DNA from: a virus | DNA length: 42,582 nucleotides | Virus record (IMG/VR): IMGVR_UViG_3300049157_000018 | Coordinates: 1-42,582 of that record | Reading direction: 5' to 3' (one strand) | Part shown: piece after piece, positions 1-42,582 of the stretch | Numbering within the stretch: position 1 is the first letter of the stretch | How the letters are laid out: the number at the start of each line of letters is the position of its first letter | Notes under the pieces: generated by a model | What the model saw: only the letters and a program-made list of their open reading frames with translations | Told to the model about the DNA's origin: nothing | Database searches by the model: none | Program-made: the position numbers and the translations under genes

Positions 1-127
1 ATCGAGAGCGTTGCGCGGGCTGCATACGCGGCAGAGTGGGAGGGCGACTTTCCTTCGCCAGGAAGCATCCAACACGAACTCGCCATGAACATTGCCCGCG
101 CCGCCATCCTCGCAACGCTTGAAGGGC
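1..127. repeat. Terminal direct repeat, left copy (circular closure overlap)
   Basis: The first 127 bases are identical to 42456-42582. The repeat cuts a reading frame that is complete only if the two ends are joined. A length of exactly 127 equals a common maximum assembly k-mer, so I read it as an assembly overlap of a circular or circularly permuted genome, not a biological terminal repeat. Confidence 0.93.
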
Positions 128-273
128 TACGGGACCGGGTTGACCATACGGAGGGATTTGTCGTGGCGTTCGAGCGGGAGTCCGGATTCTCGTACACCGG
201 TTCGATATGTGTTGGCCTTATCGGCGTGTTTGACACCCTGATAGCAGAACTGGAATCCCCATGCGACACATGA
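1..273 (+). CDS. Hypothetical protein, junction-spanning gene (3' part)
   Basis: Frame 1 is open from base 1 to the stop at 271-273. It continues the frame that starts at 42441, so on the closed circle it is a 95-residue protein. An internal ATG at 85 would give 62 residues, but the upstream start is preferred because it overlaps the stop of the preceding gene by four bases. It is a small soluble protein with an Ala-rich helix and no recognised domain. It overlaps the start of the next gene at 261, as expected in the rightward early operon. Function is unknown. Confidence 0.75.
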   Translation: MESVARAAYAAEWEGDFPSPGSIQHELAMNIARAAILATLEGLRDRVDHTEGFVVAFERESGFSYTGSICVGLIGVFDTLIAELESPCDT

Positions 274-770
274 CCGTCGAGCGATCGGAGCGGCTGGCCG
301 GCGTCTGGACCCCCGATATGGTCGAGCAGCGCCTGCAGTCCGCCATGATCACGTTGCGCCGCCTGCCGGTCCCGCGGCACGGCATGCCGATGCGCGACAG
401 GAGCCACTGGCCCGATGTCGTGCGGACATTCTGGGAGATGAACGCGGCCGACGATCCGAACCGCCCTGCTGGCGCCACCGCGGCTCAGACCCGCAAGGAA
501 CACGCCGCCGACCGCAACCGCATCCGCATCGCGCCCTCGAACAAGGCGATACGCGAGATGGATGAATGTCTGGCCTGGCTGATGCTGATCACCGACACGA
601 GGAAGCGCAAGGTGGTGTTCGCGAGATCGCACGTCCACGAGGAATCAGGCCGGCACCTGACCAGCTATCGCCGCCTCGAGAAATGCATGGGCTGCGGCCG
701 CGAAGGTCTGCGCCTGTGGTATCGCCACGGCCTCCGGGACATCGCAATGGCGCTCAGCGATGGGCGCTGA
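261..770 (+). CDS. DUF6362-like helix-turn-helix protein, possible late-gene regulator
   Basis: This 169-residue protein starts with a WTP..V..RL motif and has a WP.VVR..W segment around residues 50-60. It ends with a helix-turn-helix-like stretch (residues about 138-165) containing CMGCGREGLRLWYRHGL. That layout matches proteins I know as DUF6362, found just upstream of terminase genes in alphaproteobacterial phages. Start is ATG 261; a second ATG at 270 is possible. It is the last gene before a promoter-like sequence and terminator at 781-858, the position lambda gives to the Q antiterminator. A role in late transcription or terminase regulation is inference. Confidence 0.7.
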   Translation: MRHMTVERSERLAGVWTPDMVEQRLQSAMITLRRLPVPRHGMPMRDRSHWPDVVRTFWEMNAADDPNRPAGATAAQTRKEHAADRNRIRIAPSNKAIREMDECLAWLMLITDTRKRKVVFARSHVHEESGRHLTSYRRLEKCMGCGREGLRLWYRHGLRDIAMALSDGR

Positions 771-780
771 AATGCGGGAC

Positions 781-809
781 TTGCCAAGGTTGCCAAAAAC
801 GGGCATATT
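781..809 (+). promoter_or_regulatory. Candidate late promoter
   Basis: TTGCCA (781-786), a 17-bp spacer and CATATT (804-809) resemble a sigma-70 promoter (five and four of six consensus bases). Transcription would begin near 816, just before the hairpin at 829. This gives a promoter, very short leader and terminator ahead of the late genes. Confidence 0.45.
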
Positions 810-828
810 TTCGCTATCCTAGACACAC

Positions 829-858
829 GCCCGCCCGGAATTCCCCGGCGGGCTTTTT
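829..858 (+). terminator. Rho-independent terminator before the late operon
   Basis: A seven-base perfect GC stem (GCCCGCC at 829-835 with GGCGGGC at 847-853) has an 11-base loop and is followed directly by five T (854-858). It should stop transcripts of the early operon, and also short transcripts from the promoter at 781 unless an antiterminator acts. Confidence 0.85.
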
Positions 859-870
859 CGTGAGCGGAGC

Positions 871-1140
871 ATGGCGTCCGAGGAACAGATCCGGGCCGAT
901 CTGGCGCGCATGCTTTCGGCCGGGCCGACCGACTTCGATCTGCCCGACAGCAACGCACCACCACGCTTTATCATGCCGCCGGTCCAGCCCGAACCACAGG
1001 TCGGCGAATCGGATCGCGACGCCCTGGTGCGGGCACTCGTGCCGGGCCTTCGGCTTGGCGAGTGGCGCATCACCCCGAAGCGGTGGAAGAACCCAGGCGG
1101 CGCACCGTTCCACGGGCTGATGTTCGAGCGCGAATTCTGA
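871..1140 (+). CDS. Hypothetical protein, first late gene
   Basis: An 89-residue protein starting at ATG 871, right after the terminator. It has an acidic N-terminal helix, a proline-rich middle (residues about 24-45) and a basic, aromatic C-terminus with RITPKRWKNPGG. I do not recognise a family. It is followed by the terminase small subunit with a 21-base gap and is probably co-transcribed with it, so a packaging accessory role is possible but unproven. Confidence 0.65.
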   Translation: MASEEQIRADLARMLSAGPTDFDLPDSNAPPRFIMPPVQPEPQVGESDRDALVRALVPGLRLGEWRITPKRWKNPGGAPFHGLMFEREF

Positions 1141-1161
1141 TTAACAACCAACGGAAATCAA

Positions 1162-1434
1162 ATGCCTAAAGGTGGTGTGCGTCCCGGCTCAGGTCGGCCG
1201 AAGGGCGTACCGAACAAAGCGACAGCTGACATCAAGGCGCTTGCCCAGAAACACGGCAAGGCGGCGATCGACAAACTCGTCAAGATGATGGACAGCGACG
1301 ACGAGCGCACCATTATCGCCGCCAGCAAGGAACTGCTGGACCGCGGCTATGGCAAGGCGCCCCAAGCGATTACCGGCGAGGGCGGCGAGGGCCCGGTAAC
1401 GATCGTGGTCGAGACCGGCATCAGGCGTGACTGA
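1162..1434 (+). CDS. terS: Terminase small subunit
   Basis: A 90-residue protein with a basic N-terminus containing the GSGRPKG..NK.TAD motif (residues about 9-24), typical of small phage DNA-packaging proteins. A helical segment with the conserved ASKELLDRGYGK block (residues about 53-64) follows. It would recognise phage DNA and recruit the large subunit to start packaging. It is short for a small terminase but matches compact alphaproteobacterial forms. Its stop overlaps the GTG start of the large subunit by eight bases, so the two are translationally coupled. Confidence 0.8.
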   Translation: MPKGGVRPGSGRPKGVPNKATADIKALAQKHGKAAIDKLVKMMDSDDERTIIAASKELLDRGYGKAPQAITGEGGEGPVTIVVETGIRRD

Positions 1435-2746
1435 AATCAGGGTGGCGACGGGCTATGTGCCCCGGCCGCTGCAGGCCAAGCTTCACAAGTCGCTCGACCG
1501 TTTCACCGTGCTGGTCTGCCACAGGCGGTTCGGCAAGACGGTGTTCTGCATCAACGAGCTGATCGATCGCGCGCTGTCCAACAAGGGAACCAATCCGCGC
1601 CTCGCCTACATCGCGCCGCTCTACAAGCAGGCCAAGACGGTTGCCTGGGATTACCTGAAGCACTACACGGCGGCTATCCCGGGCCGGCAGGTGAACGAGA
1701 GCGAGCTTAGGGTCGACCTGCCCAACGGCTCGCGCATCAGCCTGTACGGCGCCGACAACCCGGACAGCCTGCGCGGCATCTACCTCGACGGCGTGGTGCT
1801 GGACGAATACGCGCAGATGAGCCCGCGGCTGTGGGGCCAGGTCATCCGCCCTGCTCTGGCGGACCGCAAGGGCTGGGCGATATTCATCGGCACGCCGATG
1901 GGCCACAACGAGTTCTGGCGCATCTACGAATATGCCAAGTCGTCGGATGGCTGGTTCGCGGCCATGTTCAAGGCCAGCGAGACGGGTGTGCTCGAGCCGG
2001 ACGAGTTGATCGCCGCGGCCTCGGAAATGGACGAGGACGAGTACGACCAGGAATTCGAGTGCTCGTTTACCGCGGCGATCAAGGGCGCCTACTTCGGCAA
2101 GCTGATGGCGAAGGCCGACGCGGACGGCCGCATTGCCGGCGTGCCTTACGACCCGGTGCTTCCGGTCCACACGGCATGGGATCTGGGCATCGGCGACGAT
2201 AATGTGATCTGGTTCTTCCAGCAGTCCGGGCCGCGCATCCAGGTCATCGACTATTACGCCAACCACGGCTTCGGGGTCGATCACTACTGGCAGGAGCTGC
2301 AGCGCCGCGCCCGGGACGATGGTTACGTGTACGGCACGCACTACGCGCCGCATGATATCGAGGCGCGCGAGTGGGGCACGGGCCGGACCCGCGAGGAACA
2401 GTCAAAGCGGCTGGGGCTCAAATTCATCGTCGTGGCCCGCGTATCGAACAAGGAAGACGGCCACAACGCGGTACGGGCCATCCTGCCGCGCTGCTATTTC
2501 GATGAAAAGAAGTGCGAGGACGGCATCGAGGCGATGCGGCAATACAGGCGTGAGTGGGACGAGAAGAAACAGGCGTTCAAGGACCGTCCCCTGCATGACT
2601 GGACCAGCCACCCCGCCGATGCCTTCCAGACCATGGCGCTGGGCGTCAAGGACCAGTACGCGCCCCCCGAACCGCGCTGGGAGCGCAATCTGAACGAAGA
2701 ACTGCTGGACCACTTCAAGCGATCGGAGTCGAGCGAAAGGATTTGA
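1427..2746 (+). CDS. terL: Terminase large subunit (ATPase/nuclease)
   Basis: This 439-residue packaging motor cuts DNA and pumps it into the prohead. The Walker A-like motif CHRRFGKT is at residues 31-38, Walker B VVLDEYA at 123-129, and a coupling motif IGTPMG near 154-159. The RNase H-like nuclease half shows AWDLG (Asp 252) and a late HPADAF motif (Asp 398). The start is GTG 1427, overlapping the small subunit gene. Length is usual for compact podo- and siphovirus terminases. The gene directly downstream is not the portal, which lies 5.3 kb away. Confidence 0.95.
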   Translation: MTEIRVATGYVPRPLQAKLHKSLDRFTVLVCHRRFGKTVFCINELIDRALSNKGTNPRLAYIAPLYKQAKTVAWDYLKHYTAAIPGRQVNESELRVDLPNGSRISLYGADNPDSLRGIYLDGVVLDEYAQMSPRLWGQVIRPALADRKGWAIFIGTPMGHNEFWRIYEYAKSSDGWFAAMFKASETGVLEPDELIAAASEMDEDEYDQEFECSFTAAIKGAYFGKLMAKADADGRIAGVPYDPVLPVHTAWDLGIGDDNVIWFFQQSGPRIQVIDYYANHGFGVDHYWQELQRRARDDGYVYGTHYAPHDIEAREWGTGRTREEQSKRLGLKFIVVARVSNKEDGHNAVRAILPRCYFDEKKCEDGIEAMRQYRREWDEKKQAFKDRPLHDWTSHPADAFQTMALGVKDQYAPPEPRWERNLNEELLDHFKRSESSERI

Positions 2747-2749
2747 GGC

Positions 2750-3049
2750 ATGGGCATTTTGAACATCACGGAGTACCAGGGGCCGGCCATCGTCACGCCG
2801 GGCATAGCCGTGCCTGTCGGGCAGGAACCGGCGCTCAGGCGCGAGAACACAAGCTTTACCACTGCGGCCCCTGCGTCGGCCTTCCTCGCCGCAACCAATT
2901 TCGTGCGCATTCAGTCCGACACGGATGCGTATTTCAACGTCGGCGGCACGGCCACGGTAGCAAACGGGACGCCGATCAAGGCAGGCGTGCCGGAGTATTT
3001 CGGGGTCGCGCCCGGTGACGTGCTGTCCATTTACGACGGAGTGAGCTGA
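2750..3049 (+). CDS. Hypothetical small beta-rich structural protein
   Basis: 99 residues from ATG 2750, three bases after the terminase stop. It is rich in Val, Thr, Gly and Ala with alternating beta-strand patterns. The C-terminal half (FVRIQSDTDAYFNVGG, then GVPEYFGVAPGD) looks like the small virion surface or decoration proteins found in late phage operons. No enzyme motif is visible. The stop overlaps the next ATG. Family assignment is inference from composition and position. Confidence 0.6.
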   Translation: MGILNITEYQGPAIVTPGIAVPVGQEPALRRENTSFTTAAPASAFLAATNFVRIQSDTDAYFNVGGTATVANGTPIKAGVPEYFGVAPGDVLSIYDGVS

Positions 3050-3549
3050 TGATCGGCAAGATCCCCCGCAAGCAGGATGTCGACGCGATCGCCGGGCTGC
3101 TTGCGCTGGCCAAGGAAGACCCGAAGTTCGCGCAGTCCATCGAAATGCTCGCGGACCAGACGGCCAAGCACGACGAGGCGCGCACGGCCCTTGTGGAAGA
3201 GCGCGAGGCCCACACCAAGGCGGCCAAGCGCGAGGAGAACGCGGCCCGCCGCGCCGAGACAGCCCGAAAGAAGGTCGCTGAGGAACGAGAGACCCTGAAG
3301 GCCGACCAAGCGGTGCATGGCGCCAAGGCTGCGCAGCTGCGGACCGATCGGGATGATTTCGAGGAGAAAGTCACAAAGGCATCCGCAGATGTGCAGGAGC
3401 GGGAACTTGCCGCCGATGAAGTCGCGATTAAGCTCGCCAAAGACCTCAAAGAACTCGATGCGGCCCAGGAGCGCGTCAAGGCGAAGGAAGCCGATCTCGA
3501 CCGGCGCCTGCGCGCGGCAAAACAGTTCGTGAAGGAGCAAGCAGCATGA
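3049..3549 (+). CDS. Coiled-coil hypothetical protein
   Basis: 166 residues, almost entirely charged alpha-helix. From about residue 45 onward, Glu, Lys, Ala and Arg heptads predict a long coiled coil, with no cysteine, membrane segment or catalytic motif. It could be a scaffold-like chaperone or a structural rod. It is coupled to the previous gene and overlaps the next by four bases. Position between terminase and portal suggests virion assembly, but no function can be assigned. Confidence 0.65.
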   Translation: MIGKIPRKQDVDAIAGLLALAKEDPKFAQSIEMLADQTAKHDEARTALVEEREAHTKAAKREENAARRAETARKKVAEERETLKADQAVHGAKAAQLRTDRDDFEEKVTKASADVQERELAADEVAIKLAKDLKELDAAQERVKAKEADLDRRLRAAKQFVKEQAA

Positions 3550-4142
3550 AGAAATATCTTATCCTTGCAGCCCTGTTATTGTTCCCGGTGCCAGCCTTGG
3601 CCGTGGACTGCTCGCTCGATGCCACCGCCTGCCGCTGCGTTGGTGCGATCTACAAGGATCCGGCATTATCGGCCCCGGGCGATCTGACCATTCGCGTCTT
3701 CAACTGGCAGCGGGCCGGAAGACGCCTGAATCGCCGCCTGCTGGATCAGCAGCTTGTCTCGCTATACTTCTCCTACGAGTCGTTCGGGACACATATCTGC
3801 TGCGAGCCGTTCAACAACGGTGGCCTGTCCGTTCCCTACGACCGGGTGACGGTGACGTACATTGAAGCCGAGGCCGGCGAGTTGGATAAAATCCTGATCG
3901 GCGGCTACGACGCCGCTCCGGAATACGGCGACTGGAATGAGATCACCAACGGCGATGCGACGACCGATGTAAGTTTCTCCCTGTTCAACGAGGTCACGAC
4001 GAATGTGGCCACGTCCGTCCTGAACGGCGACTCCCGGGCGATCGGTATCTCCAAGAACCAAACCCTCATTACCCGGGCGATCACCAACCGCAAACTGACA
4101 CTGGAGAACAAGATCCTCGACGAAGGCTGCGCCCTGCCATGA
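3546..4142 (+). CDS. Predicted secreted, cysteine-rich protein
   Basis: 198 residues with a clear Sec signal peptide: MKK, a hydrophobic core at residues 4-17, and an ALA-V cleavage site near residue 20. The mature part carries several cysteines (DCS, CRC, HICCEP and a late GCALP), compatible with disulfides in the periplasm. The rest is beta-rich with no enzyme motif I recognise. An exported protein inside the packaging and structural block is unusual. It may be a virion protein folded in the periplasm, or act on the host envelope. It overlaps both neighbours by four bases. Confidence 0.65.
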   Translation: MKKYLILAALLLFPVPALAVDCSLDATACRCVGAIYKDPALSAPGDLTIRVFNWQRAGRRLNRRLLDQQLVSLYFSYESFGTHICCEPFNNGGLSVPYDRVTVTYIEAEAGELDKILIGGYDAAPEYGDWNEITNGDATTDVSFSLFNEVTTNVATSVLNGDSRAIGISKNQTLITRAITNRKLTLENKILDEGCALP

Positions 4143-4531
4143 AAATCGCCGGCTGGCGGGCTTGGTATACCGGGGACCGGATATACACCAACGGCCCGGA
4201 CCTGCTGAAATCCTTCGTGGACCTGCCGGACGACGGCCTGCTCTGCCTGTGCGTGTATCACGACGAGTTCGCCGGCGACGTGCGCTACCGCACCTTCGTC
4301 TCCTGCCCGCCAGAACAGGCGCAGGACCCCTACTCGCACGACTACTGCTTCGGGGCGGAAAGCGTACAGGATCTCGTGTTCATGTTCTCGAAGGGGCCGA
4401 TCAAGGACATCATGTCGCGCTACGACATCCCGAGGAAAAACATCAAGAAGGGCTACGGCGTCGATATCATGGAGTTCAGGCGCGTCAACGGCCTGATGAC
4501 CGAAGCGGTCGATTGCCCGACCTGTAGCTGA
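4139..4531 (+). CDS. Hypothetical protein
   Basis: 130 residues starting at ATG 4139, overlapping the previous stop by four bases. The protein begins with GWRAWYTGD, has several Cys (LLCLCVY, SCPPEQ, DYCFG, a C-terminal CPTC) and many aromatics. The final CPTC pair could bind metal or form a disulfide. No known family is recognised. It is probably co-expressed with the secreted protein before it, and the two may work together. Confidence 0.6.
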   Translation: MKIAGWRAWYTGDRIYTNGPDLLKSFVDLPDDGLLCLCVYHDEFAGDVRYRTFVSCPPEQAQDPYSHDYCFGAESVQDLVFMFSKGPIKDIMSRYDIPRKNIKKGYGVDIMEFRRVNGLMTEAVDCPTCS

Positions 4532-5109
4532 TGGCCCTTATAAACTTCCAGCAGGAAGACACCAGCGCCGACAGCGGAGTCAACATCGGTTGTTCCGGCT
4601 CCACCCTTGGCACCACGAATTTCGCCAAGGAAATGATCCAGGGCGGCACGGCGGGCACGGTGGAAGTGCTGCCCGACCCCGTATCCGGCGCCGACCGCGC
4701 CAACGTTATGTTCCAGTCGGATACCGGAACCTCCCTGCCGACCACATGGGGCTCCGGCGATTACGTGGTCCGGCTGAATATTACCTCGGCCCGTTCCGGC
4801 GCGGTCTGGGCGGAGACCCATATCTGCGAGCGGACAAGCGGCGGAACATACAATACCGTAGCGTCCCTGACCGGCCAGGCCGACTCGCTAAGCACGGGCG
4901 TCAAGACACACACCGTCAACAGGGGCACCGATTATGCGGCTTCGGCGAACTCCACGCTGTATATCGTCCTCGTCATAACAGGCCCGGCGCATGGCGGCAC
5001 GAACTACGGGTTTACCCCGGACCAGATCATCAACACACCGATAGACGACGGCGTTGGCGGCGGCGCTGCGCTGTTCATGCATCACTTCAAACAGATGGCG
5101 AACAACTGA
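4531..5109 (+). CDS. Hypothetical beta-rich virion protein
   Basis: 192 residues rich in Thr, Ser and Gly with beta-sandwich character. The central stretch (YVVRLNITSARSG, then WAETHICERTSGG) resembles fibre or receptor-binding domain strands, and the C-terminus is Gly-rich. No catalytic motif is visible. The start overlaps the previous stop by one base. It lies upstream of two fibre-like proteins and is probably part of the same structure. That role is inference. Confidence 0.6.
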   Translation: MALINFQQEDTSADSGVNIGCSGSTLGTTNFAKEMIQGGTAGTVEVLPDPVSGADRANVMFQSDTGTSLPTTWGSGDYVVRLNITSARSGAVWAETHICERTSGGTYNTVASLTGQADSLSTGVKTHTVNRGTDYAASANSTLYIVLVITGPAHGGTNYGFTPDQIINTPIDDGVGGGAALFMHHFKQMANN

Positions 5110-6458
5110 TGCTGATTCTCCGACAAAGCACGGCGATAGATATCCGCATGGGGCCGTTCGTGGACGTGGCCGATGGCGCGACCCCCGAAACGGGGATAAC
5201 TCTCGGTGCCGCCGACCAGGCCGAAGTCCTGAAAGAAAACGGGGCCGCGACGGTAGCCATGGCCGGAACCTTTGCCGCCATCACCGGAGCGGACGGATGG
5301 TACGACTACACCGTTGCCGCCGGCGACGTGGATACCGTGGGAGAAGTGGTGTTCGTGGTGCAGGACGTATCGGTATGCCTGCCGGTCTATGTCCGGGGCT
5401 TCGTCGTCGAGGAAGCCGTTTACGACGCCATGTACGATGCCGCCTCGGCTGGTCCCTTGCAAAGCACGACGGCGGGCCGGACCCTGGATGTCTCCGCGAC
5501 AGGAGAGGCAGGTTTGGACTGGGCCAATATTGGCTCCCCCACGACCGCGCAGAACCTCTCCGGAACCAATATCGACGTGGATCAGGTTGTGGCCTCGGTT
5601 TCCGGTGCTGTCGGGTCCGTAACTGCGGCGGTGACGGTCGGCACGATCAACGCCAACGTCGTCAACGCCTCGGCTCTCGCGACGGATGCAGCCGAGGAAA
5701 TCGCCGATACCGTCTGGGATGAAGACGCCACGGGACACCAGACCACCGGAACCTTCGGACAGGCCATCGGCGATCCCGTGGCGAATACCGAGACGATCTA
5801 CGATGCCGTGGTGACGGACGCCGCCGGCATTAACGTGGCCACGGATATCATCGCCGTGAAAGCCGAGACCGCGTTGATCGTGGAAGACACCGGAACCACC
5901 ATCCCGGGCACGATCACGACCCTCCAGGCCGACACGGACGACATCCAGACACGCCTCCCCGCTGCCTTGGTGGGAGGAGCAATGGATTCCGATGTCTCGG
6001 CCATACAGGCCGGGGCCATTACTGCTGCTGCAATCGCCAACGGGGCCATCGACGCGGCAACGTTTGCTGCTGGAGCCATCGATGCCGCCGCAGTTGCAAC
6101 GGACGCCATAGACGCGGATGCTCTCGCGGCGGATGCCGTGACCGAAATTCGCGACGCCATCCTGCCCGTATCGAATACGACCCTGAACAATATCCCCGTG
6201 CTGTTCGTGGCCGCGAGCGATCACGTCACGCCTGTTACGGGCGCGACTGGAACCGCCGTCACCCGCTCCATCGACGGTGGCGCATTCGGAGCCGGTACAG
6301 GCTCGTTCACGGAAATCGCCAACGGCATGTACCAGTACGACGCCTCGGCAGCGGATATGAACGGCGGCATTATCATCTTCCGCTTCACTGCCACGGGCGG
6401 GACACCGGGGGCTCCCGACGATGCCTTCGTAACCGTGGTGACGGGGGCGGGTGTATGA
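5109..6458 (+). CDS. Fibre-like protein with Ala-rich repeats
   Basis: 449 residues from ATG 5109, overlapping the previous stop by one base. The N-terminal domain (about 1-110) is beta-rich and begins with RQSTAIDI. A long low-complexity region (about 290-350) repeats AIDAAA- and AGAI-type units and looks like a trimeric fibre shaft. The C-terminal domain (about 360-449) resembles the N-terminal domain again, including a conserved Tyr after NGMY. It is a paralogue of the protein at 6641. Probably a virion fibre or spike; the receptor is unknown. Confidence 0.65.
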   Translation: MLILRQSTAIDIRMGPFVDVADGATPETGITLGAADQAEVLKENGAATVAMAGTFAAITGADGWYDYTVAAGDVDTVGEVVFVVQDVSVCLPVYVRGFVVEEAVYDAMYDAASAGPLQSTTAGRTLDVSATGEAGLDWANIGSPTTAQNLSGTNIDVDQVVASVSGAVGSVTAAVTVGTINANVVNASALATDAAEEIADTVWDEDATGHQTTGTFGQAIGDPVANTETIYDAVVTDAAGINVATDIIAVKAETALIVEDTGTTIPGTITTLQADTDDIQTRLPAALVGGAMDSDVSAIQAGAITAAAIANGAIDAATFAAGAIDAAAVATDAIDADALAADAVTEIRDAILPVSNTTLNNIPVLFVAASDHVTPVTGATGTAVTRSIDGGAFGAGTGSFTEIANGMYQYDASAADMNGGIIIFRFTATGGTPGAPDDAFVTVVTGAGV

Positions 6459-6640
6459 TCGTCTTCCACCAGAACAATGTCGCCGCATTCGCCGGGAACC
6501 ATGTCGTCATCTGGCTTGGGCAGCCGATATTGCGGCAGAGGGTTTCCGTCACGTCCGCAGCAGCGGCGAACAACCTCATCGAGCAAGCGAGGTCGGTGGC
6601 GCGGTTTACCCACACCCGCATATTCGGAAGGGTGAACTAG
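6455..6640 (+). CDS. Hypothetical small protein between two fibre genes
   Basis: 61 residues starting at ATG 6455, overlapping the previous stop by four bases and ending on the base before the next ATG. It has mixed hydrophobic and basic character (GNHVVIWLGQPIL, then TRIFGRVN). No domain is recognised. Tight coupling to both fibre-like genes argues that it is real and may be a linker or chaperone. Confidence 0.55.
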   Translation: MIVFHQNNVAAFAGNHVVIWLGQPILRQRVSVTSAAAANNLIEQARSVARFTHTRIFGRVN

Positions 6641-7702
6641 ATGTATCCGGTCAAGCAAAGCACCGCCCTGACTGTTCCCTTCTTCGTCCATGACGTTGCC
6701 GGCGATGCAGTAACGGGCCTTGCGGACGGCACGTTCACCAAGCGGATTTCCAAGAACGGGGCCGGCTTTGCTGCCATGACCGTGACGATTTCCGAGATGG
6801 AGAACGGCTGGTACTCGATTCCGCTTTCTTCCAGCCACAGCGATACGCTCGGCATCCTATCGATCACCTTCACCAATGCCTCCGCAAAGCAGGTCAACCT
6901 TCAATACAGAGTCCATGCCGCGCTGCCGGACGATATCAAGGCGGAAACTGTTCTGATCCTCGCGGATACTGCCGACATCCAGCCGAAGATCGGGACGCCT
7001 GCTGCGGACGTGAGTGCGGATATTGCGGCAGTGAAGGCGGAAACGGCCCTGATCGTCGCCGACACGAACGAACTCCAGACGGACGATGTGCCCGGGTTGA
7101 TTGCCGCCCTGAATAACGTTGCCGCCACGGACATCGTTTCCGCCGGAGCTATCACGACCCTTGCGGGCGCGGTGGTCAATGTCGATCTCGTGGACACCAC
7201 GACCGTGAACACGGATATGCGCGGCACCGATAGTGCGCTCCTTGCAGCAAGTGCGCCATCCAACTTCGGCGATCTCGCAATTACCGTGACGACCGGCCTT
7301 GTCTCTGTAGGGACAATGGGTACGGGAAGTATCGTCGCCGCCACCTTCGGGGCCGGGGCCATCGACAATGCGGCGTTCAACGTTACCGAGACCCTTACGG
7401 CCAATCCGGCTGCCGGAGGCATTACCGCTGCTTCGTTCGGGGCCGGTGCCGTGGACGCTGCTGCTCTTGCCGCAGATGCTGCAACCGAGATCGCAGATGC
7501 CCTGCTCAACCGCGATATGTCGGCGGTGACAGTGACGAACACGCGAAGTCCGATCAATGCCTTCCGCTTCCTCAGAAACAAGTGGTCCATTGCGGCTGCT
7601 ACCCTGACCGTGACGGAAGAGGACGACCTGACGACGGCATGGACATCTGCCCTGACCACGGACGGAGCCGCCAATCCGATCACGGCCTCTGATCCCGCGT
7701 AA
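6641..7702 (+). CDS. Second fibre-like protein with Ala-rich repeats
   Basis: 353 residues. The N-terminal domain (about 1-95) begins with KQSTALTVPF and contains NGWYSI, matching the N-terminal domain of the 5109 protein in layout. A long shaft follows (about 105-310) with IVADT-, GAGAVDAAAL- and EIADAL-type repeats. The last 45 residues lack the third beta domain of the paralogue. It is likely a shorter duplicate forming part of the same fibre complex. The stop overlaps the next ATG by one base. Confidence 0.65.
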   Translation: MYPVKQSTALTVPFFVHDVAGDAVTGLADGTFTKRISKNGAGFAAMTVTISEMENGWYSIPLSSSHSDTLGILSITFTNASAKQVNLQYRVHAALPDDIKAETVLILADTADIQPKIGTPAADVSADIAAVKAETALIVADTNELQTDDVPGLIAALNNVAATDIVSAGAITTLAGAVVNVDLVDTTTVNTDMRGTDSALLAASAPSNFGDLAITVTTGLVSVGTMGTGSIVAATFGAGAIDNAAFNVTETLTANPAAGGITAASFGAGAVDAAALAADAATEIADALLNRDMSAVTVTNTRSPINAFRFLRNKWSIAAATLTVTEEDDLTTAWTSALTTDGAANPITASDPA

Positions 7703-8019
7703 TGGGCTACAGGGCACCGCTCCCGTTTGCGGGCGCTCTCGGAAGTCCGCCGGCCGCAGGGGCGGATGGAGGCTTGCTGTCGCCCTTGCCGTTCCTCGGC
7801 GCCTTCGCGGGCCAAGGCGCGGGGGACCAGGGCGGACTGTTGGCCCCTGCACCGTTCATGGGCGCATTCGCGGGACCGTCCGGGGCCGTCGACCAGGGCG
7901 GGTTCCGCAGCCTGCTCGCGCTCTGGACCGGGGGCGCAGGCAGTGACGACGGAACGCCACCGACCACGCGCGAGAAATTCGCCGGCTTCATTGCGAATGC
8001 CGGCCGGCTCATGAGGTAG
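7702..8019 (+). CDS. Gly/Ala/Pro repeat protein
   Basis: 105 residues built of degenerate repeats of about 24 residues. Units such as APLPFAGA, SPLPFLGAFAG and APAPFMGAFAG start at about residues 5, 28 and 49, each followed by DGGLL or DQGG. The C-terminus (TREKFAGFIANAGRLMR) is basic. It resembles small repetitive virion-linked proteins placed before portal genes. No enzymatic motif is visible. It overlaps the previous gene by one base and precedes the portal by two bases. Confidence 0.6.
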   Translation: MGYRAPLPFAGALGSPPAAGADGGLLSPLPFLGAFAGQGAGDQGGLLAPAPFMGAFAGPSGAVDQGGFRSLLALWTGGAGSDDGTPPTTREKFAGFIANAGRLMR

Positions 8020-8021
8020 GA

Positions 8022-10127
8022 ATGCCAGACGCACCGTTTGTAAACCCGAAGGACGCCGGCAAGGGCGAGGAAGGCATCGTCAAGTATTGGCGGACCGAAC
8101 TGGATCTTGCCTCCAGGCACGAGGCCGACTGGCGCAAGCGGGGCAAGAAGGTCGTCGAGCGGTACCGCGATGAGAAGAAGCGCGCCGGCAAGCAGTTCAA
8201 CATCCTGTGGTCGAACACCGAGACGCTGAAGCCCGCCGTCTATTCCGCGACGCCGGAGCCGGATGTGAGGCGCCGCCATCTCGATGACGACCCGGTGGGC
8301 AAGGAAGCCGCCGAAACCCTGGAGCGGGCGCTCTCGTTTCTGGCCGATGGCGGGGATTTCGACGAGGACATGGAGGCGGCGCGCGACGACATGCTGCTGC
8401 CGGGCCGCGGCGTGCTCCGCGTCGTGCTGGAATCGGATATACAGACGAGGGCGCCGATTTCGATACAGCGCGAGGACGAAACCGAACCGGCCTTTTTCCT
8501 CGATGATGAGCCCGTAGTGCCGGACGGGGAAGACGCGAACGGCAACGCCTTCGTCGAGCAGATCGGCGAGCAGACCGTGCGGACGGAATACGTCGCATGG
8601 GACGATTTCCGGATATTCCCCGCGGGCGTGCGGCGCTGGCGCGATGCCTACGGTATCGGCTTCAAGCATGTGCTGACGCGGACCGAACTCGTCGACCAAT
8701 TCGGCGCCATCGGAAAATCCGTGCCTCTGAACTTCACGATGCTGAAGGGCGAGGAAAAGGACAAGGAGCACAACGAGCCGCTGAAGCGCGCCGTCGTCTG
8801 GGAAATCTGGGACAAGCGCAGCCGGCAGCGCCTGTGGACCGCGGACGGCTTCGACAAACTGGTGGACCGGGAAGACGACCCGCTGGGACTACGGGGCTTC
8901 TTCCCAACCCCCGCCCCGCTATACGCGATATCGACCACGGATACGATGGTGCCGATCCCGGAATTCACCATCTACCAGGACCAGGCCGACGAGCTGGACG
9001 AGATCACGGCCCGTATCGCTCTGCTGATCAAGGCGATCAAGGTGCGCGGCCTGTACGCGGCGGCGATCAAGGAATTCCGCGACCTGCTGCAGGGCGAGGA
9101 CAACGAATTGCTACCGGTCGAGGACTGGGCGTCGATGCGGGACAGGGGCGGGCTCGAAGGTGCGGTCACATGGATGCCGATCGAGCAGATCGCCAAGGTG
9201 CTGGTGTCGCTGTACCAGCAGCGCGAACTTCTCAAGCAGGAGATTTTCGAGATCACCGGGCTTTCCGACCTGATAAGGGGCTCGACCAATGCCAGCGAGA
9301 CGGCGACGGCGCAGCGCCTGAAGGGGAATTTTGGGCAGTTCCGCATGACGCCGCGGCAGAAACCCGTAGCCCGCTATGCGCGCGACCTGTTCCGAATCAT
9401 GGCCGAGATCGTCGCGGAGCATTTTACGCAGGACAACCTCGTCCGCATGACGGGAATGCAGCTGCCCTCGCAAGATGACAAAGTGCAGGCGAAGGCGGTG
9501 GTGACTCGTGCCGAACAGGCAGGGCAACCTGTGCCTGCCGAGATTCAGCAGATGCTCGAAAAATCGACATGGGAAGACGTAATGCAGCTGCTGCGCGACG
9601 ACAAGACGCGGGGCTTCCGCATCGACATCGAGACCGATTCGACGGTGCAGCCCGACGCGGACCAGGAACGCCAGGCCGCTACCGAATTCACGGCAGCAGT
9701 TACCCAGTTCCTGACGACGGCAATCGAGGTCGTCGGCGCGGAACCCGCTCTGGCGAAGGTCATGGGCGAAATGCTCAAGATGTCGGTGCGGCGCTTCAAG
9801 GTCGGGCGGACGGTCGAGGACGCGATAGACGAGGCCCTGCTGGAAATCGAGCAGAAAGCGCAGCAGCCCCGGCCGGACCCGGAAGCCGAGGCGGCACAGG
9901 CCGAAACGGCGCGCAAGGATCAGGAATCTCAGGCCGGCATAGAACGCAAGCAGCAGGAGAGCGTCGCCAGCCTCGCAATGAAGCGTGAGTCCATGCAGGC
10001 CGAGACGGCCCTGAAACAGCAGGAGGCCCAGATTGCCGCCATCCTGAAGTTCCTGGAGGCGAAGTTCGGGGCGGAGATTGAAAGCTTCAAGGCGCGGCAG
10101 CAAACACAAGGAGCGCAGAACGGATGA
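8022..10127 (+). CDS. Portal protein
   Basis: 701 residues, the size of P22-type podovirus portals. The protein forms the dodecameric ring through which DNA passes. The N-terminal part contains KYWRTELDLA and a helical body. The middle includes TGLSDLIRGSTNASETATA (about 425-445), a conserved block in podoviral portals. The C-terminal 110 residues form an extended Gln- and Glu-rich helix, compatible with a portal barrel. The start ATG 8022 follows a GAGGTAGG Shine-Dalgarno-like sequence. A four-base overlap couples it to the next gene. Confidence 0.9.
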   Translation: MPDAPFVNPKDAGKGEEGIVKYWRTELDLASRHEADWRKRGKKVVERYRDEKKRAGKQFNILWSNTETLKPAVYSATPEPDVRRRHLDDDPVGKEAAETLERALSFLADGGDFDEDMEAARDDMLLPGRGVLRVVLESDIQTRAPISIQREDETEPAFFLDDEPVVPDGEDANGNAFVEQIGEQTVRTEYVAWDDFRIFPAGVRRWRDAYGIGFKHVLTRTELVDQFGAIGKSVPLNFTMLKGEEKDKEHNEPLKRAVVWEIWDKRSRQRLWTADGFDKLVDREDDPLGLRGFFPTPAPLYAISTTDTMVPIPEFTIYQDQADELDEITARIALLIKAIKVRGLYAAAIKEFRDLLQGEDNELLPVEDWASMRDRGGLEGAVTWMPIEQIAKVLVSLYQQRELLKQEIFEITGLSDLIRGSTNASETATAQRLKGNFGQFRMTPRQKPVARYARDLFRIMAEIVAEHFTQDNLVRMTGMQLPSQDDKVQAKAVVTRAEQAGQPVPAEIQQMLEKSTWEDVMQLLRDDKTRGFRIDIETDSTVQPDADQERQAATEFTAAVTQFLTTAIEVVGAEPALAKVMGEMLKMSVRRFKVGRTVEDAIDEALLEIEQKAQQPRPDPEAEAAQAETARKDQESQAGIERKQQESVASLAMKRESMQAETALKQQEAQIAAILKFLEAKFGAEIESFKARQQTQGAQNG

Positions 10128-10363
10128 CAGCGAACAGTGAAATTCCAAATGTGGTGCAGGCGTTCGGTTATTGGCTTGAGCAAAACGGTCAATCTCGGGA
10201 AGGCGTGGAAATCACAATCCAGTTTCCCGACGACCAAGCTCATCGCGCTGCCCAGATAGCGTTGGCCAGGTGGTACAACTCAATGGTGCTTGCGCAAGGC
10301 AGCGTCAGCGAAATCATCGATCTGAATATCTACGGCATCAAATTGCGGCTCACTGCGGCATGA
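10124..10363 (+). CDS. Hypothetical protein after portal
   Basis: 79 residues, overlapping both neighbours by four bases. It is a mixed alpha/beta acidic protein with no recognised motif. Tight coupling between portal and scaffold genes suggests it is expressed with head proteins. Unknown function. Confidence 0.55.
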   Translation: MTANSEIPNVVQAFGYWLEQNGQSREGVEITIQFPDDQAHRAAQIALARWYNSMVLAQGSVSEIIDLNIYGIKLRLTAA

Positions 10364-10617
10364 GATACATCTGGGACGGCAAGCACTGGGTGCCGCGCGA
10401 GAACTACGCATCCCCGGTGCAAGCCGGCCCCAGCATCATCCGGGACGAGACCGACGCCTTCACGTCAATGGCGGACGGGCAGGTCTACACGTCCAAATCC
10501 TCCTACCGGCGCGAGCTCAAGGCGCACGGCATGGTGGAATACGGCAACGACCGGGATTCGGGGCGGAAAATCGAACCGTCCTCGGCGATCCCGGAACTTT
10601 CACGGCTACTTGACTGA
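10360..10617 (+). CDS. Small pre-scaffold phage protein
   Basis: 85 residues from ATG 10360, overlapping the previous stop by four bases. It starts with RYIWDGKHWV and contains the IIRDETDAFTSMADG block and SYRRELKAHGMVEYGND. This pattern is common in small proteins located just before the scaffold gene in alpha- and betaproteobacterial podoviruses. The exact role is not known. It lacks cysteine clusters and membrane segments. Confidence 0.65.
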   Translation: MRYIWDGKHWVPRENYASPVQAGPSIIRDETDAFTSMADGQVYTSKSSYRRELKAHGMVEYGNDRDSGRKIEPSSAIPELSRLLD

Positions 10618-10631
10618 AATCGGAGGAATTC

Positions 10632-11711
10632 ATGAGCGTTGATGGCGGGCAGGAAGCCCAAGCCGAAACGACCGAAACCGAAACCCCGGAAGCGACGCTT
10701 CTGGACACACTCGATGCCGCGTGGGACGAGACGGCAGAGGCGGAAGCCGAAGCCGAATCTCCGGAAACCCCGGCCGCGGAACAGGAGGCGGCAGAGGCCG
10801 CCCCGGAGCAGGAAGCGGAGGAGGCGGAAGCCGCAGCGGCAGAGGATGCCGACGACGAGCCCGCCGGACCGGTCGAAGCCCCGGAACACTGGCCGCAGGC
10901 CGACAAGGATCTGTTCGACCAGTTGCCCGACGATTCGAAGTCGTGGTTCCTGGACAAGACAAAATCCCTGGAGGCCGGCTACGACTCCAAGTTCAAGGAG
11001 GTCGCGGACCAGCGCAAGCGGTTCTCGGCATATGAACAGATCGACCAGCTTATCGAGCCCAACCGGGAACAACTCCGGCTCGCGGGCGTGACCGAGCAGG
11101 CGTACATCGGGCAACTGATGGCCGCCGACCGGTACCTGCGGGAGAAACCTGGCGAGGCAATCGCGTGGCTGGCGCAGACTTACGGCATCGACCTGAAGCA
11201 GCAGACGGCCGGGCAGGAGTCCGAAGCCGACATGCTCGACCCGGTTGCAGCCACCAGGATCGACACCTTAACCAGCAAGATTTCGTCCCTCGAAACTCAG
11301 CTACAGCAGAGGCAGCAGGCCGAACAGCAGGCCGGTGCCAACGCCTTGCAGGGCCGGATCGACGAATTCCGCGACGCGGCCGACGAGAAGGGCAACCCCG
11401 CGCATCCTCATTTCGAGGAAGTTCGCGCACATATGGGGGCGCTCATCAACTCGGGTGCGGCCACCGACCTCGACAGCGCATACGAGCAGGCCATCTGGGC
11501 CTCGCCCAAGCTGCGCGACGATTTGATCGCCCGTCAGACGACGGAAGCGGCGAAGACGGCGCAGGCAGCGCGCCAGGAACAGGTCGGCAAGGCCAAGAAA
11601 GCGTCACGGAACGTCAACGGCACCGGCGCGGCGGGCACGGTCGAACGCGAGGAAGCGGACACGCATCTGGAGGAGCTGGAGCGTCAATGGGACGAGCTTG
11701 CGCCAACCTGA
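10632..11711 (+). CDS. Scaffolding protein
   Basis: 359 residues with a GGAGG Shine-Dalgarno site nine bases before the ATG. The first about 80 residues are extremely acidic and Ala/Glu-rich, the centre (LFDQLPDDSKSWFLDKTKSLE, split here by position about 93-113) is helical, and the C-terminus is a mixed helix. This composition is typical of scaffold proteins that shape the procapsid and then leave. It lies between portal and capsid, the canonical place. Confidence 0.8.
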   Translation: MSVDGGQEAQAETTETETPEATLLDTLDAAWDETAEAEAEAESPETPAAEQEAAEAAPEQEAEEAEAAAAEDADDEPAGPVEAPEHWPQADKDLFDQLPDDSKSWFLDKTKSLEAGYDSKFKEVADQRKRFSAYEQIDQLIEPNREQLRLAGVTEQAYIGQLMAADRYLREKPGEAIAWLAQTYGIDLKQQTAGQESEADMLDPVAATRIDTLTSKISSLETQLQQRQQAEQQAGANALQGRIDEFRDAADEKGNPAHPHFEEVRAHMGALINSGAATDLDSAYEQAIWASPKLRDDLIARQTTEAAKTAQAARQEQVGKAKKASRNVNGTGAAGTVEREEADTHLEELERQWDELAPT

Positions 11712-11727
11712 ATAAAGGAACGTGACA

Positions 11728-12696
11728 ATGGCTTCGCCAAACCTCACGGAACTTGTCACCACGACCCTGCGCAACCGGCGCCGGAAACTGGCCGACAACG
11801 TTCTCAACCACAACTCGTTGCTCCGCAAGCTCAACCAGAGCGGCAACGTCCAGAACGCCGCGGGCGGTCGAACGCTCGTGGAGGAGCTGGAATACGCGGA
11901 GAACTCGACGTTCAAATACTACGACGGTTACGAAGTGCTCGACATTTCGCCGTCGGACGTATTCTCGGCCGCCGAGTACAACTGGAAACAGGCCGCGGTC
12001 GTGGTCAGCATCTCCGGCAAGGAGCGCCGGCAGAACAGCGGCCGCGAGCAGATGATCCGCCTTCTCGACCGGCGTATCCGCAACTCCGAAAAGACGATGA
12101 TGAACAACCTGTCCATCGGTGTCTATTCGGACGGAACGGGCACGACGGGCAAGCAGATCGGCGGGCTTCAGCTGCTGGTCCCGGACGACCCGACGACCGG
12201 AACGGTGGGCGGCATCAACCGCGCTACCTTCACGTTCTGGCAGTCGGTCAAGTACGGCGGCGTGGCCGATGGCGGCGGCGCCGTCAGTGCGACGAACATC
12301 CAGAATTATATGAACAGCGTGTGGATCCAGCTCGTGCGCGGGGCGGACCGTCCCAACATGATCGTGGCGGATTCCACGTACTTCAACTTCTTCTGGCAGT
12401 CGTTGCAGGCCATCCAGCGCATCGGCCAGGCCAATACCGGCGATTCGGGTTTCGAAAACCTGATGTACCACGGGCCCGGTGGACGGGCCGAGGTCATGTA
12501 CGACGACCAGTGCCCGGCCGCACACATGTACTTCCTCAACAGCGACTACTTCTTCTGGCGCCCGCACAGCGACGCCAACATGGAGCCGCTGTCGAGGCGC
12601 GAGCCGGTCAACCAGGACGCCGTGGTCGTTCCCCTCATCTTCATGGGCAACCTGACAATGAGCAACAGCTCGTTGCAGGGTGTCCTGATCGCCTGA
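11728..12696 (+). CDS. Major capsid protein
   Basis: 322 residues. The start ATG 11728 is chosen because AAAGGAA at 11714-11720 is correctly spaced; a GTG at 11722 is possible. N-terminal ASPNLTELVTTTLRNR, a middle with SGKERRQNSG and a Gly/Thr-rich beta section followed by NMIVADS fit the podoviral HK97-fold capsid family seen in alphaproteobacterial phages. It follows the scaffold gene directly and is followed by a decoration-type gene and terminator, as expected for the most abundant virion protein. Confidence 0.85.
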   Translation: MASPNLTELVTTTLRNRRRKLADNVLNHNSLLRKLNQSGNVQNAAGGRTLVEELEYAENSTFKYYDGYEVLDISPSDVFSAAEYNWKQAAVVVSISGKERRQNSGREQMIRLLDRRIRNSEKTMMNNLSIGVYSDGTGTTGKQIGGLQLLVPDDPTTGTVGGINRATFTFWQSVKYGGVADGGGAVSATNIQNYMNSVWIQLVRGADRPNMIVADSTYFNFFWQSLQAIQRIGQANTGDSGFENLMYHGPGGRAEVMYDDQCPAAHMYFLNSDYFFWRPHSDANMEPLSRREPVNQDAVVVPLIFMGNLTMSNSSLQGVLIA

Positions 12697-12711
12697 ACGG
12701 AGGAAACAGCC

Positions 12712-13173
12712 ATGTATATCGCTGGAATTGACGAAACCCGCGTGGATGCCAACGCGGACGGCCCGGCCTTCGGGCTGGGCCAGATCGGGCAGAACTCCGA
12801 CGGTAAGGTCTACAAATACGTCCAGTATGACACCGGGGCGGGGGCGGTTGCCGCAGTCTCGGGTCAGGTGGCGTATTACTACCTTGCCAGCGGCTACGAC
12901 GCCAATATCGTTACGTCCGACGTGTCGGACAGCGTGGGCATCGGTGCCGGCGTTCTGTTCAGCGCCCCGACCGATGGGGATTATTGCTGGATCCAGATCA
13001 AAGGCCCGGCGACTCTCTCCCTAGCGCTTACGGCGGGCGCCGATGGCAATGCGCTTACCGCGATCGGCGCGGGCGATGGCACGCTCGACGTGTCGGCGCT
13101 CGTGACCGATCACATCTGCGCCATCGCTGACGACGCTTCGGCATTCGAAATCGTCTGCGACTTCCCATTCTGA
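12712..13173 (+). CDS. Capsid decoration or head-stabilising protein
   Basis: 153 residues, beta-rich and low in charge, preceded by a GGAGGAAA Shine-Dalgarno site. It is Gly, Ala and Asp rich (DANADGPAFGLGQIG near the start, WIQIKGPATL in the middle). Position right after the capsid gene, high ribosome binding potential and a terminator directly downstream suggest an abundant capsid surface protein. Family is inferred. Confidence 0.65.
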   Translation: MYIAGIDETRVDANADGPAFGLGQIGQNSDGKVYKYVQYDTGAGAVAAVSGQVAYYYLASGYDANIVTSDVSDSVGIGAGVLFSAPTDGDYCWIQIKGPATLSLALTAGADGNALTAIGAGDGTLDVSALVTDHICAIADDASAFEIVCDFPF

Positions 13174-13190
13174 ACGGCCACCCTGAAACT

Positions 13191-13224
13191 CCGGGAGGGG
13201 CGCAATCCCCTCCCGGTTCTTTTT
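13191..13224 (+). terminator. Rho-independent terminator after capsid genes
   Basis: A ten-base perfect stem (13191-13200 with 13207-13216), six-base loop and a T-rich tail TTCTTTTT. It probably terminates part of late transcription so that capsid mRNA exceeds tail mRNA. Confidence 0.9.
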
Positions 13225-13253
13225 GACATTTCACAACTCCGGAGAATTGAAGC

Positions 13254-13844
13254 ATGTCCGATATCGGCAGCCACGAGGAATGGATGAACACGGCGAAAGA
13301 CCAGAGCGACGGGTGTATTCCGCGCTTCCACGTCAAGGCCGTGGAGAGCAAGGCGAGGAGCGAGGTCGAGGGCAGGCCCGTGTTCGATGAGGTTCCCTAT
13401 GTGGAAATCCTTATCCCGGGCGATCGCACGTCCATTGTCGACCGCCCCTTGCAGGACGCGGACAAGGACCGCTGGCCACAACAGTACGCGCGATTCAAGG
13501 AAAACCGGGAGCGGGTTGTTACCGGAACGCCACTGGAATTGTGGCCGTATCTCAACGTGGCCCGGGTGGCGGAACTGCGGGCGCTCAATATCTTCAGCGT
13601 CGAAGCCATCGCCGACCTTTCCGATACCGGGCTGGGCAAGATCGGCCCCGAGGCCAGGGAATTGCAGCAGCGGGCCAAGGCGTTTTTGCAGCCGCAGAGC
13701 GCGACCGAAACCGATCTGCGCACCGAGAACCAGGAACTGCGCGGACAGATCGCCAATTTGCAGGCGCAGCATGACGAGGCCATGCGGATGCTGGACGAGA
13801 AGACGGCGCCCAAAAAGCCGGGCCGGCCGAAGAAAGCCGCCTGA
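13254..13844 (+). CDS. Head-tail region hypothetical protein with C-terminal coiled coil and basic tail
   Basis: 196 residues from ATG 13254. An N-terminal domain carries FDEVPYVEILIPGD and WPQQYARFKE. A helix-hairpin-like segment (about 100-145, LRALNIFSVEAIADLS..GLGKIG) resembles the nucleic-acid-binding helix-hairpin-helix fold. A coiled coil follows (about 150-185) and then a basic KKPGRPKKAA tail similar to AT-hooks. Proteins with this layout commonly follow podoviral capsid genes. DNA binding in the virion is inferred. Confidence 0.65.
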   Translation: MSDIGSHEEWMNTAKDQSDGCIPRFHVKAVESKARSEVEGRPVFDEVPYVEILIPGDRTSIVDRPLQDADKDRWPQQYARFKENRERVVTGTPLELWPYLNVARVAELRALNIFSVEAIADLSDTGLGKIGPEARELQQRAKAFLQPQSATETDLRTENQELRGQIANLQAQHDEAMRMLDEKTAPKKPGRPKKAA

Positions 13845-14546
13845 ATGACGCTCCTGTCCATATGCCAGAACGTTGCCGATGAGGTCGGGGTGGATCAGCC
13901 CGCCTCGGTTATCGGCAACGGCGAGGACACTGCCAAACGGCTGTTGGCTGCCGCCAAAAGGGAAGGCAAGGAACTGGCGCGCAAGTCATGGACCGTGCTG
14001 CAGGTGGAGCATCCTTTCACCACGGTCGCGAGCACGGCGGAATACAGTCTGCCAGCGGATTACAGCAAACTGATTTCCGATACCGTCTGGGACAGGACCA
14101 ATTACTGGAAGGTCCGGGGAGGGCTTTCCCCGGCGCAATGGCAGGTGCGCAAGTCCGCGATTCTGGCCCAATCGGATATCAGGCGCGCGTTCCGCATCAA
14201 GGCCAGTTCCGGCGTGCGCAAGTTCTTCCTCGATCCCGTCCCGTCGAGCGCCGATGACCTGGTGTTCGAATACCTGTCTACCTCGTGGTGCGAGGATTCC
14301 GGCGGGACGGGGCAAAGCCAGTGGGCCGCGGATACCGATGTCGGCCGGCTGGATGAAAACCTCATCGAGCTCGGTGTGCGCTGGCGCTTCCTGCAGCGGC
14401 TCGGCTTGTCGTATCTCGACGAAAAGGACGAATACGAACGCGCCGTCGACCAAGAGTTCGCGGCCGATTACGGGCCGGAATTGCTCAACATGGCTGAGCA
14501 GACCGAGGGCTTCTTCGTCAACGTTCCGGAAACCGGTTTCGGCTGA
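13845..14546 (+). CDS. Head-tail adaptor / tubular protein A-like
   Basis: 233 residues starting directly after the previous stop. It is mostly helical at both ends with a beta-rich centre (SLPADYSKLISDTVWD near 67-82, then FFLDPVP near 126-132). This is the pattern of podoviral gp4-type or tail tubular protein A adaptors that sit under the portal. It overlaps the next gene by one base, and that gene is the tail stabilisation protein, as in other podoviruses. Confidence 0.75.
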   Translation: MTLLSICQNVADEVGVDQPASVIGNGEDTAKRLLAAAKREGKELARKSWTVLQVEHPFTTVASTAEYSLPADYSKLISDTVWDRTNYWKVRGGLSPAQWQVRKSAILAQSDIRRAFRIKASSGVRKFFLDPVPSSADDLVFEYLSTSWCEDSGGTGQSQWAADTDVGRLDENLIELGVRWRFLQRLGLSYLDEKDEYERAVDQEFAADYGPELLNMAEQTEGFFVNVPETGFG

Positions 14547-16669
14547 TGCCGGTTGCGCAAAGGGTATTGCAGCGCGTCCGCGCGCAGCAGCCGAGCGTCC
14601 GCACCATCCCGGCCCCCGTGGGCGGCTGGAATGCGCGCGATTCTCTGGACCAGATGGAAGAGACGGATGCCATCTTGCTCGACAACTGGTTCCCGGGTCT
14701 GGGGCGGGTCGAGCAGCGCGGCGGGTTTACCAAGTTCGTTCAAGGCATAGGGCTCGCCAATACTTCCGATCTGGCCGACGTGGAAACTGTGGCGGAGTAT
14801 CACGCGGGGGCAACGCGCGCGATGCTCGCGGCAGGTGGGGTCAAGACGCAGGCGTCCGGGACGAATCTGTTGCTTCATACCCGTGAGTTCGATGATGGGG
14901 TTTGGGTCAAGGCGAGGTTAAATCCTGTTAATGCCAATGCGGCCACCGCTGCGGACGGGACTATCACAGCGGACGAGTTGATCGAGGATACGGACACCGG
15001 GGAGCATTACACGGACCAGACGTTCGCTGTGACGATAAGTGTCGTCTATACGTTGTCGATCTATGTCAAGCCGGCAAGCGGGGCGCGAACACTCAGGCTG
15101 CGGACCCATACAGCGGTATCAGCCAGCGTGGATATTGACCCGGCGACGGGGACGCTTAGCTCCATAACCAATTGCACTGCAGTCACCAGCGTGGCAGCGA
15201 ATGGTCTTTACCGCGTCGCCATGACGGTCACTGCGGCATCGACCGCAAACCTTGGCTGTCGCGTTCAAATGTATCCGACAGGTGGTTCTACCGTCTACAC
15301 CGGCGACAATACTTCCGGCCTGCATGTCTCGGATGTTCAGTTGGAGGTTGGTTCGTCCGCAACCTCCGTCATGATATCCGGGGCCACGCAGGGCAGCCGT
15401 TCGGCTGGTGACATCAACGAAATCTGGAGCGTGTCGCCGACAATAGCACGGCTCGCCACGGGCTTTACCAACAACCGCTGGCAGCACGCGAATTTCAATG
15501 GCTCCATGGGCCTTGTGAACGGCGCCGACGCGCCGCAGACGTTCGATGGTTCAACCATAGCGGCAATGACCGTATCGGGCTCGGGCCTTACCGTATCTAA
15601 CTTGGTAGGGATCAACGTCTTCAAGTCGCGGACGTATTTTTGGGAGAACAGCAGCCAGGATTTCTGGTACAGCGCCGTCAATGCGCTGGGCGGAACGCTC
15701 ACCAAATTCCCGCTGTCCCGGGTGGCGCAGTTCGGCGGCAATCTGGTAGCCATGGGCACATGGACCGTGGATGGCGGCGCCGGGGTCGACGACCTCGCCG
15801 TCTTCTTCATGAGCAGCGGCGATACCATCGTCTATCAAGGTTCGGATCCCGGCAGCGCAACAGCTTGGGCGCTTGTGGGCGTGTTCCGCATGGGTGCGCC
15901 GATCAACGTGCGGGGCGTGGCCAAGTTCGGCCCAGATATGATCGTGGCCACGCGGGACGGCTACCAGCCACTTTCCAAGGTGCTGCCGCTGGGACGCGGG
16001 AGAAGCGAATCGGTTTCCGACAAGATCCGCGGCGCCGTGATCGAGCAGGCGTTTGCCACGGGCGACGAGTTCGGCTGGCAGATCGTGCTCTATCCCAAGG
16101 GCAACATGGCGCTGTTCAATTACCCGACTTCCACGGCTGGTGTGTATGAGCAGCATGTCGTCAACCTGACCACGGGGGCATGGTGCCGGTTCAAGGGAAT
16201 GAATGCGCGGTGCTTCGTGCTGTTCGACGACAAGCTGTATTTCGGGGGCGGGTCCGGCATCGTATATCTCGCGGATAACGGCGCATCGGACGATGGCGAC
16301 AATATCGAGGCGGATTGCCAGCAGGCCAATACCTATCTGGGTTCGAGGGCACGGCTGAAGCAGGTAACGATGGTGCGCCCCGTGCTGGCCTCGGACGGGG
16401 ATCTGCCGTTATCGGTCGCGATCAACGCGGACTTTTCCGACAAGGTGCGGCCGTTCGTGACCTCGACCTTTACATCGGGAGGCGCCGACTGGGATACCGC
16501 GGAATGGGATGTCGCGGAGTGGGCCGGCGGCATCCAGTCCAAGCCGCGCTGGCTGGTGGCGAGCGGGCAGGGCTACAGCTTCAGCCTGCGGCTTCGACTC
16601 CGCACTTCGGCGCAGCGCGTCTACTGGTATTCGACCGGATGGGCCTTCAAACCCGGGGGCGTGCTGTGA
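14546..16669 (+). CDS. Tail stabilisation protein (P22 gp10 / tubular B-like) with inserted carbohydrate-binding-like domain
   Basis: 707 residues. The N-terminal PVGGWNARDSLDQM...AILLDNWFPG (residues 25-51) is typical of podoviral packaged-DNA stabilisation proteins. A family-typical segment NEIWSVSPTIARLATGFTNN (residue 291 onward) continues the propeller-like body. Between them, residues about 99-288 form an extra beta-sandwich-like domain with NLLLHTREFDDGVW, GEHYTDQ, YTLSIYVKP and a late DVQLEVG, resembling binding modules found at the ends of phage fibres. The protein seals DNA after packaging. The insert probably adds surface binding. Confidence 0.8.
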   Translation: MPVAQRVLQRVRAQQPSVRTIPAPVGGWNARDSLDQMEETDAILLDNWFPGLGRVEQRGGFTKFVQGIGLANTSDLADVETVAEYHAGATRAMLAAGGVKTQASGTNLLLHTREFDDGVWVKARLNPVNANAATAADGTITADELIEDTDTGEHYTDQTFAVTISVVYTLSIYVKPASGARTLRLRTHTAVSASVDIDPATGTLSSITNCTAVTSVAANGLYRVAMTVTAASTANLGCRVQMYPTGGSTVYTGDNTSGLHVSDVQLEVGSSATSVMISGATQGSRSAGDINEIWSVSPTIARLATGFTNNRWQHANFNGSMGLVNGADAPQTFDGSTIAAMTVSGSGLTVSNLVGINVFKSRTYFWENSSQDFWYSAVNALGGTLTKFPLSRVAQFGGNLVAMGTWTVDGGAGVDDLAVFFMSSGDTIVYQGSDPGSATAWALVGVFRMGAPINVRGVAKFGPDMIVATRDGYQPLSKVLPLGRGRSESVSDKIRGAVIEQAFATGDEFGWQIVLYPKGNMALFNYPTSTAGVYEQHVVNLTTGAWCRFKGMNARCFVLFDDKLYFGGGSGIVYLADNGASDDGDNIEADCQQANTYLGSRARLKQVTMVRPVLASDGDLPLSVAINADFSDKVRPFVTSTFTSGGADWDTAEWDVAEWAGGIQSKPRWLVASGQGYSFSLRLRLRTSAQRVYWYSTGWAFKPGGVL

Positions 16670-17127
16670 TCTATCTACCGAAGACCGAACCCGAGCGTGA
16701 ATATCTCTGCGCATGGGCAGCGCACAAGGTCGGGCTGGACCTCGGGGATTTCGGGGTTGGCGCACAGCCGATCGGCTTTATTGTCACTGAAAAGCTGGAA
16801 GCGGTTGCCGTTTATCACAATTACCGCGGCGGGTGCATCGAAATCAGTTTTGCGACGCAATCGCCACGCTGGGCAAACCGGGGCGCAATCGAGGCGGTAT
16901 TTGCATATCCGTTCCGGCAACTGGACGTGCGCCGGCTCACGGCGATCACGAAAAAGCAGAACCGGCGCGTCCGCAAGCTGCTGGAGGGAACCGGGTTCAT
17001 CCTGGAGGGAAAGCTGCGCGCTGCTTTCCCGGACGATGACGGATGCCTGTACGCCATGACGCGCGATTATTATCTGAGGAGCAAGTGGAATGGGCAAATC
17101 AGCCCCGAAGCCGCCACCAGGGCCTGA
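16666..17127 (+). CDS. GNAT family N-acetyltransferase
   Basis: 153 residues from GTG 16666, overlapping the previous stop by four bases. The fold pattern fits RimJ/RimL-like GNAT enzymes. A central strand with CIEISFATQSPRW (residues about 57-70) is followed by the acetyl-CoA binding region with RRLTAITKKQNRRVRKLLEGTGF, the usual helix and GF turn. It would transfer acetyl from acetyl-CoA to an amine. Similar genes occur in tail modules of some podoviruses. The target is unknown. Confidence 0.75.
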   Translation: MIYLPKTEPEREYLCAWAAHKVGLDLGDFGVGAQPIGFIVTEKLEAVAVYHNYRGGCIEISFATQSPRWANRGAIEAVFAYPFRQLDVRRLTAITKKQNRRVRKLLEGTGFILEGKLRAAFPDDDGCLYAMTRDYYLRSKWNGQISPEAATRA

Positions 17128-18025
17128 TATCAATCAGCTGGTCAAGACCCAGGCCGACGTAAACCGGGTCGACCAGTTCAGTCCGTTCGGGAGCAGCGTA
17201 TTCTCCGGGCCGAACAAGACGACCCAGACGACCACGCTCGCGCCGGGGCAGCAGCAGCTGTTCGATCTCGCGACGCAACTTGGCGGACAACTGCCGAGCC
17301 AGCCGTTCAGCTTCGATTTCGACCGGGCCGGGACGGAAAACGCGGTCTTCCAGCGCGGCCTCAACCTGCTCAATCCCGAATTCGAGCGGCAGGAAAGAAG
17401 CCTCGAGCAGCGGCTTGCCAACCAGGGCCTGCCCACAGGATCGGAAGCGTTCAATGACGAATTCACGCGGTTCCAGAGCGGGCGCGACACGGCGCTGGAA
17501 AACCTCGCGTTCCGGTCCGTGGAAGCAGGCGGCGCCGAGGAATCGCGCGCCCTGTCCAACCAGTTGCTGGGCCGGCAGCAGCCGCTGTCCGAAATCGGCG
17601 GGCTGCTGAGCCTGATCCGCGCACCCGGCGCGCAGCCCTCGCAAGTCGATGTGCTGGGCCCGGCGCAACTGCAGCAGAATGCCCAACTTGCCGCATTCAA
17701 TGCGCAGAATCAGCAGCAGCAGGGCCTTCTCGGTGGGCTGTTCGGTCTGGGCGGTGCGCTTGGCAGCGCTGCCATCCTGAGTTCTCGCGATTTCAAGGAA
17801 GACGACGCGCCACCCGAAGCTTTCCTCGATCGGGTACGCAAACTGCCGATCCGGGCGTGGCGCTACAAGGGCGAGGCCGAAATGCATATCGGCCCCTATG
17901 CCGAGGACTGGGCGAGGCTGTTCGGCGGCAATGGAAAATTCATCAGCGCCATCGACGCCATAGGAGTCTGCCTGAAGGCGATACAGGAACTCGCCGGCAA
18001 GATGGAGGCGGCGCATGGCAATTGA
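17090..18025 (+). CDS. Internal virion or tail protein with C-terminal S74 chaperone-like domain
   Basis: 311 residues. ATG 17090 is supported by GAGGAG about eight bases upstream and overlaps the GNAT gene by 38 bases. Residues 1-220 are Gln-rich with helical segments and a short Gly-rich hydrophobic stretch (about 210-225). The last about 85 residues begin with SSRDFKEDD and contain FLDRVRKLPIRAWRYKG, HIGPYAED and AIDAIG, matching the layout of the peptidase S74 intramolecular chaperone of phage spikes. Self-cleavage before the Ser is possible. Confidence 0.7.
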   Translation: MGKSAPKPPPGPDINQLVKTQADVNRVDQFSPFGSSVFSGPNKTTQTTTLAPGQQQLFDLATQLGGQLPSQPFSFDFDRAGTENAVFQRGLNLLNPEFERQERSLEQRLANQGLPTGSEAFNDEFTRFQSGRDTALENLAFRSVEAGGAEESRALSNQLLGRQQPLSEIGGLLSLIRAPGAQPSQVDVLGPAQLQQNAQLAAFNAQNQQQQGLLGGLFGLGGALGSAAILSSRDFKEDDAPPEAFLDRVRKLPIRAWRYKGEAEMHIGPYAEDWARLFGGNGKFISAIDAIGVCLKAIQELAGKMEAAHGN

Positions 18026-19223
18026 TCCCCGAACCGGCCAGACGGACGTTCGCGACATGCTGGCGCAGCAGTTGCTTTCGCAGGGCACGCAGACCGGCCC
18101 GGTGCGGCACCCGCTGGAGGGCGTTGCCCGATTGGCGCAGTCGCTGTCGGGCGCGCTGCTTGCTCGCAAGGCAGGAGAACAACGAAAGACGGAGGCGGGA
18201 GACCGGAACCGCGCACTGGCGGAAGCCCTGCAGCTCTCGACCGGCAAGCCGGCCGAAACGGTGGATTTCGAGGGTGGACAGAGCATCGACTTCCAGCCCC
18301 AGCCCGCCAATCCGAACCTTGCTATTTCCAATCTGCTCGGCAATCCCAATACCGCTGATCTTCCCATCACGCAGCAATTGCTCGCGCAGAAACTGGCACC
18401 CACGCCACAGAAGTTCGGGCAGCCCGTCGCCGGCATTGGTCCCGGGGGAGAACCGGAATTCCGGCAGTTCACTCCGGGCGGGGCATCGCAGCCGGTGCCC
18501 GGTTTCACGCCTCCTCAAAAATCTCCGCTGGTCACGGTCACGAATGCAGGAGAAACGGCGGAGGCGAAGGAACTCGGCAAGCAGCGCGCGACGAAGTTCG
18601 GTTCGCTGCAATCCGCCGCCGGGGCCGCGAGCGGCAAGTTGCAGCTGTTCGACCAGATCGAGACCGGCATGGAAGGTTTCGAAACCGGTTCGTTCGCGGA
18701 GACCCGCCTTGTGTTCGGCCGGGCCGCCGACTTCTTCGGGGTGGATCCGGAGCAGCTCGGGCTGGGGGATACGGCGAGCGGAGAATCGATCAAGGCGGCG
18801 GCGAACAAGCTGGCGCAGTTGTCCCGCGCGGGCAGCGGGGAAGGCACGACCCTTGCGGGCCAGATGTCGGACAAGGACGTGGAATTCCTGATCGCATCGA
18901 ACGCCAGCGTCGGCAAGACTTCCCGTGGTAATAAGCTCATCATGCAATTCCAGCGCCGCGGCGCGGAGCGCGTCATCGAAAAGCGCGACTTCTTCGAAAA
19001 CTGGCTGAACGAGAACGGCAATCTGAAGGGCGCCAATTCGGCATGGTCGAAATTCGAACGGCAGAACCCGCTGTTCACGGATGAGGACCGCGCTGCCCTG
19101 TCGGCTTCGACCAGGAGCCCGAAACAAATGAGCATCGAGGAATTGACCGGCCTCGACGTGACAACCCTGTCCGTCGACGAGATTCGCGAGGCCGAGGCGC
19201 GTTTCAAGGAGTTGAGCAAGTAA
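18015..19223 (+). CDS. Probable internal virion / ejection protein
   Basis: 402 residues. The N-terminal part is Gln/Leu/Ala-rich helix (MLAQQLLSQGTQTG), followed by a Pro-rich linker (about 90-175) and a helical C-terminal half. It lies between the S74-type protein and a large internal protein in the order used by podoviral ejection proteins. No catalytic motif is visible. It overlaps its neighbours by 11 bases and one base. Confidence 0.6.
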   Translation: MAIDPRTGQTDVRDMLAQQLLSQGTQTGPVRHPLEGVARLAQSLSGALLARKAGEQRKTEAGDRNRALAEALQLSTGKPAETVDFEGGQSIDFQPQPANPNLAISNLLGNPNTADLPITQQLLAQKLAPTPQKFGQPVAGIGPGGEPEFRQFTPGGASQPVPGFTPPQKSPLVTVTNAGETAEAKELGKQRATKFGSLQSAAGAASGKLQLFDQIETGMEGFETGSFAETRLVFGRAADFFGVDPEQLGLGDTASGESIKAAANKLAQLSRAGSGEGTTLAGQMSDKDVEFLIASNASVGKTSRGNKLIMQFQRRGAERVIEKRDFFENWLNENGNLKGANSAWSKFERQNPLFTDEDRAALSASTRSPKQMSIEELTGLDVTTLSVDEIREAEARFKELSK

Positions 19224-21385
19224 TGCCGGAACCGTTCGACAATCCTTTCACGGCGGAACTGGAGCGGCGCCAGCAGAGTACTCCCGCTGCACCCGCCGGC
19301 CCGAATCCCTTCACGGCGGAACTCGACCGAAGAGGGCTGATCTTCCCCACGTCGGAAGGACTGCCCGAGCTCGGCTCCGTGCTGGGCACTGTCCTTGCCG
19401 ATACCTCGACGCCGAACGAAGCGCGGGAAAACCTGCTGCGGCTGCGAAGCGCCGTCAATGTGCCGCGCTCGATCCCTGGGAAACTGAATGCCATCGTGCA
19501 GCAAATGCCGGGCGCGCAGATCGAATTCGCCGAGGACGGGACGCCGATCGTTGATATTGGAGGGGACCGGTTCGTCATCAACACGGAAGGATTCTCCGGG
19601 CAGGATGTGCGCGACGTGTTCCCGGACATCGCCCTCGGCGGACCCATGGCAGGTGGCGGCGCGGCGGGCGGGCGGCTATTGCTCGGCACCGCGGGGCGTA
19701 TCGGTGGCGCCATGCTGGGCGGGGGTGCCAGTGTCGTTGCACGCGATGAGCTGGGCCGCGCGCTCGGCTCGGGCGAGCAAACCAGCCCTACTATGGTGGC
19801 GCTGGTCGGCGGGCTGTCCGGTGTGGGCGAGGCGGCGGCGCCGTTCATTGCTAAATTCGTTGGCCGCATTCTCGGAAACAGGGGCTTTGTCACGGCAGGC
19901 GGGGAATTGACGAAGAAGGGCAGGTCGGCGCTGGAAAAAGCCGGCATCAATGCCGACGAGATCACGCCCGAATTCCTCGAAGCCTTCCGCAAACTCTCGC
20001 AGGAAAACCCCGCTGCGGCCGCGAGAGTCGCGGAGACACAGGCGCTGGGAAGGGAACTCGACACGGCCCCCGTTCCATTGTCGCGGGGAGACGCCACGCG
20101 GGACGTTCAGCAACAGGCGTTTGAAAGCGCCGTGGAGAGGGGTGCGAGGATCGAAGGCGTACCGCAGGAAGCAGGAGAAGCACTGAGGCAGTTCCGGCAG
20201 GGCCAGCAGGGCGCGCTGGGAGAGACCGCTGAGGCCCTTCAGGCGAGGGTGGGCACGGAGACCGGAGAAGCCTTCGGCGCCACACAGGCGGCGCTGGCGG
20301 CCGAGCGGGAGGCATTGAAGGCCAGTACGGACGTAGCATTCGAAACCGCGCGTGGATTGCGGGCTTCCCTTGCCACGGATACGGTCAAGACGGTGGGGCA
20401 GGGCATAGGCCGAAATTTCCGGCAGCAGTTCAATCCCGCTACTGCGCCAAAGACGGCGGCGGTGATCGGGCAGCTGGAGCAGTTCCAGGCGCGATTCCCC
20501 GGCAAGGTGACGAGCGTTACCGTCCGGACGATGGAGAACTGGCGCGGCCAGATGGCGCAACTCGCGCGGTCGTCCGATCCCGTGGAACGGGCCGCGGCCG
20601 GGCAGGCGCTGCGCAATTATGACGATCTGGTGGGAAAAGCCGTGGATGACGGTTTGATTCGCGGAGACGTCGAGGCCGTGCAGGCATGGGCCACCGCGAG
20701 GCGGCTGAGGCGCGATTTGTTCCAGCAGTTCGAAGCCGACAAGCTGGTTTCCAAAATCGTTCAGACGGAAGACGGGGTATTGAAACTCACGCCCACGGAA
20801 GCCGCGAACGTGCTGTTCACCGCGGATGCGGCCGGGGGCAAGCAGGGTGCCGTTAGAGCAATCCAGAAGATCGGGAAGATCCTCGGCAAGGACAGCGAGG
20901 CATGGCGCGCGCTGAAGCAGGAGCAATTGCTGCGCCTGTTCAGCCAGGCCACCAAGGGCACGCCGCTGGACGAGAACCTTGGCCGCACCTTCTCGGGTGA
21001 CAAGTTTGCAACCGCATTCGAGAAATCCATGCGGACCTCGCCCGAGTTGATGCGGGAATTGTTCACCACCGCCGACCTTCGCCTGATGGCGCAGCTTCGC
21101 CGCGTTGCGCTGCTTGCGACCAGCCGGGCACCCGGGGCGGTGAATTTCTCGAATACCGCGACGGTTCACAGCATCCTGCAGAAGATGGGCTTCGTGGGCC
21201 GCAACGCCAGCGACCTGATCGCAACCGCCTTGCGGGGGCTCAGCAGGACGAAAACCTCACGGCTCGTCGAGGAAGCGATCAACACGCCGCTCGTGCCGCG
21301 ACGCCTTCCCATCCCGGCCGGAGCCGGGGGCGCCGCTGGCGGATCGACGGCGCCGACGCTTGGCGAGCAGCTTCTGAACCAGTAG
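19223..21385 (+). CDS. Large internal virion / DNA ejection protein
   Basis: 720 residues. The N-terminus repeats NPFTAEL twice (residues 7-13 and 28-34). A Gly/Ala-rich hydrophobic region (about 140-220) may enter a membrane, and a long Ala/Glu/Arg-rich helical region follows (about 250-560). This matches podoviral ejection proteins that form the DNA channel across the host envelope. No lytic transglycosylase motif is seen. The 3' 129 bases overlap an antisense membrane protein gene. Confidence 0.7.
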   Translation: MPEPFDNPFTAELERRQQSTPAAPAGPNPFTAELDRRGLIFPTSEGLPELGSVLGTVLADTSTPNEARENLLRLRSAVNVPRSIPGKLNAIVQQMPGAQIEFAEDGTPIVDIGGDRFVINTEGFSGQDVRDVFPDIALGGPMAGGGAAGGRLLLGTAGRIGGAMLGGGASVVARDELGRALGSGEQTSPTMVALVGGLSGVGEAAAPFIAKFVGRILGNRGFVTAGGELTKKGRSALEKAGINADEITPEFLEAFRKLSQENPAAAARVAETQALGRELDTAPVPLSRGDATRDVQQQAFESAVERGARIEGVPQEAGEALRQFRQGQQGALGETAEALQARVGTETGEAFGATQAALAAEREALKASTDVAFETARGLRASLATDTVKTVGQGIGRNFRQQFNPATAPKTAAVIGQLEQFQARFPGKVTSVTVRTMENWRGQMAQLARSSDPVERAAAGQALRNYDDLVGKAVDDGLIRGDVEAVQAWATARRLRRDLFQQFEADKLVSKIVQTEDGVLKLTPTEAANVLFTADAAGGKQGAVRAIQKIGKILGKDSEAWRALKQEQLLRLFSQATKGTPLDENLGRTFSGDKFATAFEKSMRTSPELMRELFTTADLRLMAQLRRVALLATSRAPGAVNFSNTATVHSILQKMGFVGRNASDLIATALRGLSRTKTSRLVEEAINTPLVPRRLPIPAGAGGAAGGSTAPTLGEQLLNQ

Positions 21386-21568
21386 CGGGATATATCCGTC
21401 CCAGGCCGAGCCGTCCATGTAATGGCCGTGTTTGAAACGGTGTCGTAGCTCAATGGCAAGATACAGGAACAGCGCGCCGAGCAGCAGCCACAGCCCGCCG
21501 ATACGGTAGAGCAGATACCCGAATCCCCAGGCGAGAATATACGAGAGCGGCCAGACGATGAATTTCAT
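21257..21568 (-). CDS. Small membrane protein on the opposite strand of the late operon
   Basis: 103 residues from ATG at 21568. Residues about 4-40 form two hydrophobic helices (FIVWPLSYILAWGFGYLLY and GGLWLLLGALFLYLAIEL), then a basic, soluble tail with RRRRR. The 256-base region between two late genes has no other coding content, and composition supports a real membrane protein. The end overlaps the ejection protein gene. A weak promoter lies just upstream on this strand. A role in superinfection exclusion or lysogenic conversion is inference. Confidence 0.6.
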   Translation of the reverse strand: MKFIVWPLSYILAWGFGYLLYRIGGLWLLLGALFLYLAIELRHRFKHGHYMDGSAWDGYIPLLVQKLLAKRRRRRSASGAPGSGRDGKASRHERRVDRFLDEP

Positions 21569-21641
21569 GTCGCCGCAACTCTAACCGCGTCCGGGACCGA
21601 AAGTCACTGGTAAAACGCGAACGGAATTCCAGGAGAACCAC

Positions 21642-23096
21642 ATGCCTCGCAACGGCTCAGGCACGTATACAAGGTCGAACGGCGTCAACACCGGGGCGTC
21701 GCTCTGGCAGGCGGACCGCGACGCGGGAACGAAAATCACCGCCCCGCTGCACGATACGCACGACGAGGATATCGCCGACGCGCTCACTGCTTCGCTGGCC
21801 AAGGACGGGCAGACAGCGCCGACGGCCAATCTGCCGATGGCCGGATTCAATCATACCGGTGTCGGCGACGCGACGGCGCGGGATGAATACGCGACGCTGG
21901 GCCAGGTGCAGGACAGCGGCGGGGTCTACATCGCGGACACGGGCATTGCGGATGTCTATGCGATCGCTCCGGTTCCCGGGGTTGGGGCCTTGGCGGCGGG
22001 GCAGCTCCACCGGGTATTGATCGGCACCCTCAATACCGGGGCGTCGACGCTCAACGTCAATGGCCTCGGCGCCAAGAATATCGTCTGGCCGGACGGTTCG
22101 GCACTGGTCGCGGGAGATTTGCCAGCCAACGCCAATGTGGAAGTGATCTACAACGGCACGGTCTATCATTTGCTGACGGTGGCGAACCAGCCCGGAACGG
22201 CGGCGTATGTCGACACGGGCGCAGCAGCTGGCGAAGTTGGCCTGAACGATCAGGCATTCGCGGATATCGCGAGCGCGACCACGACCGACATCGGTGCGGA
22301 AGCTTCGCTCAATGTCCGCATTACAGGCACGACCACCATTACCGGACTCGGCACGGTAGCCAGCGGAATCAGGCGCAAGGTCCGGTTCGCTGCGGCGCTG
22401 ACCTTGACGCACAACGGCACTTCCCTGATCCTGCCGGGAAGTGCGAATATCACCACGGCGGCGAACGATACGGCGGAATTCCATTCCCTCGGTTCGGGGA
22501 ACTGGCTGTGCCATTCGTACAAGAAGGCTGATGGAACCCCGACGATAGACGGCTCCGGCATGGTGCCGCTTGCGACCTACAGCCTGTCCTCGGATGCCAC
22601 GCTGGATATCACTTCGGTCCTGACAGCCACGTACAAGACGTTCCTGATCGTGATGAACAACCTCATCCCCGCAACGGATGACGTGCAACTCCGATTGAGG
22701 ACATCGACGGACAACTCGACCTTCGACAGCGGCGCCTCGGATTATTCCTATGCCGCGCAGGGACGGCTGCAGGACAATGCGGCGCTGACCCAATCCGGCG
22801 TGTCGAGCCTGATAGCCCTGGGGCCAGCTGCTGGAGGTGGTGGCGGCGTCGGTAACGGCTCGTCCGAAGGCGTTTCCGGTACGATACGGATTTCCGATCC
22901 TCTGAACGCAGCGACTGAAACCAAACTGCGCTACGAAATCGAGTTCGTAAACGCTGCCGCGACAAGTCAGATTGCCTCCATGCAGGGGGCTGCCCGTCGT
23001 GCGACTGCCGCCGATGTGGACGCGGTTCAGTTGTTCTTCAGTTCCGGCAACATCGCGTCGGGCGAGGTGCGGGTTTACGGGTTCAAGGAGCCGTAA
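21642..23096 (+). CDS. Tail fibre protein
   Basis: 484 residues. The AGGAG site before ATG 21642 is clear. Residues 1-80 (PRNGSGTYTRSNG start, then DIADALTASLAKDGQTAPTANLPMAG) match the conserved head-binding start of many podoviral fibres. The middle is beta-rich and Thr/Ala-rich. The final about 150 residues (YKTFLIVMNNLIPATDD, GRLQDNAAL) look like a receptor-binding tip domain. No S74 domain is present here. Confidence 0.8.
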   Translation: MPRNGSGTYTRSNGVNTGASLWQADRDAGTKITAPLHDTHDEDIADALTASLAKDGQTAPTANLPMAGFNHTGVGDATARDEYATLGQVQDSGGVYIADTGIADVYAIAPVPGVGALAAGQLHRVLIGTLNTGASTLNVNGLGAKNIVWPDGSALVAGDLPANANVEVIYNGTVYHLLTVANQPGTAAYVDTGAAAGEVGLNDQAFADIASATTTDIGAEASLNVRITGTTTITGLGTVASGIRRKVRFAAALTLTHNGTSLILPGSANITTAANDTAEFHSLGSGNWLCHSYKKADGTPTIDGSGMVPLATYSLSSDATLDITSVLTATYKTFLIVMNNLIPATDDVQLRLRTSTDNSTFDSGASDYSYAAQGRLQDNAALTQSGVSSLIALGPAAGGGGGVGNGSSEGVSGTIRISDPLNAATETKLRYEIEFVNAAATSQIASMQGAARRATAADVDAVQLFFSSGNIASGEVRVYGFKEP

Positions 23097-23103
23097 TTCT
23101 GCG

Positions 23104-23274
23104 TCATTCGAATGGACTTTCGTAATACTGCTCGTCGTCGTCTTCTTCGAGCATCCAGGCGAATCCGTCATTCCAGCCGACAATTACGCAGACCCACGGG
23201 CCATAGACCAGCCCGATGAAAAACCCGATAAAGGCGCTGGCCACGCGCTTGAGTATCATCCAGAATTTATGCAT
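23104..23274 (-). CDS. Small membrane protein on the opposite strand, possible moron
   Basis: 56 residues from ATG at 23274. A basic start (HKFWMILKR) precedes a hydrophobic segment (residues about 9-32) with FIGFFIGLVYGPWVCVIVGW, then an acidic tail EEDDDEQYYESPFE. A promoter fitting sigma-70 ends seven bases before the ATG. It sits between fibre and lysis genes on the other strand. An inner-membrane role such as exclusion of other phages is a guess from location. Confidence 0.6.
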   Translation of the reverse strand: MHKFWMILKRVASAFIGFFIGLVYGPWVCVIVGWNDGFAWMLEEDDDEQYYESPFE

Positions 23275-23280
23275 GGCACT

Positions 23281-23309
23281 ACTAAACCCCGAATCCGGGC
23301 ACCCGTCAA
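23281..23309 (-). promoter_or_regulatory. Promoter for the antisense membrane protein
   Basis: On the minus strand TTGACG (23309-23304), a 17-bp spacer and TTTAGT (23286-23281) form a sigma-70-like promoter. Start of transcription would be about base 23274, the A of the start codon, so the transcript may be leaderless. Confidence 0.5.
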
Positions 23310-23322
23310 GAAAGGACATCCG

Positions 23323-23463
23323 ATGAAAGAAGTTACCTTTACCGGCAAGACCGACAAGGAACTGCTGGCCGTGGTCGCGCAATGGCTTGCGGCCGAGCTG
23401 GCGAAGAATAAGAACGAGCCCGAAGTTGAGCCGCAGGGAGGCGACGGCGGCGGTCCCGGATGA
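23323..23463 (+). CDS. Small acidic hypothetical protein
   Basis: 46 residues from ATG 23323, with AAAGGA correctly spaced upstream. It starts with KEVTFTGKTDKELL and has a Gly/Glu-rich end (EVEPQGGDGGGPG). It overlaps the next gene by four bases and the antisense promoter of the 23274 gene lies just before it. No function can be assigned. Confidence 0.5.
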   Translation: MKEVTFTGKTDKELLAVVAQWLAAELAKNKNEPEVEPQGGDGGGPG

Positions 23464-23909
23464 AACGGTTCCTTCGGGAATCGTGGGGCGATTACGGTGT
23501 ATGGCTGGTGGCGCTGCTGTTCATAGCGTCCTTCCCGTTCTCGCGCCTCTATGAAATAGCCGACGACCTGGAATCCGCCAGACGGCTTCACCTGTTCGCC
23601 AAGTACGTCCTCGTGGCGGCGGGCCTTGGCTTAGCAGTCTGGGTCTGCCCGCCGCAACGCGCCGCCGTGCGGATGCTGCTGGCGCTGTTCTTCGTCAGCG
23701 AGGCGTGGGATGGGATGCAGTACGCCGCTTGCAGGCTGACGTCGCCGGAGGATACCACGGCGCTGCTGGCCGAGGCATGGGGTACAGGCATTCCCGAGAG
23801 TTTATGCGAGAGGGTGTTTGGTGGCGATCCACGATTCATCCAGTACCCGATACTGTTTTCACTGCTGGGATGGATATTATGGCGCTACCGGACGGCTCTC
23901 CGGACCTGA
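23460..23909 (+). CDS. Four-helix membrane protein near lysis genes
   Basis: 149 residues with about four membrane helices (around residues 13-30, 47-64, 68-82 and 127-142). The loop between the third and fourth helix contains conserved-looking Trp, Glu and two Cys. It is in the late operon right before small single-helix proteins. It could be a holin-like or envelope protein. Family unknown. Confidence 0.6.
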   Translation: MKRFLRESWGDYGVWLVALLFIASFPFSRLYEIADDLESARRLHLFAKYVLVAAGLGLAVWVCPPQRAAVRMLLALFFVSEAWDGMQYAACRLTSPEDTTALLAEAWGTGIPESLCERVFGGDPRFIQYPILFSLLGWILWRYRTALRT

Positions 23910-24163
23910 CTTCATGGGCGGGCTGGGGCACGGCAGCAGGGGCCGCGATTGCGTGGTTCTGGTATTTCGTGAAACGGTCCGTCGGCAGATCGGTGATCGA
24001 CCCGACGACGCAAGCGTTCCTGGACGGGCTGAAGGAAGATATCGAGCGCATCGAACACGCGCTTGAAGGCCACGGGAAAGATGTCAGGGATCAGGACCGG
24101 CGCATCAACGATCTCAAGGTCGAACTGGCGCAAGTCAGGAGGAAAAATGGCAATGGCCGATGA
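23870..24163 (+). CDS. Single-helix membrane protein with coiled coil
   Basis: 97 residues from ATG 23870 (ATG 23879 also possible), overlapping the previous gene. One hydrophobic helix (about residues 15-33, WAGWGTAAGAAIAWFWYFV) is followed by a charged coiled coil. This resembles small phage membrane proteins of lysis modules. It may be a holin accessory or i-spanin-like protein; the true spanin pair lies further downstream. Confidence 0.55.
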   Translation: MDIMALPDGSPDLTSWAGWGTAAGAAIAWFWYFVKRSVGRSVIDPTTQAFLDGLKEDIERIEHALEGHGKDVRDQDRRINDLKVELAQVRRKNGNGR

Positions 24164-24371
24164 CGAGGAAAAGAAAACCATCCTGTCCTGTGCGGCTGGC
24201 GTTCTGGAGCGGCTTACGGCCATTGAGGGGCAGCAAAAGTCAATACGCGAAAAGCTGGAGGGCCACATGAACCGCGAGGAAAAGACCCAGGCTGAGATCA
24301 AGTGGATTACCCGTCTTGTTTTCGCCTCCATGCTTGGAATCATCATCCAGCAATGGGCACCATGGACATGA
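24147..24371 (+). CDS. Small protein with C-terminal membrane anchor
   Basis: 74 residues from ATG 24147 with a perfect AGGAGG at 24137-24142. An N-terminal charged helical region (DDEEKK, then a coiled coil) precedes a C-terminal membrane helix (residues about 54-70). This layout matches type III-like holin or hemolysin XhlA-type proteins that anchor to the inner membrane. Function is inferred. Confidence 0.6.
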   Translation: MAMADDEEKKTILSCAAGVLERLTAIEGQQKSIREKLEGHMNREEKTQAEIKWITRLVFASMLGIIIQQWAPWT

Positions 24372-24811
24372 ATCTCCTCCTCGAACGGATCGTCACGGAT
24401 GGCGACAGCACGATCGGATTGCTGTTCCTCGACGAGGCATTCCAGTGCTTCACGCTGGAGGACGAGTACCGCACCACCAAGAAATACGGCGAGACCCGCA
24501 TCCCGTCCGGGTCGTATCAAATCCGCCTGCGCACCGCTGGCAGGCTGCACGAGAAATACAAGAAGTTCGGCGAGCATGTCGGGATGTTGTGGCTCCAGAA
24601 CGTCCCCGGCTTCGAGTGGATTTACCTGCACATCGGCAACGACGACGACGATACCCTTGGCTGTCCGCTGGTGGGAGATATCGCCAACGCGAGCCCCGGG
24701 GACATGAAGCTGATGAACAGCACTGCGGCCTACAGGAAACTCTACGGCGTGGTTGCCGAGGCGGCGCGGAAGAAAAGCCTGACCATCACGATTGTTGACC
24801 GGGATCTGTAA
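24368..24811 (+). CDS. DUF5675 family protein, possible lysis enzyme
   Basis: 147 residues from ATG 24368 (ATG 24362 is an alternative). It matches DUF5675: LERI..D...TIG, CFTLEDEYR, IPSGSYQIRLR and a late GCPLVGDI with a preceding LHIGND. The family is widespread in phages and its function is not established as far as I know. It sits among membrane proteins just before the holin and spanin genes, where an endolysin is expected. The central His, Asp and Cys residues might form an active site. That is speculation. Confidence 0.75.
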   Translation: MNLLLERIVTDGDSTIGLLFLDEAFQCFTLEDEYRTTKKYGETRIPSGSYQIRLRTAGRLHEKYKKFGEHVGMLWLQNVPGFEWIYLHIGNDDDDTLGCPLVGDIANASPGDMKLMNSTAAYRKLYGVVAEAARKKSLTITIVDRDL

Positions 24812-24876
24812 GTGAACCCCGGTCAGGGGGACCGGGGCTCTGTCGCGGGCCAGTCGCCAAACTCTGGCTGCACAAG

Positions 24877-24904
24877 TTCATACCTATCCGTATATCAATA
24901 TAAC
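24877..24904 (+). promoter_or_regulatory. Candidate promoter for lysis genes
   Basis: TTCATA (24877-24882), a 16-bp spacer and TATAAC (24899-24904) lie in an AT-rich part of the 186-bp gap between the DUF5675 gene and the lysis membrane genes. It may allow separate expression of holin and spanins. Confidence 0.35.
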
Positions 24905-24997
24905 CGTCAGCGCAATGGCATGAACGGAGCGCCAATGCGTGATGCTTTCCACGCCGCCGCAACGTCTATGCTTTAGCACAATCTGAAAGGAAACGCC

Positions 24998-25120
24998 ATG
25001 ACGAAGACAATCAACTGGATCAAGGACAATCCCGTGAAGGCGGGCGCGGCAGCCGTTGTTGCGCTGGTCCTGATCACGCTGGTCTACCGGCTGGCCAACG
25101 ACATTCCGCTGGTGGGGTGA
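24998..25120 (+). CDS. 40-residue single-helix membrane protein
   Basis: 40 residues from ATG 24998, preceded by GAAAGGAAA. Basic N-terminus TKTINWIKDN followed by a membrane helix (about residues 14-32) and a short tail IPLVG. Its stop overlaps the next ATG by one base. Size and position suggest a pinholin-type or anti-holin protein. Confidence 0.6.
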   Translation: MTKTINWIKDNPVKAGAAAVVALVLITLVYRLANDIPLVG

Positions 25121-25341
25121 TGAAAGCCGCCCTTACGGACCAGCCTTCGAAAGCGCCGTCCCGCAAGATGTGGGCGGTAATTATCTCCGGTGCCCTGTCG
25201 AGCGTGGGAACCATCGTGCTGTCAATCTACGCGCCGCTGTTCGCCACGCCGGAGATCGTGAACCTGATCCAGGCTTTCGCCGCCGCCCTTACGGCTACGA
25301 TCATGTCTGGCGTCGGTTACTGGGTGCGTGAGCGTGCTTAG
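25120..25341 (+). CDS. Holin-like protein
   Basis: 73 residues from ATG 25120, coupled to the previous gene. Two hydrophobic helices (about residues 17-38 and 47-67) with a Pro-containing turn between, and a short charged end WVRERA. This fits class II holins. It would form lethal membrane lesions to start lysis. It overlaps the i-spanin gene by 14 bases. Confidence 0.7.
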   Translation: MKAALTDQPSKAPSRKMWAVIISGALSSVGTIVLSIYAPLFATPEIVNLIQAFAAALTATIMSGVGYWVRERA

Positions 25342-25582
25342 GGCTTTCTTGGCATGGTCGGGCCTGTCCAAGCTGGGCATCGCACTGGTGGCGCTCGCCG
25401 GGGCCGTGGCGACGTTCATGGTGGTGATGGCGCGGGAGCGTGCGATCGGCGCCGCCAAGGAACAGGCGAAAGTGAGACGGAAGGTCATCAAGGATGTACT
25501 GGAAACGAACCGCAACAAGGCTCGCGTTCGCCGTGATCGTGGCGAGCTCGACCGGCTGCATGACAAGTACAAGCGGGACTGA
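25328..25582 (+). CDS. i-spanin (Rz-like)
   Basis: 84 residues from GTG 25328. An N-terminal membrane helix (about 16-35) is followed by a charged coiled coil running to the end (ERAIGAAKEQAKVRRK onward). Short but typical of Rz-type inner-membrane spanins. The o-spanin gene begins inside it in another frame. Together they fuse inner and outer membranes in the last step of lysis. Confidence 0.7.
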   Translation: MSVLRAFLAWSGLSKLGIALVALAGAVATFMVVMARERAIGAAKEQAKVRRKVIKDVLETNRNKARVRRDRGELDRLHDKYKRD

Positions 25583-25703
25583 GGGTGGTCCACCGTTCTG
25601 TCTCGTGGTCACGGAGCCGTTCCGGGCGCATGACGACGACACGCAAGGGACCAAGGACCAAGCCGCAGTCCTGAACAGTTCGTGGGAGAAATGGTGCGAA
25701 TAG
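25494..25703 (+). CDS. o-spanin lipoprotein (Rz1-like)
   Basis: 69 residues from ATG 25494, with the first 89 bases nested inside the i-spanin gene in another frame. A signal with basic start (YWKRTATR), hydrophobic core and lipobox ending in SSTGC (Cys 22) marks a lipoprotein. The mature part (PPFCLVVTEPFRAHDDDTQ, then TKDQAAVLNSSWEKWC) matches small Rz1-like proteins. It anchors in the outer membrane and binds the i-spanin across the periplasm. Confidence 0.8.
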   Translation: MYWKRTATRLAFAVIVASSTGCMTSTSGTEGGPPFCLVVTEPFRAHDDDTQGTKDQAAVLNSSWEKWCE

Positions 25704-25971
25704 CGAAGAAGCCATCCCGTTAAGGATGGCCCCTTGCTGGTAGGTCTTTCCTCAACCCCGAGGTCAAGGATTTGGGACATTTCGACGGACCTTTTCAGCT
25801 ATCGTCCCGTAGTCCCTAAACGGCTTGTCGGCCACCCGAAGGCCCGACCGATCAACTCTGTGAGCGGCTTTAACCGCCTGGATCCATGACACCCTCCGTT
25901 TGAAACTAGGCCCGAGGGGGCATCGTTCTCAGTTGTGAGATTTCCAACCCTACCACATCCCCGCCCCAATG
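25704..25971. other. Noncoding convergence zone with hairpins
   Basis: The rightward late operon and leftward early operon meet here. Stems include GCCATCC with GGATGGC (25711-25730), an interrupted hairpin near 25830-25851 (GTCGGCC and GGCCCGAC) and GCGG with CCGC near 25864-25878. No good T-tail was found. It may hold overlapping terminators or a structured RNA. No protein gene is supported. Confidence 0.5.
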
Positions 25972-26049
25972 TCAGCCCTCAAGCCACCGCTTCACTTCCA
26001 GGAAGAACACATAATCGTCGGCACGTTCATCGGCCAGCGCACTTTCCAT
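25972..26049 (-). CDS. Very small hypothetical protein
   Basis: 25 residues from ATG at 26049, with GCAGAGGA five bases upstream. The acidic sequence MESALADERADDYVFFLEVKRW is coherent, and the frame is open from the end of the preceding gene. It is the last gene of the leftward operon if real. Low confidence because of size. Confidence 0.3.
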   Translation of the reverse strand: MESALADERADDYVFFLEVKRWLEG

Positions 26050-26067
26050 GCATTCCTCTGCCGCAAT

Positions 26068-26160
26068 TCATGAGTCCGCGCCATATGCCCTCGTCATGAC
26101 GCCGGCCATCTCCCGTGGCGATGTGAAGTTGTAGAAACCGCTGAACTCGATGGTTTTCAT
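26068..26160 (-). CDS. Small hypothetical protein
   Basis: 30 residues from ATG at 26160, overlapping the stop of the upstream gene by four bases. Sequence starts MKTIEFSGFYNF. Coupling and clean frame support it; function unknown. Confidence 0.45.
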   Translation of the reverse strand: MKTIEFSGFYNFTSPREMAGVMTRAYGADS

Positions 26161-26495
26161 GCCCCGCCCTCGCGCGGGGTTTTCTGTGTGCGGGATTCGA
26201 TGGCATTGGCAATCGCCACCGCCCATTCCGGCGCATCCTTCCCCCATGCTTCGTAAGTCTTGGCAATCTCTGCACAAGCCGCCCGCTCGCGTTTTTCACC
26301 ATCCTCCACGCCCCGCTGGTAGGCTGCGGATTCGGCTTCGGTGATGGCGGTTTGAATGTCACGCATGATTTCGCCGGCAACGAAGATGGCCGACCCCGCT
26401 GCCGTCGTATTCTTGAAATACCCGTCCGTGAAAACCTGCTGCACAGAGTCAAATGCGGACCAGTCTCGAATTCGCTGTGTCAGTGCCTCGCTCAT
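26157..26495 (-). CDS. Hypothetical protein
   Basis: 112 residues from ATG at 26495, with GAGAAGAG upstream. N-terminal SEALTQRIRDWSAFDSVQQV and a helical Ala/Glu-rich remainder with KTYEAWGKDAPEWAVAIANAIESR near the end, a pattern seen in small phage early proteins. No enzyme motif. It overlaps both neighbours by four bases. Confidence 0.6.
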   Translation of the reverse strand: MSEALTQRIRDWSAFDSVQQVFTDGYFKNTTAAGSAIFVAGEIMRDIQTAITEAESAAYQRGVEDGEKRERAACAEIAKTYEAWGKDAPEWAVAIANAIESRTQKTPREGGA

Positions 26496-26662
26496 GTCTC
26501 TTCTCCCAGTGCCGCGCGACCCATTCTGGTGATTTCGAACCACAGCCACCAGACAGACGGCGGCTCTTCCTGTAGGCGCGGTCGCCACGTAAAGGCTTGT
26601 GGATGAAAGGCCAGAAACCAGCGTTTTCCCCGATATACTCGTTCACTCAGCATCGTCGGCAT
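26492..26662 (-). CDS. Small aromatic-rich hypothetical protein
   Basis: 56 residues from ATG at 26662 (ATG 26653 also possible). GGAGGAG just upstream is a strong ribosome site. It is rich in Trp, Arg and Phe (RWFLAFHPQAFTWRPRL, VWWLWFEITR). It ends in a four-base overlap with the next gene, which supports it. Unknown function. Confidence 0.55.
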   Translation of the reverse strand: MPTMLSERVYRGKRWFLAFHPQAFTWRPRLQEEPPSVWWLWFEITRMGRAALGEET

Positions 26663-27199
26663 CTACTCCTCCTCCGGCTTTACAGCGCCGGCTGCGCGGC
26701 TTCTGAATGTATCTTCAGGCAGCCACAAAGACGTTTCGGCATTTCTGCGCTCCTTGGTGGCATCTTCCAAATTGTCAAATAGGCCAAGATGTATTTTTGA
26801 GCCGTTGTGTCCGATACGAGCGTTCCATTTTCCTCGCTGCTTGTGCCACGAAACCCCCAAGATGCCGCTCGTGTTGTTTTTCTGCGGCCCGGCCTGATTC
26901 CGCATATTATTTTGGTGTGCTACGATGCGAAGGTTGCTCCGGCGATTGTCGAGCGTATCGCCATTGATGTGATCGACAACAAGACCTTTTGGGGCATCGG
27001 TGATAAATCGATGGAGATATGTCCTCTCGTTTTCCTTGAAATTGCGAGCTACATAATAAAATCCGTCCTTCTTCACCTTGAACCATCTGCCAGAAGCTTG
27101 GACTCTCTCATAGTCACATTGATCGACAAGAGCTTCGCCGCCATTCGACAAACGAACTGTTGCCGCCAGCCGCTCCACGGCATCATCGTATTCAGACAT
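26663..27199 (-). CDS. HNH homing endonuclease with AP2 domain
   Basis: 178 residues. The HNH block occupies about residues 63-100 (LHRF, VVDHINGDTLDNRRSNLR, HQNNMRN), and an AP2 DNA-binding domain follows (about 112-155, SGILGVSWHK, KWNARIG, LGLFD). This pairing is typical of freestanding homing endonucleases of phages. The gene is more AT-rich than its neighbours, which suggests recent insertion into the leftward operon. It cuts unmodified sites to spread itself. Confidence 0.85.
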   Translation of the reverse strand: MSEYDDAVERLAATVRLSNGGEALVDQCDYERVQASGRWFKVKKDGFYYVARNFKENERTYLHRFITDAPKGLVVDHINGDTLDNRRSNLRIVAHQNNMRNQAGPQKNNTSGILGVSWHKQRGKWNARIGHNGSKIHLGLFDNLEDATKERRNAETSLWLPEDTFRSRAAGAVKPEEE

Positions 27200-27202
27200 C
27201 GG

Positions 27203-27391
27203 TCAGTCCTCCTTCATGGCTGTGGCCCGATCAGCCGTGACATAGCAAGACCCGTACCCGCCGCAGCCATGTTCCTTGCAGTCAGCCCGCAAGCACTCTG
27301 CCCGCCATCCCGTACCGCCGCACCGATCGCAGTAGTGGGCCGAAGAATGCAAGCATCGCGTTACGCGCTTGCCGGTGAACTTGTCCGTCAC
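27203..27391 (-). CDS. Small zinc-ribbon-like protein
   Basis: 62 residues. Cysteine pattern with HYCDRCGGTGW and CLRADCKEHGCGG gives two or three potential metal-binding knuckles similar to DnaJ-type or zinc-ribbon proteins. It starts at ATG 27391, coupled to the upstream membrane protein by a four-base overlap. Function unknown. Confidence 0.6.
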   Translation of the reverse strand: MTDKFTGKRVTRCLHSSAHYCDRCGGTGWRAECLRADCKEHGCGGYGSCYVTADRATAMKED

Positions 27392-27675
27392 ATCATCCTC
27401 CAGACCACATGCCCCGCCCCCAGCAGCACCGCAGGCACGACCCAGCCGGCCAGATCCCGCAGCGAGGGGTTGAGGTCATGCACGAATTCCCGGTACAGGC
27501 CCACCAGGATTGCCGGCAGGGCGCACAGGAGCGGGTACTGGAGCAATCTGTCGTGTATCAACGACACCTGTCCCGTAAGCTGGATAAGCCCCTCGGTAAT
27601 CGCCACGCTCAGCGACACATGGGCGATATCGTGCGCAATGTCGGTGCGGGTCCAGGCTTTGAAGCGGGCGATCAT
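27388..27675 (-). CDS. Membrane protein
   Basis: 95 residues with about two to three hydrophobic helices (about 20-35, 45-60 and 75-93) in a His- and Asp-containing frame (RTDIAHDIAHVSLSV). No known motif. It may be a host-takeover or exclusion protein of the early operon. Overlaps neighbours by four bases. Confidence 0.6.
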   Translation of the reverse strand: MIARFKAWTRTDIAHDIAHVSLSVAITEGLIQLTGQVSLIHDRLLQYPLLCALPAILVGLYREFVHDLNPSLRDLAGWVVPAVLLGAGHVVWRMM

Positions 27676-28148
27676 GGCGTGTCCTTGGCGGCGCGGATGG
27701 CGGCGGCTCGCGCCTCGGCATAGTCGCGGCCCAGCATGGTCCCGACACCGTTCTTGAAATCCTCGGGGAACAGGCCGTTATGGCAGTGCGGGCAGGCGGG
27801 CACCATCTTGCGCTTGCGCCACACCTTGTCGAGTTCCATGGTGGCAAGCGCACGAGCCTGAAATGTTTCAGCTTCCTCAAGCCGCTCGCGTCGGCGCCGC
27901 AACTCGTCCGCCGCCGCCGCGTATTGTGCGACCAGCCCGGCGAAGGCGTCAAACGACTCGACCTCGTGCTCGCAATCCTTGCACCAGACGCGCCGCTCCC
28001 GCGTATCATACAACAGGCGGCGGTGCTTGCACGCCGAATAGGGACGGCGAGTCATGCCGCGCGAGACGCGGTAATCGCCGATGTCGACGACGCCTGGACC
28101 CATTATGAAATCCATCTCCTGGATCGGCGGGTCGCGATCCTCAGCCAT
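27672..28148 (-). CDS. Zinc-binding hypothetical protein
   Basis: 158 residues from ATG at 28148 with GGAGGAG upstream. It shows SACKHRRL...WCKDCEHE (residues about 39-61), a coiled coil (about 75-105) and a second CPHCHNG knuckle (about 118-124). Two zinc knuckles around a helix are consistent with a nucleic-acid or protein-binding factor. It is the first gene left of the dif-like region. Confidence 0.6.
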   Translation of the reverse strand: MAEDRDPPIQEMDFIMGPGVVDIGDYRVSRGMTRRPYSACKHRRLLYDTRERRVWCKDCEHEVESFDAFAGLVAQYAAAADELRRRRERLEEAETFQARALATMELDKVWRKRKMVPACPHCHNGLFPEDFKNGVGTMLGRDYAEARAAAIRAAKDTP

Positions 28149-28238
28149 CAAAATCTCCTCCTTTATCCCCGTGCTTCACAGACCGGTACATCTAGGTGGT
28201 ATCCAGGTACGTTTGTAACTTTATTGCTCATTAAGGAA

Positions 28239-28265
28239 TCCACTGTCTTCACTGGCTTCACTGGA
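28239..28265 (+). repeat. Three tandem 9-bp repeats beside dif-like site
   Basis: TCCACTGTC, TTCACTGGC and TTCACTGGA lie head to tail. Related TTTACTGGC and TTCAGTGGA copies lie at 28335-28353 on the other side of the dif-like site. They look like binding sites for an accessory protein. Confidence 0.6.
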
Positions 28266-28279
28266 CCGCCCCTAAGTCA

Positions 28280-28307
28280 TTGTCGCATAATGTATATATT
28301 GACAAAC
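28280..28307 (+). other. dif-like XerC/XerD recombination site
   Basis: Compared with E. coli dif as I know it: the XerC arm matches 7 of 11, the six-base centre TGTATA matches fully, and the XerD arm matches 6 of 11. Bases 28284-28296 are identical over 13 contiguous positions. A poor XerD arm with good XerC arm and centre is compatible with a phage att site that mimics dif. Use by the host recombinases is inference. Confidence 0.55.
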
Positions 28308-28354
28308 TTTGCTGGCGGCACTGCATATAGTGGGTTTACTGGCATTCAGTGGAA

Positions 28355-28573
28355 TCAGTCCACAGGGTTATTCACAGGACTCCCCTTCTCCTGCTTGGCA
28401 AGCCTGATGCGCTCCATCATCAAGTCATCGAGGCGGTATAGCTTCTGCAATGTACCGTCCGGGTCGTCGTAGTCTTTCATCTCCAATATGTCGGCTATAG
28501 CCCGGAAGTTCAGTCCCTTGCAGGCAAGGATAATTCTGAAATCCGTCGAAAACTTTTCCATCTCTTTGCTCAT
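28355..28573 (-). CDS. Hypothetical protein, paralogue of 32143 gene
   Basis: 72 residues. The core FSTDFRIILACKGLNFRAIAD, then ILEMKDYDDPDGTLQKLYRL is similar in order and spacing to the protein encoded at 32143-32364 (NFSAIAEILENYGYDDPERTIAKL). It looks like a small helical adaptor. No enzyme motif. Starts at ATG 28573, overlapping its upstream neighbour. Confidence 0.55.
   Translation of the reverse strand: MSKEMEKFSTDFRIILACKGLNFRAIADILEMKDYDDPDGTLQKLYRLDDLMMERIRLAKQEKGSPVNNPVD
28368..28376 (+). promoter_or_regulatory. DnaA-box match
   Basis: TTATTCACA fits the consensus TTATNCACA at every position. It overlaps the last codons of the gene at 28355. A single nine-base match can occur by chance, but its place next to the AT-rich dif-like region is notable. 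Confidence 0.35.
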
Positions 28574-28935
28574 CGCTTCACCGTTCCGTTTCCATTCCAG
28601 TGTCCCGGCGCCAGTTCCCGGATGCGGATGCGGGCTGAACTGACATCCCGCGAGACAAGGAACTTGATTTCCTTCTCGCCCACGGAATCGTGCTTGTCGC
28701 GGATTCGCTGGGCCTGGAACTTCATGTTGTTGCCCATGCCGATCAGCACATCCGCGATCCGCTCCAGTTCGTACAGTTGCGCGTCGGCGATCGGGATTTC
28801 GAACCGCACAGAGCGGCCGATGATGTCCTTGTCGAGTTCCGTTAGCTCCGGCGGCTCGTCCTTGCCGGCCTGGAGCCGCACCACGCGGGCCTGCTCTTTG
28901 GCATACAGCCGGTCCTTGGTTGCGTTGTCAGTCAT
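28570..28935 (-). CDS. Hypothetical protein
   Basis: 121 residues from ATG at 28935. Predicted soluble alpha/beta protein; middle ELTELDKDIIGRSVRFEIP, later VSRDVSSARIRIRELAPGHW. No cysteine or known motif. It overlaps the gene on either side. Unknown. Confidence 0.55.
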   Translation of the reverse strand: MTDNATKDRLYAKEQARVVRLQAGKDEPPELTELDKDIIGRSVRFEIPIADAQLYELERIADVLIGMGNNMKFQAQRIRDKHDSVGEKEIKFLVSRDVSSARIRIRELAPGHWNGNGTVKR

Positions 28936-29098
28936 CGTCAGCCTCAAGCCGCACTACGCGGTAAAGCTCAGTATTCGTGTCATCGTCGAGGCCGAGCGGG
29001 TCCAGATCGCTTTTCGATTGCGCCCCCAGCAGCACCGCTAAGTGCCGGCGCTCATCGTCGTCGATCTTCAAAACAAACGTTCCATGCATATCAGCCAT
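28928..29098 (-). CDS. Small acidic hypothetical protein
   Basis: 56 residues from ATG at 29098 with GAGGAG upstream. Sequence begins MADMHGTFVLKIDDDERRH and ends in VVRLEADDD. It overlaps the next gene by eight bases. The frame and ribosome site support it; no function is known. Confidence 0.5.
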   Translation of the reverse strand: MADMHGTFVLKIDDDERRHLAVLLGAQSKSDLDPLGLDDDTNTELYRVVRLEADDD

Positions 29099-29128
29099 CT
29101 TTAGTCTCCTCGCTCTGCGGGCCGGTGG

Positions 29129-29641
29129 TCATGCCGCGCGGTCCGCGTTCTGCTGAAGTGCTTGCTTCGACGTGCCGATCATCGCCGACACGATATCGAG
29201 AACGCGCTCCTTGCTCTCGCCGAACGCCTTCTTGCCCATGGCGCGGGTCGATTGCGATTTGGCAGTAAACACCGTCACCAGCGCATCCGACACCGTGACG
29301 ACAGCGTATTCGTCCATGGGGCGAACGAAGGCCGCGACGCGCAGGGCCTCCGCCTTGCTTGAAGCGGCGATGCTGCGCTCGTCCCGATATCCGGCTTTGA
29401 TAAGTGCAAACTTGCGAAGCGCATCCGGCGTGGCAAACCGCTCGGCCAGATCCTCTGGCAGATTCTTCCACGCCTCGTTGATCGACGCAAAGTAGAACCT
29501 GTGCGATCGCATCGAGCGGTCCTCGTAGGGAGCCATCCGATAACTCTCGCCCACGACATAGTGCTTGTCGGCAATCTTCGGGTGCCGCGGCACGAGGCTT
29601 TCGCCGTCCCAGTCGAACAGCATAGGGGCAATGTCGGCCAT
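29129..29641 (-). CDS. Hypothetical early protein near recombination genes
   Basis: 170 residues from ATG at 29641, overlapping the YqaJ stop by one base. The first 60 residues contain MLFDWDGESLVPRHP and a later SHRFYFASINEAWKNLPED block, followed by a helical half with AKSQSTRAMGKKAFGES. It resembles conserved phage proteins carried beside recombination genes (NinB/DUF1367-like in outline), but I am not sure of the family. Confidence 0.6.
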   Translation of the reverse strand: MADIAPMLFDWDGESLVPRHPKIADKHYVVGESYRMAPYEDRSMRSHRFYFASINEAWKNLPEDLAERFATPDALRKFALIKAGYRDERSIAASSKAEALRVAAFVRPMDEYAVVTVSDALVTVFTAKSQSTRAMGKKAFGESKERVLDIVSAMIGTSKQALQQNADRAA

Positions 29642-30300
29642 CAGCCTGCCGCCAGAATGGTGTTGGGCTCATCGGCTGGCGCGGCCTGCCGGCGCAGCGC
29701 GGCCAGAACCTCGTTGCGTTCCTTGCGGAGCTTTGGGATTTGGGCCAGCAATGCCGCCTGCAAATCCCTGTCCGGTTCAAGTCTGATCGTCAGCATCGGC
29801 AGTTCGGGATGGTGAAAGACGATATCGCACCATGCCCGGCCGCAGATCATCATCTGGCCCTGCGCCTGCTGGATGTAATCTGGCGGGCAGCGCCCGTGCT
29901 TCTGGAAGTAGAGAATCGCCTTGGTGTGATTCTCGGCCTTCAGGCATTTAACCTCGATCAAGCCATCGTCGCCGATGAACCTGTCCGGCGAGCAGCCCAT
30001 CGCGCCGGTATCGTCCGTAACGAAGCCCACGGGCACGGTATCGACATCGTGCGCGAACTCGTAGAGGTCGATGGCGTGCGACTCCATCTCGCGTCCGCGC
30101 TCGGTCCAGTCATTGCCCTCCCACGCATCGACGGGGCGACCGGCGAATAATTCGTTGGCCAGCGTGATCGCATACCCCGCAGCGGATTTGGACGGCTCGC
30201 CCTTGCTGGTGACGATCTTGGAAAACTCGGAAGCGGTCGGTAGCCCGGCACGGAGCACGTACCATTCGTCGCTGCGCTGTTCTACGTCATGGATTTTCAT
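29641..30300 (-). CDS. YqaJ-family viral exonuclease
   Basis: 219 residues from ATG at 30300. N-terminal QRSDEWYVLRAGLPTASEF is characteristic of the YqaJ/lambda-exonuclease family. Catalytic residues are visible as Asp 106 (SPDRF) and Glu 116-x-Lys 118 (IEVKC). It degrades one strand of DNA ends so that the ERF protein can anneal the other. It overlaps the ERF gene by 14 bases, forming a two-component recombination unit. Confidence 0.88.
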   Translation of the reverse strand: MKIHDVEQRSDEWYVLRAGLPTASEFSKIVTSKGEPSKSAAGYAITLANELFAGRPVDAWEGNDWTERGREMESHAIDLYEFAHDVDTVPVGFVTDDTGAMGCSPDRFIGDDGLIEVKCLKAENHTKAILYFQKHGRCPPDYIQQAQGQMMICGRAWCDIVFHHPELPMLTIRLEPDRDLQAALLAQIPKLRKERNEVLAALRRQAAPADEPNTILAAG

Positions 30301-31039
30301 GTTTCTCGCTTTCTGCTGTCTGCTTGGCCTGCAATGCCACCTTGGCGGCGCCGAACGCGCTGGCAGGCAATTCGTCAAGACTCGCGACGCCGAGCAGTTT
30401 CAGGAACCGTGCCGTATCGGCCCCGGTCTTTTTCATCATGTCGACGAGCGCTTCCTTCTGCTGCGCCGAAATCGGCTCCCCCGGCAAGCCGCCGTCGTTA
30501 TCCTCGCCGGCCGCAAGTCCAGTGGCCGCGAGCAACGTGTACCTCTGAAGGTAAGTCGTCGTGGAGCCGATCTGCTGAATGAGGTTCTTGCTGCCGGAAT
30601 CGTCGGGCATGCCCCGCATCGTCACCCGCTCGGCGTGGCCCAGCGTGTGCGTCAGAACGCACGTCACCGCGACGGCGGCGTTTTCAAGCTGGTTGATCTC
30701 CCATGTGTGGGAGAGCCCGTGCGCCGCAAGCGCCTGCCCGATGACCTCGCAGACTTGATCCAGCGTGGCGTGGTCGTATTCGGTGTTCCCGAACTTGACG
30801 TGCCGGTTCTTGACGATCCTGGGCGGGTCCGCCTTGAACGCGGCGAGCGCCTGGACGAACGCCTTGCGGGCTTCACGGGCCTCCCAGCGTTCATGGAGGT
30901 TCATGAGCTTGTCCAACTGCTCGATGTCCGTGCCCTTTTCGACGGCGATCTGGAGCATCTGCATTGGGGTAACGGCGGGCGCCGCTGCGGATTCGATCTC
31001 CACCAGTTCGCCCTTGGCTGCGGTGCTGTGTTCTGTCAT
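30287..31039 (-). CDS. erf: ERF single-strand annealing protein
   Basis: 250 residues. The ERF superfamily core covers about residues 45-180: KAFVQALAAFKADPPRIVKN, YDHATLDQVCEVI and GSTTTYLQRYTLLAATGL. It binds single-stranded DNA and anneals complementary strands for phage recombination and circularisation. It works with the YqaJ exonuclease encoded just downstream. Confidence 0.9.
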   Translation of the reverse strand: MTEHSTAAKGELVEIESAAAPAVTPMQMLQIAVEKGTDIEQLDKLMNLHERWEAREARKAFVQALAAFKADPPRIVKNRHVKFGNTEYDHATLDQVCEVIGQALAAHGLSHTWEINQLENAAVAVTCVLTHTLGHAERVTMRGMPDDSGSKNLIQQIGSTTTYLQRYTLLAATGLAAGEDNDGGLPGEPISAQQKEALVDMMKKTGADTARFLKLLGVASLDELPASAFGAAKVALQAKQTAESEKHENP

Positions 31040-31323
31040 TTGTCTCTCCGGTAGGGTGATGCTGCGATGGCGGCGTCGATGCCGTCCCGAAGCTGATTGA
31101 ACGGGGCTGGCTTTGTGCTTTCCTGTGCTGCAACATTGGCAGCTTCCGCCATCTCATTCGTTGCCTTGTCGGGGCATACCGTGCAATCGGCGGCTTTGAG
31201 GGCGTCGAGAACATCGGCCATTCTGGATAGTGCTTCCTTGCTTGCAGCGAAGGGCGATTGGGCACCCCAATATGTGTCAGCCATCAGCCTCACCAGTTCC
31301 GTCCTGTCGCGGGGCGCGGTCAT
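31036..31323 (-). CDS. Hypothetical protein
   Basis: 95 residues from ATG at 31323, overlapping ERF by four bases. Helical, with SRMADVLDALKAADCTVCPDKAT near the middle. It may be an accessory of the recombination module. No family recognised. Confidence 0.5.
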   Translation of the reverse strand: MTAPRDRTELVRLMADTYWGAQSPFAASKEALSRMADVLDALKAADCTVCPDKATNEMAEAANVAAQESTKPAPFNQLRDGIDAAIAASPYRRDK

Positions 31324-31694
31324 TTCGGTTCTCCGGCGAGGCCGCAGTAGCCGCGACGGTTTGCGCGCGGTCTGCTCCATCGCTGTTCCAAGCATCCGGG
31401 CGCATAATTCCGTTTTTGATAGGGCTCATCCTCGGCCTTCCATCCTTTGTCTGCTGGCGGCGGGGGAGGTTCGTCAGTATGCGTGAGCCACCGATGCCCT
31501 CGCTCTGCGGACATCTTTTCATCGACTATGCGATTGTCCATGATGCAGTATTCGAATGAGCCTTGCGCCCACCGCCAAGCCATACAGTCGGAGGCGATGC
31601 AGAGCCAGCGCCCCTCTGTCCCACAAAGCACGTACCGACCAATGCCAGCACCACCGCAACACCGTTTCTCTCTGGCCTCGTCTTCGGTCATCAT
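31320..31694 (-). CDS. Cysteine-rich hypothetical protein
   Basis: 124 residues from ATG at 31694. Starts MMTEDEAREKRCCGGAGIGRYVLCGTEGRWLCIASDCMAWRW: several Cys may bind zinc. The rest is Trp-, Pro- and Arg-rich. A small protein of this kind with CIASDCMAWRW is common in phage early operons. Role unknown. Confidence 0.55.
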   Translation of the reverse strand: MMTEDEAREKRCCGGAGIGRYVLCGTEGRWLCIASDCMAWRWAQGSFEYCIMDNRIVDEKMSAERGHRWLTHTDEPPPPPADKGWKAEDEPYQKRNYAPGCLEQRWSRPRANRRGYCGLAGEPK

Positions 31695-32146
31695 GGCTTC
31701 TCTCCTGCCTGTAGGAAGGCGCGGGCTTTGTCGCCACGCCGCCGCATCTTGTCCCACCAGCCGCCGGTATTGATGTCTCCGGCGCCCGCATGATCGTGCC
31801 AGTGGCGGTAGTTCTGTTCCGTCTCGGCCAATTCCCGCAGCAGTCTCGCGGCCTCCTCGGCACGGGCTTCGGCGGCGTCACTGCGGGCAATGTGCAGTTG
31901 GTACAGATCGACCGATGGGTCCATTTCAAGGTCTTCAGTCCGAAGTCCCTTGCAGGCATTCACGCAGGCGACGATGCGGCGGGCGTTGGCCTCTTCTTGC
32001 TCCACCGTCCATAACCTGTCGGCGTTTCGTCCCTGATAGCAGCAGCTTCCAAGGCTCTCCTCGTCATGGTCAAGGGTGCGGCCAAAATGTGTTGCTCTGC
32101 CCGTCATGCCGCGACAGACTTTCCAAGGCTCAGGTGTATGGCTCAT
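31691..32146 (-). CDS. Conserved phage hypothetical protein
   Basis: 151 residues from ATG at 32146. The start SHTPEPWKVCRG and the middle block EEANARRIVACVNACKGLRTEDLE are typical of a widespread family of small phage proteins that I know only as hypothetical. The C-terminal half is a charged helix. Overlaps neighbours by four bases. Confidence 0.65.
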   Translation of the reverse strand: MSHTPEPWKVCRGMTGRATHFGRTLDHDEESLGSCCYQGRNADRLWTVEQEEANARRIVACVNACKGLRTEDLEMDPSVDLYQLHIARSDAAEARAEEAARLLRELAETEQNYRHWHDHAGAGDINTGGWWDKMRRRGDKARAFLQAGEKP

Positions 32147-32364
32147 CTCCCGACCTCCCCCTGCAGCCCGTTCTGATATCGCCGCACATCCTCATTCAGA
32201 TTACGCAGTTTCGCTATCGTGCGTTCGGGGTCATCATAACCGTAGTTTTCCAGTATCTCAGCAATGGCGCTAAAATTCAGACGGCAGCAGGCGGACAGAA
32301 CATCGCCCTTCGCGGCAAGAAAATCACGCATTTCGTCGGCAGCCTTTCCCCATTCGTGTGTCAT
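32143..32364 (-). CDS. Hypothetical protein, paralogue of 28355 gene
   Basis: 73 residues from ATG at 32364. Contains NFSAIAEILENYGYDDPERTIAKLRN, matching the core of the 28355 protein. Helical and soluble. Such duplicates within one operon suggest divergence after gene duplication. Confidence 0.55.
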   Translation of the reverse strand: MTHEWGKAADEMRDFLAAKGDVLSACCRLNFSAIAEILENYGYDDPERTIAKLRNLNEDVRRYQNGLQGEVGR

Positions 32365-32498
32365 CCCCAAATCTCCCGTTTCAGCCGCGCCGTCATGGCG
32401 TCCCGCAGCAAGTGCATCTCGCATCTCCTGATGAGAATGAAACTCCGGAAGCCGGTCCAGACCTTGCGGGGCTTGGCGTTGTAGCAGCGGCATCTCAT
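32361..32498 (-). CDS. Small basic hypothetical protein
   Basis: 45 residues from ATG at 32498, overlapping neighbours by four bases at each end. Very basic (MRCRCYNAKPRKVWTGFRS). Coupling supports it. No function known. Confidence 0.4.
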   Translation of the reverse strand: MRCRCYNAKPRKVWTGFRSFILIRRCEMHLLRDAMTARLKREIWG

Positions 32499-32767
32499 GG
32501 TGTTTTCTCCAAGATGTCGCAGCCGTATCGATCCGCTATACGCATGACTTCCGGGTCGTTTCTCCAAGCAGTGCTGCCATCGGCGGGACCGACTGCAAAC
32601 CAGCGATAAATTTGGTCGATGTAGCATTCGCGCGCGGTTACCTTGGTGGGGCTTTGCAGCAGCTTTTTTAAATCATCCGAATCCACATAGCCGCCGGTCA
32701 TGTCGTATGCTTCGTCGATGGCCCACAGATATTCATGGTCGGCGCGCGCCTGTTTGTACGTGGTCAC
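32495..32767 (-). CDS. Hypothetical protein
   Basis: 90 residues starting at ATG 32767. Contains YKQARADHEYLWAIDEAYDM and a later IADRYGCDILEKTP. No motif recognised. It overlaps the next and previous genes by four bases in the compact operon. Confidence 0.55.
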   Translation of the reverse strand: MTTYKQARADHEYLWAIDEAYDMTGGYVDSDDLKKLLQSPTKVTARECYIDQIYRWFAVGPADGSTAWRNDPEVMRIADRYGCDILEKTP

Positions 32768-32952
32768 TTCCCCGTCTCCTTCTCCTGTGCTGCGGCGAGG
32801 GCCTTGGTCACGGCCTTGTCAGCCGCGCGAACATCGCACCAGCAGCACCCGACAGCATGGTCACATTTGTAATCCGCAATGTCGGATAGCGGCTTGGAGG
32901 CAATTATCAGCGCATCCCGTAACTGCTTTTCAAGCGATGTCAGCATGGTCAT
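32764..32952 (-). CDS. Small cysteine-containing hypothetical protein
   Basis: 62 residues from ATG at 32952. Centre YKCDHAVGCCWCDVRAADKAV holds four Cys and one His that may bind metal. Four-base overlaps with neighbours. Confidence 0.5.
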   Translation of the reverse strand: MTMLTSLEKQLRDALIIASKPLSDIADYKCDHAVGCCWCDVRAADKAVTKALAAAQEKETGK

Positions 32953-33296
32953 TCCGCCGCCTGCGCCATCGCCGCGCGCCGCTGCATCCGGTAGCGCCAG
33001 CACTCGCAGGCGAACAGCAGGCGGAGCTCGCTGATCTTCATCGCCCGGCCCTGGCTGTTCATCCAGTGCGGCAGGAGCAGCGCCGTGGTGTAATCGTCCC
33101 AGAGGGCATGGCAGAGCCGCTTGGTGACGCGGGGATCGTCGGGGAACAGCACGGCATCGGCGATCGTGTCGCCGCGCCCGCGCATCATCCAGTAGGCAAG
33201 GTGGCGCCCGTCGCGCTGATAGGAGCGGGCAACGGTGCGGACCTTGCGGCGCGTGCGGTCGCGGCTGGCCGTGTCGATGGCGGTTAGATGGGTCAT
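32949..33296 (-). CDS. Hypothetical protein, Arg-rich
   Basis: 115 residues from ATG at 33296. Basic N-terminus (SRDRTRRKVRTVARSYQRDG) suggests nucleic acid or protein binding; the remainder is helical with ELRLLFACECWRYRMQRR. Unknown family. Confidence 0.5.
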   Translation of the reverse strand: MTHLTAIDTASRDRTRRKVRTVARSYQRDGRHLAYWMMRGRGDTIADAVLFPDDPRVTKRLCHALWDDYTTALLLPHWMNSQGRAMKISELRLLFACECWRYRMQRRAAMAQAAE

Positions 33297-33511
33297 GGCT
33301 GGGCCTTCCGAAGTGCTGTTCTGGCTTGGCTGCTACGAGCGCCGGTTTCGCGGGCGATTTTCCGCACGGCGTTTCTTTCTATGCGGCGCTCAATTTCCCT
33401 ATCAAGCCAATCCGCGACTCGCTCGCATAATTCCATTTCGCCGTCTGGGCCTTCATTGCAGCGCAGCCATTCGGCGGCTTCAAGAAGGTCTTCCATTGTT
33501 ACGCGGGCCAT
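33293..33511 (-). CDS. Hypothetical helical protein
   Basis: 72 residues from ATG at 33511. Helical, alternating acidic and basic, with EDLLEAAEWLRCNEGPDGEM near the start and a basic tail. Downstream of an 82-base gap without gene. Unknown. Confidence 0.5.
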   Translation of the reverse strand: MARVTMEDLLEAAEWLRCNEGPDGEMELCERVADWLDREIERRIERNAVRKIARETGARSSQARTALRKAQP

Positions 33512-33593
33512 CTTCTCGTTCCCCGCCCACCCGACGCGAGGAGAGCAGCGCCGGGTGAGCTTGTGTGGCCTCTCGGCGGCGAGGCCGGTGCCG

Positions 33594-33800
33594 TTAGTCG
33601 TCCATGTTGTCGAGGGCGTTCACCGCACAATCAGGGCAAAATGTTTTATCGCCGTCTATTGTCCAGTGTCGTGATTTAAGAAAGCCGGGTATGCCGCGTT
33701 CATCATACGATCCGTGGCGCGCAAGAGGGGTTAGACCAGTCTCTTCCTCGTCGCCGCACCCGTCGCATACAATTTGAATTGTTGGGTCGCATATCGGCAT
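33594..33800 (-). CDS. Zinc-ribbon hypothetical protein, first gene of the leftward operon
   Basis: 68 residues from ATG at 33800. VCDGCGDEEETG and a later FCPDCAVNALD give a CxxC..CxxC zinc ribbon (residues about 12-15 and 54-57). First gene after the leftward promoter region, so it is probably expressed early. GAGGAG lies before the ATG. Confidence 0.6.
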   Translation of the reverse strand: MPICDPTIQIVCDGCGDEEETGLTPLARHGSYDERGIPGFLKSRHWTIDGDKTFCPDCAVNALDNMDD

Positions 33801-34032
33801 CTCTCATCTCCTCTATTTGCCACGCCCTTGCATGGCCGGTGTGACTTGCGGGCCGGACGCTACCTCCGGCTATCTTCAAAGGCCGACAAAGCCTTTCTCT
33901 GTCCGGCAAGGAGACGGCTACCCTTGTTTTCCCGGCACTTCCACATCCGTCATTTCTCGCCTTTTTCAAGTGACTGGCGAACCTTCGTCTGCGTGTCTGC
34001 TTTCCACGCCGCCGCAGGTCACGGAGATACCA
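33801..34032 (-). promoter_or_regulatory. Leader of the leftward operon
   Basis: A 230-base stretch between the operator and the first leftward gene. It holds one small hairpin (AAAGGC with GCCTTT near 33876-33900) and no convincing gene. It may be an untranslated leader with antitermination or regulatory function. Confidence 0.4.
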
Positions 34033-34049
34033 TATCACAAATTATGATA
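34033..34049. promoter_or_regulatory. Operator for the leftward operon (OL-like)
   Basis: A 17-bp dyad TATCACAAATTATGATA matching two operators beside the repressor gene. It overlaps a minus-strand CATAAT (34046-34041) that may be the -10 of the leftward promoter. TTATGATAT recurs at 34065-34073 as a half site. Confidence 0.65.
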
Positions 34050-34084
34050 TATGCAAGGGGAAAGTTATGATATTGACAAACAAC

Positions 34085-34108
34085 AAAAAACCGCCCGTGG
34101 AAGGGCGG
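34085..34108 (-). terminator. Terminator after repressor gene
   Basis: On the minus strand CCGCCC, six-base loop and GGGCGG are followed by six T. It ends repressor transcripts before they enter the leftward operon. Confidence 0.85.
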
Positions 34109-34134
34109 CTGAGTTGGTCGAGGAATTCAGGAGG

Positions 34135-34479
34135 TTATGCTGTCTTGCCGCCACGGTCCTTGCGGTGCTGTTTCTCGACCTCGGCACGCAGCGCCCAATA
34201 GTCCTGTACCAGGGGTTCGCGCGACGGCGGGTGCGGTTCGTCAATGACGCAGCACAGATAGTCCAAGGAAATGTTCAAGCTCTGCGCCAGCTTGACGACG
34301 TAGGGGAGATCGATCGACTCGCGTTCATGCCAGCCCTTGTAGTCCTTATATCCCGCATCCATGCGCGCGGCGAAGATCGTTATCGTCTCGCCGATATCCT
34401 GACGCACGTTCTCGACCCGCGCCATGATCGCGGCCTTGATGTCGCGCTTTTCGTCAATGCGGTTCGCTGGATGAAGCAT
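34135..34479 (-). CDS. CI-like repressor, short form
   Basis: 114 residues from ATG at 34479; an ATG at 34536 would add 19 residues but begins inside the rightward promoter. A helix-turn-helix XRE domain covers about residues 20-80 (VRQDIGETITIFAARMDAGY, ESIDLPYVVKLAQSLNISLDYL). There is no LexA-type S24 peptidase domain. It would bind the nearby 17-bp operators and hold the lytic operons off. Because the protein cannot self-cleave, induction must use another route. A terminator follows it. Confidence 0.75.
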   Translation of the reverse strand: MLHPANRIDEKRDIKAAIMARVENVRQDIGETITIFAARMDAGYKDYKGWHERESIDLPYVVKLAQSLNISLDYLCCVIDEPHPPSREPLVQDYWALRAEVEKQHRKDRGGKTA

Positions 34480-34496
34480 CACCACATTTTGTGATA
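34480..34496. promoter_or_regulatory. Operator O2 near repressor start
   Basis: Reads TATCACAAAATGTGGTG on the minus strand, the same pattern as the operators at 34033 and 34539. It lies at the repressor start codon, so binding would control repressor synthesis. Confidence 0.6.
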
Positions 34497-34514
34497 ATGC
34501 TGCCTTCCCTGCTA

Positions 34515-34544
34515 TATCTATGTTTTTGGTTTGCATCGTATCAA
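34515..34544 (-). promoter_or_regulatory. Candidate repressor promoter (PRM-like)
   Basis: TTGATA (34544-34539), an 18-bp spacer and TAGATA (34520-34515) on the minus strand. It predicts a start near 34508, downstream of the ATG at 34536, which favours the shorter repressor. Confidence 0.5.
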
Positions 34545-34559
34545 AACATGTGATATAAC
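34531..34559 (+). promoter_or_regulatory. Rightward early promoter (PR-like)
   Basis: TTGCAT (34531-34536), a 17-bp spacer and TATAAC (34554-34559) form a good sigma-70 promoter. The spacer contains the operator at 34539-34555. The predicted start of transcription is only one or two bases before the Cro-like ATG at 34568. Confidence 0.7.
34539..34555. promoter_or_regulatory. Operator O1 in the early promoter
   Basis: TATCAAAACATGTGATA, a dyad with TATCA and TGATA ends and a seven-base centre. It covers the spacer of PR and the -35 of the repressor promoter. Confidence 0.7.
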
Positions 34560-34567
34560 CAGTACCT

Positions 34568-34795
34568 ATGTCAACCCCTAATAATTGCACAGCCCCCAGC
34601 GCGGCAGACCTGATCAAACGCTTTGGCGGACCCTCGAAACTGGGGGAAGAGATTGGTGTGGGCCAGTCTGCGGTATCCATGTGGAATGATCGCGGTATCC
34701 CCGGGAAGTGGCATTTGCCGCTTCTTCGGAAGGCGCGCGAGATGGGGATTTCTCTTACCGAAGAGGAACTGTTGGCCACGATTAACTGCAAATGA
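34568..34795 (+). CDS. Cro-like regulator (YdaS-type helix-turn-helix)
   Basis: 75 residues. The helix-turn-helix covers about residues 12-45 (AADLIKRFGGPSKLGEEIGV, then SAVSMWNDRGIPG), matching YdaS/Cro-type proteins. Divergent from the repressor and first gene of the rightward early operon. No Shine-Dalgarno site exists within the predicted transcript, so translation may be leaderless. Confidence 0.8.
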   Translation: MSTPNNCTAPSAADLIKRFGGPSKLGEEIGVGQSAVSMWNDRGIPGKWHLPLLRKAREMGISLTEEELLATINCK

Positions 34796-34852
34796 CGGTG
34801 CATTGAAACCTCCCTTTGTATCACCTGACAATACCAACGGTTGCACCGTCAT
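34792..34852. repeat. 11-bp inverted repeat after cro
   Basis: ATGACGGTGCA (34792-34802) and its exact complement TGCACCGTCAT (34842-34852) flank a 39-base loop. The first arm includes the stop codon of the Cro-like gene. There is no T-rich tail within ten bases. It may be a regulatory hairpin or protein-binding site. Confidence 0.6.
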
Positions 34853-34988
34853 GGTTAACAAAAAGTAAAGACCGATGGATTTTTTAAGGCAGGTGCGATC
34901 ACTTTCTTTGTACAGAGCGGCGAATGCCTAAAAAGAGGTATGCCACAATTTAGCCATTTTACGCGCAGTGCGAGAACAGGAGACGGAC

Positions 34989-35192
34989 ATGAGTGGCTGG
35001 AAACCAATCGAGACTGCACCGAAGGATGGGACAATAATTTTAATCAGCCCGCGTCCCGGCCTTGCTAAATATCTCGGTACTGTCCGTATCGGGAAATGGG
35101 CAGAGCGGAATGGACGTTGGTCATTCGGAGAGGTCGCGGGTCGCAATGTTGACCCCACCCACTGGCAGCCCCTACCGGAGCCGCCCCAATGA
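34989..35192 (+). CDS. DUF551-like small protein
   Basis: 67 residues from ATG 34989 after AGGAG (GTG 34968 is an upstream alternative). The sequence SGWKPIETAPKDGTIILI and the end DPTHWQPLPEPP are the hallmarks of the DUF551 family, common in phage early regions. Function is not known. Confidence 0.75.
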   Translation: MSGWKPIETAPKDGTIILISPRPGLAKYLGTVRIGKWAERNGRWSFGEVAGRNVDPTHWQPLPEPPQ

Positions 35193-35344
35193 TCACCTTC
35201 ACCACCACCCTCTGGCTGTTCGTCCTCATCCCGCTCGCGCTGCTGAGCGTCGTCTGCTTCCTCGTATGCAACGCAAGACGGCATATCGTTGACGAGCCGC
35301 CCGAGCAGGAGCTTCCGCAGCGGTTCCGGGGGGCGGGGGGATAA
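35189..35344 (+). CDS. Small membrane protein
   Basis: 51 residues overlapping the previous stop by four bases. One hydrophobic helix (about 8-28, LWLFVLIPLALLSVVCFLVC) and a soluble acidic/basic tail. It overlaps the next ATG by one base. Confidence 0.5.
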   Translation: MITFTTTLWLFVLIPLALLSVVCFLVCNARRHIVDEPPEQELPQRFRGAGG

Positions 35345-35520
35345 TGGTCCGCTGCAAAAATCCGTACTGCCGCGCACTTTACAAGCGCGGAACTGACGAG
35401 AGGTGGTGGGGAGCTTATCGCAAAGCTGAGCCCGGCGATACCAGCGGGAAAAGAGGTGCCTTTATGCAGCGCATTCCTCACGACGAATGTCCGATTTGCG
35501 GCACGAAGGAAGCAGCATGA
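35344..35520 (+). CDS. Zinc-binding small protein
   Basis: 58 residues. Two cysteine pairs (RCKNPYCR near the start and ECPICG near the end) suggest a zinc ribbon. Coupled by overlaps to both neighbours. Confidence 0.5.
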   Translation: MVRCKNPYCRALYKRGTDERWWGAYRKAEPGDTSGKRGAFMQRIPHDECPICGTKEAA

Positions 35521-35744
35521 CCCCCCTCACCACCATAGACGCCACCCACGTCCGCTGCCCGCAGTGCAGGGTGATGTTCCGGACAGAGCCGCCAGTGCAA
35601 AAACTGCTGCCGAGCCAATGCAGTGAACCCGGATGCAAGCGGCGCTTCCGTGATTGCAAGAGGGCGGACAAGAGCCGGAAAATACGGAGCGCCCCAGTCA
35701 TCATGTACATCGACCCCGCAGATATCGAAAGGGGCGTGGCATGA
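35517..35744 (+). CDS. Zinc-ribbon small protein
   Basis: 75 residues from ATG 35517. VRCPQCRVMF and QCSEPGCKRRF form a CxxC..CxxxxC zinc-ribbon-like pair, and a basic stretch follows. Likely nucleic acid or protein binding. Function unknown. Confidence 0.5.
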   Translation: MTPLTTIDATHVRCPQCRVMFRTEPPVQKLLPSQCSEPGCKRRFRDCKRADKSRKIRSAPVIMYIDPADIERGVA

Positions 35745-35917
35745 AAGCGTGGCAGAAAATCCTGAACGATATCCCGGTCACGGATCGTGACATCAGGCCA
35801 TGTTTTTGCATCGGCCCGCAGAACGGAGAGCCTTTCTGCCCATGTCAAATGCGCAATCTGAAAGTTTACCGGCGTGATGCCGAATGGGTAATCCCAGAGC
35901 GGAGAATCAAGCCATGA
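35741..35917 (+). CDS. Small cysteine-rich hypothetical protein
   Basis: 58 residues from ATG 35741. PCFCIGPQNGEPFCPCQMRN gives four clustered Cys. Overlaps neighbours by four bases. Unknown. Confidence 0.45.
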   Translation: MKAWQKILNDIPVTDRDIRPCFCIGPQNGEPFCPCQMRNLKVYRRDAEWVIPERRIKP

Positions 35918-36015
35918 CCCCGCACCAAGCCCTTGCCCGCTTCTGCCGCAACCTCTGCCTGTTCGGGGCAGGTGGTCTGGCCTTTGCGGTGCTGCTTCTG
36001 TGGTGGCTGGCATGA
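35914..36015 (+). CDS. Tiny single-helix membrane protein
   Basis: 33 residues; a membrane helix occupies about residues 14-32 (LCLFGAGGLAFAVLLLWW). Coupled by four-base overlaps to its neighbours. Confidence 0.4.
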   Translation: MTPHQALARFCRNLCLFGAGGLAFAVLLLWWLA

Positions 36016-36188
36016 TCTACGATTACGAGACACCAGACACAGAGCATGGACCGGATTGGGACAAAATTACCCGCAGCGAATACAAGCGGGGATTTGTCAA
36101 CGGTGTATGCGTCAGCGGGGTTCTCGGACTCGTCGCAGGTGGCATCACCGGCATTTTGCTGGCGTTCAAATTGTGGTGGCTGCCATGA
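36012..36188 (+). CDS. Small membrane protein
   Basis: 58 residues with an acidic N-terminal half and a C-terminal helix (about 30-55, GVCVSGVLGLVAGGITGILL). Overlaps the previous and next genes by four bases. Confidence 0.5.
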   Translation: MIYDYETPDTEHGPDWDKITRSEYKRGFVNGVCVSGVLGLVAGGITGILLAFKLWWLP

Positions 36189-36307
36189 CCCGCTACGAGA
36201 AATGCGTCCTCGCGATTCTGGCACTGGCCGGCCTGTCGCTGGCATGGCTGATCGCCGCCGGTGTGAAGGCGCCCGCCCTGCTGGCGTATTTCGGGTGGGT
36301 CGTGTGA
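36185..36307 (+). CDS. Tiny membrane protein
   Basis: 40 residues, almost wholly one or two hydrophobic helices (LAILALAGLSLAWLIAAG). Stop overlaps the next ATG by one base. Confidence 0.4.
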   Translation: MTRYEKCVLAILALAGLSLAWLIAAGVKAPALLAYFGWVV

Positions 36308-36558
36308 TGCGCCGATTACGCGGGATGGTCCGTTGTGACGCGCGGGGCTGCGGTTGGTGTACCGACAGACAACAAGTGCTGCGCGACTGGTTTGGCAAAC
36401 ACTGCCCAAACTGCGGCGCTGCGCTGACGAACGCGACCGATAAGGCCGCAGTCTTTCTTGGTGAATTTCTCATGGCACTTGGTCTTGTCAAGCAACCAGT
36501 CGAACCGAACGGCGAAGGCAAATTCACGATTAGCACAGATCGGCGGAGTCAATCATGA
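36307..36558 (+). CDS. Zinc-ribbon hypothetical protein
   Basis: 83 residues from ATG 36307. RCDARGCGWCTDRQQ and HCPNCGAAL give a CxxxxCxxC..CxxC metal site. Zinc-ribbon proteins like this are frequent in phage early operons. Unknown role. Confidence 0.55.
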   Translation: MRRLRGMVRCDARGCGWCTDRQQVLRDWFGKHCPNCGAALTNATDKAAVFLGEFLMALGLVKQPVEPNGEGKFTISTDRRSQS

Positions 36559-36686
36559 CCCGCTGGCTCCGCCGCATATTCCGCCGCCGTTATCGGCTGC
36601 CCCGTCACGTCACGGAACACCGCTTCCGGCCCGGCATGGCGATGGTCTGGGCGCATGTGCGGGAGGTGACGCCGAGATGCAAGTGA
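36555..36686 (+). CDS. Small basic hypothetical protein
   Basis: 43 residues, very Arg-rich (RWLRRIFRRRYRL), coupled to the previous gene by four bases. May bind nucleic acid. Unknown. Confidence 0.4.
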   Translation: MTRWLRRIFRRRYRLPRHVTEHRFRPGMAMVWAHVREVTPRCK

Positions 36687-36770
36687 ACGCTTCCATGAAA
36701 GCTGATGATGTCAGTTTCCACGGGCGCGGATCGTCCGAGTCCGGTTTCGAAACCAGCGATGGAGATATCC

Positions 36771-36845
36771 ATGCACAACAAAGACCCGGTGGCGCGCAGC
36801 CACGGCACACTGATGAAAACTGTGGGAATCGAATACGACATCTGA
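36771..36845 (+). CDS. Short ORF that may continue by +1 frameshift
   Basis: 24 residues from ATG 36771 with GGAG upstream, ending in the TGA at 36843. The +1 frame from 36844 is open to a stop at 37009-37011, encodes a coherent sequence (DPAPIDGFGHYPGG) and contains no ATG, GTG or TTG start, yet its stop overlaps the GTG of the methyltransferase. Either a +1 frameshift fuses the two or a base is missing in the assembly. Confidence 0.35.
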   Translation: MHNKDPVARSHGTLMKTVGIEYDI

Positions 36846-37011
36846 CCCGGCGCCGATCGACGGCTTCGGCCATTACCCCGGCGGCAGCAACAACCCTGCC
36901 GCCGGGCTTCCCAACAGCCCCAGCCTCCCTGACCTGGGGCCGGAGCGGCGGCAGTCCACCCGTGACCTCCCCACGCTGCCGCCGTTCCACTTTCGAGGTG
37001 ACGTGACGTGA
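36844..37011 (+). other. Open frame without start, 3' part of possible frameshifted gene
   Basis: 55 codons, Pro/Gly-rich, including GFGHYPGGSNNPAAGLPNS, ending four bases into the next gene start. No normal start codon exists in frame downstream of the TGA pair at 36811-36816. See the 36771 entry. Confidence 0.4.
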
Positions 37012-37991
37012 ATAAACCACTCGCCAACATCATAATCCCAGAACGCGGTTCTGTCGTTTCGGCAGAGGCATTGCTGGCCATCGAAGAACAAGTGACAACC
37101 GCGATTGCTGCCATAGAAGATTTTGGCACGCTTGAAGAGTGGCGCGCACAGGCAAGGGCGCTCGAACAGTATCTTCGGGATAAAGATCTGCAGGGACCGA
37201 TGCTTGGTTCACAGCGGCGCATTGAAGGACGAATTGGACAGTTGTTGGGAGAAGCTCCTGGTCGGGGAAAATCGGAGATGAGTCAGCGTGCTGACTTATT
37301 TCATAGGCAGTTTCGCGAGGAGTTCCGAATTTTGGCACGGGCACTTAATGGCGAGTGCCTACTTGAGAATAACGAATGGCGGAAATCACGACGTGCGCTC
37401 GTGTCGCTGGTTCGCAATCGTCTTGGATTGGTACCGGAATTGGAGCCGCTACCCGATGGCATTTTCCGATGCATCGTTGCAGATCCACCGTGGCAACTCG
37501 ACACTGGTCCTGATGCATGGGGTACGAAAGGCGAGTCCGGCCACGATAATCTTGCCTACGAGCAAATGTCCGTTGAGCGCATCAAGCAAATGCCGGTTGT
37601 CGATCATGCCGCCGATGACGCTCATCTCTATCTCTGGACAACGAATAAATACGTCGAACAGTCCTACGATATAGCCCGGTCGTGGGGCTTTAAACCATCC
37701 GTTCTACTCGTGTGGGCCAAAGAACCGCATGGAGTCGGGTTGGGTGACGCTTTCCGGCTGACCACGGAATTCATCCTTTACGCGCGGCGCGGCCATCTTA
37801 AGGAAGCCCAGATTTGCGATAGAACATGGTTCAACTGGCCGCGCAGTATTCATTCACGGAAACCGGAGGGATTCTACGAACTCGTCGAGACGATGACGCC
37901 CGCACCATATGCGGAGAAAGATCGTCTTGAATTGTTCGCGCGCGGGCCTCGGAAAGGGTGGACCGTATGGGGCGATGAAGCACATGGCTGA
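37008..37991 (+). CDS. MT-A70-type adenine methyltransferase
   Basis: 327 residues from GTG 37008. The N-terminal part (1-145) is helical and similar to targeting domains of phage MT-A70 enzymes. The catalytic half starts at CIVADPPWQL (DPPW at 159-162, the substrate-binding motif), followed by LYLWTTN and an RLELFARGPRKGW end, typical of the family. It methylates adenine N6 in DNA or RNA. The gene is less GC-rich than nearby ones, pointing to transfer. It overlaps a predicted nuclease gene. Confidence 0.9.
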   Translation: MNKPLANIIIPERGSVVSAEALLAIEEQVTTAIAAIEDFGTLEEWRAQARALEQYLRDKDLQGPMLGSQRRIEGRIGQLLGEAPGRGKSEMSQRADLFHRQFREEFRILARALNGECLLENNEWRKSRRALVSLVRNRLGLVPELEPLPDGIFRCIVADPPWQLDTGPDAWGTKGESGHDNLAYEQMSVERIKQMPVVDHAADDAHLYLWTTNKYVEQSYDIARSWGFKPSVLLVWAKEPHGVGLGDAFRLTTEFILYARRGHLKEAQICDRTWFNWPRSIHSRKPEGFYELVETMTPAPYAEKDRLELFARGPRKGWTVWGDEAHG

Positions 37992-38559
37992 TGCTGGTGC
38001 CGGAGCGGTGACCCAACATTGTGGCGACCTTCAAGCTGACCGGGATATCGGTGCTATGTGGGAAAAAAAGTTTTGTGTATTGGCCGCCAAGAGGCACGGA
38101 AAGTCGTTCACGGCGCATCAGATAGGGCGCACCAACTCAGCGGTGGCGTTTTGCTTCGACCAAGGCTGGAACCCGTACACATTGCCGGACATTACTATTT
38201 GGTCATCTCCTGGGGATCATCATGAAATCAAACACAAGAACCCTACCAACCACGGATACTATGGGCTGGAAGACTATCGATTGCGGGCGTTGAAATGTTT
38301 TGCCGACGAAACTCAGCAGGCCGTTCAATACACAATTCACGATTGGGAAAAGGCTGGAGGCCGCCACGTCACGGTCAACCGCGAGGAAGATTGGGTAACC
38401 GCGAATATCAACGATCTTTGGGAGGCAACGCTAAACGGAACGGCTTACAGCGCGTTTGGTAATTCGTATGTCGCTGGACAGACACGGCACGTAAAAATTT
38501 GGTATTGGCCGACGCGACTTTGGCAGCCACTAAATTGTATCTGGAAGGCCGCCGAATGA
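37984..38559 (+). CDS. Predicted PD-(D/E)XK-type nuclease
   Basis: 191 residues from ATG 37984 (ATG 37975 possible). A catalytic pattern is seen as LPDITIW (Pro 68, Asp 69) followed after 12 residues by HEIKHK (Glu 81, Lys 83), with conserved-looking KRHGKS at 36-41 and an aromatic C-terminal part. This fits a PD-(D/E)XK fold but not a named family. Overlap by eight bases with the adenine methyltransferase suggests a functional pair. Resolvase or endonuclease activity is inferred. Confidence 0.6.
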   Translation: MADAGAGAVTQHCGDLQADRDIGAMWEKKFCVLAAKRHGKSFTAHQIGRTNSAVAFCFDQGWNPYTLPDITIWSSPGDHHEIKHKNPTNHGYYGLEDYRLRALKCFADETQQAVQYTIHDWEKAGGRHVTVNREEDWVTANINDLWEATLNGTAYSAFGNSYVAGQTRHVKIWYWPTRLWQPLNCIWKAAE

Positions 38560-38975
38560 AGCGCAAGCCCATCACCCTAGCCACCAAGGTTGCCGTGCTG
38601 CTGCTACAGGCCCGGTGCGCTAAGTGCGGCGGAATCCTGGGTGCCGACGTTGAGTGGAATCACATCATGCCGCACGCCCTTGGCGGCGGGGATGGGCCGG
38701 ACAATATCGAGGCCGTCCACGAGGCGTGCCATGCGGAAATTACCAACGGCACCAAAGCCACCACGGCCGGCAGCACGAAGCATGTCGTCGCGAAGGCGAA
38801 GCGGCTGCGAAAAACATACGGCCTCGCAGTGGATATGAACCTGAAAGAAGACCGGGCGCCAACAGGGCCAGTGAAAATCGATAAGCGCTTTTCAAGGAAA
38901 TTGGCGTCCCGTAGCTTCCCCAAGCCCCCGCCCGGCCATCAGCACTTTCCCAAGGGCAGGAAGGTGCAACCGTGA
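38556..38975 (+). CDS. HNH endonuclease-like protein
   Basis: 139 residues from ATG 38556, overlapping the nuclease gene by four bases. ARCAKCGGIL (CxxC at 21-24), VEWNHIMPHALGG (His 36), then DNIEAVHEACH (Asn 50, Cys 58, His 59) make an HNH/zinc-finger nuclease core like small phage NinG or HNH proteins. The rest is basic and unstructured. May act in recombination, packaging or DNA processing. Confidence 0.75.
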   Translation: MKRKPITLATKVAVLLLQARCAKCGGILGADVEWNHIMPHALGGGDGPDNIEAVHEACHAEITNGTKATTAGSTKHVVAKAKRLRKTYGLAVDMNLKEDRAPTGPVKIDKRFSRKLASRSFPKPPPGHQHFPKGRKVQP

Positions 38976-39376
38976 ACCGCACCGCCGAACTCTCCGCGAT
39001 CGACCAGCACATAGAAACCCATGGCCTTTATCTCTGCGCGCCGGGCGAGAGCCTATACGGCGACGAGGCGATTCCGTTCCGGGAGACGCAGCGCAACATC
39101 GCGCGGAACTTTGCCGCGCAGCGCCGCAAGCCCAGACCTGAATGCGCGATGGACGGCTGCCACAATCGCGTGAAGGCAGCGAAGCACAAATACTGTTCGC
39201 CAGAATGTTTTGCGGCCGGCCGCACGCATCCACTGATCGCCGTCAACTGCGACGAATGCGGCGCCGAGCTGAAGCGCAAGGAGTGGCTGATCAAGCAGAA
39301 CAGGCACAACTTTTGCAATCGTGCATGCCACGTCGCGCATCTGTGCAAGGCCGGGAGCGGGGAGGGGGCGGGATGA
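38972..39376 (+). CDS. Zinc-finger protein with three cysteine clusters
   Basis: 134 residues from GTG 38972. The C-terminal half contains ECAMDGCHNRVKAAKHKYCSPECF and NCDECGAELKR..HNFCNRACHVAHL, typical of phage zinc-ribbon and HNH-associated proteins that bind DNA. N-terminal SAIDQHIETHGLYLCAPGE resembles a helix-turn-helix. Unknown role, adjacent to Dam-type methyltransferase. Confidence 0.65.
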   Translation: MNRTAELSAIDQHIETHGLYLCAPGESLYGDEAIPFRETQRNIARNFAAQRRKPRPECAMDGCHNRVKAAKHKYCSPECFAAGRTHPLIAVNCDECGAELKRKEWLIKQNRHNFCNRACHVAHLCKAGSGEGAG

Positions 39377-40221
39377 GCGTGCCGACTCGCCCGATACTGC
39401 GCTGGCACGGCGGCAAGTGGCTGCTGGCCCCGTGGGTCATTGAACATTTGCCGCCACACCGAATCTATGTCGAGCCGTTTGGCGGGGCAGCATCGGTCTT
39501 GATGCGAAAGCCCAGGTCCTACGCGGAAGTCTACAATGATCTGGACGATGATGTCGTTAATCTTTTCCGTATTCTACGCAAGCAGCCAGAGGCTTTGACT
39601 GAGGCGTTGCGGCTTACACCGTTTGCCCGCACTGAGCATGTACTGGCCAGCCAACGGACAGACGATGCGCTTGAACAGGCGCGGCGGCTTGTGGTGCGCG
39701 CCTTCATGGGGTTCGGATCGAATGGTCACAACATCAAACGCAAGACATGTTTCCGGGCCAATTCCAACCGCAGCGGGACAACACCGGCCAGAGATTGGCG
39801 AAATTATCCCGATCAGCTCGAGGCAATTGTTGATCGACTGCGTGGGGTCACGATTGAAAACCGAGATGCGCTCGAGGTTATGAAAGCGCACGACGGGCGC
39901 GGGACGCTGCATTATGTCGACCCGCCATATTTGCCCGAAACGCGCTCGCTTCGAAATCCTTATGATCTGACCTATGCGGGTATGTACGCCCATGAGATGA
40001 CCGCAGATGATCATGCCCTCCTGCTTGCGGGGCTGCAGGACCTAACAGGCATGGTCGTTTTATCGGGCTACCACAGCGCGCTGTACGACGATGCGCTCGC
40101 AGGGTGGCGACGTACTCAGCGCAAGGCACTGGCAGATGGTGCCCGGGCACGCACCGAGGTCCTGTGGATTAACCCAGCTGCCGATGCCGGACACGGGCTG
40201 TTTGCGGAGGCAGCGGAATGA
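39373..40221 (+). CDS. Dam-type (D12 class) N6-adenine methyltransferase
   Basis: 282 residues from ATG 39373. RWHGGKWLLAPW (S-adenosylmethionine site, residues 10-21), VEPFGGAASV (33-42) and YVDPPYL (DPPY at 183-186) are the order of motifs in D12 methyltransferases. It methylates adenine in short DNA sites, protecting phage DNA from restriction. It is somewhat less GC-rich than the flanks, suggesting recent acquisition. Confidence 0.92.
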   Translation: MSVPTRPILRWHGGKWLLAPWVIEHLPPHRIYVEPFGGAASVLMRKPRSYAEVYNDLDDDVVNLFRILRKQPEALTEALRLTPFARTEHVLASQRTDDALEQARRLVVRAFMGFGSNGHNIKRKTCFRANSNRSGTTPARDWRNYPDQLEAIVDRLRGVTIENRDALEVMKAHDGRGTLHYVDPPYLPETRSLRNPYDLTYAGMYAHEMTADDHALLLAGLQDLTGMVVLSGYHSALYDDALAGWRRTQRKALADGARARTEVLWINPAADAGHGLFAEAAE

Positions 40222-40289
40222 CGTTCATGGACACATGGCTGTTCCACCATGCGCGCTGGAGCGTGATGATGCGGAGGGGCGATGGCTGA
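40218..40289 (+). CDS. Tiny hypothetical protein
   Basis: 23 residues overlapping the methyltransferase stop by four bases and the DUF1376 start by eight (MTFMDTWLFHHARW). Tight coupling is its only support. Confidence 0.3.
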   Translation: MTFMDTWLFHHARWSVMMRRGDG

Positions 40290-41004
40290 CTACCCCGCCA
40301 TGCAGCTATGGACGGACGCCTATCTGGCTGACACCACGGATCTGTCGGCAGAAGAACATGGCGCCTATCTGCTGCTTCTCATGGCGGCATGGCGCACCCC
40401 TGATTGCGCCCTTCCTGATGATGACCAGAGGCTTGCCCGCATGGCCCGCGTCGGCACGAAAAAATGGCACAAATTGCGCCCCGTCATGGAACGGTTTTTT
40501 ACCGTCGACGCCCGCGGGTGGACGCAGAAGCGTCTCCTGAAGGAGCGCGAGAGGAGCGACATGTACCGTTCCCAGAAATCGCAAGCAGGAAAAGCTAGCG
40601 CACGGAAAAGAAACGAAACTGCCTCAACGGACGTTGCAACGGAAGGGGCAACGGGGAAGCAACCACCCTTAACCACACCCAAACCCATAAGAGAGTCCGC
40701 ACCTAACGGTGCGGGGCGCGCAACGCGATTGCCGGACGACTGGACGTTGCCGGAAGAATGGCAGGCATGGGCACTCGAGGAGGGGTGGCCCGCCGAGCGG
40801 GTGGTGTTCGAAGCGGAGCGCTTCCGCGATTACTGGCACGCCGCTGGTGGCCAGAATGCCCGGAAGCGGGACTGGTTCGCCACATGGCGGAATTGGATGC
40901 GAAGGGAACCGAAGAACAATGACCGAACCGATAGAAAAACAGAACGCAACAGCCCTCACGACAAGCTCCTGGCCGGATTCGCTGCGGCAGCTCGTGACCC
41001 GTGA
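40282..41004 (+). CDS. DUF1376 replication protein (YdaU-like)
   Basis: 240 residues. Residues 1-85 match DUF1376: PAMQLWTDAYLADTTDLSAE, EHGAYLLLLMAAWR and MARVGTKKWHKLRP. A flexible linker follows, then a C-terminal domain with WQAWALEEGWP and RFRDYWHA. Such proteins are replication initiators of phages such as Rac and P22-like ones. The 3' 86 bases overlap the next gene. The phage origin may lie within it or nearby. Confidence 0.85.
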   Translation: MADYPAMQLWTDAYLADTTDLSAEEHGAYLLLLMAAWRTPDCALPDDDQRLARMARVGTKKWHKLRPVMERFFTVDARGWTQKRLLKERERSDMYRSQKSQAGKASARKRNETASTDVATEGATGKQPPLTTPKPIRESAPNGAGRATRLPDDWTLPEEWQAWALEEGWPAERVVFEAERFRDYWHAAGGQNARKRDWFATWRNWMRREPKNNDRTDRKTERNSPHDKLLAGFAAAARDP

Positions 41005-41572
41005 AACTCACTGGAACGGCGAACGTGTCGTCTGGCGCCCGCAGCCGGTGCCGGACGGGCAGCATCACGCGGCGCAGCGCCTGCTTGCCGATCTGGATCA
41101 CGAGCTGCGGCCGGCTGAGCGCGACTGGATATCGGGCCGCATCGCAACTCTGCTGGCGCACTACTGGACGCCGGATATGCCGCACAAGCTGCAAGCCGCC
41201 GTTGCTGGAGACTGGGTGGTTATCCTCGGCGAACTGCCGCGTGGTGCGATCGAGGCGGCATGCCGGCGGTATCTGTGCGGCGAAACCCGGGCGCGGCCGA
41301 CGCCGGGCCAGATCCGCAGCTTGGCCCGCGAGGAAATCGCGGACGAGTTGTTGCAGCGCGACCGTCTGCGGGACTGCCTTGAGGGCGGGAAGGCGCCGGC
41401 CAGGCGCGGCGGCGTGCGACCGCTGGGCAACGTGACGAAGGAAGCGGCACTTGCGGAATCGGCGCGCATCCGTGGCGAAATGCTGGCCTCGATGACTGAC
41501 AAGGAACGTGCTGCGTATGACAGGGACATGAAGGCGAGGGGCCGGGCAGCCCACCACCAACGACAGGATTAG
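40919..41572 (+). CDS. Possible replication partner protein
   Basis: 217 residues from ATG 40919, overlapping DUF1376. The middle (LPRGAIEAACRRYLCGETRARPTPGQIR) is a pattern common in phage replication accessory proteins encoded after DUF1376 or helicase loader genes. No P-loop is visible, so it is not a helicase. It may help load host helicase. Inference. Confidence 0.6.
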   Translation: MTEPIEKQNATALTTSSWPDSLRQLVTRETHWNGERVVWRPQPVPDGQHHAAQRLLADLDHELRPAERDWISGRIATLLAHYWTPDMPHKLQAAVAGDWVVILGELPRGAIEAACRRYLCGETRARPTPGQIRSLAREEIADELLQRDRLRDCLEGGKAPARRGGVRPLGNVTKEAALAESARIRGEMLASMTDKERAAYDRDMKARGRAAHHQRQD

Positions 41573-41576
41573 AGCG

Positions 41577-41786
41577 ATGAGCGATGAATTCAAGATGAAT
41601 AAATGCACTCACATCCCTGGTGCCGTTTTAACGGTAGCACCGGACAGCGAATTTACGGACAAGCAAATTGATGCCAAGCGCTTGGCTCTAGCGCGACAGT
41701 GGCGCGTTTCGAAAGATACGGTTGCGGATTATGAGGCAATCGCGATGTTGCGGCAAGAGACGGCCAAGCCTAACCCCGGAGAGTGA
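41577..41786 (+). CDS. Hypothetical protein
   Basis: 69 residues from ATG 41577. A helical C-terminal half (IDAKRLALARQWRVSKDTVADY) resembles a small helix-turn-helix. The gene is AT-richer than the neighbours. Unknown. Confidence 0.55.
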   Translation: MSDEFKMNKCTHIPGAVLTVAPDSEFTDKQIDAKRLALARQWRVSKDTVADYEAIAMLRQETAKPNPGE

Positions 41787-41787
41787 C

Positions 41788-41988
41788 ATGGAGACGTGCG
41801 AGACGTGCAAGCTGAATGGCGGGTTTCTGTACCCGATTTATCCGCCGCATGAGCAATCCCGTCGGTTCCATGCCGGAGAAGTTACGCACAAGTTGCCGAA
41901 AGACATGAACCGTCATGAGCGTCGGGCGGCTCGTAAGATTCAACACATATGGTGCGGCGAACACGAGGAGAAACGCGATGGCGACTGA
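41788..41988 (+). CDS. Hypothetical protein with Cys pair
   Basis: 66 residues. ETCETCKLNGGF at the start and HIWCGEHEE at the end suggest metal binding. Overlaps the next gene by 11 bases. Unknown. Confidence 0.5.
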   Translation: METCETCKLNGGFLYPIYPPHEQSRRFHAGEVTHKLPKDMNRHERRAARKIQHIWCGEHEEKRDGD

Positions 41989-42166
41989 CTTCATGACAAC
42001 GCAGGTCGGGCTGTTTGTGGCTGGGTTCGGGACGGGGTTTTTCTCGTTTTTGATAGTTTGCCTGATCGCCGATTTTATCTTGTTCGTCCGTCGAGACATG
42101 ACGGCCAAGCGCCGTGCGCGTGAATTTGTTATTCGGTTAAAATACTGTGTTACGACAGGAACATAA
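41978..42166 (+). CDS. Membrane protein
   Basis: 62 residues from ATG 41978 with AGGAG. One membrane helix (about 10-35, VGLFVAGFGTGFFSFLIVC) and a basic cytosolic tail. Unknown function. Confidence 0.55.
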   Translation: MATDFMTTQVGLFVAGFGTGFFSFLIVCLIADFILFVRRDMTAKRRAREFVIRLKYCVTTGT

Positions 42167-42168
42167 GC

Positions 42169-42444
42169 ATGACCGACCCCGATATCCCGGCCATTCGAGA
42201 GCGTGCAGAGGCGGCCCAAAACATGATTTCGGCGCTTTGTACCCCGAAGGGTTCAGAAGGTGCCCGCGACTGGATTATGTCGATCCCGGCGCGGCCGGAC
42301 CATGACCCAGATATCGTGATTAGTGCGAGCCTTGCCGATATCCGGCCCCTCCTCGCACTCGTTGACAAGCAGGCTGCGGAGATCAAGCGGCTGCGGGAAG
42401 ATTGGCTGAAATTGGAAAACATGAGGTTGCAAAGCAAAATATGA
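42169..42444 (+). CDS. Hypothetical protein
   Basis: 91 residues. N-terminal IPAIRERAEAAQNMI and C-terminal LIDK-like helices flank a central PDHDPDIVISASLADIRPLLALV. This layout is common for small phage proteins. Overlaps the junction gene by four bases. Confidence 0.55.
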   Translation: MTDPDIPAIRERAEAAQNMISALCTPKGSEGARDWIMSIPARPDHDPDIVISASLADIRPLLALVDKQAAEIKRLREDWLKLENMRLQSKI

Positions 42445-42582
42445 CTGACCCCCTTATCGAGAGCGTTGCGCGGGCTGCATACGCGGCAGAGTGGGAGGGC
42501 GACTTTCCTTCGCCAGGAAGCATCCAACACGAACTCGCCATGAACATTGCCCGCGCCGCCATCCTCGCAACGCTTGAAGGGC
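42441..42582 (+). CDS. Hypothetical protein, junction-spanning gene (5' part)
   Basis: Start ATG 42441 (MTDPLIESVARAAYAAEW). The frame runs to the window end and continues from base 1, giving 95 residues on the closed circle. It overlaps the previous stop by four bases. Confidence 0.7.
   Translation, partial: MTDPLIESVARAAYAAEWEGDFPSPGSIQHELAMNIARAAILATLEG
42456..42582. repeat. Terminal direct repeat, right copy
   Basis: This is the exact second copy of bases 1-127. Removing one copy gives a 42,455 bp circle. Confidence 0.93.

Follow-up and report, generated by a model that had tools for sequence, protein, structure and literature searches.

A dif-like site in a podovirus-like phage genome without detectable integrase: candidate attP for host XerC/XerD

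How could a temperate-looking tailed phage without a detectable integrase enter a bacterial chromosome, and is a 28-bp dif-like sequence in its early region the place where host recombinases would act? The question is raised by IMGVR_UViG_3300049157_000018, a circular virus contig of 42,582 bases (the window, i.e. the whole stretch of DNA that was analysed) with 61% GC. Judged from a 127-base end repeat, the circular 42.6-kb contig looks like a complete genome. Its structural genes (terminase, portal, head, tail) form a rightward module, and YqaJ exonuclease and ERF belong to a leftward module (Table 1). Relatives of the portal protein at about 30-34% are found in Mx8, Bradyrhizobium ppBjS10J-1 and Ruegeria 45A6, and the phage is podovirus-like. 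A divergent CI/Cro-like gene pair at 34.1-34.8 kb, with weak yet consistent matches, makes the phage temperate-looking. The true start of the CI-like gene is probably located downstream of the listed one. Two adenine-type DNA methyltransferases (37008-37991 and 39142-40221; phrog_359, PF02086) are encoded in the rightward early region.

An earlier note on this DNA, made from the letters alone, had reported that no integrase gene is present, and the searches bear this out. PF00589 and PF00239 did not match any phage protein at E<=10, a result to be read with the reservation that a very divergent integrase could escape Pfam, as the ppBjS10J-1 enzyme itself lies under the Pfam cut-off. Using this divergent integrase in tblastn, no homologue was detected in the phage, and near the site there is no integrase-sized unexplained gene. 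Like IMEX, the phage lacks a recognisable integrase of its own; the lambda-type arrangement with an integrase next to attP was not found. In ppBjS10J-1, the integrase and an att repeat are located between the lysis and the ERF/YqaJ genes, which corresponds on the map to the surroundings of position 28280 here. The ppBjS10J-1 enzyme, a 425-aa 'hypothetical protein' (L003, 69-1346), represents a divergent tyrosine integrase; its PF00589 match (1.7e-5) stays below the cut-off. The att site of ppBjS10J-1, TAAGTCAGTCATC, is common to both record ends and lies near the 3' end of pepT.

The 28-bp site and its surroundings

On the plus strand, positions 28280-28307 read TTGTCGCATAA TGTATA TATTGACAAAC. 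In this orientation the earlier note had compared them with E. coli dif and counted 7/11, 6/6 and 6/11 matches, and the same counts are obtained with the dif printed in PMC2731167. Its run of 13 contiguous identical bases (28284-28296) has to be extended to 14 (28284-28297). Its assignment of the arms did not hold: The plus-strand, E. coli-like reading was dropped, as the minus strand with XerC and XerD arms swapped fits alphaproteobacterial dif better. In Magnetospirillum magneticum, the published dif reads CGTCGCCATAA TATACA TTATGCGACAA. The phage site agrees with it at 22/28 positions, 18 of them contiguous, with 6/6 in the centre and 11/11 in the XerD arm. Centre and XerD arm together comprise 17 bases (TATACATTATGCGACAA) identical to dif of Magnetospirillum and relatives; the degeneracy is confined to the XerC arm. 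As expected for dif, a central hexamer is located between 11-bp arms and conservation is best in the XerD arm. By its sequence, 28280-28307 is very probably a dif-type Xer site of some function.

Table 1. Features of the phage genome discussed in the text (positions in the window)
Feature	Position	Strand	Basis or best match
Terminase large subunit	1427..2746	+	phrog_2
Portal protein	8022..10127	+	phrog_12082 3e-194
Major head protein	11722..12696	+	phrog_9953 1.5e-104
Gene adjoining the site spacer, phrog_8538, no assigned function	27672..28151	-	phrog match
Intergenic spacer with site and flanking repeats, 203 bp	28152..28354	.	ORF calls
Three head-to-tail CACTG(G) nonamers TCCACTGTC, TTCACTGGC, TTCACTGGA	28239..28265	+	repeat search
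dif-like XerC/XerD site, candidate attP, GTTTGTCAATA TATACA TTATGCGACAA	28280..28307	-	sequence, dif comparison, weight matrix
XerD arm TTATGCGACAA	28280..28290	-	11/11 as in Rhodospirillales-type dif
Centre TATACA	28291..28296	-	6/6 as in Rhodospirillales-type dif
Degenerate XerC arm GTTTGTCAATA	28297..28307	-	compared with host consensus ATTTnnCATAA
TTTACTGGC, then inverted copy CAGTGGAATC	28335..28356	+	repeat search
72-aa gene on the other side of the spacer	28355..28573	-	family matches none; resembles 32191-32364
YqaJ-type recombination exonuclease	29641..30378	-	PF09588 1.7e-20
ERF-type single-strand annealing protein	30287..31039	-	PF04404 7.6e-14
CI-like repressor candidate	34135..34824	-	phrog_8 3.4e-4
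Cro-like regulator	34568..34795	+	phrog_8008 3.5e-10; P22_Cro 6.6e-6 (under Pfam cut-off)
Primosomal, replication-type gene	40282-41004		phrog_3992

A weight matrix was built from 76 Rhodospirillales-type dif sites, and 100 shuffled genomes served as background. Scoring with an alphaproteobacterial dif profile had been proposed in the earlier note, and the outcome is clear: The phage site reaches 34.2, the shuffled maximum is 2.2. With the same matrix, the next-best place in the 42,582-nt genome scores -10.7, so that no second such site is present there. With a general proteobacterial matrix, 14.8 is obtained for the minus strand and 18.3 for the plus-strand reading. Because of this weaker minus-strand score, the alphaproteobacterial comparison is decisive. 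A scan of GTDB genomes for TATACATTATGCGACAA yielded at least 109 matches; 76 of the 80 loci read, the ones used for the matrix, show the canonical CATAA in the XerC arm, and they come mostly from Rhodospirillales and other alphaproteobacteria related to them. Within the order that contains M. fulvum, the 17-mer was found in 87 of 317 genomes, nearly always as a single copy, and the reversed 17-mer used as control in none of the 317. The exact 19-base site pattern has no second copy in the viral contigs searched, and BLAST of the 201-bp site region against phages and plasmids returned short chance matches only.

A 203-bp spacer of the leftward early operon, with a leftward gene on either side, contains the site. 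The phrog_8538 gene on one side has a homologue in Pseudomonas phage PAJU2, located one gene from the PAJU2 integrase. The small early proteins encoded on the other side (28355-28573) and at 32191-32364 are paralogues (43% over 58 aa), and an informative family match was obtained for neither. CACTGG-type repeats flank the site. The tandem TTCACTGGC/TTCACTGGA occupies 28248-28265 and is preceded by a third, degenerate nonamer (28239-28247); TTTACTGGC is located at 28335-28343, and CAGTGG follows in inverted orientation at 28347. Among the outer copies, which are inverted, CAGTGGAATC at 28347 pairs with GAATCCACTG at 28236-28245. The three-plus-two nonamers described before are therefore roughly right in number, but one copy is degenerate and one inverted. 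Five such sites in 130 nt are the densest cluster of the genome, and 4 of 300 shuffles reach five; the repeats form a modest local cluster around the dif-like core. It is possible that they are sites for an accessory protein or a repressor. An analogy is provided by TLCphi, which, according to work cited in PMC9765430, encodes the accessory factor XafT.

dif sites in host genomes and in other phages

In Rhodospirillales-type hosts, dif serves as an insertion site. Four of the 317 genomes contain two 17-mer copies on one contig, and each of the four combines a full dif with a copy in which TATACATTATGCGACAA is kept and the XerC arm changed. Two of the dif-flanked elements, 4.1 kb in G254 and 4.3 kb in G230, encode a G2P-like replication protein. 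An SLT lysozyme is encoded in the 11.2-kb dif element of G166, as is a capsid-like protein (phrog_28223). In AMB-1, a second, rearranged dif copy is located 11 kb away in inverted orientation. The element-side XerC arms in two Magnetospirillum-type genomes are TGTCGCCAATC and CGTTGTCAATC, that of the phage is GTTTGTCAATA; the former end with ...GCCAATC and ...GTCAATC, the latter with ...GTCAATA. This means that CATAA has become CAATC in the element-side att of these two genomes, and the phage has CAATA at this place. The dif-element loci read in Rhodospirillales are L253 (4285-15504), L254 (4222 and 15338), L255 (1740-6034) and L256 (5161-9232). BLASTP of the capsid-like protein from the 11-kb element against the Jorvik capsid revealed no relation.

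From the site alone, we infer a Rhodospirillales-type alphaproteobacterium as host. As in IMEX, there is a dif mimic with a host-compatible centre, TATACA being the centre in dif of the presumed host clade; as evidence, this match is partly circular, because the host was deduced from the same site. A prophage beside dif, for which the earlier note had suggested to look, was not encountered: Among the 317 genomes of the order, phrog_2 terminases (present in 91 genomes) were never found less than 50 kb from an exact dif, and no dif-inserted prophage came to light in the ten contigs with a portal gene that 385 genomes of the class provided. Integration at host dif with attL and attR was thus sought and not seen in this limited genome sample, so that the phage is not counted among the proven IMEX members. 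In G403, a portal gene is located about 17 kb from dif. It belongs to a terminase/portal remnant among host genes without a second dif and was rejected.

Scans with portal, ERF and gene 34 revealed distant relatives only, none of them close. Among 168 portal/ERF-relative loci, this phage included, a clear dif is present only in this phage and in G335 (IMGVR_UViG_3300015171_000014). This podovirus-like relative carries GTTGCGTATAA TGGTCA TTATGTTAAAT (L271, 7686-7713), a beta/gamma-type dif in the spacer just before the terminase, and neither PF00589 nor PF00239 was found in it. Other candidates were discarded. The sequence AATTGTCATTC GATACA TTATGCGTACT in L388, 1.7 kb downstream of ERF, is no better than the control. 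Seven matches to the pattern GTCAATNTATACATTATG in viral contigs were rejected as att, as their outer XerD arm varies freely and at least one of them, in L338, reads through as coding sequence.

The 17-mer itself was found in 16 IMG/VR contigs, the reversed control in 2. Several of the 17-mer contigs are marine phages with CACTG motifs nearby. In at least two families the 17-mer is read in different frames, as KFCRIMYN (L233) and LSHNVYS (L235), which points to a constraint at the DNA level. Since a serine recombinase is encoded near the site in most of the contigs, these are not clean examples. In the marine contigs L233, L235/L249, L236, L237, L238, L241, L243, L245 and L248, TATACATTATGCGACAA lies where a small ORF begins, and close to it a serine recombinase is encoded. 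G352 is terminally redundant (99 bases). G364 (L251 and L252), a tailed phage contig of 33,134 bp, carries CCCTTCCATAA TATACA TTATGCGACAA at position 10638, a full dif of Rhodospirillales/SAR116-type, and both PF00589 and PF00239 are absent. Judged from these features, it is the best parallel to this phage.

A search of the phage collection for E. coli-type dif yielded CTXphi and microviruses as well as many tailed phages. The tailed phages among them (FV3, 4MG, Seurat, Wifcevirus) are presumably lytic, as they are usually regarded. Their sites are mostly intergenic (FV3, JLBYU08, 4MG, pEp_SNUABM_01, FENT2, Seurat, ECML-117, kaset, Bas99), and 19-22 of 22 arm bases are those of E. coli dif, compared to 13-15 of 22 in reversed controls, with a centre that is not that of the host. 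FV3 has GGTGCGCATAA TGGGTA TTATGTTAAAT with 22/22 arm bases; the centres are CGTGTA in 4MG, CGTCTA in Seurat and CGGGTA in Wifcevirus. The sites are located at 105476-105502 in JQ031132 (FV3), 118250-118276 in NC_022968 (4MG) and 49295-49324 in NC_027378 (Seurat), and further dif-bearing lytic phages are NC_048807, PQ882504, OK272482, NC_025441, PV245935 and PQ850618 (loci L463-L473). A published function of dif in lytic tailed phages was not found in the literature searched. Xer exchange requires matching centres. The lytic-phage sites could therefore recombine with each other and not with host dif, and have the appearance of Xer sites that are shielded from the host chromosome. In lytic phages, such sites could not serve a stable lysogeny, and a dif in a tailed phage need therefore not mean integration. 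Compared to the lytic phages, the phage studied here is reversed: It has a host-identical centre and a damaged XerC arm.

Possible functions of the site

The preferred reading, to which we assign a probability of roughly 0.6, is that a temperate tailed phage without an integrase uses the site as attP and is integrated at dif by host XerC/XerD. It is read as an att site because the att copies of the dif elements, the map position in ppBjS10J-1 and the excess of the 17-mer over its control agree. After infection, the circular genome would pair with host dif, and strand exchange by XerC/XerD across the identical 6-bp centre would lead to insertion at the replication terminus. One junction would retain the full host dif, so that dimer resolution could go on. 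The other would carry the degenerate XerC arm, and routine FtsK-driven excision would be inefficient. As a guess, a factor that sets the direction, from phage or host, might bind to the CACTGG flanks. It speaks against the reading that the degenerate XerC arm may be too poor for XerC binding. The idea of the earlier note that a podovirus uses dif without an integrase thus gains from a dif-type, att-like site in a temperate-looking phage with no detectable integrase; the dif-integrated prophage that would complete it was not found. Tentatively, and with some doubt, a rule might be proposed: Temperate integrase-less tailed phages would copy the host centre and the XerD arm and integrate at dif, as Caudoviricetes IMEX, and lytic ones would alter the centre of a site with both arms copied, which would confine host XerC/XerD to phage genomes and never join these to the chromosome.

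Host XerC/XerD might instead resolve circular multimers of a plasmid-like prophage or of replication products, with no integration involved. Lytic tailed phages with near-complete E. coli dif arms and the relative G335, which combines a dif with the lack of PF00589 and PF00239 matches, are in line with such a role, which is nevertheless unlikely for this phage: The lytic-phage sites alter the centre and keep both arms, and here the opposite is the case. It is mainly because the host centre is kept and the XerC arm damaged that integration is ranked higher. In addition, partition and plasmid replication genes (Par, Rep), which P1/N15-type plasmid prophages have as their own, were not recognised among the proteins scanned, which included part of the small ORFs.

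It is very unlikely that the stretch serves the leftward operon as promoter or regulator region, with an AT-rich core similar to dif by chance only and the CACTGG repeats as repressor operators. The 203-bp spacer between leftward genes would suit it, and so would TTGACA at 28299-28304, weak matches to the promoter consensus nearby, one of which (28262-28291, plus strand, 9/12) ends inside the site, and repeats with inverted outer copies that resemble operators. A promoter needs no 17-base identity to the dif of one clade, though one might overlap the site, and neither the matrix score far beyond the shuffles nor the reversed 17-mer in 0/317 genomes is expected from chance resemblance. Still somewhat less probable is an inert fragment of host dif, left by a past imprecise excision of this phage or of a filamentous element. 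The XerC arm is indeed degenerate and other elements occupy the dif regions of these hosts, yet outside the 28-mer nothing obviously matches the host dif flanks compared, and a perfect XerD arm together with a perfect centre suggests selection. That the region is part of a replication origin with the repeats as iterons is hardly credible: One exact DnaA-type box, TTATTCACA at 28368, lies near the repeats, but it is the only exact one, boxes with at most one mismatch number 9 where 11.4 are expected by chance, the replication-type gene (phrog_3992) is located at 40282-41004, and the identity to dif would stay unexplained.

Comparison with known Xer-exploiting elements

Filamentous phages, microviruses, tailless membrane phages and islands are known to integrate by exploiting Xer; no tailed phage that does so was found in the open-access literature searched. 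If the preferred reading, attP for host XerC/XerD, is true, a tailed phage is not shown to be virulent by a missing integrase gene, and lifestyle and host clade can be predicted from sequence by the dif sites of phage contigs.

Filamentous dif phages like TLCphi share with this phage the lack of an own integrase and a dif-like attP, and they use host XerC/XerD for insertion at dif (PMC5357621), as proposed here. They are small and filamentous, whereas this is a 42.6-kb tailed dsDNA phage. Furthermore, in TLCphi it is the XerD arm that has been lost, with XerC arm and centre retained; this phage shows the reverse. In Gokushovirus EC6098 and other dif-borne microviruses, the dif motif is non-coding or located at a gene end, which resembles the phage dif. 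Integration of EC6098-type microviruses by host XerC/XerD has been shown experimentally (PMC7062461). EC6098 has 4.5 kb of ssDNA and varies in the centre and the XerD arm, in contrast to the XerC arm here. Jorvik-like Vinavirales phages have an alphaproteobacterial host, lack an integrase and have dif-like attP/attB (PMC10589892), which is the constellation proposed for this phage. They are tailless membrane phages of 8.8 kb, and in their attP it is the XerC side that is kept (TCCGATAA TCAGTA) and the XerD side that has diverged. The gonococcal genetic island (GGI) and Legionella LME-1 are larger dif elements in which a dif modified on one side stabilises the insert (PMC5357621, PMC9765430). 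The former is a T4SS island, and LME-1, phage-like by description, uses the single recombinase XerL. Vequintavirinae, Seuratvirus and Wifcevirus are tailed as is this phage and have mostly intergenic dif sites, but these combine host arms with a non-host centre and occur in phages regarded as lytic. Given this contrast with the foreign-centre sites of lytic phages, the identity of the centre should decide between integration and self-resolution.
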